A stretch of 48,570 bases of DNA from an uncultured Succinivibrio sp. Its GTDB lineage: Bacteria > Pseudomonadota > Gammaproteobacteria > Enterobacterales > Succinivibrionaceae. Of the stretch, positions 1-48,570 are shown piece after piece; positions within the stretch are counted from its first letter, which is position 1, and each line of letters begins with the position of its first letter. Both the position numbers and the translations under genes were made by a program. The notes under the pieces were generated by a model, which ran no database searches, was not told the DNA's origin, and saw only the letters and a program-made list of their open reading frames with translations. The stretch covers positions 1-48,570 of the forward strand of contig CACZXZ010000026.1 in NCBI GenBank assembly GCA_902785325.1, in the 5' to 3' direction.

Positions 1-134
1 ACTTGCTGTTCTATATCAGATTTTTAAATGGCGTCTTACGACGCAGGATTTTTATTTGCTTATTGGATAGAGCTCGTTACTGGGCTTTCATAAAAAAAAC
101 AAAAACAATTAGCTTAATTAAAGGTTAAAAAGCC

Positions 135-2408
135 ATGGTAGCTATACGTCAAACCCATAATGCTAGCTTTGATTTTGCTAAGTGGGTTGATGAGTTAAAT
201 TTACAAGAAACTCAAAAAGACACCATTCGTAAAACCAATGATTATGTTTTACGTTGTATTCGCAAAAGCGAAGTAGCTGAAGACTTTGTAGATCCTGAAG
301 ATCTAGTAGCTAAATTTAACCATCTCTCCTCAGAGATTGTAGGTATTTTAATGACCTTGAATATGGATTTACCATCCCTTCAAGTGTCTATCCTATACCC
401 AGCTTTTGAAAGTGGCTTTATCAACCTTGAATCAGTAGGCGAAGTATTTGGCGATAAGATTTCTAATCTTTTACTTTCAGTAAAAGATATGGAAGCTATC
501 CGCTCTTTGCAAACCCTAACCTCTGACAATGCTACTGAAGAGCAAGTAGATAGAGTACGTCGTATGCTACTTGCAATGGTAAAAGATGTTAGAGCCGTAG
601 TCATTAAGCTTGCTGAGCGTATTGCTACCATTCGTTTTTCTAAAAATGAAGATCCTCAAACTCGCTACACTATTGCCAAAGAGATTTCTAATATTTATGC
701 ACCTTTAGCTAACCGCTTAGGTATTGGTCAGTTAAAGTGGGAGCTTGAAGATCTTGCCTTTAAGTTTTTACATCATGACGAGTATGCCCAGATTGCCAAA
801 GATTTAGGGGAAAGACGTCTTGATAGAGAAAACTATATCAATGAGTTTGTTCAAAACTTAGAGCAAACTCTACGCAAAGAAGGTATCAATGCTACCGTCT
901 ATGGTAGACCTAAGCATATTTATAGTATTTACAAAAAGATGCAAAAAAAGCATCTTAAGTTCAATCAACTCTTTGATATTAGAGCAGTACGTGTTGTTGT
1001 AGATACCATTGAAGAGTGTTATGCAGCTTTAGGCATTATCCATACTCATTATGAGCATATTGCTAAAGAATTTGATGACTATATTGCCAATCCAAAACCA
1101 AATGGTTACCAATCTATCCATACTGTAGTTTATGGAAAAGAAAGAAAGGTTGTAGAAGTGCAGATAAGAACACAAGCTATGCATCAATTAGCAGAGCTTG
1201 GTGTTGCAGCTCACTGGAAATATAAAGAAGGCAATGGTCAAAGCCAAGGTGTTGAAGAGCGTATTAACTGGTTACGTAAACTATTATCGTGGCGTGACGA
1301 TATGGTTGAGTCAGGCTCTTTACAAGAGGAATTTAAAAAGCAAGTCTTTGAAAATCGTGTGTACGTATTTACTCCAAATGGTGAAGTAATCGATTTACCA
1401 AATGGAGCAACTCCCCTAGACTTTGCTTATCAAGTACACACTATGATTGGTCACCGTTGTATTGGCGCAAAAGTAGATGGTCGTATTGTGCCATATACTT
1501 ATAAACTAAAGACTGGTGAACAAGTTGAAATTATCACTCAAAAAAATCCTAATCCTTCCCGTGATTGGTTAAAAGCTGACAACGGCTTTTTATTTACTCA
1601 AAAAGCTCGTAATAAGGTTCAGTCTTGGTTTAGAAAGGTTGATTTTGATAAGAACAAGGAAGCTGGCGCTGAAATAGTTGAAAAGGAAGTTGAAAAACTT
1701 GGCTTAAACTTAAATAAAGAGCAAATTACAGCGGTCTTAAAAGAAAAAGTATCTAAATTCAACTTAAGAACTGTCGACGATGTTTTAGCTAATATCGGAT
1801 CTTGTGATATAGGCACTAATGCTATTGTAAGTATTTTCAGTGACTATGTTGAAAAGAGCAATAAGGACAATCAGGATAATCAAGATATCTTAGAGGATAT
1901 CTTAAATAGAAAACCTACTGTTACAGAGCAGATCTTAAAGAAAACCGAGCATAAAAGTGGCATCGTAGTTGAAGGTGTGGGCGATCTGATGACCCATATG
2001 GCCAAGTGCTGTCACCCAATTCCAGGCGATGAGATTGTAGGCTTCGTAACTCAAGGTAGGGGTATTTCTGTTCACAGAAAAGATTGTGAAAAATTACGTC
2101 GCATGATGGCTTTGTACCCTGAGCGCGTGGTAAGTGCTACTTGGGGCGACAATATCCTCGCAACTGGTACTGGCTACACGGTAACCTTACGTGTAGTAGG
2201 CTCTGATTACCCTGGCTTTTTGCGCGATGTAACTACAGTAATTGCCAATGAAAAGATGAATGTCTTAGGGGTTAAATCTCATACAGATCCTTTAAAAGAT
2301 TTGTCTTTAATTGATATTGATTTGCTAGTTATCAGCATTCCAACTTTGCAAAGGGTAATTGCTAAATTAAACGATCTACCAAAAGTTACTTCAGCACAAA
2401 GAATTTAG
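135..2408 (+). CDS. relA: RelA, GTP pyrophosphokinase ((p)ppGpp synthetase I)
   Basis: Ribosome-associated alarmone synthetase of the stringent response; makes (p)ppGpp from ATP and GTP/GDP when uncharged tRNA sits in the A site. The 757 residues match the usual RelA length. The N-terminal hydrolase-like domain lacks an HD pair (LYPAFESG, near residue 90), so this is the synthetase-only RelA type and not SpoT. The synthetase motif EFDDYIANPKPNGYQSIH lies near residues 312-329, with the acidic E-x-D-D signature of RelA. A TGS domain follows (about 406-467), then the conserved Cys motif MAKCCHPIPGDEI (about 620-632) and a C-terminal ACT/RRM domain. The start MVAIRQ matches the E. coli start MVAVRS. 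The next gene is pyrG; the mazG and rlmD seen near relA in enterobacteria are not in the window. Confidence 0.97.
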   Translation: MVAIRQTHNASFDFAKWVDELNLQETQKDTIRKTNDYVLRCIRKSEVAEDFVDPEDLVAKFNHLSSEIVGILMTLNMDLPSLQVSILYPAFESGFINLESVGEVFGDKISNLLLSVKDMEAIRSLQTLTSDNATEEQVDRVRRMLLAMVKDVRAVVIKLAERIATIRFSKNEDPQTRYTIAKEISNIYAPLANRLGIGQLKWELEDLAFKFLHHDEYAQIAKDLGERRLDRENYINEFVQNLEQTLRKEGINATVYGRPKHIYSIYKKMQKKHLKFNQLFDIRAVRVVVDTIEECYAALGIIHTHYEHIAKEFDDYIANPKPNGYQSIHTVVYGKERKVVEVQIRTQAMHQLAELGVAAHWKYKEGNGQSQGVEERINWLRKLLSWRDDMVESGSLQEEFKKQVFENRVYVFTPNGEVIDLPNGATPLDFAYQVHTMIGHRCIGAKVDGRIVPYTYKLKTGEQVEIITQKNPNPSRDWLKADNGFLFTQKARNKVQSWFRKVDFDKNKEAGAEIVEKEVEKLGLNLNKEQITAVLKEKVSKFNLRTVDDVLANIGSCDIGTNAIVSIFSDYVEKSNKDNQDNQDILEDILNRKPTVTEQILKKTEHKSGIVVEGVGDLMTHMAKCCHPIPGDEIVGFVTQGRGISVHRKDCEKLRRMMALYPERVVSATWGDNILATGTGYTVTLRVVGSDYPGFLRDVTTVIANEKMNVLGVKSHTDPLKDLSLIDIDLLVISIPTLQRVIAKLNDLPKVTSAQRI

Positions 2409-2464
2409 TTAAAAATCAATAAGCTACAACGATATTAGAGATTGTTTATTTTTTGAAAGAATAA

Positions 2465-4156
<1,692 letters not shown>

Positions 4157-4158
4157 CG

Positions 4159-4455
4159 ATGAAGTTACTCTCCATAATACTGTTAATTGCCTTTGTAGTT
4201 TTAGGTTACAACGTAATCAAGGGGCAAAACGGTGTTATGGAGTATCGTCAAGTAAGTCAAAAGCTTGATGAAGAAACTTTCAAATCTAAAAAGTTACAAG
4301 CCCGTAACAGAGCTCTTCAAGATGAGATTACCGACTTAAAGCAAGGTAATAAAGTAGTTGAAGAGCTTGCTCGCTCAGAATTAGGCATGGTAAAAAAAGA
4401 CGAAGTTTTTTATCGTGTGATCCCAAAGGAAACTCAAGATCAAAAGAGGAGATAG
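4159..4455 (+). CDS. ftsB: Cell division protein FtsB
   Basis: Small bitopic inner-membrane protein of the divisome that forms the FtsQLB complex. 98 residues: a short cytoplasmic start, one transmembrane helix (about residues 3-21), then a periplasmic coiled coil (about 28-65) and the conserved tail with LARSELGMVKKDEVFYRVIP, which closely follows E. coli FtsB ([21 protein letters not shown]). Its position directly before ispD is the usual gammaproteobacterial order. It begins two bases after the pyrG stop and ends one base before the ispD start, so expression is probably coupled to both. Confidence 0.95.
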   Translation: MKLLSIILLIAFVVLGYNVIKGQNGVMEYRQVSQKLDEETFKSKKLQARNRALQDEITDLKQGNKVVEELARSELGMVKKDEVFYRVIPKETQDQKRR

Positions 4456-4456
4456 A

Positions 4457-5143
4457 GTGTCTATTTCTCCAGTTGACGTGATTGTCCCTGCAGCCGGTGT
4501 CGGTAAAAGAATGAGTTTAGGTTACCCTAAGCAATACGCCAAAATCGGTTCAAAAACAGTTATTGAACACACTATAAGCGCTCTTTTAAGCTCACCTTAT
4601 GTAGCTAATGTAATTGTTGGTATCAATAAAGACGATCCGTATTATGACAGTTTACCTATTGCCTCTAATCCTCGTGTAGTAAAAGGCATTGGTGGCGCTG
4701 AAAGATGCGATACTGTGTTAAATTGCATGGATTTGGCAAGTACTGATTATGTGATGGTGCATGATGCTGCAAGACCACTTTTAAGTGCTTGTGATCTTAA
4801 AAAGTTATATGAAAACGCCACATTGCCAAGTTGCGATGGTGCAATCTTAGCTTGCAAAGTTGCAGATACTATAAAGTATGTAACTGATGGTATCATTGAA
4901 AAAACAGTGGATAGAGCTCCTTTATATAGAGCCTATACCCCACAAATGTTTAAAACAAAATTATTAAAGCAAGCGCTACAAGAGGCTTTTAATAAAGGCT
5001 TTAAAGTTACTGATGATAGCTCAGCTATGGAAATGTGTGGTTATAAAGTTTTAATTGTAGAAGGTAATGCTCAAAACTTTAAGCTTACAACTCCAGACGA
5101 TTTAGCTTTAGCAAAACTCATAATAGGAAATGATGATGTTTAG
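4457..5143 (+). CDS. ispD: IspD, 2-C-methyl-D-erythritol 4-phosphate cytidylyltransferase
   Basis: Third step of the MEP isoprenoid pathway: MEP + CTP gives CDP-ME. 228 residues, normal length. The N-terminal loop [12 protein letters not shown] is the nucleotidyltransferase signature; [10 protein letters not shown] and later DDSSAMEM are family motifs. The start is GTG, supported by GAGGAG at 4446-4451 and by lying one base after the ftsB stop. The CTP substrate is made by pyrG two genes upstream. The 3' end overlaps ispF by 14 nt. Confidence 0.96.
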
Positions 5144-5618
5144 AATTGGTCACGGTTTTGATGTTCACCGTTTTGGGGGCGAAGGTCCTTGTATCTTAGG
5201 TGGTGTTAAAGTTCCTTACGAGCAAGGTTTAATAGCCCATTCAGATGGTGATGTCCTATTGCATGCTATAAGTGATGCGCTTTTAGGTGCTCTTGCCTTA
5301 GGAGATATTGGGCATTTTTACCCAGATAACGATCCTAAATACTTGAATATTGATTCAAGAATTCTTTTAAAAGATGTCTATCAAAAGGTTTTAGCTAAAG
5401 GTTATAAAGTTGTAAATCTTGATGCGACAATTTTAGCTCAAGCTCCTAAAATGGCAGCCTATGAACCAAAGATGATTGAGAATATTGCTCAAGATTTAAA
5501 TCTTGATAAAGATTGTGTTAGTGTAAAGGCTACTACTACCGAGAAATTAGGCTTTACTGGACGAAAAGAAGGTATTGCAGTAGAAGCTGTAGTGCTTTTA
5601 GCTAAATGTGAAAACTAA
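5130..5618 (+). CDS. ispF: IspF, 2-C-methyl-D-erythritol 2,4-cyclodiphosphate synthase
   Basis: MEP pathway cyclase that forms MEcPP with release of CMP. 162 residues, the usual length. [13 protein letters not shown] near the start carries the metal-binding Asp and His; [11 protein letters not shown] supplies the other metal His, and [11 protein letters not shown] is the conserved C-terminal motif. Three ATG codons in a row (5130, 5133, 5136) give M-M-M-F-R-I-G-H; any of them could be used, because E. coli IspF begins MRIGH. All lie inside the ispD end, so translation is coupled. Confidence 0.96.
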
Positions 5619-5619
5619 G

Positions 5620-6243
5620 ATGAAACTATTTACCTATTTATACGATCTTTTTGAGCGTTTATCCTCTCATAAACTTGCTGTATACATTATGAGTATTAAC
5701 TCTTTTATAGAGTCTATCTTCTGGCCAATTCCAGCAGATGTAATGCTCATTCCTATGTGTATTTATCACCGTAAGAGAGCCTTTTATTATGCTCTTTTAA
5801 CTGTAATTGCCTCTGTATTAGGTGCCATTGTTGGTTATTACTTAGGTTACTATCTTTACGATCCTTATGTTAAAGATGCCATTGCATTCTTCCACTATGA
5901 AAAGAGCATGGAGACTGTAAGAAACTGGCTTGCTAACGAATATGGCATGCTCATGATCTTTGTAGGTGCCTTTACACCTATTCCTTATAAAGTAATTGCT
6001 GTAACTACAGGTGTAGTAGCTTGTGAGAGTATTTTAAACACAGGACATGCTGGCATGCTTGCTATCATTCCTTTTGTGTTGATCTCTTTTGTAGGTCGTG
6101 GCTTAAGATTCTTTTTAGAAGCTATCCTCATTTACTTAGGTGGCGAGAAGATGCAACACGCTATCAAGCGCTATATTGATGGCATAGGTTGGGCCTGTGT
6201 TCTTCTAATTGTGCTATTTATCGTGTATAAGGTCTTATTTTAA
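5620..6243 (+). CDS. yqaA: YqaA-family inner membrane protein (DedA/VTT-like)
   Basis: Integral membrane protein of the SNARE-associated/VTT family; the wider DedA group takes part in lipid carrier flipping, but the YqaA branch has no settled role. About 207 residues with several hydrophobic helices and the family features FIESIFWPIPADVMLIPM near the start and GAFTPIPYKVIAVTTGV in the middle (proline-containing re-entrant loops). A GTG 12 nt upstream is also in frame; the ATG at 5620 is preferred by homology. It starts one base after the ispF stop and precedes nlpD. Confidence 0.85.
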   Translation: MKLFTYLYDLFERLSSHKLAVYIMSINSFIESIFWPIPADVMLIPMCIYHRKRAFYYALLTVIASVLGAIVGYYLGYYLYDPYVKDAIAFFHYEKSMETVRNWLANEYGMLMIFVGAFTPIPYKVIAVTTGVVACESILNTGHAGMLAIIPFVLISFVGRGLRFFLEAILIYLGGEKMQHAIKRYIDGIGWACVLLIVLFIVYKVLF

Positions 6244-6313
6244 AAAAATATTTTCGTATTAGTGGTGCTTTTGTGTAACAATAACTAAAGTTAGATAAAA
6301 GTACTTACTATAT

Positions 6314-7474
6314 ATGAATACCAAATTTAATTTAATTCTATCTACTCTTGCAGCCTTAAGTCTTTTAGTAGGCTGTGTTGATTCTAGCAAACCTAAAACA
6401 GTAGCTACTGTTGAATACGCTAAGCCTGTCCATGTAAATAAAAAGCTTGTCAAAAGACGTGTGTACTCAAATGGTACTGATGCAAGCTCACAAGTCGGCG
6501 TAATCAAGCCTTATAAAGAAGATCCTTCAACTACTACTGTAAGTTCAAGACAACCTGTACCATATGTACCAGAGGATAGTACTACAGTTTCAAGTACTCC
6601 TTTAGTAAATCAAAGTGCTGATACTTACACAGTTAAAAGTGGTGACACTCTATACTCAATTGCCTTTAGATATGGCAAAGATTATCGTCAGTTAGCTTCA
6701 AACAACGGCATTGAAAGTCCTTACAATATTACTGTAGGTCAAGTTCTACAATTAAATAAAGCAACTGCCTCAAGTCTTAAAAAAGAAAGTGCTAAACCAA
6801 AGTACTATATTGTGCAATCTGGAGATACAGCAGTATCCGTTGCTAAAAAGAATAATTTGACTTTATCTCAATTAGTTAAGGCAAATAACCTTAAAAAGCC
6901 ATATAACTTAAAGACAGGTCAAAAATTAAGTTTAGTAGATAAAAAAGGTCAACACTTTGAGGATTTAACCACCCCAAATGTAGTACCTGTTGCAAAGGCA
7001 GCTAAATCTGCCAATACTACTAATACTCAAACTTTAGAGACACCAGAACTAGTACCAGCAAGTGTCAACACTAGTGAGCCTGTAAAGGTAGTTTCAGGTA
7101 AAACTAAGACTGTTTCAGGTGTAACTTGGATGTGGCCTGCTAAAGGCAGAGTAATACACAATTTCTCTAATGAGAATAAAGGTATTGATATTGCAGGTTC
7201 TCGCGGTCAAAACGTGATGGCAGCTTCAGCAGGTCAAGTTGTATACTCAGGTAATGCTTTGCGTGGCTATGGTAATTTAATTATCATCAATCACAATAAT
7301 CAATATCTATCAGCCTATGCTCATAACGATATGTTATTAGTAAAGGAAGGACAAAAGGTTAAACGCGGACAAGTAATTGCCAAGATGGGCTCAACTGATG
7401 CAAGTCAGGTAATGCTACATTTTGAAATTCGTTACAAAGGCAATTCTGTAAATCCAAGAAAATATTTACCATAA
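6314..7474 (+). CDS. nlpD: NlpD, LysM/degenerate M23 lipoprotein, amidase activator
   Basis: Envelope lipoprotein that in E. coli activates the cell-separation amidase AmiC. The signal peptide ends in lipobox LLVG-Cys21. Two LysM peptidoglycan-binding domains are visible (about residues 104-147 and 164-207); E. coli NlpD has one. The C-terminal LytM/M23 domain (about 285-386) lacks the peptidase metal ligands: the usual H-x-x-x-D is NKGID, and the terminal H-x-H is LHF. It is therefore an activator and not a hydrolase, as in known NlpD. It lies directly before rpoS, and in E. coli the main rpoS promoter is inside nlpD. Confidence 0.93.
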   Translation: MNTKFNLILSTLAALSLLVGCVDSSKPKTVATVEYAKPVHVNKKLVKRRVYSNGTDASSQVGVIKPYKEDPSTTTVSSRQPVPYVPEDSTTVSSTPLVNQSADTYTVKSGDTLYSIAFRYGKDYRQLASNNGIESPYNITVGQVLQLNKATASSLKKESAKPKYYIVQSGDTAVSVAKKNNLTLSQLVKANNLKKPYNLKTGQKLSLVDKKGQHFEDLTTPNVVPVAKAAKSANTTNTQTLETPELVPASVNTSEPVKVVSGKTKTVSGVTWMWPAKGRVIHNFSNENKGIDIAGSRGQNVMAASAGQVVYSGNALRGYGNLIIINHNNQYLSAYAHNDMLLVKEGQKVKRGQVIAKMGSTDASQVMLHFEIRYKGNSVNPRKYLP

Positions 7475-7532
7475 CAATAAAAGATAAAAACATATAGCAA
7501 ACAAGATAAGCAAACAAAATTTAAGGACGCTT

Positions 7533-8489
7533 ATGAATAACACTAATTTAAATAATGATCTTGAAAACGTAGGCCGTGAAGATTTTGCTGAGGCAAGCGA
7601 AGATAAGCTAGATAAAAAAAACGATAATAGATTTGCTGACAGCAAGGCAGATTCCTTATCAAGTTACTTTAACACTATCAGAAAATATCCACTTTTATCC
7701 TCAGAGCAAGAAACAGAGATTGGTAAAAAAGCCAAACTTGGGGATAAGCGTTCTATTGATTTGATGATCACTTCAAATCTTAGATTAGTCGTCAAGATTG
7801 CTAAGAATTATCGTGCTCGTGGTGTGCCTTTATTAGATTTAATTGAGGAAGGCAATTTAGGTTTAATCCACGCTGTACAAAAGTTTGAGCCTGAGCGCGG
7901 TTTTAGATTCTCTACCTATGCTACTTGGTGGATTAGACAAAGCATTGAACAGGCTGTCATGATCCAATCAAGACTTGTGCGTTTGCCAGTGCATGTAATT
8001 AAAGATCTAAATGTTATTTTAAAAGCTAAAAAGGCTTTGCAAGAAGAGCATGGTTTATCTGTTTCTATTTCCGATATTGCAAAAGCTGTAGACAGAGATC
8101 CTGAGGAAGTACGCTCCTTATTAGCTTATTTAGATGGCGCAACTCCATTAGATTTAGCCTTTAAGGCAACCGATGAGGATAAGGAAGTATCTATCTTAGA
8201 TATCGTACCAGATACAAAGATGGAAAGTCCTTTTGATCATGTAGATAAAAAAGAAATCGTGCAGATTGTTAAAAACTGGTTTAACAGCCTTACTGAGAAG
8301 CAACAAATGGTAGTGTTATACCGCTTTGGCTTAAATGATGAGGAGGTTTTAACCTTAGAAGAAGTAGGTCAAAAAGTTAATTTAACTCGTGAGCGCGTAA
8401 GACAAATTCAAACTGAAGTCTTAAAGAGTTTACGTAAGACCTTTGAGATGCATGGTATCAATAAGTACACCTTCAAAGAAGTGGAATAA
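7533..8489 (+). CDS. rpoS: RNA polymerase sigma factor RpoS (sigma-38)
   Basis: Stationary-phase and general stress sigma factor. 318 residues. Region 1.2/2 includes [16 protein letters not shown] and the core-binding and -10 recognition stretch [17 protein letters not shown]; region 4 includes [20 protein letters not shown], the -35-binding helix-turn-helix. AAGGA lies just upstream of the ATG. The nlpD-rpoS pair facing mutS is the classic gammaproteobacterial arrangement, which supports RpoS over RpoD or RpoH. The first 45 residues are acidic and lysine-rich, with no clear region 1.1. Confidence 0.96.
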
Positions 8490-8492
8490 TCT

Positions 8493-8533
8493 TTTAAACT
8501 AAGCTTCAAAGTTGCTTTGAAGCTTAGTTTAAA
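8493..8533. terminator. Bidirectional terminator between rpoS and mutS
   Basis: Perfect 19-bp inverted repeat with a 3-nt loop (8512-8514), between two convergent genes. The outer bases are T-rich on one side and A-rich on the other, so each transcript ends in U residues. Seen in sequence. Confidence 0.85.
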
Positions 8534-8549
8534 TCCTTTCTTAAAACAT

Positions 8550-11135
8550 TTATTCTTTAATTAAAGCTTTTAAATCATAAAGTAAGTTTAAGGCATCCCT
8601 TGGAGTTAACTCGTTGATGTCTATAGCTTTAAGCTTTTGTTCAACTTCACTAGGCTTTACTTTTTCAACTATCTTTTCAATCACTTGAGACTCTGTAGTT
8701 TTTGAAGATTGAGTATCTTTAGTAACAGCTTTAGCTTTAACTTCTTTTGAGCTTATAGTTTGAATTTTTTGAATATAGTCTTTAGCTTTAGTAATGATGT
8801 CTTCAGGTAAACCTGCAAGCTTACCAACTTCCACTGCGTAAGAGTAGTTTTGACTACCACTACAAGCTTGATATAAGAACACAATCTTGCCTAAGCATTC
8901 ACTTGCTTTAAAGCAGATATTCTCAAGATTTGGATATGTGTCAGAGAGCTTTGCAATCTCAGGATAATGTGTTGCAAATAAAGTAAAGCAGTTGATAGTA
9001 GAGCACATGTGCTCAGCAATAGCTAAGGCCAAAGCTCCACCTTCGTAAGTGGAGGTTCCACGACCAATCTCATCCATAAGCACTAAAGAGTTTACAGTAG
9101 CGTTATTGATGATAGAGGATGTCTCTTCCATTTCTACCATAAAGGTAGAGCGACCAGAGATTAGATCGTCTGAGGCACCAATTCTTGTGAATATTCTATC
9201 GATATTACCAATGATAGCTTCTCGTGCTGGAACAAAAGATCCTATTCTTGCCATAATGCTAATTAAGGCAGTTTGTCTCATGTAGGTAGATTTACCACCC
9301 ATGTTAGGACCTGTAATGACAAGCATATTCTTTTGGCTTAAATCAATGGAGTTAGCCACAAAAGGTGTGTCAGTTAATGTTTCAATTACAGGATGACGAC
9401 CATCTACAATTTTAAGCTCATGATTATTAGTAAGCACAGGTCTTACATAATTTCTATCTTTAGCAATGATTGCAAAGGAGGTTAATACATCTAAAAGTGC
9501 AATTAAGGAAGATAAAGTAATTAACTCATTGATGCTTTGCTGTAGCGTTTTCACAATCTCAATAAAGATTTGAGTTTCAAGAGCTAAAGCACGCTCTTGA
9601 GCAGACAAGGCTTTTTGCTCAAGCTCTTTTAATTCTGGAGTGATATATCTTTCGTTATTCTTTAGAGTTTGACGTCTTATATAGTAGTCAGGTACTTTAT
9701 CTGCTTGAGCTTTAGATACTTCAATATAAAAGCCGTGAACAGAGTTATAGTTTACTTTTAGGGTAGGAATACCAGTTTGCTCTTTTTCCCGTTGCTCAAT
9801 TTCATTAAGCAGTGCTTCAGATCCATTCATCAAATCGCGAAGCTCATCAAGCTCACTATTGTAGCCTGGTGCAATCACATTACCATCCCGTAAAAGGGTT
9901 GATGGATTGTCTTGAATACTTACTTTAAGTAAGTTGTAAACTTCAGTTAAAGGATTTAAGTTTTGATTAAAGCTTATTAAAGCATCCTTTGAGCTTGCAG
10001 CTAACAGCTCTTTTAACTTAGGAATGACACTTAATGAATCTCTTAAAGTTGAGAGATCTTTAGGACGGGAAGAGCATAGACCTATTCTTGCGCTAATACG
10101 CTGAATATCACCAATACTTTGTAGAATTTGCTCAATAGGCTCTATAGCTGTATCTTTTAAAGCTTCAACTAAATCTAAACGACGATTAACCTCGTTATTG
10201 TCACGCAGAGGTTGTACTATCATTTGGCGTAGGAGTCTTTGACCCATTGGGGTTGAAGCCCCTTCAAGAACACTGATTAGAGAGCCTTGTTTTTCACCTT
10301 TTAAATTTGACAATAACTCAAGATTCTTTTGGGCGGTATTATCTAGTAATACAAAACTAGAGTTGTCGTCTCTACTAATCTTTGTAATATGCTCAAGTGG
10401 TACATTTTGAGTGCCTTTAACATAAGTAAGTAGGGCACCAGCTGCACAAATACCATCTTCAAGATCTTCAATATCAAAACCAAATAAGCTATTAGTATTA
10501 AATTGTTTACAAAGCTCTTTATAGCAAGTTTGCAGATCAAAGTTCCATGGTGCTAGAGCCTTTTTAGAGCTAATGCTATCAATGATATTTCTATAAGCAA
10601 AGTTTTCAGGGTAAACAATTTCAATAGGACTTACTTTCTCAAGATATAGCTGTAATTCTTTCAAGTCGCTACATAAAGCTACTTTAAATAAGCCTGAACC
10701 TAAGGATAGGTAAGAAAAGCCAAAGTAGTTTTTGCCTTTATAAACACAAGCAATTAAGTTGTCTTGCTGATCTGGGGCAATACCCTCATCAGTTACAGTA
10801 CCTGGAGTAATGATTTTTGAAACTTCTCTTACCATGTTTTTGCCAGGAGTGCCTTTTTGCTCGCATATAACGCAAGACTCACCCATCTTAATTAGTCTTG
10901 CAATATAGTTATCTACAGCATGGAAAGGCACTCCTGCCATTGGAATAGGCTCGCCGTTATTAGTGCCACGGCGGGTAAGAGTCAAGTCAAGTAATCTTGC
11001 AATCTTTTTAGCATCGTCATAGAACAATTCATAGAAGTCACCTAAGCGATACAACACTAAAGTGTCTGGGTATTTTGCCTTGATTTCAAGGTATTGGCGC
11101 ATCATTGGAGTGGCGTTTTTGATTAAATCTTCCAT
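8550..11135 (-). CDS. mutS: DNA mismatch repair protein MutS
   Basis: Mismatch-recognising ATPase of methyl-directed repair. 861 residues, full length. Near the N-terminus the mismatch-wedging motif appears as GDFYELFYDDA. The ATPase domain has the Walker A GPNMGGKSTYMRQ near residues 606-618, followed by the STFMVEM and DEIGRGTSTYEG (Walker B) signatures and FATHYPE. The C-terminal region (about 780-861) is lysine-rich and ends in a helical tail. It converges on rpoS and diverges from recA. No strong Shine-Dalgarno sequence is visible before the ATG. Confidence 0.97.
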   Translation of the reverse strand: MEDLIKNATPMMRQYLEIKAKYPDTLVLYRLGDFYELFYDDAKKIARLLDLTLTRRGTNNGEPIPMAGVPFHAVDNYIARLIKMGESCVICEQKGTPGKNMVREVSKIITPGTVTDEGIAPDQQDNLIACVYKGKNYFGFSYLSLGSGLFKVALCSDLKELQLYLEKVSPIEIVYPENFAYRNIIDSISSKKALAPWNFDLQTCYKELCKQFNTNSLFGFDIEDLEDGICAAGALLTYVKGTQNVPLEHITKISRDDNSSFVLLDNTAQKNLELLSNLKGEKQGSLISVLEGASTPMGQRLLRQMIVQPLRDNNEVNRRLDLVEALKDTAIEPIEQILQSIGDIQRISARIGLCSSRPKDLSTLRDSLSVIPKLKELLAASSKDALISFNQNLNPLTEVYNLLKVSIQDNPSTLLRDGNVIAPGYNSELDELRDLMNGSEALLNEIEQREKEQTGIPTLKVNYNSVHGFYIEVSKAQADKVPDYYIRRQTLKNNERYITPELKELEQKALSAQERALALETQIFIEIVKTLQQSINELITLSSLIALLDVLTSFAIIAKDRNYVRPVLTNNHELKIVDGRHPVIETLTDTPFVANSIDLSQKNMLVITGPNMGGKSTYMRQTALISIMARIGSFVPAREAIIGNIDRIFTRIGASDDLISGRSTFMVEMEETSSIINNATVNSLVLMDEIGRGTSTYEGGALALAIAEHMCSTINCFTLFATHYPEIAKLSDTYPNLENICFKASECLGKIVFLYQACSGSQNYSYAVEVGKLAGLPEDIITKAKDYIQKIQTISSKEVKAKAVTKDTQSSKTTESQVIEKIVEKVKPSEVEQKLKAIDINELTPRDALNLLYDLKALIKE

Positions 11136-11284
11136 GGTAGTCTAGGTGCAAAAAAAAACTTAGTTAAGTAGCAAAAAATGAAATATTCAGTAAGAACATA
11201 GAGAAATAACTATATTATAATTCCTAAAATCAAAATGTTAAAATCTATTATACGAATACAAAGTATTTATACATAAAAAATACA

Positions 11285-11313
11285 TTGACAAATGTATAAA
11301 AATTAACTACCAT
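11285..11313 (+). promoter_or_regulatory. Candidate recA promoter with repeated TGTATAA elements
   Basis: TTGACA (11285-11290) is a consensus -35; TACCAT (11308-11313), 17 bp downstream, is a poor -10. The -35 sits in the imperfect palindrome TACATTGACAAATGTA (11281-11296). ATGTATAAAAA occurs twice, at 11292-11302 and 11312-11322, with an inverted relative (TTATACAT) upstream. No canonical LexA box (CTGT-N8-ACAG) occurs in 11136-11342. Confidence 0.45.
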
Positions 11314-11342
11314 GTATAAAAACGAGTTTAGGAGACACTATT

Positions 11343-12515
11343 ATGGCAGCTGCAAAAGCATCCAATTCAAGCGCTGGCAACAAGCTAGTATCAAATATCA
11401 CTAAAGATCCTAAGAAGCAAAAAGCCCTAGAAGCTGCTATGGAGCAAATCGAGCGTCAATTTGGTAAAGGCGCTATTATGCGTTTAGGTCAAAATGATCT
11501 AACCGATATTGAAGCTATTTCTACAGGCTCTCTATCTTTAGATATCGCTTTAGGTGTAGGTGGTTTACCTATGGGCCGTATCATTGAGATTTATGGTCCT
11601 GAATCCTCAGGTAAAACTACTTTAACCTTAGAGTTAATTGCGCAAGCTCAGTTAAAAGGTAAAGTTTGTGCCTTCATCGATGCTGAGCACGCACTTGATC
11701 CTATCTATGCTAAAAAGTTAGGTGTTAAAGTTGAAGATGTTTTAATTTCACAACCAGATACTGGTGAGCAAGCTTTAGAGATTTGTGAAACACTAGTACG
11801 CTCAGGTGGTGTTGATGTTGTAGTAATCGACTCTGTTGCAGCTTTAGTTCCTAAGGCTGAAATTGAAGGTGAAATGGGCGATAACCATGTAGGTTTACAA
11901 GCTCGTTTAATGTCTCAAGCTTTAAGAAAATTAACTGGTATCGTAAAGCAAGCTAACTGTATGGTTGTCTTCATTAACCAGTTGCGTATGAAGATTGGTG
12001 TAATGTTTGGAAGCCCTGAAACTACCACAGGTGGTAATGCCTTAAAGTACTACGCATCCGTACGTCTTGATATCAGAAAGGGTATGCCACTTAAGGATAA
12101 AGAAAACGTCCTTGGTAATGAAACAAAAGTTAAAGTAGTTAAGAACAAGGTTGCACCTCCATTTAAGACCGCAAACTTCCAAATTCTCTTTAACTACGGT
12201 ATTGCTAAAAATGGCGAGTTAATTGAACTTGGTGTTAATGCTAAGATCATTCAAAAGACTGGTGCTTGGTTTGCTTACAATGGTCAAAAGATTGGTCAAG
12301 GTAAAGTTAATGCCATGAAGTTCTTAGATGAGAATCCAGCTATTGCCGATGAAATCGAGCAGAAGATCCGTGAGTTCTATAAGAACAACAATGACTATGA
12401 GGAGACTGCCTCCATTGGTGATGATGGCGCAAATCCTGATGTAGCTGCTTTAGACAATCTTGGTGGTGACATCAACGAAGACGATTTAATTACTCCTATC
12501 CCAGACGATCTATAG
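11343..12515 (+). CDS. recA: Recombinase A
   Basis: ATP-dependent DNA strand exchange protein and co-protease for LexA. 390 residues, longer than the usual ~350 because of an N-terminal extension of about 25 residues ([15 protein letters not shown]) and a long acidic tail rich in Asp. Core motifs are intact: Walker [26 protein letters not shown], Walker [20 protein letters not shown], and the L2 loop [13 protein letters not shown]. The ATG is preceded by AGGAGA. recX follows 7 bp after the stop. Confidence 0.98.
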
Positions 12516-12522
12516 TCTATAG

Positions 12523-13008
12523 ATGTTTGTAAGAAAACAAGTCAAACAAAAAAGTGATGACGTAGCAAAAGCGTATAACGCTGCGCTACGTTATTTAACC
12601 CGTCGAGAATACTCAAAAGTAGAGCTTTACAATAAGCTAAAGCTTTACTATACCGACTCTGCCTCTAAAGAAGCTCTAAAAAAATGTTTAGAGTACCACT
12701 ATCAATCTGATGAGCGCTACGCTCAAGCTTTATCTCATCACTTAATCAGTCAAGGCTATGGACCTAGAAAACTCATGGTAGAAGCTTGTAAAAAAGGACT
12801 TAATAAAAGCTACTATCAAGAAGTTTTAGACGACACTGATTGGGTACAAATAGCTACTTTATATTTAAAGAAAAAGCTTAAAGGAAACGATGAAATTACC
12901 TTTGAGCAAAAGCAAAAGATACTTGCAAGTCTTGCAAGACGAGGTTTTTCAAATAGCCAATGCTTAGAAGCTTTTGATAGATATCAAGAGCTTGTAGATG
13001 AGGAATAA
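12523..13008 (+). CDS. recX: Regulatory protein RecX
   Basis: Small helical protein that binds RecA filaments and blocks their extension. 161 residues with the three-helix repeats of the family: ALRYLTRREYSKVELYNKL near the start, SDERYAQALSHHLISQGYGPRKL in the middle, and the C-terminal repeat ending in LARRGFSNSQCLEAF. There is no clear ribosome-binding site, so low-level expression by coupling or readthrough from recA is likely, as in E. coli. Confidence 0.92.
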   Translation: MFVRKQVKQKSDDVAKAYNAALRYLTRREYSKVELYNKLKLYYTDSASKEALKKCLEYHYQSDERYAQALSHHLISQGYGPRKLMVEACKKGLNKSYYQEVLDDTDWVQIATLYLKKKLKGNDEITFEQKQKILASLARRGFSNSQCLEAFDRYQELVDEE

Positions 13009-13038
13009 GAACTCTGTACGGAGACTTGTCTTAGGCAA

Positions 13039-13066
13039 AGTACTGCAAGCATATGCTTGCAGTACT
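13039..13066. terminator. 28-bp perfect palindrome between recX and the minus-strand operon
   Basis: Two 14-bp halves (AGTACTGCAAGCAT and its exact complement) with no spacer, between convergent genes. It probably acts as a bidirectional transcription end, but neither side has a clear T-run, so the hairpin alone may end transcription poorly. Confidence 0.6.
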
Positions 13067-13074
13067 GAAGCTTA

Positions 13075-13671
13075 CTAGAAGTTTAATTTTTTGCGCGCAG
13101 CTGAAATAATAAATTCAGCAATATCATCTTGACTCATAGTAGAGGAGTCAATTAGTAAGTCACGATTGTTGATAGTATCAAGTCTTTCATTAGTAAAATA
13201 CTTATGGTAAGAATCTCTAGCCTTATCAATTTCTTTTACATAATCTTCAACTTCATATTCAGGAATGCGTAATTCATTTACTGCGTTTTTAACTCTTTCC
13301 TCAAAAGGAGCATAGATCATGACGTTAAAACGTCTTTTATAGTCTTTTAGGATAAAGTCAGCACAACGACCTACAATTACGCAGTTGCTCTTTTGTACGC
13401 ACTCGTGAATTAAGTTCTCCTGAACTTTATATAATCTTCTGTGCATAGAGCCTGTGCCAATACCCAAAGGGAAGAGGGCGTTGGCAAAAGGTAGCTTAAT
13501 AGTCTCGTCTAAAGGACTTATAGAGCGCATATCCTCATTTAGAATTGAAGCTGCTTTTTCAATAAGATCTCTATCGTAATAATCAATATTAAGCTTGTGG
13601 GCAACTTTTTGAGCAATAGGTCTACCTAAGCTTCCAAATTGTCTGGAGATAGTGATTACATAGTTTTCCAT
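13075..13671 (-). CDS. Cytidylate-kinase-like family protein
   Basis: 198-residue P-loop protein of the Cytidylate_kin2 family, widespread in anaerobes; no firm biochemical role is known. The N-terminal ISRQFGSLGRPIAQKVA is the family form of the nucleotide loop (GSxGR-type), followed by INYYDRDLIEKAA-like sequence (here IDYYDRDLIEKAA). CVIVGRCADFIL is the second conserved block, and an Arg/Lys-rich lid region lies around residues 125-165. It is the last gene of the seven-gene operon, 11 bp after the creatininase gene. Whether it belongs functionally with the amidohydrolases or is a passenger cannot be told from sequence. Confidence 0.82.
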   Translation of the reverse strand: MENYVITISRQFGSLGRPIAQKVAHKLNIDYYDRDLIEKAASILNEDMRSISPLDETIKLPFANALFPLGIGTGSMHRRLYKVQENLIHECVQKSNCVIVGRCADFILKDYKRRFNVMIYAPFEERVKNAVNELRIPEYEVEDYVKEIDKARDSYHKYFTNERLDTINNRDLLIDSSTMSQDDIAEFIISAARKKLNF

Positions 13672-13682
13672 AGCAAAACCTT

Positions 13683-14426
13683 TTAGTTAAATTCTTTTTT
13701 GAAGATCTTAATAAAGCCTTCTATAGCTTTATCAACAATCAATTTACCTTTCTCTTTAGTAGAGCCTACTGGCGATGCTAATACACCACAATCGGGTACT
13801 AAATCGTGACGTGCTGGATACACTGAATAAGGTAATGCTTGTGCTTTAACTTCAGTTGGCATAAGTTCAGTACGAACTAAATCAGGCTCTAAGTACATCA
13901 TTAAAGAGGTTTCAGTAATAGCAGCATGCTCAAGAGCCCAACCTGGGAATGGAACATCTTTAAAGATCTCATCGACAGTCTTTTGATCTAACACATCCCA
14001 CCAGTTAGATTGAACCACCTTTAACTTTGGGAATTGTGCTGTTGCCAAATCCATAGCTTCCTCAATAAAAGCTTGGTTTTCAAAGTGAGCGTTTTCAATA
14101 AAGATCTTATTAAAACCGTCACGGGCAAATTTACAGAGGATATCGGTTACTAAATGAATTAGAGTTTCACCATTTAAATCGATAGTACCTTTAAATAAAG
14201 GACCACCACCTGATAGTGGTTTTGATTTGTAACCATAAGTAATAGTTGGAGCAATGATGATATCTGTAACTTTAGCTAAATGCTTTGCGATGTCTTCAGC
14301 GATATAAGAATCTACACCAAGGGGTAAATGTGGACCGTGTTGTTCTGTTGATCCTATTGGTAAAACGACTACTTTATCAGAATTGTTTTCAAATTCTACT
14401 CTAGTTAAATGATGCATAATCTTCAT
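13683..14426 (-). CDS. crnA: Creatininase (creatinine amidohydrolase)
   Basis: Metal-dependent hydrolase that opens creatinine to creatine (EC 3.5.2.10). 247 residues. GSTEQHGPHLPLGVDS supplies metal ligands Glu28, His30 and Asp39; His114 and Glu116 sit in NAHFENQ, matching the NGHYEN motif that marks true creatininases, not the GHGGN of many relatives. YGYKSKPLSGGGPLFKGT and the Trp-containing SNWWDVL and PGWALEHAAITETSLM blocks also match the Pseudomonas putida enzyme as I recall it. Genes on either side have gaps of 9-11 bp, so it is cotranscribed with a deaminase and an importer. Substrate assignment comes from family motifs. Confidence 0.85.
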   Translation of the reverse strand: MKIMHHLTRVEFENNSDKVVVLPIGSTEQHGPHLPLGVDSYIAEDIAKHLAKVTDIIIAPTITYGYKSKPLSGGGPLFKGTIDLNGETLIHLVTDILCKFARDGFNKIFIENAHFENQAFIEEAMDLATAQFPKLKVVQSNWWDVLDQKTVDEIFKDVPFPGWALEHAAITETSLMMYLEPDLVRTELMPTEVKAQALPYSVYPARHDLVPDCGVLASPVGSTKEKGKLIVDKAIEGFIKIFKKEFN

Positions 14427-14435
14427 AGTAGTGTC

Positions 14436-15686
14436 CTAAAACTTATAAGTTGTTAATACTTTCTCTGGCTCTTTTTGCATAATGATGTTGCCATTACGTA
14501 CGCTTAAGATAGTAGAAGCTGTATTACGTACCGCATCAAAAGCATTGTCTTCATTTAGCACTACAAAGTTTGCGCTATTACCAACTTTAAAGCCGTAATC
14601 CTTAACACATAAAGTTTTAGCTCCATTGTAGGTAACAAACTTTAGTGAATTATTGATTTGCTCAACACTCATCATGTGAGATAGATGTAAACCAAAATCT
14701 AATTGATGCATTAAATTGCCATTACCTAATGGATACCAAGGATCTGAAATTGAGTCCTGAGCAAAAGATACGTTCAAGCCATTTTCAGTAAGCTCATCCA
14801 CACGGCTAATACCACGACGTTTTGGATAAGTGTCATAACGACCTTGTAAGTAGCAGTTTTCAGTTGGGCAGACAATAAAGTTTAAATTTGCTTTTTTAAA
14901 CTTAGTCATCATCTTAAAGGCGTAAGCATTGTTGTAAGATCCCATCGCACAAGTGTGGGAGGCTGCAGTACGTCCTTGTAAACCATTAAAATAAGTAAAA
15001 GCTGCAATGGATTCTACAAAGCGGGATTGATCGTCATCAGTTTCATCACAGTGGAAGTCTAAGAGTTTGTCGTATTTCATTGCAAGCTCAAAGCCTTTTT
15101 GCACAGAGCGAACACCGTCTTCACGAGTAAACTCAAAGTGAGGAATACCGCCTACGACATCAGCACCCATTTTTAAAGCTTCCTCAACAAGCTTATCGCC
15201 ATCTTTATAGGCAAAGTAACCTTCCTGTGGGAAAGCTACAATTTGAATGTCCATGTAGTCTTTTACTTGCTCTTTAATCTCAAGCATAGCTTTAAGAGCA
15301 GTAAATTTTGGATCGGTTACATCAATATGAGTTCTTACATATTGCACACCGTGAGAGATTTGCTGTTTGATGGCAATATAGGCACGGCGTTTGATTTCAG
15401 CTTCGGTTAACTTATCTTTTGAGTCTGACCAATTGTCGATTGCTTCAAATAAAGTACCTGAGGCTGTTTCTTTTGATGGAAGAGATGCAGTATAGACATA
15501 ATCTAAATGAATATGGGCATCTGCAAAAGGAGGAACTGTAAGTTTACCTTGTAAATCTACAACCTTAGCATCTTGATATTCTTGCTCTACATCTTTTCCA
15601 AATTTAATAAATTTGCCGTTTTCCACAGCAAAACTTGTAAGTCCTTGATTGTCGATATTTGCGTTTTTATAAATAGTAACTGACAT
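14436..15686 (-). CDS. codA: CodA-family amidohydrolase (cytosine or creatinine deaminase)
   Basis: Metal-dependent deaminase of the amidohydrolase superfamily, 416 residues. Visible active-site features: H58-x-H60 (DAHIHLD), Gln154 (FPQEG), His212 and Glu215 (HCDETDDDQSRF), His244 (ASHTCAMGSYNNAY) and Asp311 in QDSISDPWYPLGNGN. Long blocks match E. coli cytosine deaminase (QGR-DTYPKRRGI), but the residue equal to E. coli Asp314 is Ser312 and the preceding His is Gln310, both near the substrate. CodA-type enzymes include creatinine deaminases; the neighbouring creatininase makes that substrate plausible. It starts 9 bp after potC-like. Confidence 0.82.
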   Translation of the reverse strand: MSVTIYKNANIDNQGLTSFAVENGKFIKFGKDVEQEYQDAKVVDLQGKLTVPPFADAHIHLDYVYTASLPSKETASGTLFEAIDNWSDSKDKLTEAEIKRRAYIAIKQQISHGVQYVRTHIDVTDPKFTALKAMLEIKEQVKDYMDIQIVAFPQEGYFAYKDGDKLVEEALKMGADVVGGIPHFEFTREDGVRSVQKGFELAMKYDKLLDFHCDETDDDQSRFVESIAAFTYFNGLQGRTAASHTCAMGSYNNAYAFKMMTKFKKANLNFIVCPTENCYLQGRYDTYPKRRGISRVDELTENGLNVSFAQDSISDPWYPLGNGNLMHQLDFGLHLSHMMSVEQINNSLKFVTYNGAKTLCVKDYGFKVGNSANFVVLNEDNAFDAVRNTASTILSVRNGNIIMQKEPEKVLTTYKF

Positions 15687-15695
15687 GATTAAACC

Positions 15696-16457
15696 TTAAT
15701 CCTTAGATTTTGCTTCAAAAATTTCTTTAATTACGTACATGCCTAAAGTTAGGATGATTAAGAAGGTTGCAGCCACTGCGATGGTAGGATCGATGGTGGC
15801 ACGAAGGTTCTCCCACATCACCATAGGTAAAGTCTTAGTATCAGCACCTGACACAAAGATAGTAACAACTACTTCATCAAGTGAAGTTACAAAAGATAAA
15901 AGGGCTGAGGTTACTAATGAGCTTTTAACCCCTGGCACGGTAACTTTGAAAAAAGCACCAATAGGAGTTGATCCCATAGACATAGCTGCAAGCTCTAAAT
16001 TTGTATCAAAACGAGCTAGAGCTGAGGACATGGTTAAAAACACCATAGGGATTGCAAGAAGGCTATGAGCCATCACAAGTCCTAGAATGGAGTTGTTAAG
16101 ACCTACCTTGGCAAAAGAAGCGTATAAAGCAACACCTGTAATTACCACGGGCACAATCATTGGGGTGAGCATTAAATTTAAAAACAAATTCTTGCCTTTA
16201 AAGTTTAATTTGTTAACCGCTAAAGCAGCTAAAGTGCCAATGATAGTAGCAAGTACTGCTACTAATAAGGCGATTATGATAGAACGCTCTAAAGAGGTTA
16301 TCCACTCAGAGTTTTCAAAGAACTTTACATACCACTTTATAGAGAATTCTTTGATTGGGTACACAAAGTAGTTTAAGGAGGTAAAAGACTGCGGAATGAT
16401 CACTAAGGCTGGTGCAATAATGACAAACAGAATTAAGAATACTAGAAAATATAACAT
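15696..16457 (-). CDS. ABC importer permease, PotC type
   Basis: Second inner-membrane permease of a polyamine-type (spermidine/putrescine family) ABC importer. 253 residues with about six hydrophobic helices. The cytoplasmic EAA loop reads ELAAMSMGSTPIGAFFKVTVPGVKSSL, the site that docks the ATPase. SLDEVVVTIFVSG is typical of PotC/YdcV proteins. Eleven bases separate it from the upstream permease gene. Substrate is unknown; the operon context suggests a cyclic amidine or related nitrogen compound. Confidence 0.85.
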   Translation of the reverse strand: MLYFLVFLILFVIIAPALVIIPQSFTSLNYFVYPIKEFSIKWYVKFFENSEWITSLERSIIIALLVAVLATIIGTLAALAVNKLNFKGKNLFLNLMLTPMIVPVVITGVALYASFAKVGLNNSILGLVMAHSLLAIPMVFLTMSSALARFDTNLELAAMSMGSTPIGAFFKVTVPGVKSSLVTSALLSFVTSLDEVVVTIFVSGADTKTLPMVMWENLRATIDPTIAVAATFLIILTLGMYVIKEIFEAKSKD

Positions 16458-16467
16458 CGTCTACCCC

Positions 16468-17322
16468 TTAAGCATTCTTTACAAAGATATTGCCAGTAAG
16501 TTTGAAAGCTATAGCAATAATTAAGTAAACCAAAACTAGTAACTCTACAGATAAAGCAGAAGCTAAACCCCAGTTAAAGTTAGTCATGCTCTTTTCAATT
16601 AAGTTTGAAAGCATCATATTGTCAGGACCACCTAATAAGGCAGGTGCAATATAGAAGCCTAGGGATAACACGAAAACCATAATTGAGCCTGAGAGCATAC
16701 CAGACTTTGATAAAGGTAAGAACACGTGAGTAAAGCCGTAGAACTTACTACCACCCATAATGCTTGAGGCTAGCATTAAGTTCTTATCAATCTGCTTCAT
16801 AGTGTTTTGAAGGGATAAGAACATAAATGGGATAAGGATGTGTACTAAGGAAATGGTAACTGCCAAATCTGTGTACAGAAGTTTAGCTGGCTCTTTTACA
16901 AAGCCTATGAATAATAAAGCCTGATTTACAATACCGTTGTTTTGCAAAATGATTTGCCAAGCAAAGATACGTACAAGCATTGATACCCAGTAAGGGATAA
17001 GTACACCTGCGGTAATTAACACTCTTACTTTTTTGGTTTTTGCATTAACGCTAAGGTAAGCCATTGGGTAGGCTAGTACTAAGCACACTAAAGTTACGAT
17101 AAAAGCAATTTTTACAGTACTAAAAAGTACAGACAAATATAGTGGCTCTGTAAAAGCTTTAATGTAAAAACCAAAGGTAAAACCTTGTTTTGATATCAAA
17201 CTCTTTTTGATGATATCTAACAAAGGAAGTCCCATGGTTAGTACCACATACAACAAAGGAATGATTAGTAATAACCATTTAGCTTTGTCATAGAGGTTGT
17301 TAGAAAAAGTTTCTTTACTCAT
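16468..17322 (-). CDS. ABC importer permease, PotB type
   Basis: First permease of the same importer. 284 residues, about six transmembrane helices, with the N-terminus MSKETFSNNLYDKAKWLLLIIPLLYVV entering the first helix. The EAA loop appears as LMLASSIMGGSKFYGFTHVFLPLSKSGM. PALLGGPDNMMLSNLIE is a PotB/PotH-family signature. It is separated from the binding-protein gene by 37 bp that contain a small hairpin. Confidence 0.85.
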   Translation of the reverse strand: MSKETFSNNLYDKAKWLLLIIPLLYVVLTMGLPLLDIIKKSLISKQGFTFGFYIKAFTEPLYLSVLFSTVKIAFIVTLVCLVLAYPMAYLSVNAKTKKVRVLITAGVLIPYWVSMLVRIFAWQIILQNNGIVNQALLFIGFVKEPAKLLYTDLAVTISLVHILIPFMFLSLQNTMKQIDKNLMLASSIMGGSKFYGFTHVFLPLSKSGMLSGSIMVFVLSLGFYIAPALLGGPDNMMLSNLIEKSMTNFNWGLASALSVELLVLVYLIIAIAFKLTGNIFVKNA

Positions 17323-17334
17323 CGTCTATCCTAA

Positions 17335-17351
17335 GGTGGCATAAAGCCACC
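17335..17351 (-). promoter_or_regulatory. Intercistronic hairpin after the binding-protein gene
   Basis: GGTGGC-ATAAA-GCCACC, a perfect 6-bp stem in the only sizeable gap inside the operon. In ABC importer operons such hairpins often stabilise upstream binding-protein mRNA or reduce downstream permease expression. That role is inferred. Confidence 0.55.
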
Positions 17352-17359
17352 TACAGTTT

Positions 17360-18418
17360 TTACTTACTTAAAATCCAAGCATCAAAGCGTTCTAGAACAG
17401 TGTTTAAGTTCTCAGCCCAATAAGCGTTGTCGATGTAGAACTCGTTTTGCATTTGCTCAGGAGTTTGACCAATACGCTTTAATTGATCTTGGTTTAAAAG
17501 CTTGATAGCCTCTGGGTTAGTTGAACCATAAGGAATTTGTGAGGAGAAAGCTGCTTGTTGCTTTGCTGAGCTAATAAAGTTAATAAACTTCATAGCGTTA
17601 GCTTTGTTAGGTGCGTTCTTTGGAACTACCCAACCTGCAGCAATACGCATACCTTGATTGTAGTTAATCTCAACAGGTGCACCTTCATCTTGAGCATTTA
17701 GAATACGACCTGACCAAGCTAAAGCAATATCAGCCTCACCTGTAGATAGCATTTGTGAAGGTTGTGCACCCTTAGTCCACCATACGATAGAGTCTTTGAT
17801 GGTATCAAGTTTCTTAAATGCTCTGTCTAAATCTAGTGGGTATAACTTGTCAGGAGTTACACCATCAGCAAGTAGTGCTGATTCAAGTACAGTTACAGGA
17901 TACTGCCACATAGCTCTTTTACCTGGGAATTTTTCAAGATCATAAAATTCAGCCCAGTTAGCAGGAGCTGGAGTCTCTTTAAACTTGTCTTTGTTGTAAG
18001 AAATTACAGAGGAGTAAACTTCAGCACCAACTACATGCTCAAGCTGTACTTCTTTATCAAGTTTTTCTGTAACTACCTTGTAATCAATTGGCTCTAAGTA
18101 ACCTTGTTTACCTGCATATACGCCCCAGTAAGCATCACAGTTCATCACATCCCACTCGGTGGTATCGTTTTCTACCATGGCAATTAACTTTGCGTAATCT
18201 GAAGGAGTTACTACAGTTACCTCAATACCAGTCTCTTTTTCAAAAGGAATGATGTTTTGCTTTACACGAGCATCGGTATTGGTGCCACCCCAGTCTACGA
18301 AAACTAGTTTGCCAGCATCAGCAGTTGATGTATCTTGAGAGGCTTTGTCGTCACCGCAACCGGTGGTTAAAATTGCAACTAAAGAGGATACTAATAAGGT
18401 TTTTGCAAAATTCTTCAT
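17360..18418 (-). CDS. Solute-binding lipoprotein, PotD/YdcS type
   Basis: Extracytoplasmic substrate-binding protein of the importer, about 352 residues. The signal peptide MKNFAKTLLVSSLVAILTTG ends in a Cys, so it is lipid anchored. KLVFVDWGGTNTDARVKQNIIPFEKETGIEV is a family 8-type binding-protein start. The start at 18418 is chosen because GGAG lies 6 nt before it; an in-frame ATG 12 nt upstream overlaps the stop of the ATPase gene (TAATG). The binding pocket cannot be read for specificity. Confidence 0.85.
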   Translation of the reverse strand: MKNFAKTLLVSSLVAILTTGCGDDKASQDTSTADAGKLVFVDWGGTNTDARVKQNIIPFEKETGIEVTVVTPSDYAKLIAMVENDTTEWDVMNCDAYWGVYAGKQGYLEPIDYKVVTEKLDKEVQLEHVVGAEVYSSVISYNKDKFKETPAPANWAEFYDLEKFPGKRAMWQYPVTVLESALLADGVTPDKLYPLDLDRAFKKLDTIKDSIVWWTKGAQPSQMLSTGEADIALAWSGRILNAQDEGAPVEINYNQGMRIAAGWVVPKNAPNKANAMKFINFISSAKQQAAFSSQIPYGSTNPEAIKLLNQDQLKRIGQTPEQMQNEFYIDNAYWAENLNTVLERFDAWILSK

Positions 18419-18429
18419 GGGAAACTCCA

Positions 18430-19527
18430 TTATTCAAATAAGATAGCAGTGTGGTTAGCATCAAAACCTAGTAACACAGGTTTTGTTAAATCTAGTTCTC
18501 TAAAATCGTGGACACTAAAGGTTACGTTTAAACTTAAATTGCCCACCTTTGCTTTAGCTTTAACTAGTTGACCTAAGTAAATGTTCTCGTCGATAACAGC
18601 TTTGAAAGTGTTGTCGTAAGTTTGTCCATCCTTTACTAAGTGAATAGCTTCAGGACGTAGGGCAAAGAATGGATTTGGATCTTGATTTTTGATGGTAGAA
18701 AGTGGTGTCTTAATTGTGCATTGACCTTCAACTAAAGGAGAGGCACCACTAACTTTAGTACCTCCGTCAATTGCCTCATAAACGGCGTTGTTTAAAGGGA
18801 TGATATTAGTTGTTCCCATAAATTCAGCTACAAAGCGGTTTGATGGTTGCTCATAAATCTTTTCTGGAGTATCAAACTGCTGAATTTTACCTGCGCTTAC
18901 GATACAAATCTTATCAGACATGGAGAAAGCTTCTTCTTGATCGTGAGTAACTGAGATGGTGGTCATACCAAGTTCATGAGTAATTCTCTTGATCTCAAAT
19001 TGCATGTCGTGGCGTAGGTTTTTATCAAGAGCACCTAGAGGCTCATCAAGTAATAATAAAGGTGGGTTATAGATAATGGCACGAGCAAGAGCTACACGCT
19101 GTTGTTGACCACCTGACAATTGTCTTGGAAGTCTGTCAGCAAGACCATCTAGCTTAATTAAAGAAAGCATCTTTTTAACTTTTTTGTCGATATCCTCTTT
19201 CTTTAATTTACGAAGCTTTAGTGGATAGGCAATATTCTGTGCCACAGTAAGGTGTGGAAATAGAGCATAGTTCTGAAAGAGCATACCAATGTTTCTTTTG
19301 TAACAAGGTGTAGTAGCAACATCTTTACCGTTGATAAAGATCTTGCCACTAGAGCAACGCTCAAAACCTGCGATAACTTTTAAAAGGGTAGTTTTACCTG
19401 AACCTGAGGATCCTAGGATGGAAACAAATTCACCTGCTTTACAAGTAAGGTTAATATCTTCTAAGGCTTTAAAGGTTCCATAATTTTTTGAGACATCTAA
19501 AACGACGAGCTCCTGACCAATTCCCAT
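18430..19527 (-). CDS. ABC importer ATP-binding protein, PotA type
   Basis: ATPase of the importer, 365 residues. Walker A GSSGSGKT (39-46), Q-loop MLFQNYALFPHLTV, signature LSGGQQQR (137-144), Walker B LLLLDEP (157-163) and the switch His in SVTHDQEEAF. The C-terminal ~120 residues form a TOBE-type regulatory domain (FFALRPEAIHL, GQLVKAKAKVGN). The start at 19527 is preferred: GGAG lies 6 nt upstream, whereas the in-frame TTG at 19539 has no site. First gene of the seven-gene operon. Confidence 0.9.
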   Translation of the reverse strand: MGIGQELVVLDVSKNYGTFKALEDINLTCKAGEFVSILGSSGSGKTTLLKVIAGFERCSSGKIFINGKDVATTPCYKRNIGMLFQNYALFPHLTVAQNIAYPLKLRKLKKEDIDKKVKKMLSLIKLDGLADRLPRQLSGGQQQRVALARAIIYNPPLLLLDEPLGALDKNLRHDMQFEIKRITHELGMTTISVTHDQEEAFSMSDKICIVSAGKIQQFDTPEKIYEQPSNRFVAEFMGTTNIIPLNNAVYEAIDGGTKVSGASPLVEGQCTIKTPLSTIKNQDPNPFFALRPEAIHLVKDGQTYDNTFKAVIDENIYLGQLVKAKAKVGNLSLNVTFSVHDFRELDLTKPVLLGFDANHTAILFE

Positions 19528-19573
19528 AAATAACTCCAATTAACTAATTCTTTTAAAAGCATTGTGCTCTATA

Positions 19574-19604
19574 AAGACACAGCTTTTTAAAGTGGCTTTG
19601 TCTT
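19574..19604 (-). promoter_or_regulatory. Leader stem-loop upstream of the importer operon
   Basis: Arms AAGACACAGC and GCTTTGTCTT pair at 9 of 10 positions around an 11-nt A/T-rich loop, 47 bp before the first gene. Could be a leader structure of the operon; no known riboswitch class is recognised. Confidence 0.4.
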
Positions 19605-19736
19605 GGTGCAGGAGATAATTACGATGTTTTAATCTGGTGCGAAGGTAAATGAATTACGATTTATCAAGGAGTAAAGGAACAAAAGAGCGAACCTTAAAAG
19701 CGCAGGTAAGAGTAAATTGTGATCGTAGAACCAGTT

Positions 19737-19766
19737 TTACAAATGGGGAGAAATCCCCATTTGTAA
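19737..19766. promoter_or_regulatory. 13-bp perfect hairpin with GAAA tetraloop
   Basis: Arms TTACAAATGGGGA and its complement around GAAA (plus strand). Without a T-run on either side it is a weak terminator candidate; it lies in the shared upstream region of two divergent transcription units. Confidence 0.5.
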
Positions 19767-19899
19767 GCAATTTAAACTTTAGTTGCACTAAAACTACAAA
19801 ATTAAGTAAAAAAAGAAAGGAGAGCTTTATTAGTGCAATTAAAAGATCTTAAGTTTTGCAAACTAAAAGTTTTAAAGCTTAAGATTTTAAAAGATAAGT

Positions 19900-19905
19900 T
19901 ATAAT
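19900..19905 (+). promoter_or_regulatory. -10 element for holD-like/rimI
   Basis: TATAAT 36 bp before the start codon. No good -35 is seen at 16-18 bp. Confidence 0.35.
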
Positions 19906-19941
19906 TGGGAATAAGTAAGAAAGAGTAGTAAGTAGGTTAGT

Positions 19942-21291
19942 ATGGTTTTTAAAGATGAACAAATAATCTGGAAGGTAAGAGCTGGGGTTAAATTACCCTT
20001 TGCACCTGAAGATCCAAAGGGCATAAATGAGAAAAATCAAGCTCAACCTTTAAAAACAGAAACTACTCAAACTGCAAATCAAATAGCTAATAACAGCTCA
20101 GTAGTTGCTAATCAAAATCAAGCTATTGTAAATACTAAGGAAGATGCAAATACACAGCCTGCAACTACCACTCAAACTGTTGCAGCTCCTGTTGCAAGTC
20201 AAAATGTAAATCAGAACTCAGTTCAAACTCTTGACCAAAATACTCTTCAAAACCAAAACGAGAATGTAAGTAAGACGCTTTCTGAGAGCTCTGAAAAGAG
20301 TCTATCTTCTGCTGCAATTCAAACTATTGCAGCTCAAAGTTTTCCTAAAACTACTACACTTGAAAGTACTACAACTGTAAAGACTACTGCATCAAGTGCC
20401 GTACAAACTCCGATTGCAAAGCCTCAGGTTGCACCTTCAACCAACGATACTCACTCTTTTGATGATTTAAATTCACTTCCAATTGAAGAGCTTAATAAGC
20501 GCTTGTTGTTACAAAAGATAAACTTAAAGCAGGATGCTTTTGAAGGAAATCCTGCACAAGCTCAAGTAACAGATGGTGTAGCAACAAATGCTCAACAAGC
20601 ATCTTTGAATACCGAGTGCAAAGTTCTTGAAAATCTACAAGCACCTCTAAATGAGAAGGTAGCTAAACTTGATGCTACAAGCTCTGTGTCTAACCGTGAA
20701 CCTTTAGCTTCAGCAAGCAAAGAAGCACAAACAACTACAGAGCCTGTAGTAACTTTAGCAACTGCATCAGTTGTTCCTGTTGCAGGTTCAGATAGAACTA
20801 CAAGCGAAAATACTAAAGCTTCAACTACTTTAGCTTATGGTGAGGTTGCACCTGAATTTGTAAGTCATTTAAAAAACAGTGAAGCACAAGCAAAGCAAGA
20901 GCAGAGTATTAACCCTGTATCACAACAGCATATGTTTAATGCCGCAACTCCTACTGCAGTAGTAGATGGGGTAGCAGTTGCAAATAACGCAAGTGTACAA
21001 GAGGAGAGTCTAATTACTCCTATTGCTAATTGGCATTTGCGAAAACAAAGAGCTGACGTCTTTATCGATTTGAACTCTAGTGTGGATTTTGTGGAAGGTT
21101 TAGTTAACTTTTTAAAATCTAAGAAAGTAGATGTAAAACCTTTTGATGAGAAAGTGCATTACTTACCATCTGATTTACTTTTAGTTGATCAAACAAGACT
21201 AGTGCCTCAAGGTACAGTGTATTGCTTAAACTTAGGTAAAAGATATATTTGGGACAATCTAAAACTAGAGTTAGGTGATAAGCTCAAATGA
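19942..21291 (+). CDS. holD: DNA polymerase III psi subunit (HolD-like) with a large low-complexity insert
   Basis: 449 residues; the usual psi has about 137. The last ~89 residues resemble HolD: IANWHLRK (361-368) matches the clamp-loader-binding ITQWSLRR peptide, and LVPQGTVYCLNLG matches the LPQGSHCNSWRLG end of the psi fold. A second W-x-x-R peptide, QIIWKVRAGVKLP, sits at residues 7-19. Residues ~28-355 are rich in Q, N, T, S, A and V and look disordered. The ATGA overlap with rimI is the same holD-rimI arrangement as in E. coli. Psi links the clamp loader to chi and SSB. The call rests on short motifs plus synteny, so it is moderate. Confidence 0.6.
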   Translation: MVFKDEQIIWKVRAGVKLPFAPEDPKGINEKNQAQPLKTETTQTANQIANNSSVVANQNQAIVNTKEDANTQPATTTQTVAAPVASQNVNQNSVQTLDQNTLQNQNENVSKTLSESSEKSLSSAAIQTIAAQSFPKTTTLESTTTVKTTASSAVQTPIAKPQVAPSTNDTHSFDDLNSLPIEELNKRLLLQKINLKQDAFEGNPAQAQVTDGVATNAQQASLNTECKVLENLQAPLNEKVAKLDATSSVSNREPLASASKEAQTTTEPVVTLATASVVPVAGSDRTTSENTKASTTLAYGEVAPEFVSHLKNSEAQAKQEQSINPVSQQHMFNAATPTAVVDGVAVANNASVQEESLITPIANWHLRKQRADVFIDLNSSVDFVEGLVNFLKSKKVDVKPFDEKVHYLPSDLLLVDQTRLVPQGTVYCLNLGKRYIWDNLKLELGDKLK

Positions 21292-21806
21292 TTAGTGATA
21301 AAAAGTTCTACACTAGAGTGCTTACAAAGGATGATTTAAATCTAGTACCTGAGCTTGAAGAAATAGCTTTTAAAGCTCAAAAAGATCCTTGGGGTACTCA
21401 AGCTATTCAAGAGAGTTTTGAGGATAGCTATGTGTTATTAGGTTTATTCCATTATCAAAAAGTAATTGGCTTTTCTGTGATTTTTAATACTAAATTCACC
21501 ACCGATTTATTAGAGATCTGCCTAACCCCTGAATTTCAAGGACAGCATCTTGGACAATTACTTTTACACAACACCCTTTTAAAAGCCTTAGAAATTGGAG
21601 CAAAAGAGTGCTTTTTAGAAGTAAGAGTAAGCAATACCAAAGCCTTTAACCTCTATCAAAAATACGGCTTTGAAAAGGTTGGTTTAAGAAAAAACTACTA
21701 CAACTCTAAAGATGGTACTCCTGGCGAAGATGCCTACACCATGCAACTTCCTGATATTGAAAGTAGACTTGCTCTTATAAACTTACAGGATCTTAATTGT
21801 AAGTAA
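21288..21806 (+). CDS. rimI: RimI, ribosomal protein S18 alanine N-acetyltransferase
   Basis: GNAT-family acetyltransferase that acetylates the N-terminus of S18 (and some other proteins). 172 residues. The acetyl-CoA pyrophosphate loop is LTPEFQGQHLGQLLL, and the C-terminal ARVSN-like VRVSNTKAFNLYQKYGFEKVGLRKNYY is the RimI signature (N-x-A-x-x-L-Y-x-x-x-G-F). The ATG overlaps the previous stop by four bases (ATGA), giving translational coupling. A short C-terminal tail beyond the fold is unremarkable. Confidence 0.9.
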   Translation: MISDKKFYTRVLTKDDLNLVPELEEIAFKAQKDPWGTQAIQESFEDSYVLLGLFHYQKVIGFSVIFNTKFTTDLLEICLTPEFQGQHLGQLLLHNTLLKALEIGAKECFLEVRVSNTKAFNLYQKYGFEKVGLRKNYYNSKDGTPGEDAYTMQLPDIESRLALINLQDLNCK

Positions 21807-22153
21807 ACTTAAAAGAGATTTAGGTTAGCTTGTTAGATGAGCTTTAGAGGTTTTAAATCAAGAACTGTGACGATAAGATCTTTTGGAAAAATAAATCTGA
21901 AGTTGAGTGGGTAGATTGCTAGATTTCTTCCTTGTAAATTTTAATTTACTTACTGCCCCTTCTCCAAAATTTACTAGTTTTTCTAAAAAATAGAGGGTAT
22001 TTTAACTTTTTCTAGATAATTTAAGCGTTTACATAAATACTATTGCACTGTTTAAATGCAATAGTAAAAATCCTTAAAATACCTACATTTTTCTAAAAAA
22101 TGCTTATATATCAATATATAAAGTCTAAAATTCATTGATTTTTCTTACTTTTT

Positions 22154-22169
22154 TGTAATTTTGATCACA
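22154..22169 (+). promoter_or_regulatory. Candidate CRP site upstream of pntA
   Basis: TGTAA-N6-TCACA differs from the CRP consensus TGTGA-N6-TCACA at one position. It lies about 37 bp before a TACAAT -10, a class II-like distance. The overlapping TTGATCACA also contains an FNR half-site (TTGAT), without a good second half. Confidence 0.4.
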
Positions 22170-22326
22170 TCTTAATGTTAAATCAATGAAAAACCTATAC
22201 AATGTCATGCTAAGACAAACAGTCTTAAGTTTTGGCGTGACGATCTATTCATTTGCGATATAAAAGCACTAAAAATGTAATCTATGCGCTATTTTGTTGT
22301 AGTGAAAATACTATAATAATAACCTA

Positions 22327-22433
22327 GGAAGTGGCTCTTCCAAATCTACATTTATGCATATAGCTGTAAATTTAGAGCTAGAGATCTGACCAAGCTCAGA
22401 TGCTAGGAAAGCCCTATTGTTACCAAACAATGG
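22327..22433 (+). ncRNA. Structured 5' leader of pntAB (possible cis-regulatory RNA)
   Basis: Four consecutive stem-loops: GGAAG/CTTCC (22327-22341); TAGCT-x-TAAA/TTTA-x-AGCTA (22361-22380); CTAG-x2-ATCTGA/TCAGAT-x-CTAG (22378-22406); ATTGTT/AACAAT with an outer CC/GG (22413-22433). The second and third share bases 22378-22380, so they compete, which allows switching. I recognise no known riboswitch class. Confidence 0.4.
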
Positions 22434-22493
22434 AAAGTACACTTTTCACAATTTAATACGGTCATTTTGACTATTATCAAACAGGGAAATGCG

Positions 22494-24032
22494 ATGCTTA
22501 TAGGTATTCCTAAAGAGAGTTTGCACGGTGAGACTAGGGTTGCTGCAACCCCAGATACTGTGGCTAAACTTTTAAAGTTAGGCTTTGAAGTTGCTGTTCA
22601 AAGCAATGCAGGAGCTCTTGCAAGTTTTGACGACGCTTCATATGCTCAAGCTGGTGCAAAAGTTGTTAAAGAGAAAGAGGCTTGGGGTGCAGATATTATC
22701 TTCAAGCTAAATGCTCCAACTGATGCTGAAATTGAACTAATGCACGAAGGTCAAACTTTAGTAAGTTTTATTAGACCTGCTCAAAACAGTGAATTAGTTG
22801 AGAAACTAAATGCTAAAAAAGTTACTGTTTTAGCAATGGATATGGTGCCACGTATTTCTCGTGCCCAATCTCTAGATGCTCTATCATCAACAGCTAATAT
22901 TTCAGGTTATCGTGCAGTTATCGAAGCTGCTCATGCTTTTGGCAGATTCTTTACAGGTCAGGTAACCGCTGCAGGTAAAGTTCCACCTGCAAAAGTTATG
23001 GTTATCGGTGCTGGTGTAGCAGGTCTTGCTGCAATCGGTACTGCTCACTCCTTAGGTGCTATTGTTCGTGCTTTTGATACTCGTTTAGAAGTAGCCGATC
23101 AAATTAGATCAATGGGTGGTGAGTTCTTAAAGCTAGACTTTAAGAATGAAGAAGGTGGTTCATCAGACGGTTATGCTAAGGTAATGTCTGACGAGTTCAT
23201 CAAGGCTGAGATGGAATTATTTGCAAAGCAGTGTAAAGAAGTTGATATCATCATCACTACTGCTGCAATTCCAGGTAAGAAGGCTCCATTACTAATCACT
23301 AAAGAAATGGTAGCTTCAATGAAGGCTGGCTCTGTAATCGTTGACTTAGCAGCTGCAACTGGCGGTAACTGTGAAGGCACTGTAGCAGGTGAAGTTATCA
23401 CCACTGAAAACGGTGTTAAGATGATTGGTTACACCGATTTAGCTGCAAGATTACCAGCTCAATCTTCACAACTATATTCAACTAACCTTGTAAACTTAGC
23501 AAAACTACTTTGCAAGAACAAGGATGGTCAAATCAACGTTGACTTTGAAGACGTAGTACTACGCAATATGACTGTAACTAAGGATGGTGACGTAACCTTC
23601 CCACCTCCAAAGATCAGCGTATCTGCAGCTCCTCAAGCAAAGGCTGAGACTAAGGAAGTTGTAAAGCCTGAGCCTAAGAAAGCAAATCCTGCTTTCAAGA
23701 TTGCAGCTTTAGCAGGGTTAGTAGTGCTATTCATGTTAATGGGTGCTTATGCTCCAGCTAAGTTCTTACCACACTTTACAGTGTTCGTATTAGCTTGCGT
23801 AGTAGGTTACTACGTAGTATGGAACGTAACTCATTCCTTACACACTCCATTGATGTCTGTAACTAACGCCATTTCTGGTATCGTGGTTGTAGGTGCAATG
23901 GTTCAAATTAGCAATAGCTCAATTCTAATTGGCATTCTTGCATTCATTGGTGTGTTAATCGTATCTATCAATATCTTTGGTGGTTTTGCGGTTACCCGTC
24001 GTATGTTAGCAATGTTTAGAAAACAGCAATAG
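22494..24032 (+). CDS. pntA: NAD(P) transhydrogenase subunit alpha
   Basis: Proton-translocating transhydrogenase alpha subunit, which couples proton entry to hydride transfer from NADH to NADP+. 512 residues (E. coli 510). The NAD-binding domain I begins [20 protein letters not shown] and has [22 protein letters not shown]. Three or four C-terminal helices follow after a Lys/Pro/Glu-rich linker (about 380-405). The start at 22494 is preferred over an in-frame TTG nine codons upstream, because MxIGIPKE is the family start and AGGGA precedes it. Confidence 0.96.
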
Positions 24033-24055
24033 TAGGTTAAAGGAGATAATTTAAT

Positions 24056-25546
24056 ATGTTAGGTTTAACTCATATGGCCTACATCCTTGCAGCGCTTCTA
24101 TTCATCATGGCGCTAGCAGGTTTATCAAAGCAAGAAACTGCAAAGATGGGCTGTCTATCCGGTATGATCGGTATGGCAATTGCTCTAATTGCAACTTTCA
24201 CTGATGTAAGTGCTTTTGGTTTTGCTGCTATCGTAGTTGCAATGCTAATTGGTGGTGCTATCGGTATCTACGTAGCTAAGAAAGTTCAAATGACTCAGAT
24301 GCCTGAGTTAATTGCTTGCTTACACAGCTTCGTAGGTTTAGCTGCAGTTTTAGTTGGTTTCAACAGCTTCATTCACTTAGGTGTAATTCCATCATCTAAC
24401 TGTGTTATTCCAGTAGACGGTACTGCTGAAGATGCTGCTAATGCTTTAGCTCAATGCAAAGATGCATTAGTACAAGCTGCTTCAAAGACTGCTGCAGAAT
24501 TAAACACTGAATTAGTTGAAATCTTCTTAGGTATCTTCATTGGTGCTGTAACCTTCACAGGTTCTATCGTAGCTTACGGTAAGTTAAATGGTACTTATAA
24601 ACTACGTATCTTTAAGTCAGCTCCATTACAGTTACCTTTTGGCAACTACCTAAATCTTGCTGCTTTAGTAGTTTCATTCTTCTTAATGATTTGGTTCGTA
24701 GCCGCTGACAATGCTCCTGTGTTCCCATTACTAGTAATGACAGTTATTGCTTTAGTATTTGGTGTTCACTTAGTTGCTGCTATCGGTGGTGCTGATATGC
24801 CAGTTGTAATCTCAATGCTAAACTCATACTCAGGATGGGCAGCAGCTGCTTCTGGCTTCATGTTAGAGAACGATCTTCTAATCGTAACTGGTGCTTTAGT
24901 AGGTTCATCAGGTGCTATTCTTTCTTACATCATGTGTAAGGCAATGAACCGCTCCTTCATCTCTGTTATCGCAGGTGGCTTTGGTAATGCTCCTGTAGCT
25001 AAGAAAGACGATGAGGAAATGGGCGAGTACCGTGAGCTTAAGGCTCCTGAAGTTGCTGATCTATTAAAGAACTCATCTTCAGTTATCATCGCTCCAGGTT
25101 ACGGTATGGCTGTAGCTCAAGCACAAAATGCAGTAGCTCAATTAACTGAGAAGTTAAAGGCTCGTGGTATTGATGTTCGCTTTGCTATTCACCCTGTAGC
25201 AGGTCGTCTACCAGGTCACATGAACGTTCTATTAGCTGAGGCTAAGGTTCCATACGATATCGTATTTGAAATGGATGAAATCAATGACGATTTCGAGAAT
25301 ACAGATACCGTATTAGTTATCGGTGCTAACGATACTGTTAACCCAGCTGCAGCTGAAGATCCTTCAAGCCCAATTGCAGGTATGCCTGTTCTTGAGGTAT
25401 GGAAGGCTCGCAACGTAGTTGTATTCAAGCGTTCTATGAACCCAGGTTATGCTGGTGTTCAAAACCCACTATTCTTCAAGGAAAACTCAGCAATGTGCTT
25501 CGGCGATGCTAAGAAGACCGTTGAAGATATCGTAGCAAATATCTAA
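24056..25546 (+). CDS. pntB: NAD(P) transhydrogenase subunit beta
   Basis: Beta subunit with the membrane domain II and the NADP(H)-binding domain III. 496 residues against 462 in E. coli. The difference is mostly an insert of about 30 residues in the loop after [12 protein letters not shown], with two Cys (NCVIPVDG and AQCKDAL), before the helix [18 protein letters not shown]. Domain III is highly conserved: [32 protein letters not shown] and [12 protein letters not shown]. Strong AAGGAG before the ATG, 23 bp after pntA. Confidence 0.96.
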
Positions 25547-25555
25547 TTTTGCAAT

Positions 25556-25579
25556 AAAGCTCCCCATGTGGGGAGCTTT
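25556..25579 (+). terminator. Rho-independent terminator after pntB
   Basis: AAAGCTCCCC-ATGT-GGGGAGCTTT, a perfect 10-bp stem followed by CTCCTTCCTTTC. It starts 9 bp after the pntB stop. Confidence 0.9.
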
Positions 25580-25785
25580 CTCCTTCCTTTCAAAAAATTC
25601 TTTTCTCGCTTTATTTTAAGTAGTTAAAATCATTGCGCTCTAAAAGCAATCTGTTGCATCATTTTTATTTTGATAGCTGTTTTGCTTTCTAAAAATATGT
25701 CTCTTATAAGTAAGGAAGTATGCAATAATTGTCAGAATAACATTTAGATAGGCGTAAGCACATAGTTGTATATAGGATCAAGTAA

Positions 25786-27408
25786 ATGGACAATAAGAAC
25801 GAGTCATGTAAAGAAATCAATTCAACTTTATTTTCTGCTGCGGATATCTTGCGCGGAAAAATGGATGCTAATGAGTATAAGACTTACATACTAAGTGTGA
25901 TCTTTTATAAGTTCTTATCTGACAAAATGCTTGAGCAAGTAGCTGATCTTTTAGAATTAGATGAAGGGTGGTCTCTGTCAGATGTTCAAAATGAATACGA
26001 AGAAATCCTAAATTCAGAGAATAAAGATGATTTTCTTAAGGCTTTAAAAAACAAGACTCACTATGTAATTGAGCCAGAACTTACTTATACCAAGTTAGTT
26101 GATAATGTTAATCACAACAAATTCCAGCGTGAGGATTTACAAAAGGCTTTTGCTACTATTGAGCAATCAGACAAAATCTTTGTGGGTATGTTTAAAGACG
26201 TAGACCTATATTCAACTCGCTTAGGTGTAAATCCGCAGCAGCAATCAAATACAATTGCAGACTTAATCTTAAAGCTGAATGAAGCTAATGTACTTGGTCA
26301 CGATGGTGATTTACTAGGTGATGCTTACGAATATTTGATTGGTCAATTTGCTTCCGAAACTGGTAAGAAAGCAGGTGAATTCTATACTCCAAAGCCAGTA
26401 TCACAAGTCCTTTCAAGAATTGCACTTTTAGGACAAGAGAATAAGCCAAATTTAGCTGTTTATGATCCTGCTATGGGTTCAGGCTCATTATTACTACAAG
26501 CAAAGCATATTGTTAATCCAAATGTAGCAAGTCTGATTAAGTACTACGGTCAGGAGTTAATGACTACTACTTATAATCTTGCAAAGATGAACATGTTCTT
26601 GCATGGCATTGAACCTGAAAAGCAAATTCTAAGGAATGGTGACACCTTATCTGACGATTGGCCAAGTGGCATGGATAACAACTTTGATGCCGTAATGATG
26701 AATCCCCCTTATTCAGCAGCTTGGTCTGCAACCCAAGGTTTTATTTCTGATCCTAGATTTAGAGACTACGGCGTATTAGCTCCAAAGTCTAAGGCTGATT
26801 ATGCATTCTTACTACACGGTTTCTACCACTTAAAGCATAGCGGTACTATGTCAATTGTATTACCTCATGGTGTTTTATTCAGAGGAGCTGCTGAAGGTAC
26901 AATCAGAGAAAAATTACTTGAGAAAGGTTATATTTACGCAGTTATTGGTTTACCAGCTAACTTATTCTTTAATACATCAATTCCTACTTGTATCGTAGTG
27001 CTAAAGAAAGATCGTACAGTCGAAGATAATAAAAATGTACTGTTCATCGATGCATCTCAAGACTTTGTTAAGGGTAAAAAGCAGAATACTTTATCCCAGG
27101 AGAATATTGAGAAGATCATCTCTACCTACAAAGACAGAAAAGATGTAGAAAAGTATGCTCACTTAGCTTCATTTGATGAGATTAAAGAGAATGACTTTAA
27201 CCTTAACATTCCTCGTTATGTAAGTAATTTTGAGGAAGAGCCTGAAGTAGATTTGTCTGCACTAAAAGCTGAGATGGTAGATATTCAGAAAAATATTAAA
27301 TCAAATACATCAGATCTTATTTCTATGATGTCAGATTTAACCAGTTCAGATCCTAAAGTTCTTGAAGATATCCAAGGTTTAATTCAAATCTTTAAGGAGG
27401 ATAAATAA
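25786..27408 (+). CDS. hsdM: Type I restriction-modification system DNA methyltransferase subunit HsdM
   Basis: N6-adenine methyltransferase subunit of a type I system. 540 residues. After the N-terminal helical domain (ADILRGKMDANEYKTYILSVIFYKFLSD), AdoMet motif I is YDPAMGSGSLLL (about 225-236) and catalytic motif IV is NPPY (about 306-309). EFYTPKPVS and GVLAPKSKADYAFLLH are conserved HsdM blocks. Size and sequence resemble the EcoR124 (type IC) subfamily. First gene of hsdM-hsdS-hsdR; it ends two bases before hsdS. Confidence 0.96.
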   Translation: MDNKNESCKEINSTLFSAADILRGKMDANEYKTYILSVIFYKFLSDKMLEQVADLLELDEGWSLSDVQNEYEEILNSENKDDFLKALKNKTHYVIEPELTYTKLVDNVNHNKFQREDLQKAFATIEQSDKIFVGMFKDVDLYSTRLGVNPQQQSNTIADLILKLNEANVLGHDGDLLGDAYEYLIGQFASETGKKAGEFYTPKPVSQVLSRIALLGQENKPNLAVYDPAMGSGSLLLQAKHIVNPNVASLIKYYGQELMTTTYNLAKMNMFLHGIEPEKQILRNGDTLSDDWPSGMDNNFDAVMMNPPYSAAWSATQGFISDPRFRDYGVLAPKSKADYAFLLHGFYHLKHSGTMSIVLPHGVLFRGAAEGTIREKLLEKGYIYAVIGLPANLFFNTSIPTCIVVLKKDRTVEDNKNVLFIDASQDFVKGKKQNTLSQENIEKIISTYKDRKDVEKYAHLASFDEIKENDFNLNIPRYVSNFEEEPEVDLSALKAEMVDIQKNIKSNTSDLISMMSDLTSSDPKVLEDIQGLIQIFKEDK

Positions 27409-27410
27409 TC

Positions 27411-28595
27411 ATGTATCCGAAGTTAAGATTTAAGGGATTTGATGACGCTTGGGAACAGCGTAAGTTTGACGATGTATTTAATTACTTAGCGCATAATTCA
27501 TTATCAAGAGATGATTTAAATGACAATGAAGGAAGTATCAAAAATATTCATTATGGAGATGTTTTAATCAAATTCGGTAATGTCATTGATACTAAACATG
27601 AATACATTCCTTATGTAAACGATAATGTGAAATTGGAAAATAAAGCTTGTTTTTTACAAGATGGTGATGTTGTAATTGCTGATGCCGCAGAAGACTCAAC
27701 TGTTGGCAAATGCACAGAAATATCGGAATCTAGTGATCAAAAAATTGTATCAGGCTTACATACAATTCCTTGCAGACCAAAGAATAAATTTGCAAAAGGC
27801 TTTTTGGGATATTATCTAAACTCGAATGCTTACCATGACCAATTATTGCCCTTAATGCAAGGAACAAAAGTATCATCTATTTTAGGAGCTTGTTTTCACG
27901 AATTAGATAACCTTATCACCCTTCATCAGCGACAGTGTGAGGCTCTAAAGAAACAGAAGCAATTCTTCTTGCAAAATATGTTTCCAAAAGAAGGTGAATC
28001 TGTACCTAGAATTAGGTTTAATGGATTTACTGAACCTTGGGAACAGCGTAAGTTAAGTGATATTGGAAATATTATCACTGGCTCAACTCCATCTACAAAA
28101 GATAAAAATAATTACAATGGAGACTTTTTATTTGTAAGTCCTGCGGATATTCAGGGTAATAGATTTGTAGAAAAAACAATTACAACACTATCAGAATTAG
28201 GATTTAAGAAAGGTAGAATTCTAGCTCCAAAATCAACACTATTTGTAAGTATAGGATCAACCATTGGAAAAGTAGCACAAATAAGAGATTTTGCTGTTAC
28301 TAACCAGCAAATAAATAGTATCGAACCATTTAAAGATATTGATCCAGATTTTGTATTTTCTTTAATGCAAAAAGAATCACCATCTATAAGATGTCTATCT
28401 GCGACTCAAGCTGTTCCTATTCTTAATAAGACAACATTCAGTAATGTCGAAGTAAGTATTGCATCGAATATTAATGAACAATATAGAATAGGAGAGCTAT
28501 TTATAAAATTAGACTCAACCATCACCCTTCATCAGCGACAGTATGAACAACTTGTTTCTCTAAAGAAGTATCTACTATCTAAGATGTTTATATAG
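27411..28595 (+). CDS. hsdS: Type I restriction-modification specificity subunit HsdS
   Basis: DNA-recognition subunit with two target-recognition domains (TRD1 about residues 15-160, TRD2 about 215-355), each preceded by the conserved F-x-x-x-WEQRK peptide (13-18 and 204-209) and followed by ITLHQRQ helices (about 169-195 and 371-394). 394 residues, the normal size. The two halves share near-identical DNA at these points, a substrate for TRD exchange. The target sequence cannot be read from the protein. Confidence 0.94.
   Translation: MYPKLRFKGFDDAWEQRKFDDVFNYLAHNSLSRDDLNDNEGSIKNIHYGDVLIKFGNVIDTKHEYIPYVNDNVKLENKACFLQDGDVVIADAAEDSTVGKCTEISESSDQKIVSGLHTIPCRPKNKFAKGFLGYYLNSNAYHDQLLPLMQGTKVSSILGACFHELDNLITLHQRQCEALKKQKQFFLQNMFPKEGESVPRIRFNGFTEPWEQRKLSDIGNIITGSTPSTKDKNNYNGDFLFVSPADIQGNRFVEKTITTLSELGFKKGRILAPKSTLFVSIGSTIGKVAQIRDFAVTNQQINSIEPFKDIDPDFVFSLMQKESPSIRCLSATQAVPILNKTTFSNVEVSIASNINEQYRIGELFIKLDSTITLHQRQYEQLVSLKKYLLSKMFI
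27448..28054 (+). repeat. Direct repeat in hsdS, start of each TRD
   Basis: CTTGGGAACAGCGTAAGTT occurs exactly at 27448-27466 and 28036-28054, 588 bp apart and in the same frame. Recombination between copies would delete or swap TRD1. Confidence 0.9.
27915..28542 (+). repeat. Direct repeat in hsdS, after each TRD
   Basis: A 22-bp exact repeat (beginning ATCACCCTTCATCAGC) at 27915-27936 and 28521-28542 encodes the shared ITLHQRQ spacer. With the other repeat it brackets each TRD. Confidence 0.9.
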
Positions 28596-28612
28596 CAAAC
28601 ATAGGATTTATT

Positions 28613-31600
28613 ATGTCAAAACTAGAGTTTGAAATTGAAAACAACCTCATTGAGGTTCTTTCAACAGAGCAGTCTCAATGGACCTTTAGAGATGATTTAC
28701 GTACTGAAGCGCAGTTATGGGATAACTTTAAGAAAATCTTAGAATCTCATAATCAGAGCAAACTAAACGGCATTCCATTAAGCCAATCTGAATTTGAGCG
28801 TGTAAAGAATGCTTTAAACTTTTCTTCTTTCTATGATGCTGCTGTTGCTTTATCTGGAGAAAATGGCGTTTTTAGAATCACTATTCAACGTGATATTGAT
28901 AATGTAAAAGAAGGTGAAGATCCTAATATTCAATTGATGGTAATTGATAATACTAATATCGGTGGTGGTTCTTCTGTATACGAAATCATTCACCAATATC
29001 AAGCCTTTATTGAAGATGAAGATTCTGCTGATATAACTCAACGTAACAGACGATTTGATGTATCTTTATTGATAAATGGTCTTCCTTTAATTCATATTGA
29101 GCTTAAGACTGGCAAGCATCCATATATGGAAGCCTTCAACCAAATTCAAAAGTACATTAAAGAAGGCAAATTTAAAGGTATCTACTCAATGGTCCAAATG
29201 TTCGTGGTATCAAACGAATATGAAACCAAGTACTACGCAGCAGCTCAAGACGATGAGCTAAATCCAAAATTTATCTCAGGCTGGGTTGATACCAAAAATA
29301 AAATGGTAAACGGCTACTTAGACTTTGCCAGAACCGTCTTAAAGATCCCAATGGCTCACAAGATGGTATCTCAATACTCTATTATTGATAATGATAAGAA
29401 GCGTATTAACATCTTAAGACCATATCAAATTCACGCTATTGAAGAAATACGTAAGGCTTATGCTGATAATCGTTCTGGCTATATCTGGCATACCACTGGC
29501 TCTGGTAAAACCATGACCTCTTTCAAAGCTGCGCGTAATTTATTACTAGATAAAGCCAATATCAGCAAGACAATCTTCTTGATTGATAGAACTGATTTGG
29601 ATGAGCAGACCAGTGACGATTTTAGATCATATGCTTCTAACGATGTAATTGATGTAAATTCAACTGAGAACACTGATGAATTGCTAAAGAGATTACTTAA
29701 CTCAAAAAGAGAGTTGATAGTAACAACAATTCAAAAGCTTCAAACTCTAATCAGAAGATTTGATCCTCAATCACCTTATGCTATTCCTGAAAGCAAAAAG
29801 AATAAGTTAGAGCAACTAAGATTAGCATTCGTTGTAGATGAGTGTCATAGAGCTGTTACTCCTAAAACAAAGCGCATTATAGAAAATGCATTCAGAAATA
29901 CTCTATGGTATGGCTTTACAGGCACTCCAAGATTTGCTGATAAAGTAGGTCTTGATGGTAATCCTTATGAGGTTCACGGTGATTATGTAAGAACTACTGA
30001 TGGCTTATATGGACCTTTAGGATTAACTGCGGATAAAGAAGCAGGAGTTAAATCTTGTCTTCACAGATATACCATCAAAGAAGCAATTCACGACCAGGCT
30101 GTTTTAGGCTTTAAAGTTGAGCATCTTGGTCCTAAAAATGTAAAAGATAAAGATGGCGAAGACTTTAATGAAGATCTAAGTCAGTATGATACAGAACAAC
30201 ATCGCTTAGAAGTTCTTAATGTAATTCTAAACAAATGTAACCAGAATTGGGGTATAGCCAACGGTCCTGATAAAACCTATAGCGCTATTCTTACTGTACC
30301 AAGCATTCACGATGCAATTTTGTACTATAGATTGCTAAAAAAGGTTAAAGATGGCAAAACAAGCATTCAGATAAATGAAGAAATCAAAAAGGTTTTACCA
30401 GACTTCCCTAAGTTTGCGATTACCTTCTCTTTATCTGAAGGCAATGATGATGTAGCTACCAACGATACAGATACTATCAACGAAAATGAAGCTGGTATTA
30501 AAGAAGCTCTTTTAGACTATAACAGTTGGTTCCATACTGACTTTAAGAGAGCTGAAATTACATCTTACAATTCAGATCTTAATAAGAGGTTAAAGCGCAA
30601 AAATGAGCAATATCAAATTCGTGACAATCAATTAGATCTTGTGATTGTTGTTAAGAGATTGCTGACAGGTTTCGATGCTCCTTGCATGTCTATGCTATTT
30701 GTCGATAAAGCACCAATGCCATTGCACGATCTAATCCAAGCATTCTCAAGAACTAATCGTCTTTTTGATGAAAGAAAGAAATTTGGCAATATCTATACCT
30801 TCAGATCACCTTTCTTATTCGAGAAGAAAGTAAAAGAAGCTTTAATCCTATTCTCAGGAGAGCAACTATCAGGCGATAAGCCTTATGAACTTCCAACCTG
30901 GGAACAAGCAGTAGCAGACTTTAAAGCTAAATTAGCACTTATAAGAACTATTGCACCAACACCTGACGATGTACCTTCTTTAGCTAAAGAAGAAAAGAAG
31001 TTATTTGTAAAAGCCTTCCAAAAGTACGATGCAAGTAAATATCAGCTAACAGGCTTTAGCAATTTCTGTGAACATACTTTAGATGACTTCGGTATATCAG
31101 AAGAAGAAAATGCAAAATACTATGCAATGTATCTTAATGCTAAAGAAGAAATTAAAGATGGTGGTGATGATAACGGAAACGGTAATGGTGATGATCCAGT
31201 CGATCCTCCGATTGATCCTGATCAAGAACTTGTATCTTTTGGCTCCTTTACTATCAACTATAGTTATATTATTAAACTTATTCAGGAACTATGCTCTAAC
31301 GATAATGAAGAGTTTAGAAAGCAACTCATGAAGCAAATTGGAGACTATATCGAAGAGTTAAGTGCAAGAACTCCAAAGATTGGTCAGTTGCTTAATGACT
31401 TATGGTTAAAAATTAAAGCAGATCCTGAAAAGTACAAGCAGGAGAAAATCTCAGCTCTGTTTGAGAATATGAAGAAAGCTGCTATTCAAAAGCTAATAGA
31501 AGATTTTTGCGCTAAATGGTACTTAGATGATCCTAAAGCAATGAAGACCATTTACTACTCTTCATGTGATTATAAAGGTGATGATGTTATTCCTAATCTT

Positions 31601-31741
31601 AACGAAATTCAGGACAACTGTAATTTTAAGAGGTACAAGGAAGAAGCTGAAAAGCCTTTGTTGAAGTTTGCGTTCTATAACAAGCTTAAAGAAGCTTTAA
31701 TTGACACTTTCAAAAATGATATTTTACCATTAAAGGAATAA
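28613..31741 (+). CDS. hsdR: Type I restriction endonuclease subunit HsdR
   Basis: Motor and nuclease subunit, 1042 residues (EcoR124 HsdR is of similar size). The nuclease motif LPLIHIELKTGK lies near residues 157-168 (PD-(D/E)xK type). The helicase has Walker A HTTGSGKTMT (about 293-302), DECHR (about 409-413), FTGTPRF, and the late motif QAFSRTNRLF. A Gly/Asn/Asp/Pro linker near residues 848-870 (DDNGNGNGDDPVDPPIDPD) joins the C-terminal helical region. AGGA precedes the ATG. Type I enzymes cut unmodified DNA far from the recognition site and protect against phage. Confidence 0.96.
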   Translation: MSKLEFEIENNLIEVLSTEQSQWTFRDDLRTEAQLWDNFKKILESHNQSKLNGIPLSQSEFERVKNALNFSSFYDAAVALSGENGVFRITIQRDIDNVKEGEDPNIQLMVIDNTNIGGGSSVYEIIHQYQAFIEDEDSADITQRNRRFDVSLLINGLPLIHIELKTGKHPYMEAFNQIQKYIKEGKFKGIYSMVQMFVVSNEYETKYYAAAQDDELNPKFISGWVDTKNKMVNGYLDFARTVLKIPMAHKMVSQYSIIDNDKKRINILRPYQIHAIEEIRKAYADNRSGYIWHTTGSGKTMTSFKAARNLLLDKANISKTIFLIDRTDLDEQTSDDFRSYASNDVIDVNSTENTDELLKRLLNSKRELIVTTIQKLQTLIRRFDPQSPYAIPESKKNKLEQLRLAFVVDECHRAVTPKTKRIIENAFRNTLWYGFTGTPRFADKVGLDGNPYEVHGDYVRTTDGLYGPLGLTADKEAGVKSCLHRYTIKEAIHDQAVLGFKVEHLGPKNVKDKDGEDFNEDLSQYDTEQHRLEVLNVILNKCNQNWGIANGPDKTYSAILTVPSIHDAILYYRLLKKVKDGKTSIQINEEIKKVLPDFPKFAITFSLSEGNDDVATNDTDTINENEAGIKEALLDYNSWFHTDFKRAEITSYNSDLNKRLKRKNEQYQIRDNQLDLVIVVKRLLTGFDAPCMSMLFVDKAPMPLHDLIQAFSRTNRLFDERKKFGNIYTFRSPFLFEKKVKEALILFSGEQLSGDKPYELPTWEQAVADFKAKLALIRTIAPTPDDVPSLAKEEKKLFVKAFQKYDASKYQLTGFSNFCEHTLDDFGISEEENAKYYAMYLNAKEEIKDGGDDNGNGNGDDPVDPPIDPDQELVSFGSFTINYSYIIKLIQELCSNDNEEFRKQLMKQIGDYIEELSARTPKIGQLLNDLWLKIKADPEKYKQEKISALFENMKKAAIQKLIEDFCAKWYLDDPKAMKTIYYSSCDYKGDDVIPNLNEIQDNCNFKRYKEEAEKPLLKFAFYNKLKEALIDTFKNDILPLKE

Positions 31742-31750
31742 GTCAAAGTA

Positions 31751-31774
31751 AGGAGTGGGCTTAGGTTCACTCCT
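31751..31774 (+). terminator. Hairpin after hsdR
   Basis: AGGAGTG/CACTCCT stem, 10-nt loop, 10 bp after the hsdR stop. A homologous hairpin with compensating base changes occurs at 33644-33669, evidence that the structure is kept. There is only a short T-run, so termination may be partial. Confidence 0.6.
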
Positions 31775-31805
31775 ATTAGTTAATAACTACTATCTATAGA
31801 ATACT

Positions 31806-32595
31806 ATGAACAAAAAACTATTTGGAGTGAGTTTTGCTCAAAAGAAATACGATTTAGCTTTAAAGTATTGCACACCTGCAGCTGAACAAGGTGATCCTGA
31901 AGCTCAATATTATTTAGGTCTAATGTATGAAAAAGGCTTCGGTCTAAAACAAGATTATACTGAAGCGATGAATTGGTATCTCAAAGCAGCAGAGCAAGAT
32001 AATAAAGATGCTCTTTGTAGCTTAGCTAACATGTACTTAGAAGGCGAAGGTGTAAAGCAAGATTATACTGAAGCCAGAAATTATTTTATAAAAGCGGCCA
32101 ACCTTGGAGATGCTTCTGCTCAATATAATTTAGGAGTCATGTATTCTAGTGGCGACGGTACTAAAAAAGATTATATAGAAGCTAAAAATTGGTTCTTAAA
32201 AGCTGCAGAACAAGGACAAGCTAAAGCTCAATTTAATTTAGGCGTTTTGTATTTTAACGGACAAGGGGTAAAGCAAGATTATTTTAAAGCAGTTGAGTGG
32301 CATCAAAAAGCTGCAGAACAAGGATATGCGGATGCACAGTATAATTTAGCTAAAATTTATTATCTAGGCAAAGGTGTAAAGCAAGATTTTGTGAATGCAA
32401 AAAAAATGGTTCGAAAAGGCAGCTAAGCAAGGTCATGCTGAAGCACAATGTTGTTTAGCAGGCTTATATATTCAAGGTCTTGGTGTTAAACAAGATATAA
32501 TGAATGCAAAAAAATGGTTCGAAAAAGCAGCTAAGCAAGGTCATGCTGAGGCAAAAGAATTTTTAGACACTTTAAATTCTATCTTAAAAGGTTAG
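31806..32595 (+). pseudogene. Sel1-repeat protein 1, frameshifted at an A8 tract
   Basis: Sel1-like (TPR-related) repeat protein with five repeats in the first frame, ending at 32426; a sixth repeat and the C-terminus continue in the +1 frame to 32595. The break is at eight A's (32399-32406). The same sentence 108 bp later has seven A's and reads NAKKWFEKAAKQGHAEA, so removing one A restores a single ~262-residue protein. There is no signal peptide (MNKKLFGVSFAQKKYD), unlike its two neighbours. It may be a broken gene, a phase-variable gene, or one rescued by slippage at the A-run. Confidence 0.75.
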
Positions 32596-32621
32596 ACTTC
32601 AAAAAACATTTGGAAAATGCA

Positions 32622-33566
32622 ATGAAATTAAATAAATTTTCAAAGCTAGCAGAATTCTTATCTGTAGCAATTATTAGTTCAAGTTTATTAACCACAGGCT
32701 GTTCACGATTTAATAACCAACCTGAAGAAAAAACAGTTGAAGATAAAAGTAAAGAAGAAGATAGTTTAATTGCCAATATGGATAGTGCAACTGTATTTGA
32801 ACGTTGCAAATTATATTATTCTTCAGAAAACTATAATGATGCTTTTAAGTATTGTAAAAAATCAGCAGAAGAAGGAATTAAAGAAGCTCAATTTAATTTA
32901 GGCGTTATGTACGATAACGGCCAAGGTGTAAAGCAAGATTACTTTAAAGCAGTTGAGTGGTATCAAAAAGCAGCTGAACAAGGATATGCTCTTGCACAAT
33001 GTAATTTAGGCTATATGTACGATAGAGGCCAAGGTGTAAAACAAGATTACTTTAAAGCAGTTGAGTGGTATCAAAAAGCAGCTGAACAAGGAAATGCTCT
33101 TGCACAATGTAATTTAGGCAATATGTACTATGGTGGCCAAGGTGTAAAACAAGATTACTTTAAAGCAGTTGAGTGGTGGCAAAAAGCAGCTGAACAAGGA
33201 AATGCAAATGCTCAAAATAATTTAGGCTATATGTACGATAGAGCCCAAGGTGTAAAACAAGATTACTTTAAAGCAGTTGAGTGGTATCAAAAAGCTGCTG
33301 AGCAAGGATATGCTTCTGCTCAAAGTAATTTAGGTGTTATGTACCAATATGGCCAAGGTGTAAAACAAGATTACTTTAAAGCAGTTGAGTGGTATCAAAA
33401 AGCAGCTGAACAAGGAAATGCTCTTGCTCAATATAATTTAGGTCTTATGTACCATAACGGCCAAGGGGTAAGACAAAATTATTCAAAAGCAAAAGAATAT
33501 TTTGGATTAGCTTGTGATAATAAATATCAAAAAGGTTGTGATATGTATAGAAAGCTTAATCAATAG
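32622..33566 (+). CDS. Sel1-repeat lipoprotein 2
   Basis: About 314 residues. Signal peptide MKLNKFSKLAEFLSVAIISS with lipobox LTTG-Cys27, then a charged linker and six 36-residue Sel1 repeats of the form AQ-NLG-MY-GQGVKQDYFKAVEW, ending in LACDNKYQKGCDMYRKLNQ. Sel1 proteins scaffold protein complexes at membranes or the envelope; this one has no further domain to define a role. The start at 32622 is preferred over an ATG 12 nt upstream because the lipoprotein signal and GGAAA spacing fit. Repeat units are almost identical at the DNA level, so copy number is likely to vary by recombination. Confidence 0.88.
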   Translation: MKLNKFSKLAEFLSVAIISSSLLTTGCSRFNNQPEEKTVEDKSKEEDSLIANMDSATVFERCKLYYSSENYNDAFKYCKKSAEEGIKEAQFNLGVMYDNGQGVKQDYFKAVEWYQKAAEQGYALAQCNLGYMYDRGQGVKQDYFKAVEWYQKAAEQGNALAQCNLGNMYYGGQGVKQDYFKAVEWWQKAAEQGNANAQNNLGYMYDRAQGVKQDYFKAVEWYQKAAEQGYASAQSNLGVMYQYGQGVKQDYFKAVEWYQKAAEQGNALAQYNLGLMYHNGQGVRQNYSKAKEYFGLACDNKYQKGCDMYRKLNQ

Positions 33567-33592
33567 TCACTAAATCATGTCACTTCTTGTAC

Positions 33593-33628
33593 ACTTCTAA
33601 GAACGATATTTTACCGTTGAAAGAATAA
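33593..33628 (+). pseudogene. Scar of an hsdR 3' end
   Basis: Reads T-S-KNDILPLKE-stop, the same as the last residues of HsdR (TFKNDILPLKE-stop at 31706-31741), with several synonymous changes (CCA/CCG, TTA/TTG, AAG/AAA). The homology carries on past the stop (AGT-AAAGTAA) into a matching hairpin. It marks a tandem duplication or the loss of a second restriction system. Confidence 0.8.
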
Positions 33629-33643
33629 GTTAAAGTAAAGTGG

Positions 33644-33669
33644 TATGAGTGAGCTTAGATTCACTCATA
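33644..33669 (+). terminator. Hairpin after the hsdR scar
   Basis: TATGAGTGA/TCACTCATA, a 9-bp perfect stem with an 8-nt loop that keeps GCTTAG from its homologue after hsdR. The stem sequence differs from the homologue on both arms in a compensating way. Confidence 0.6.
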
Positions 33670-33709
33670 TTTGGAATAAACCAAGTTTATCAATAATAGG
33701 AATTAAACC

Positions 33710-34762
33710 ATGAAGTTATATAAATTTTCAAAGCTAGCAGGATTCTTATCTGTAGCAATTATTGGTTCTAGTTTATTAACAATTGGATGTTCACGATTTA
33801 ATAACCAACCTGAAGAGAAAACAATTGAAGATAAAAGCAAAGAAGACAATAGTTTAATTGCCAATATGGATAGTGCAACTGTATTTGAACGTTGCAACTT
33901 ATATTATTCTTCAGAAAACTATACAGAGGCTTTTAAGTGTTTTCAAAAAGCAGCTGAGCAAGACGATGATCTTGCTCAATTATATTTAGGCTTTATGTAC
34001 GAAAACGGCCAAGGGATAAAGCAAGATTACTTTAAAGCAGTTGAGTGGTACCAAAAAGCAGCAGAACAAGGAGATGCACCTGCTCAATATTGTTTAGGCT
34101 TTATGTACCAATATGGCCAAGGAGTAAAACAAGATTACATCAAAGCGGTTGAGTGGTATCAAAAAGCTGCTGAACAAGGAAATGCTCTTGCTCAATATAA
34201 TTTAGGTGTTATGTACCAATATGGCAAAGGTGTAAAACAAGATTACTTTAAAGCAGTTGAGTGGTATCAAAAAGCTGCTGAGCAAGGAGAAGCTTCTGCT
34301 CAAATTAATTTAGGCAATATGTACTATGGTGGCCAAGGTGTAAAACAAGATTACTTTAAAGCAGTTGAGTGGTATCAAAAAGCAGCTGAGCAAGACGATG
34401 CTCTTGCTCAATATAATTTAGGTCTTATGCACTATAACGGTCAAGGGGTAAAGCAAGACTACTTTAAAGCAGTTGAGTGGTATCAAAAAGCTGCTGAGCA
34501 AGGATATGCTTCTGCTCAAATTAATTTAGGTGTTATGTACCAATATGGCAAAGGTGTAAAGCAAGATTACTTTAAAGCAGTTGAGTGGTATCAAAAAGCA
34601 GCTGAACAAGGTTATGCTTCTGCTCAATATAATTTAGGAGTTATGTACGCTTTCGGCCAAGGTGTAAAGCAAGATTACCTTAAAGCAAAAGAGTATTTTG
34701 GTTTAGCTTGCGATAATAAATATCAAGCTGGTTGTGATATGTATAGAAAGCTTAATCAATAG
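33710..34762 (+). CDS. Sel1-repeat lipoprotein 3
   Basis: 350 residues, a close paralogue of the preceding gene: signal peptide MKLYKFSKLAGFLSVAIIGS with lipobox LTIG-Cys27, the same linker FNNQPEEKTIEDKSKE, seven Sel1 repeats, and the same tail LACDNKYQAGCDMYRKLNQ. AGGA precedes the ATG. Start, linker, tail and the first ~40 bp of 3' flank match gene 2 at the DNA level, so the pair arose by recent duplication followed by repeat shuffling. Role unknown; envelope location is inferred from the lipobox. Confidence 0.88.
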   Translation: MKLYKFSKLAGFLSVAIIGSSLLTIGCSRFNNQPEEKTIEDKSKEDNSLIANMDSATVFERCNLYYSSENYTEAFKCFQKAAEQDDDLAQLYLGFMYENGQGIKQDYFKAVEWYQKAAEQGDAPAQYCLGFMYQYGQGVKQDYIKAVEWYQKAAEQGNALAQYNLGVMYQYGKGVKQDYFKAVEWYQKAAEQGEASAQINLGNMYYGGQGVKQDYFKAVEWYQKAAEQDDALAQYNLGLMHYNGQGVKQDYFKAVEWYQKAAEQGYASAQINLGVMYQYGKGVKQDYFKAVEWYQKAAEQGYASAQYNLGVMYAFGQGVKQDYLKAKEYFGLACDNKYQAGCDMYRKLNQ

Positions 34763-34784
34763 TCACTAAATCATGTCACTCCTT

Positions 34785-34851
34785 GTACACAATTAAGTAC
34801 AGCATTAGAACTGTTCGTCAAAGTGTTCACTAACTGTACTTTATTGTGTAC
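34785..34851. repeat. 18-bp inverted repeat downstream of Sel1 gene 3
   Basis: GTACACAATTAAGTACAG at 34785-34802 pairs with 34834-34851 at 17 of 18 positions around a 31-nt loop that itself contains GAAC/GTTC and GTG/CAC elements. No T-run follows. The left arm starts at the point where the flank of Sel1 gene 2 diverges. Confidence 0.7.
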
Positions 34852-34991
34852 TGTAAATGCTAAAAACTATGCTAGACCTTAGAGAACTTTAATATCTCAA
34901 ATTTCTTGATCTTTCTTTCAAAAATATTTTCTCCTTTTTCTAAAGTTCTCACTCTTTCTATCCGATAATAGTAGATAAGGGTAGGAAGATT

Positions 34992-35016
34992 CTTTTTAGC
35001 TTAGCTAAAAAGGAGG
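34992..35016 (+). promoter_or_regulatory. Palindrome overlapping the Shine-Dalgarno of the next gene
   Basis: CTTTTTAGCT and AGCTAAAAAG are exact complements around one central base; the right arm overlaps AGGAGG (35011-35016) by two bases. The AGGAGG is 6 nt before the ATG and is the strongest ribosome site in the window, so the hairpin could gate it. Confidence 0.5.
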
Positions 35017-35022
35017 ATAAAA

Positions 35023-35745
35023 ATGGCAATTGATAGTAATGCATTAGATAGCATTCATGCTGCAATCAAATCATATTCTGGTGAAACTGTTTCTAATAAG
35101 AAAGAGCAAAGTGATCTATTATCAGCAATAAATTCAAATTCTCAGGGCTTAATAAAGCAAACTCGTTATAAGACTGAGTTTGAAGAGAAGATGAAGATTG
35201 CTAATAGTTCTGAGAACTATGTAAAGATTAGTGATAAGTCATTAGATGCTTTACAAAAGTATGTAAAGAAAGAAACTAATGCTACTAACAAACAAGACTC
35301 TTCAAGTAGCTCTGGCTATACCTATGATTATCAAGCTATTAAGAAAAAGAATCTTGAGAATCTAGCTGCTATTGAAAAAGATGTAGCTGATAAGTATGGT
35401 AAGAAGACAACTGCTGATATAACTGCTTCTTCAGTAACTAAGCCTGAAGATTCTACTAAAGCTTCTGAAACTGCAAAGCCAACAGAGGTTAGTGATGTAG
35501 CTTCAAAGAGTGCATCAGAAATTGAAACAGAGCAGATGGAAGCTAAAACTACAGTAGATACTTCAACTCAAACTACTGGAAAGCAAGCTTCAACTACAAC
35601 AACCTCAACTGAAGATACCACTACCCAATACACTTACGACTATTTCACCAAGAAGCAAGCTGATGAGCAAAAAGCTAATCAAATAGCTCAAGAGATTAGT
35701 CAAAGATATAGTGGTAAAGAAAGTAGTGACTCAATAGTAGAGTAG
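35023..35745 (+). CDS. Unrecognised Ser/Thr/Lys-rich repeat protein
   Basis: 240 residues; I do not recognise the family. No signal peptide or membrane segment. The N-terminal ~90 residues look helical (LDSIHAAIKSYSGETVSNKKEQSDLLSAI). Two related modules occur: GYTYDYQAIKKKNLENLAAIEKDVADKYGKKT (about 102-133) and QYTYDYFTKKQADEQKANQIAQEISQRYSGKE (about 204-235), each YTYDY followed by a charged helix ending in RY/KYG-K. They are separated by a disordered Thr/Ser/Glu stretch. It has its own strong ribosome site and a clean terminator, so it is probably a single, well-translated gene at the end of the accessory region. Confidence 0.7.
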   Translation: MAIDSNALDSIHAAIKSYSGETVSNKKEQSDLLSAINSNSQGLIKQTRYKTEFEEKMKIANSSENYVKISDKSLDALQKYVKKETNATNKQDSSSSSGYTYDYQAIKKKNLENLAAIEKDVADKYGKKTTADITASSVTKPEDSTKASETAKPTEVSDVASKSASEIETEQMEAKTTVDTSTQTTGKQASTTTTSTEDTTTQYTYDYFTKKQADEQKANQIAQEISQRYSGKESSDSIVE

Positions 35746-35755
35746 CTTATTTAAG

Positions 35756-35781
35756 TCCTACAAAGCGTTTGCTTTGTAGGA
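35756..35781. terminator. Bidirectional terminator
   Basis: TCCTACAAAGC-GTTT-GCTTTGTAGGA, a perfect 11-bp stem between convergent genes. Confidence 0.85.
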
Positions 35782-35785
35782 TGAA

Positions 35786-36334
35786 TTAGTTATCTACGTC
35801 TGTATTAAATTGATTTAAGATAACCCATGCACAAGGGGTTTTACCTGCCTCAACTTTTCCTGTAGTACTTACGACTCTAGCAATATTAGCTGAACTGTTT
35901 ATCACAATCATTGAGGTTGCAGTGGACTCAAGGTTCTCATTTGCAATCTGTGGATTGAAGGTAATGATAGGTGTTCCAACGTCTACCTCATCACCTACAT
36001 TAAGATCTTTAGTAAAACCATCACCTTTGTAAGTATTAGTGCCAACACCGTAGGTAATATAAATTTCAATACCTGTTTTATGGCGAATCGCAAAAGCGGT
36101 TTTGGATGGCAAAATGCGTGTGATAACACCCTTGCAAGGAGCTAGGATTTGACTTGAACGAGGGATAAAGGCTACGCCGTCACCTACTAGTTTTTCAGAA
36201 ATCACAAGATCCGGTACTTGCTCAAGGGGTAATAAGGTACCACTTACAGGAGCTATAAGCTCTAAATCAGATTCTGAAATGGCTTCAGTTTTAGGATCTT
36301 CTTTTTTATGTTTAAAAAACGAAAATAAGCTCAT
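35786..36334 (-). CDS. crr: IIA(Glc)-like PTS protein lacking both active-site histidines
   Basis: 182 residues, aligning along its length with E. coli IIA(Glc): IAPVSGTLLPLEQVPDLVISEKLVGDGVAF at the start, APCKGVITRI in the middle, KGDGFTKDL later. Phosphorylation site His90 (VHFGI in E. coli) is Thr94 (ITYGV), and the neighbouring catalytic His75 (NHAF) is Thr79 (KTAF). It therefore should not accept phosphate in the normal way and may act as a fixed regulatory form. The N-terminal MSLFSFFKHKK resembles the amphipathic membrane helix of the family. It follows the EI-like gene by 7 bp. The frame is intact, and size and fold are kept. Confidence 0.85.
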   Translation of the reverse strand: MSLFSFFKHKKEDPKTEAISESDLELIAPVSGTLLPLEQVPDLVISEKLVGDGVAFIPRSSQILAPCKGVITRILPSKTAFAIRHKTGIEIYITYGVGTNTYKGDGFTKDLNVGDEVDVGTPIITFNPQIANENLESTATSMIVINSSANIARVVSTTGKVEAGKTPCAWVILNQFNTDVDN

Positions 36335-36341
36335 GTTTACC

Positions 36342-37991
36342 TTAGTTTAATTTGTTCATGATGTCTGATAAGACGTTACCAGAATAGGTGTTCATAACGT
36401 CATTATAGAGTACTTCATCAAATTTAGGGTTAAGATCTTTTTCAAGATTAAGTCTCTCAACTTGAGTCTTAACTTTCTTGATGTTGTAAGTTCCCACCAC
36501 AAGATAAGTAACCCCAAGTTTATAAAAGAAAGGTAGTAACTCTGTTCTACTTGCAAATCTACCTGCAATACCTAAAGTTACATTAGTGTCATGGGCAGCT
36601 TTAGCTGCCATAACAATCATCTTAGCTAAAACAGGTGTAAAGGCATTGTCAGGAGGACATGGAGCTGATGCGTACTCAGCAAGAGAGCTTGTACCTATGA
36701 TCATCATCGAGCAGTCTTTAGCAATAGCAGGTGCTAGTAACACCGCTGCAGGAGTTTCAATCATAAAGGAGATATCAAGCTTGCCAAATGGGATCTTTTG
36801 CTCTGTTAATTCCTTTTGACACTCTTTTGCAAGTGAAAGCAAATAATCCTTTTCACTTATCTTGGTGACAAGTGGAAATACAATAGTGATCTTCTGCCCT
36901 GAGCTTGCTCTTAAAAGGGCTCTGATCTCTTTTTTCAAAAGCTCTGTACCTACACAAGCACCATAACCTTCAAGTGGGCCTGTATCGTCAGTTCTTACAG
37001 TAAATAAAGGCTTTTTGTCATCAGCAAAGTCAAAGGTTCTAGCTGTGATAGGTGCGTTTTTGGAGATATTTGAAAATAGTGGGTAAAACTTTTCAATCAT
37101 CTCTTCTTCTGTAGGCTCTGTAGTAGAGCTTAAGAATAAGAACTCAGAACGTAGTAGACCTAAACCGTGAGTTGCAATAAAGCCATTACAATCCTGATTG
37201 TTAGCACCAACAGCGCAGCCTATGGTGATATTTAATAAAGACTCGTCATTGATATTGTCACAGAAGAGATCTTGCTTACCCATTAAGCTTTGGCAAATGT
37301 CATCACTAGGATCAACAATGACTGCAGCACTGTTAGCATCTAATAAAATCTTGGTGCCAGATTTGATGGTAGTTGCATCAAATACACTGTAGATAGCAGG
37401 AATACCTAGTTCTCGTAATACTACACTTAAGTGACCTGAGTCTCTGCCACCTTCTAAAACCACACCTTTGATGTGGTTAGTATCTAAAGATAGCAATTGT
37501 GCAGGGGATAAATCCTTAGTAATTAAAATGACATCTTTAGTAAGTTTTGGTAATTGAGTAATTTCACCTGATTCATGACCTAGAGTATGAATAAACTCAT
37601 TCATTAAAGAGGTTAATTCTGATTTGTCAGCTTGTAAATCAGTATTGTGCTTATAAAACTCCTCAAGATTTGACAGTAAGACAGAGCGTGCTGCCATTGA
37701 AGCAGAGCATCCACTTTGAATAAGTTTTAATACGCTGTTTTTATTGTCCTGTGAGGTTAAAAAGCCAGCTGCAGCACCTAGTAAATCTCTTACACAGTCT
37801 TTGTTAGGATTTACAATTTGTCTTAATTTTTGTGCAAACAAACTAGACTTTTTTAAGTAGGTATCACTTTCAATATCAGGATCGTAAGTAAATAATTCGT
37901 CTTGAGTGTATTCTTTGTTTTCTTTGGCAATAACCAAAGCAGGAGCTGAACTGATACCTGCGCTAATGCTTAATCCTGATAAGGTATACAT
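36342..37991 (-). CDS. ptsI: PTS enzyme I-like protein with a degenerate active site
   Basis: 549 residues (E. coli EI 575). The swivel His region reads EGGRDSGHLSVV: His187 lines up with E. coli His189, but one residue is inserted before it. In the PEP-binding barrel Arg281, Arg318 and Glu412 are kept (LGLLRSEF, ARTFDF, MIETPAA), while GTNDL is GTSSL (Asn454 and Asp455 lost), the GWRAIR block carrying Arg358 is changed to GYGACVG, the Arg465 block is CPPDN, and the catalytic Cys502 block GMCGELAGD is GIAGRFASR (Cys replaced by Ala476). Catalysis as an EI seems unlikely. It sits between cysZ and the IIA-like gene, with no HPr gene. Confidence 0.83.
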   Translation of the reverse strand: MYTLSGLSISAGISSAPALVIAKENKEYTQDELFTYDPDIESDTYLKKSSLFAQKLRQIVNPNKDCVRDLLGAAAGFLTSQDNKNSVLKLIQSGCSASMAARSVLLSNLEEFYKHNTDLQADKSELTSLMNEFIHTLGHESGEITQLPKLTKDVILITKDLSPAQLLSLDTNHIKGVVLEGGRDSGHLSVVLRELGIPAIYSVFDATTIKSGTKILLDANSAAVIVDPSDDICQSLMGKQDLFCDNINDESLLNITIGCAVGANNQDCNGFIATHGLGLLRSEFLFLSSTTEPTEEEMIEKFYPLFSNISKNAPITARTFDFADDKKPLFTVRTDDTGPLEGYGACVGTELLKKEIRALLRASSGQKITIVFPLVTKISEKDYLLSLAKECQKELTEQKIPFGKLDISFMIETPAAVLLAPAIAKDCSMMIIGTSSLAEYASAPCPPDNAFTPVLAKMIVMAAKAAHDTNVTLGIAGRFASRTELLPFFYKLGVTYLVVGTYNIKKVKTQVERLNLEKDLNPKFDEVLYNDVMNTYSGNVLSDIMNKLN

Positions 37992-37996
37992 ATAAG

Positions 37997-38770
37997 TTAC
38001 TCCTCAATGATCTCAACTTGGCGTGCTTGTTTTAACAATAAGTAGTATTTTGTGCCAGCACAAACAGCTGCAGGAGGGATCAATAAATTTACAATTGGAA
38101 TTAGTAAAGCAATGGATACTGTAGCTCCTAAAGTAAAGGAGGATACATAGTTTTGCTTTAAATCCTGTTGCATATCTTTAAAAGAGACATGGTGATTGTC
38201 ATAAGCATAATCGGCATATTGCAAGCAACCCATCCAAGAGGTTAGAGCAAACCAAAAGAAAGGACTTACAAAATTTAAAACTGGTACTAAAGAAATTAGT
38301 AAACACAACAAAGCTAATGGTAAAAAGAATAACTGCTTTCTACCTTCACGTAACAGAATACGAGGTATGTCTTTTATAAGATCGGTTACACTCATATCAA
38401 TACCTTGAGTGTTGTTTAAATAAAGTTCTACCTTATCAGCTAATAGCCCATAGAAAGGGGAAGCAATAATAGTGGCTACTGTTGAGAAAAAATAACAACC
38501 TGCTATTAGCAAGGCTATTACCAACAAAGCACTTAAGATATAGGCTACAAATACTAACCAATCAGGGAAGGTATTGAAAATATCAAAAATAAGCTCTTTG
38601 ATATAGTAGAACAAGACATAACCAAGAACTGAGAATAAAACAAGGTTTATTAAAATAGGAATTAACACAAAAGCTCTAAATTCTTTTTTTAAAGCTAAAG
38701 ATATTCCATCAAAAATTAAGGAAATAGCAGTTACAAGGCTAATCTTTTGAGTTGTTTGATTGATGTTCAT
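37997..38770 (-). CDS. cysZ: CysZ-family sulfate transporter
   Basis: Inner-membrane protein of the CysZ/EI24 family; E. coli CysZ imports sulfate for cysteine synthesis. 257 residues with about four long hydrophobic segments (near 35-55, 75-100, 150-175, 215-240), including the conserved FYGLLADKVE and FWFALTSWMGCLQYADYAYDNHHVSF. Its position back to back with zipA-ligA is conserved in E. coli, where cysK then ptsH-ptsI-crr follow; here cysK and ptsH are missing and cysZ runs straight into the EI-like gene with 5 bp between. Confidence 0.88.
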   Translation of the reverse strand: MNINQTTQKISLVTAISLIFDGISLALKKEFRAFVLIPILINLVLFSVLGYVLFYYIKELIFDIFNTFPDWLVFVAYILSALLVIALLIAGCYFFSTVATIIASPFYGLLADKVELYLNNTQGIDMSVTDLIKDIPRILLREGRKQLFFLPLALLCLLISLVPVLNFVSPFFWFALTSWMGCLQYADYAYDNHHVSFKDMQQDLKQNYVSSFTLGATVSIALLIPIVNLLIPPAAVCAGTKYYLLLKQARQVEIIEE

Positions 38771-39576
38771 ACAAAGTTTAAATATTTCTTTTAAGTGATG
38801 TTAATGACTAATCTTAAGCAATCTAATATTAACATCTCAGAAGACTTAAAAGCGTAATATTTGAGAACTTTTTACAATATGTTTGTTAATAGAGCAAAGT
38901 AAGATTTTCTCTAGACAGAAGTGAAATCTAAAGAGTCTTAACGTCTTGAATAGCTTTCACTTTTTGTTCTAAAATTCTCAACACATCGATTTTATATCAT
39001 CTACATAATCAAGCCATATCAAGGATTTTAACGTGGATTTAAAAGAGTTACAAAAACAGTTTGATGAGATATCAAAGCAGGTTAAGAGAGAAACAAAATC
39101 TCAACCTGCTTTAGCTCTTTTATTCACTAGCCTTATAAGTCTGTTCAAAGTCCTCTTTGAAATGTTAAATGCTCAGACCAAAACAATTGATTAACTGAAT
39201 AATACTATTGAAAGCTTGCAGCAAAAGTTTGGTAATAAAACAGTTGATAGCAAGAGAGCTAACAACGAAAACATCAACGGTCGAGGCTGTAACTAACTAC
39301 CTTTATTATAAGGGATCATTTTTCTATATGCACAGTATTTAAAGCTTGCAGTAAACTGAAAAACATTAAGAATGCCTAATACCTGTATCAGGACTTAATT
39401 TGATAAACATGGAGCCTAATCTGCGTAATCTTTTTTGAGAGCTTTTGTGCTTAAAATATCTGCCATTACACGATTATTTGTACTGCCATCATAAATGCTT
39501 TAAATTCGTTTAAGTATTTAAAAAAAGTTCGTGTAAAATAATAAGTTAATACTAAAGAATAATGGAGATAAAGCTC
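38771..39576. other. cysZ-zipA intergenic region (about 800 bp)
   Basis: 38771-39032 is A+T-rich and probably holds the divergent promoters, but no clear -35/-10 pair stands out. 39033-39296 is a transposase-like remnant. 39297-39560 shows no convincing gene; a short minus-strand frame near 39400-39500 (containing YDGSTNNRVMADIL) may be another degraded coding fragment, not assigned. Confidence 0.5.
39033..39296 (+). pseudogene. Degraded N-terminal fragment of a transposase-like protein
   Basis: Starting with GTG, reads DLKELQKQFDEISKQVKRE, then ALLFTSLISLFKVLFEMLNAQTKTID, a TAA (39192-39194) where a CAA is likely, then LNNTIESLQQKFGNKTVDSKRANNENINGRG and a second stop at 39294-39296. A coiled-coil start followed by a Lys/Asn-rich segment resembles N-termini of IS66-type transposases. 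Nothing of a catalytic domain follows. Family call is tentative. Confidence 0.45.
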
Positions 39577-42398
<2,822 letters not shown>

Positions 42399-42407
42399 AG
42401 ATGATTT

Positions 42408-42431
42408 AAAAGCTAGCTTGCGCTAGCTTTT
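42408..42431. terminator. Terminator between ligA and mltD
   Basis: AAAAGCTAGC-TTGC-GCTAGCTTTTTT, a 10-bp perfect stem with A and T runs on each side, fit to end both convergent transcripts. Confidence 0.9.
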
Positions 42432-42435
42432 TTAA

Positions 42436-43434
42436 TTACTTTACTAACACCAAAGGTGAGGTTTGTAATTTTGAGTTTGAGGCTACAGAGTCTTTAGAGG
42501 AAATAGCTTTCTCTAGAGTATCTGCATGCTCAATTGGCATATTCAAACCGTGAGCACTATCAATCTTGTCACCTGTGTAACCAGAGTTTAGCTTCTTGAT
42601 AGTATCAATGTGAGCACCTGATAAAAGAGCAGCTTCTTTTAAAGAGGTAATTTTACCTGCAACTTCAATACGCTTGAAAGCAGGACGATTAGCAATCTTT
42701 GGTAAAGATACACCATACTTAGTTGGGTTCTTTAACACATCAGCATAAGCCTTAAATCTCATTACATAGCTTCTAGCATAAGCACTGATCTTTAAATCAT
42801 CAATTTTAGGATCAGCAATGCCACGAGCTTGAGCTGCTTTAATAGCTTTTCTAGTGCCGTACTCGCCTTGATTGTAAGCTACTGCTACAAGCTCCCAATC
42901 ACCTAAATCAGCATACAACTTCTCTAAGTACTTAATACCAGCATCAGTTGATGCAAAGAAGTCATAAATACCATCGTAGTTTTCTGTACGATGTAAGCCT
43001 AAGGATTTACCTGTAGAGCGAATATACTGCCATGGACCTTTAGCTCCAGATGGACTTTGTGCATATGGGTTAAGTCCACTTTCAAGTAGTGGAATTGCAG
43101 CTAACTCTAAAGGTATATTGTGCTCTTTTAACTTAGTTAAAAGATAATGCACATATACATCATTACGTTTTAAGTTATGAGTAATGGTACGAGCAAATTT
43201 CTTAGCTAATTGCTGCTCTTGTTGAGTTAATTTAAACTCAAGAGTGAAACGGGATGGCTCAGCTAGCTCTGTTTCCCATACAGACTTTTTCTCATGAGCG
43301 CGTTGAAGCTCTGCGTCGTGTACAGTTCTAGACAATTCTGGAGTCTTAGCTTCAGTACTGCTAGTACAGGCGTTTAGGGATAGTAGTGCGGTCGCTACTA
43401 CAGCCATACATAAATATAAAGTTTTTCTAATCAT
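42436..43434 (-). CDS. mltD: MltD-type membrane-bound lytic murein transglycosylase, without LysM
   Basis: Cleaves peptidoglycan glycan strands with 1,6-anhydro ends. 332 residues (E. coli MltD 452). Lipoprotein signal with Cys23 (LNAC). The SLT domain carries catalytic Glu118 in PLLESGLNPYAQSPSGAKGPWQ, then AVAYNQGEYGTRKAI. After the SLT domain comes the short MltD-specific region RIEVAGKITSLKEAALLSGAHIDTIKKLN (about 264-292), but the two C-terminal LysM domains of E. coli MltD are absent; the protein ends in a Ser/Lys tail. The truncation is clean, with an intact terminator after it. Confidence 0.88.
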   Translation of the reverse strand: MIRKTLYLCMAVVATALLSLNACTSSTEAKTPELSRTVHDAELQRAHEKKSVWETELAEPSRFTLEFKLTQQEQQLAKKFARTITHNLKRNDVYVHYLLTKLKEHNIPLELAAIPLLESGLNPYAQSPSGAKGPWQYIRSTGKSLGLHRTENYDGIYDFFASTDAGIKYLEKLYADLGDWELVAVAYNQGEYGTRKAIKAAQARGIADPKIDDLKISAYARSYVMRFKAYADVLKNPTKYGVSLPKIANRPAFKRIEVAGKITSLKEAALLSGAHIDTIKKLNSGYTGDKIDSAHGLNMPIEHADTLEKAISSKDSVASNSKLQTSPLVLVK

Positions 43435-43479
43435 CTTCCTAACTTCTTGATCAAAATGATCGGTGGTTATTAACGATAA

Positions 43480-43941
43480 TTAGGAGCAAAAACCTTCGTC
43501 AAGGAATTTGTGATCTCCTAAGGCGGCGTTTCTTGCAAGCTCGTCGCAACGCTCATTTTCAGGATGTCCATTGTGACCTTTTACCCATTTAAAGGTAATT
43601 TGGTGACGAGAACACTCTTTATCTAATTGTTGCCACAAGTCTTTGTTTTTAACTTGCGCCTTTGTGCTAGTACGCCAATTATTGCGTTTCCAGCCTTCAA
43701 GCCATGAGGTAATACCATTCTTCACATACTGACTATCAGTTGTGATGGTAACCTTACAAGGCTCTTTAAGAGATGAAAGCCCTTTAATTACTGCCATTAT
43801 TTCCATACGGTTGTTAGTCGTACGGGTGAAACCTTGGGCAAGTTCTCTTACATGCTCTTTGTACTTTAAAATAACTCCATAGCCACCAGGACCTGGGTTA
43901 CCAAGACAAGAGCCATCAGTGTAGATTAAAACTTCTTTCAT
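43480..43941 (-). CDS. rnhA: Ribonuclease HI
   Basis: Cleaves the RNA strand of RNA-DNA hybrids. 153 residues. The catalytic residues Asp9, Glu47, Asp69 and Asp133 and the helper His123 are all in place ([52 protein letters not shown]). It is divergent from dnaQ, the conserved arrangement of gammaproteobacteria, though here the shared upstream region is long (471 bp). Confidence 0.97.
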
Positions 43942-44412
43942 AAAATCTCTTTTTAATGGAAGAAGCTAACCTTCCAAAATATGTACCTTCTGCAGTTTAG
44001 GTACATTTCAAATTCACGAAAGCATTATACCAAATTGCAAATCTGCTAAAATATATTGATAAATCAAAAAGATAGAAAATGTAGTGTATAAAAAGTAGCC
44101 TTAAAAAGTGAGATTTGGCTAGCAAAAATCTAGATTTTTACCTAAAAATCAAACTAACATGTTAGAATGTAACTATAATAATTATACTGTGTATATAAAT
44201 CAATAAGATAAATTTGTTAAATAAAAATTAAATTACCATAAATGTGATAGATAGATTAAAAGTTTGGTGAGTAATGAATAATAAAATATACAATAAGGGT
44301 ATAAAAATTTTTCAAAAAAGTTAACTTCTTCTTTTGTCTAACTTTCTTGTTTTCACGTTTTTGTTTAAGTGAAAATAAGCTAAAATAATGAAAAGACTAA
44401 TGGAGATTTATC
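43942..44412. other. rnhA-dnaQ divergent intergenic region (471 bp)
   Basis: Very A+T-rich with many TATAAT-like words (for example near 44170), so individual promoters cannot be chosen by eye. No gene, hairpin with T-run or RNA gene recognised. Confidence 0.6.
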
Positions 44413-45336
44413 TTGAAAAGACAAGTTGCGCTAGATACTGAAACTACCGGTAAATCAGATGACGGTACTCCTGGTGAGCACCGTATTATTGAAGTTGGTT
44501 GTGTCGAGATTATTGATAGAAAAATAACTGGCCGTCAACTTCAGCTATACGTTAATCCTGAAAGACCTGTAGATGAAGAAGCTTATGAAGTTCACGGTAT
44601 TTCTAACGAATTCTTAGCAGATAAACCAAAATTTGCAGAAGTTGCCGACCAACTAATTGATTTTATACGAGGCTCAGAGCTTCTCATCCATAATGCAAAA
44701 TTCGACGTAAGCTTTATGGATAAAGAGTGGCAACTTTTAAATTTAAATGAAACTACAACGGATATGGCGCAGGTTACCGATACGGTATCTTTAGCTATGA
44801 AGTTGTGCCCAGGACATCAGGTTAACTTAGACAATTTGTGTAACCTTTATGATGTTGACAGATCAGCTCGTACCATTCACGGAGCTTTGTTAGATGCTCA
44901 AATTCTAGCTGAAGTATATTTGGCCATGACAGGTGGTCAAGGCTCATTAGAGTTTTCTGATGCTCAAGCTAAAGCTAAAAAAGTATGGCAAAGACCAAAT
45001 GGTGCCAAATTGCCCCTCATGCAAGTTGAAGATGAGATGATGTGTGTGCACATCGATAAAATGATCTCCTTATCTCAAGCAAGACCTTTAGTAAAAAAAG
45101 AAGGTGAACCACCAATGGCAGGAAGTACTTGGTCTCACGACTATGACATGCCATATTTAGAAAAAGGTGAGGATGAGAGTAAGGGCGATTATAAAAAACG
45201 TTTAAAAGAGCAAAAGCTTGAAATGATGGATAAGTTATTAAATAAAGAGCAACAAGAGATGCTCAAAGCTTATCAAGAAAGAGAGCAAAAAGCTTATAAA
45301 GAGTGGGAAGATAGAGTTTTAGGTAACACCAAGTAA
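44413..45336 (+). CDS. dnaQ: DNA polymerase III epsilon subunit (3'-5' proofreading exonuclease)
   Basis: 307 residues against 243 in E. coli. Exonuclease motifs: Asp8 and Glu10 (ALDTETTG), NAKFD with Asp98, and His156/Asp161 in [16 protein letters not shown] (DEDDh type). The C-terminal part carries QRP and PL motifs that bind the polymerase alpha subunit, then continues about 60 residues further as a highly charged helix ([34 protein letters not shown]). The start is TTG with GGAG 7 nt upstream; the nearby ATGs (44388, 44400) are out of frame. A rare start may hold expression low. Confidence 0.94.
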
Positions 45337-45347
45337 TTGAGGATGCT

Positions 45348-45926
45348 ATGTTAGATTTTAATGTGATTGATGACTTAAAAGAAGAATTATACGTACTAGA
45401 AAAGTTTATAAATCAAGGTGATACAGCCAAGTTAATAGAAAAAGCAATTGATCTTATGGCAACTTCAATTAAAGAAGGTGGCAAAGTCATCAGCGCTGGT
45501 AACGGCGGTAGCATGTGTGATGCTATGCATTTTGCTGAGGAGCTAACTGGTAGATATCGTGACAATAGAAGCTCTTATGCTGCTATTGCTATCTGCGACC
45601 CTAGCCATATTACTTGTGTAGGTAATGATTACGGCTTTGACTATATCTTTTCAAGATTTTTAGAAGGTATGGGCTTTAAGGGAGATGTCTTCTTAGGTAT
45701 CTCCACCTCAGGTAATTCAAAGAACATCATTGAAGCTTGCAAAGTATGTAAAGAAAAAGGCATTAAGACTGTGCTTTTATTAGGTAAAGATGGTGGTAAA
45801 TTAAAAGATCAATGTGATTTACCAATCGTTGTACCTCACTTTGGCTATGCTGACAGAATTCAAGAAGTGCATACTATGATCATTCATATTATGATTAGAG
45901 GCATTGAGTCTAAGCTAAAGCACTAA
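45348..45926 (+). CDS. gmhA: Phosphoheptose isomerase GmhA
   Basis: Converts sedoheptulose 7-phosphate to D-glycero-D-manno-heptose 7-phosphate for the LPS inner core. 192 residues. SIS fold with [52 protein letters not shown] and [14 protein letters not shown] (metal and catalytic residues), nearly collinear with E. coli LpcA/GmhA. It lies 11 bp after dnaQ and is probably cotranscribed. Its presence indicates a heptose-containing LPS. Confidence 0.96.
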
Positions 45927-45948
45927 CTTTTCCTTTCTATAAGACAAA

Positions 45949-45980
45949 AAGGTAGGTTTGAGTTTTCTCAAACCTACCTT
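45949..45980. terminator. Bidirectional terminator after gmhA
   Basis: 14-bp perfect stem (AAGGTAGGTTTGAG and complement) with a TTTT loop and an A-run upstream, between convergent genes. Confidence 0.9.
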
Positions 45981-46011
45981 AATCCTTTCAATTCAAACTT
46001 TACTTTACAAC

Positions 46012-48057
46012 TTACTTTTGCAGTGCTTGGTAATGGTAAAGATCTTGTTGTAGTTGTTTAAAGGCATTTAGTTTTTTGCAATCACCTTTAAAACTCTTTT
46101 CCTCTACATATAGCACATGATTTTGGCTGATATGATAAGCATTATCTTGACCATCAAGCTTACATACGTAATCTTTACCCTGTTCAAGTCCAAGTTGGCT
46201 GTTATAAGCATAAGGGAAAGTACAAGTTTTATTAGAGAGCAAATCACAACCTAAGCTGTAGAAACTAAAGTTTGATTGAGTCTTCTCTAAGATAGTTCTT
46301 AAGATATCTTTTTGAGAGCCTGTACGATATTTGTCATAATCGATTTTATTGTTCTCAATATAAGCTTTAGGTAAGTACAAGTAGAATGGTACTTGGAAAC
46401 CTAGGTATAACTCTTTTGGATATTGAGAATAACCAATACCACGCAGATTGTGATCGCCTGTAGCGGCGATTACAGTGTTGTCCTTAAATCTTGGGGAAGC
46501 TTTTATTTTGCTTATGAATTTACCTAATTGGTCATTAGCATACCTAAAGGTTTCAAAGAGTACTTTAGTATCCTTGTAAGGGAATCTCTCCACAATATCC
46601 TCAGGGATATTTAAAGGTTCTAATTTGTCACCTTGAGGAACTCTAAATGGAGGATGGTTAGTAATAGATAAAGTCATGATGAATAATGGCTTATCAGAGA
46701 TATCCTCTTGTAGTGTCTTAAAGGTTTGTTTAAATAAGAACTCGTCATCTACACCCCAAGCGCCAGAGGTGAAATTAGGATAGTTCCTTTCCACCTGACT
46801 TCTTTCGATGATCTCATCAAATCCAAGATCAACTAAGAAATTATTGTAATTTCGCCATGAAGCAGTTGAAGCTGTGACAAAGATGGTTTTGTAGCCTGCC
46901 TGCTTCATGATTTTTACAATATTAAAAATGTAGTTCTTTTTAGTATAAGCTGAGGTTGATAGATTCAAATCAGGGCTTGATACAAAAAGTCTAGTTAAAG
47001 TATCTGAGGTACCGTTACCTTCTGATATAAAGTTTTCAAAGAAGAAATCCTCTTTAACGTGTTGCCTTAAGCTACCGTATAAATCACGACCTTCTGCCAC
47101 ATTGTCATAAGTAAGCATGTGGTAACTCATACTTTCCATGACATTGAAAATAATGTTTGGTTTATGAGTTACTAAAAATTCATTTGTAGCTGTAGTGATT
47201 TTAAGTGGCTCTACTAAAGTCTTAAAGTCTTTATCTGATGTTTTTATCCCAAGATTATCAAAATCAGCTTTGATTTGAGGTAATAAAACCACAGGAATAG
47301 AGATGGAATTTTTATTCCAATTGTAAGCCCAATAAAAAGCAATCACTCCGTTTGGGATTGCATAGTTTATAACTTGCTTATCACTTACTTGAGCGTGCAT
47401 TTGACGTAGTGGAAAGGTTGAGAATAAGGTGCCACGGGCAAAACCTATAGTTGCAAAGATAACTAAAATAATTAAAGTTACAACGCTAAGAGGTCTTTTA
47501 GGGCAAATTAAATGCTTATATAAAAAGCTAATTAGCTTTTTATAAGCAAAGCTAATTGCTATCAAGCCAATGACGATTCCTATCAATCCTGTGATAACAG
47601 GGTAGTCTTGAATGATTGTTAGAAATACAGCTTTAGGATCTTCGTTGCCGGCTGCAAAGAAGAAAGCATCTATGCACTTGTCATAGGTTTTAAAGTAAAA
47701 GAAATTGATGATAGCAAAGATAAAGATAGTAAATATAGCTAACGCGTTATAAAACTTAAAGAGCTTTAAAAAGGCACTAAAGGCTTTATTACTTGCAAGA
47801 CACAATAGCGCAATTGTAAGCACAGGAGCATAGAAAAAAGCTATGATTTTTAAATCAAAACGAAAACCTAAAAAGAATAAATTAAATTGCTGTAAAAAGC
47901 TTTGAGTTTGAAAGACATTTAATGCAAATGCCAGAACAATCGAAAGTCTTGCTAGAAAGAGAATTGCTAAATTTATAAGGACACTAGTTAAAAGCTTGGC
48001 ATTAACATTTCTTAAATTATCTAAAAAGCCGTGACGCGTGATTTGTTGTGAACTCAT
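46012..48057 (-). CDS. LTA-synthase-family sulfatase-fold phosphotransferase
   Basis: 681-residue inner-membrane enzyme of the alkaline phosphatase superfamily. About five N-terminal transmembrane helices (roughly 22-48, 70-90, 104-122, 152-172, 190-210) precede a periplasmic sulfatase domain. Catalytic features: Glu308 in NVMESMSYH, nucleophile Thr350 in EGNGTSDTLTRLF, GAWGVDDEFLF, and metal ligands in ATGDHN. The family includes LtaS and OpgB (phosphoglycerol transferases). In a Gram-negative the acceptor may be periplasmic glucan or LPS; substrate is not readable. The 411 bp upstream hold no other gene. Confidence 0.85.
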   Translation of the reverse strand: MSSQQITRHGFLDNLRNVNAKLLTSVLINLAILFLARLSIVLAFALNVFQTQSFLQQFNLFFLGFRFDLKIIAFFYAPVLTIALLCLASNKAFSAFLKLFKFYNALAIFTIFIFAIINFFYFKTYDKCIDAFFFAAGNEDPKAVFLTIIQDYPVITGLIGIVIGLIAISFAYKKLISFLYKHLICPKRPLSVVTLIILVIFATIGFARGTLFSTFPLRQMHAQVSDKQVINYAIPNGVIAFYWAYNWNKNSISIPVVLLPQIKADFDNLGIKTSDKDFKTLVEPLKITTATNEFLVTHKPNIIFNVMESMSYHMLTYDNVAEGRDLYGSLRQHVKEDFFFENFISEGNGTSDTLTRLFVSSPDLNLSTSAYTKKNYIFNIVKIMKQAGYKTIFVTASTASWRNYNNFLVDLGFDEIIERSQVERNYPNFTSGAWGVDDEFLFKQTFKTLQEDISDKPLFIMTLSITNHPPFRVPQGDKLEPLNIPEDIVERFPYKDTKVLFETFRYANDQLGKFISKIKASPRFKDNTVIAATGDHNLRGIGYSQYPKELYLGFQVPFYLYLPKAYIENNKIDYDKYRTGSQKDILRTILEKTQSNFSFYSLGCDLLSNKTCTFPYAYNSQLGLEQGKDYVCKLDGQDNAYHISQNHVLYVEEKSFKGDCKKLNAFKQLQQDLYHYQALQK

Positions 48058-48409
48058 TTCTTTTATTTGCTACGTTAATAATTTTTTCATCAAGTAAGTG
48101 GGGCTAATTTTAACATATAGTTAATTTTGAGGTAATGAAACTTTTGGTCAGGTTAAAATTGTCTAATATATAAAACATCACTTAGCAAAAGATTGTAGGT
48201 GTACTTTATTGTAATAAATTTTGCTAACTACTTAATTTTGCTAAAGCAAAGTTAAAGTAGAGTTTAATTTTATAGAATAAATCCTAAATTTATGTTTAAT
48301 AAAACGCCATTTTTGGTATAGAATACTTTTAGATTTTTAGTTTAAAATCGGCAAGTCTAAAGCATCTATAAGTCTTTAGAGTTGCATTATATTTGGGGTT
48401 AATTAACTG

Positions 48410-48438
48410 TTGCAATAAATATATAAATTGTTTATAAT
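48410..48438 (+). promoter_or_regulatory. Sigma-70 promoter for the terminal MerR-like gene
   Basis: TTGCAA (48410-48415), 17 bp, TATAAT (48433-48438): near-consensus with ideal spacing, the best -35/-10 pair in the window. Confidence 0.75.
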
Positions 48439-48462
48439 ACCTACTAATATTTAGTAGGTATT
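48436..48462. promoter_or_regulatory. Perfect 12-bp inverted repeat over the promoter start region
   Basis: AATACCTACTAA-TAT-TTAGTAGGTATT. It overlaps the end of the -10, covers the expected transcription start and ends 6 bp before the start codon. It could be an operator for the encoded protein or, as RNA, hide the ribosome site. Confidence 0.7.
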
Positions 48463-48468
48463 AAGAAT

Positions 48469-48570
48469 ATGTCAAAGATAATTTCCATAGGTCAAGCAGC
48501 AAAACTATTAGGTGTTCATGTTCAAACCATGAGAAATTGGGAGAAGTCGGGTAAGTTAAAACCTGATTCT
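48469..48570 (+). CDS. MerR-type helix-turn-helix protein, partial (possibly IS607-family TnpA recombinase)
   Basis: Only the first 34 codons are in the window; the gene runs off the end. ISIGQAAKLLGVHVQTMRNWEKSGKL is a MerR/excisionase-type DNA-binding helix-turn-helix. IS607 serine recombinases start in just this way (SIGEAAKLLGVSxxTLRRWE), and MerR regulators can too. No Shine-Dalgarno sequence of note. Confidence 0.6.
   Translation, partial: MSKIISIGQAAKLLGVHVQTMRNWEKSGKLKPDS

Follow-up and report, generated by a model that had tools for sequence, protein, structure and literature searches.

An Enzyme I/IIAGlc-like gene pair beside cysZ in the Succinivibrionaceae: a candidate non-phosphotransfer module derived from a PTS locus

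Introduction

Several described systems bear on the locus reported here. The PEP-binding domain of Enzyme I (EI) is also its dimerisation domain, and the PTS includes a branch with a regulatory role, PTS-Ntr (PtsP-NPr-PtsN). We take PDB entry 4jbw to represent dephospho-IIAGlc bound to a partner. In E. coli K-12, as the original prediction for this DNA stated and NC_000913.3 confirms, the gene order is cysZ-cysK-ptsH-ptsI-crr.

Here we describe a locus in which an EI-like protein (EIL) and an IIAGlc-like protein (IIAL) are encoded next to a CysZ homologue. Conversion of a PTS locus into a non-phosphotransfer module is well supported by sequence comparison. Our best explanation as a whole, in which this conversion would be combined with control through ligand occupancy, is tentative, and we rate it at somewhat under an even chance.

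Results

The locus lies within the window, the whole 48,570-nucleotide stretch of uncultured Succinivibrio sp. DNA that was analysed, and comprises the following features together with its neighbours:

35786..36334, minus strand: IIAL, IIAGlc-like protein of 182 aa with the IIAGlc fold; H75 and H90 absent
36342..37991, minus strand: EIL, Enzyme I-like protein of 549 aa; H189 kept, PEP, Mg and acid/base residues lost
37997..38770, minus strand: CysZ homologue, the operon's first gene, assigned by NCBIfam NF003433, Pfam PF07264 and a motif table
39562..40299, plus strand: zipA (Pfam ZipA_C), divergent, a synteny anchor
40299..42398, plus strand: ligA (Pfam DNA_ligase_aden), divergent, a synteny anchor

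The predicted arrangement was recovered, with zipA-ligA diverging from cysZ-EIL-IIAL and gaps of 5 and 7 bp within the trio. The accompanying claim that cysK and HPr are gone is correct for the locus itself, where neither lies between the genes, but HPr has not been lost from the organism, since one with H15 is encoded elsewhere in the genome (C16). No fourth operon gene was apparent, as the downstream neighbours common to more than eight genomes are all on the opposite strand. These neighbours form clusters of 26 and 23 genomes and, by eye, look like NAD(P) transhydrogenase subunits.

The family-wide mapping proposed with the original prediction places the operon in many genomes rather than in one strain: of 56 Succinivibrionaceae genomes, 39 encode EIL, in 8 of 14 genera, and none turned up in 361 genomes from elsewhere in the order. 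A contig scan with a single protein as query gave no match, and an alignment was then used as the query. In the order-wide search, 23 of 33 family genomes scored at least 776 bits, compared with none of the 361 others, and the next match reached 317. IIAL adjoins EIL in all 38 loci, CysZ adjoins EIL in 36 of 40 fetched stretches, and CysZ is present in 39 of the 40 genomes having IIAL. There are departures from this pattern: G043 keeps cysZ-IIAL and has no EIL, neither CysZ nor EIL was found in G046, no CysZ lies within 1.76 kb upstream of EIL in G002, and in genus g2 the cysZ-EIL gap widens to 99-568 bp. The recurrence of the trio and its shared changes across eight genera is more than chance. 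Among the carriers are the named species Succinivibrio dextrinosolvens and Succinatimonas hippei, rumen and gut succinate producers, and the function of the locus is thus open to experiment. Among the open-access PMC articles retrieved by literature searches, no title or abstract describes such a module.

Phylogenetically, EIL forms one clade on a very long stem (3.08), sister to the CAN group of EIs (SH-aLRT 99). The CAN EIs are less altered, and in four genomes of other genera they lie near the same zipA/cysZ site, a relationship that favours the proposal of a PTS locus rewired in place. Two of these loci retain a local HPr-like gene without His15. Sister genera thus show intermediate states, with the local HPr dead or gone and EI catalytic residues present, so that the order of conversion should be traceable. 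The active-type EI falls in a separate and distant clade; an origin of EIL in the active-type EI that its own genomes encode was rejected, although weakly and with long branches in play (p-AU 0.020).

The genome also holds an EI with all checked catalytic residues (C39), a PtsP (C59), an IIA with both histidines and a fructose-type IIABC (both C9). A PF02378 search for EIIC found no match in this genome, a negative that is misleading because TIGR01427 detects a fructose EIIC (212.4 bits versus 157.55); mannose-type EIID was found in none of the 56 family genomes. The coexistence of the locus with residue-intact EI, HPr, IIA and IIABC could mean that its products are decoy regulators of the intact PTS, with EIL forming heterodimers with the active-type EI or titrating its partners, IIAL competing for permeases, and sugar uptake being damped. 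Pfam recognises the PEP-binding domain, through which such dimers would form, in all 29 EILs. Nevertheless, the distance between the two EI clades makes heterodimers doubtful and the association with CysZ is left unexplained, and we consider decoy regulation unlikely.

EIL retains the EI fold, with Foldseek matches to 2wqd, 2hwg and 2kx9 (E <1e-28; whole-chain TM 0.53-0.59, and up to 0.77 of the target for C-terminal domain structures) from a predicted model with pLDDT 81.7 and pTM 0.59. It scores below the curated PtsI cut-off (TIGR01417, 191.7 versus 341.7 bits), whereas the other EI of the same genome reaches 540.6 bits. Assignment of EIL as a PtsP was rejected, since it has no GAF domain, the genome's own PtsP has one, and grouping EIL with PtsP gave p-AU 0.005. 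The window protein carries R358G, N454S, D455S, R465P, C502A and E504R and keeps H189, R296, R332, D335 and E431, so EIL appears to be dead at the PEP, Mg and acid/base sites and not at the phospho-histidine. Thus, where the original prediction had both PTS proteins degenerate at phosphotransfer sites, essential residues are indeed lost from each, but H189 of EIL is intact. N454, D455, R465 and C502 are all lost in 39/39 EILs, with S454-S455 in every one, and all four are present in 38/38 comparison EIs and 2/2 PtsP. R358G is found in 38/38 EILs, as is H189, and R296 and R332 are retained in 39/39.

The invariance of H189 and of the two arginines raises the possibility that EIL is a phospho-acceptor, taking phosphate backwards onto H189 from an HPr-like carrier, with IIAL reading EIL-P. 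The N-terminal EI domain is still recognised by Pfam in 23 of 29 EILs. On the other side, T190 is lost in 38/38 EILs and S188 in 30/38, and Y122 and R126, which we take to be the residues of EI that contact and dock HPr, are absent from 38/38 EILs and 7/7 CAN EIs and present in all 31 OUT and ACT EIs. Both are also absent from 2/2 PtsP (one R126 being a gap), whose catalytic residues are intact, so an HPr-like carrier could still dock on EIL in another way even though these two residues are missing. The mean net charge of segment 64-86 likewise argues against this role, at -0.6 in EIL compared with -7.2 for OUT EIs and -4.2 for ACT EIs, but it is also only -1.5 in two PtsP. On balance, a phospho-acceptor role seems less likely again than the decoy one.

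The remodelled pocket might instead run a new reaction, with G358, S454, S455, A502 and R504 contributing to it and IIAL serving as a partner subunit. EIL has the fold of a PEP-utilising enzyme, and the substitutions in its pocket have themselves reached fixation or come close to it. However, D455, presumably a Mg ligand, and C502, presumably the acid/base residue, are lost with no evident replacement, and no shared pathway gene was found on the same strand downstream; new catalysis is unlikely, and the least probable of these three functional alternatives.

Across 10 pairs of close genomes, dN/dS is 0.014-0.10 for EIL versus 0.029-0.138 for LigA, with EIL the lower in 8 of the 10. A degenerate relic kept by chance beside essential genes is hardly credible: a residue-intact PTS elsewhere would make the old copy redundant, and the loss of EIL from G043 and the failure to find CysZ or EIL in G046 would fit, but the long unbroken frames across eight genera, family-wide fixed substitutions and low dN/dS contradict a relic or pseudogene. 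Signs of relaxed selection, which in combination with an active PTS elsewhere had been held to count against the original prediction, are absent, so its claim that phosphorelay residues were lost in a coordinated manner while the pair was retained stands despite the residue-intact EI, HPr and IIA, and is upheld by presence in 39/56 family genomes, fixed sites and low dN/dS. The sequences show that EIL and IIAL have been conserved together next to CysZ and that purifying selection acts on each of them. Rate covariation, computed for 26 loci plus the window after two near-duplicates had been dropped, was 0.37 for EIL-IIAL and 0.45 for IIAL-CysZ, but the control pairs were equally high (EIL-LigA 0.39, CysZ-LigA 0.51), and the measure therefore does not single out partner pairs. 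Calculated on a ZipA plus LigA background only, without control pairs, the values were 0.46 for EIL-IIAL, 0.50 for IIAL-CysZ and 0.31 for EIL-CysZ.

IIAL has the fold of IIAGlc (TM 0.92 to 1f3g and 3our) and matches Pfam PTS_EIIA_1 (111.3 versus 27.2 bits), falling just under the TIGR00830 cut-off (96.5 versus 97.5) and further under that of NF006962 (136.6 versus 212). In the window protein H75 and H90 are both replaced by T; among 40 IIALs, H90 is absent from all and H75 from 39. Without a phosphorylatable H90, IIAL cannot switch in the known manner of IIAGlc. At the level of sequence, both EIL and IIAL thus lack residues needed for PEP-dependent phosphotransfer. The N-termini of 26 IIALs have a mean amphipathic moment of 0.41 versus 0.29 in shuffles (sd of the mean 0.03); that of the window protein, at 0.27 and with low pLDDT, is no better than shuffles.

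The window CysZ scores above its family cut-off (NF003433, 236 versus 140 bits), with the core motif QYADYAYDNHH and with E-F-R-A where the GLR(R) sulfate motif would stand. Q182, D185, D189 and N190 are present in 37/37 CysZ proteins. The glycine of the GLR motif is lost in 37/37, and the next residue is cysteine in 34/37. The first arginine of the motif, part of the sulfate site, is retained in 36/37, so CysZ may still move sulfate. No CysD/CysH-like match (PF01507, at least 140 bits) was found in any of the 39 EIL genomes versus 9 of 17 other family genomes; PF01507 matches that were weaker or longer turned up in six EIL genomes. Control by the locus of sulfate uptake for cysteine synthesis therefore looks unlikely.

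Discussion

According to the conversion and ligand-occupancy explanation, an ancestral cysZ-(ptsH)-ptsI-crr locus would have become a three-protein module in an ancestor common to eight genera of the Succinivibrionaceae, and this module would no longer transfer phosphate from PEP. IIAL may be fixed in a state equivalent to dephospho-IIAGlc and, by analogy with the latter in inducer exclusion, would use its N-terminus together with a conserved docking loop to bind a transporter in the membrane, for which CysZ from the same operon is the likeliest candidate; IIAL is perhaps tethered to the membrane. EIL is probably a dimer whose pocket, with the phosphate-side arginines R296 and R332, could bind a PEP-like or oxyanion ligand without turnover. 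As a ligand sensor or scaffold, EIL would determine whether IIAL/CysZ is in a free or an occupied state, so that ligand occupancy would take the place of phosphorylation. The invariance of H189 is not accounted for by this explanation. The most specific version is doubtful; it envisages a phosphorylation-free, ligand-gated channel regulator in which a pseudo-Enzyme I would sense a metabolite in its former PEP pocket and a His-less IIA would pass the signal on, at the membrane, to a CysZ whose selectivity has been altered. If it is true, the locus would be a conserved, clade-defining case of allostery replacing phosphorelay in both proteins at once. The joint fixation of both dead proteins, EI and IIA, over eight genera, together with the change in the channel, constitutes a natural experiment on the phosphate-free roles of EI and IIAGlc.

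The locus resembles several known systems and departs from each. With the E. coli cysZ-cysK-ptsHI-crr locus it shares the zipA-ligA neighbours, the protein folds and the order of EI then IIA, but the site in the window is without HPr or cysK, EIL lacks R358, N454, D455, R465, C502 and E504 of E. coli EI, IIAL lacks H75 and H90, and the GLR motif of CysZ is changed. From PtsP of PTS-Ntr, which carries a GAF domain and whose catalytic residues are intact, EIL differs in both respects, and PtsP is encoded separately in the genome. Relative to the sulfate channel CysZ (eLife 2018, PMC5967866), the window protein clears the NCBIfam cut-off and retains the QYxDYxxDN core, whereas CysZ of EIL loci has lost the GLR glycine and occurs in genomes with no strong CysD/CysH match. 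A further comparison is with dephospho-IIAGlc acting on transporters and enzymes (PDB 4jbw, 1gla, 3our), which IIAL resembles in fold and in a VPDxVISEK-type loop, with the difference that IIAL is not phosphorylatable at H90.

Results

The window operon and its intact counterparts

In the window, three minus-strand genes separated by 5 and 7 bp encode CysZ, an Enzyme I-like protein (EIL) and an IIAGlc-like protein (IIAL), and diverge from plus-strand zipA and ligA, with 791 bp between zipA and cysZ:

37997-38770, minus strand, CysZ
36342-37991, minus strand, EIL, 549 aa
35786-36334, minus strand, IIAL, 182 aa

By eye, the long zipA-cysZ gap (38771-39561) holds an apparent decayed, IS66-like transposase stretch, and an HsdR-like protein of the type I restriction kind (1042 aa, 28613-31741) precedes three proteins with Sel1-like repeats (31806-34762).

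CysZ scores above its cut-off (236 vs 140), EIL below that for Enzyme I (191.7 vs 341.7 bits), and IIAL narrowly misses TIGR00830 (96.5 vs 97.5). In E. coli EI numbering, EIL of the window retains H189, R296, R332, D335, E431 and P433 and carries N454S, D455S, R465P, C502A and E504R; both IIAGlc active-site histidines are threonine in its IIAL. The original prediction called both proteins dead, which fits the active-site residues lost from each but not the retained H189, the phospho-histidine of EI. Across genomes, EIL has S454-S455 (39/39), lacks R465 (39/39, with proline in 30), has alanine at 502 in 38 of 39 (valine in one) and R504 in 36 of 39, keeps H189 (38/38) and has glycine in place of R358 (38/38); these regions are absent from two short pieces, and position 189 from one more. 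IIAL has lost H90 in 40/40 and H75 in 39/40, the exception being G018, which has H75.

The window accounts for 48,570 bases of a 2.28-Mb assembly (97% complete). HPr had been thought lost, but the same genome encodes one with H15 on contig C16. Other contigs carry an EI with every catalytic residue checked (C39; 540.6 bits against a cut-off of 341.7), a PTS-Ntr Enzyme I (PtsP) with a GAF domain (C59) and, on C9, a fructose-type IIABC above three curated cut-offs and an IIA with both histidines and Q at T73, which by eye adjoins ABC-transporter genes. The EI, HPr, IIA and IIABC thus form the intact set elsewhere that the original prediction held against itself if joined by relaxed selection at the locus, and from its residues we infer that this set is active. 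Selection was assessed on 28 fetched five-gene loci other than the window's (378 pairs, 10 with LigA identity >80%). Over the 10 close pairs dN/dS was 0.014-0.10 for EIL, 0-0.19 for IIAL, 0.019-0.079 for CysZ, 0.054-0.27 for ZipA and 0.029-0.138 for LigA, values that are rough because most of these pairs approach or exceed saturation at synonymous sites. Nothing in these rough ratios suggests relaxed selection on the trio.

A third IIA-like protein of this genome (L037:1423-1965, minus strand, contig C10) has asparagine at both active-site histidines, and its gene by eye adjoins one for an IscR-like regulator. The five C10-type sequences examined (two from the window's genome; G031, G036, G043) form a clade apart from IIAL, and by sequence the C10 type is a second, independent His-less IIA. 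On C39 the intact EI and a same-strand SBD_N/NBD_C-domain gene, of the four-carbon acid sugar kinase type, lie 11 bp apart (L002:158-1480 and 1492-3159). An MFS_2 sugar permease on C6 (L266:4392-6254) carries a C-terminal fructose-type EIIA domain; frames about as long that match EIIA_2 are widespread in the family. Genomes G048-G054 (L131-L137), seven in all from genera g12 and g13, have a crr-like IIA with 47-57% identity to that of E. coli, possibly an orphan IIAGlc; genome searches found neither a ptsI-length EI nor a small HPr in them, and in G054 H75 is asparagine.

Distribution and gene order

EIL (at least 44% identity) occurs in 39 of 56 family genomes: 17 of 19 from its own genus and all 22 sampled from seven other genera, with none at that identity in the six remaining genera. 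An order-wide search of 394 genomes gave at least 776 bits in 23 of 33 family members and in 0 of 361 others, where the next score was 317. Named carriers include Succinivibrio dextrinosolvens, S. faecicola, Succinatimonas hippei and Anaerobiospirillum succiniciproducens. Among the best 80 matches, EIL loci number 30 at ≥42% identity, after which identity is ≤30%.

Forty stretches were fetched from 38 EIL genomes. IIAL follows EIL in 38/38 loci, and CysZ precedes it on 36/40 stretches; the rest are contig ends (G042 and single pieces of G039 and G044) and G002, in which the 1.76 kb before EIL lacks CysZ and a CysZ sits close to the end of a different contig. ZipA is on 31/40 stretches and was not found in the kilobases upstream of cysZ in G012, G018, G019 and G022. 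With script-chosen start codons, 27 of 28 loci outside genus g2, window included, have a cysZ-EIL gap of ≤19 bp (G035, 92 bp), and 9/9 within it have one of 99-568 bp; the EIL-IIAL gap is 0-93 bp in 28 of 29 loci outside g2, window included (G037, 463 bp), and 12-413 bp within it. CysZ accompanies IIAL in 39 of 40 genomes. One genome, G043, has cysZ-IIAL without EIL, which hints that CysZ-IIAL may be the core of the module; in G046 (88% complete, 440 contigs) the searches found neither CysZ nor EIL, and no IIA match at the site.

Origin of EIL

In a tree of 56 EI sequences, EIL forms a single clade (SH-aLRT 100) on a stem of 3.08 changes per column. Its sister (99) comprises less altered EIs (CAN) of genera g7, g9 and g11, and active-type EIs from EIL genomes form a separate clade (99). 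The EIL-CAN grouping persists (99) after four long or odd rows are dropped, and long-branch attraction may lie behind it; grouping EIL with active-type EIs was disfavoured (p-AU 0.020).

In four cases a CAN-type locus has zipA-ligA-cysZ close by: L083, L084, L085 and L129. In the first three, cysZ and EI are ~2-3 kb apart with other genes between; in L129 (G055) the IIA-EI-HPr block is inverted and EI and ligA are broken, and this EI is outside the tree. CAN EIs retain N454, D455, R465, C502 and E504, and 7/7 have lost T168 and R358 and have Leu/Met after H189; Leu at 168 and 190 also occurs in one active-type EI (G022). Two of eight CAN loci searched, from sister genera, have an on-site HPr-like gene adjoining EI and IIA, with His15 replaced:

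L084:10190-10450, HPr-like protein without His15 (V or D)
L129:10044-10325, HPr-like protein without His15 (V or D)

Both genomes have another HPr with H15 elsewhere. The CAN residue states and these H15-less HPrs suggest a graded conversion, from a canonical locus through a dead or missing local HPr to dead EI and IIA.

Structure

AlphaFold models were built from own-family alignments. The top Foldseek matches of EIL (pLDDT 81.7, pTM 0.59) are EI structures, at a whole-chain TM of just ~0.5-0.6 that leaves domain placement unsure; Pfam matched the N-terminal EI domain in 23 of 29 EILs. Those of IIAL (pLDDT 85.1, pTM 0.80) are IIAGlc structures (TM 0.92 to 1f3g and 3our). IIAL retains a VPDxVISEK-type loop and an FFSxLF-like N-terminus, whose amphipathicity averages 0.41 over 26 related sequences against 0.29 for shuffles (sd of the mean 0.03); single values are 0.27 for the window's IIAL, 0.47 for E. 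coli Crr and 0.33 for the intact IIA of the same genome.

CysZ and sulfate

For CysZ, an eLife paper (PMC5967866) names GLR(R) as the sulfate-binding motif and two core motifs, ExVE and QYxDYPxDNHK. The GLR(R) glycine is replaced in 37/37 EIL-locus CysZ proteins (E 24, Q 8, P 3, D 1, K 1) and followed by Cys in 34; the first arginine is present in 36 and the second gone from all 37, while Q182, D185, D189 and N190 are retained in 37/37. In all four CAN CysZ proteins examined the core motif is altered instead. A PF01507 (CysD/CysH) match of at least 140 bits was found in 0/39 EIL genomes vs 9/17 other family genomes; weaker or longer ones occur in six EIL genomes, among them the window's. Of the 39 EIL genomes, 38 have a CysZ; the exception is G042, whose contig stops 145 bp past EIL. 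CysZ with an altered sulfate site thus persists where assimilatory sulfate reduction appears to be lacking, an association that tracks the family tree and provides no independent test.

Discussion

Y122 and R126 are present in 31/31 comparison (OUT) and active-type (ACT) EIs and gone from 38/38 EILs and 7/7 CAN, and mean net charge over segment 64-86 runs from -7.2 (OUT) through -4.2 (ACT), -2.6 (CAN) and -1.5 (PtsP) to -0.6 (EIL). Classical binding of HPr by EIL appears doubtful. Our preferred reading as a whole, which we hold tentatively and at less than even confidence, is that IIAL, an IIA locked in a dephospho-like state, would act on CysZ or some other transporter and that EIL would serve as a ligand-binding scaffold. 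That EIL and IIAL act instead as decoys on the intact PTS strikes us as unlikely. Acceptance of phosphate by EIL at H189 is less probable again; two PtsP proteins also lack Y122 and R126 (one R126 is a gap), which led us to raise this alternative slightly and to lower the preferred reading to a similar degree. New catalysis is the least probable of these. Rate covariation did not choose among the mechanistic readings.

Titles and abstract openings in the open-access literature, which our search covered, yielded no similar module. Conversion of a PTS locus, as originally predicted, is well supported. The ligA-zipA pair is divergent from cysZ-cysK-ptsH-ptsI-crr in E. coli K-12 and from CysZ-EIL-IIAL in the window.
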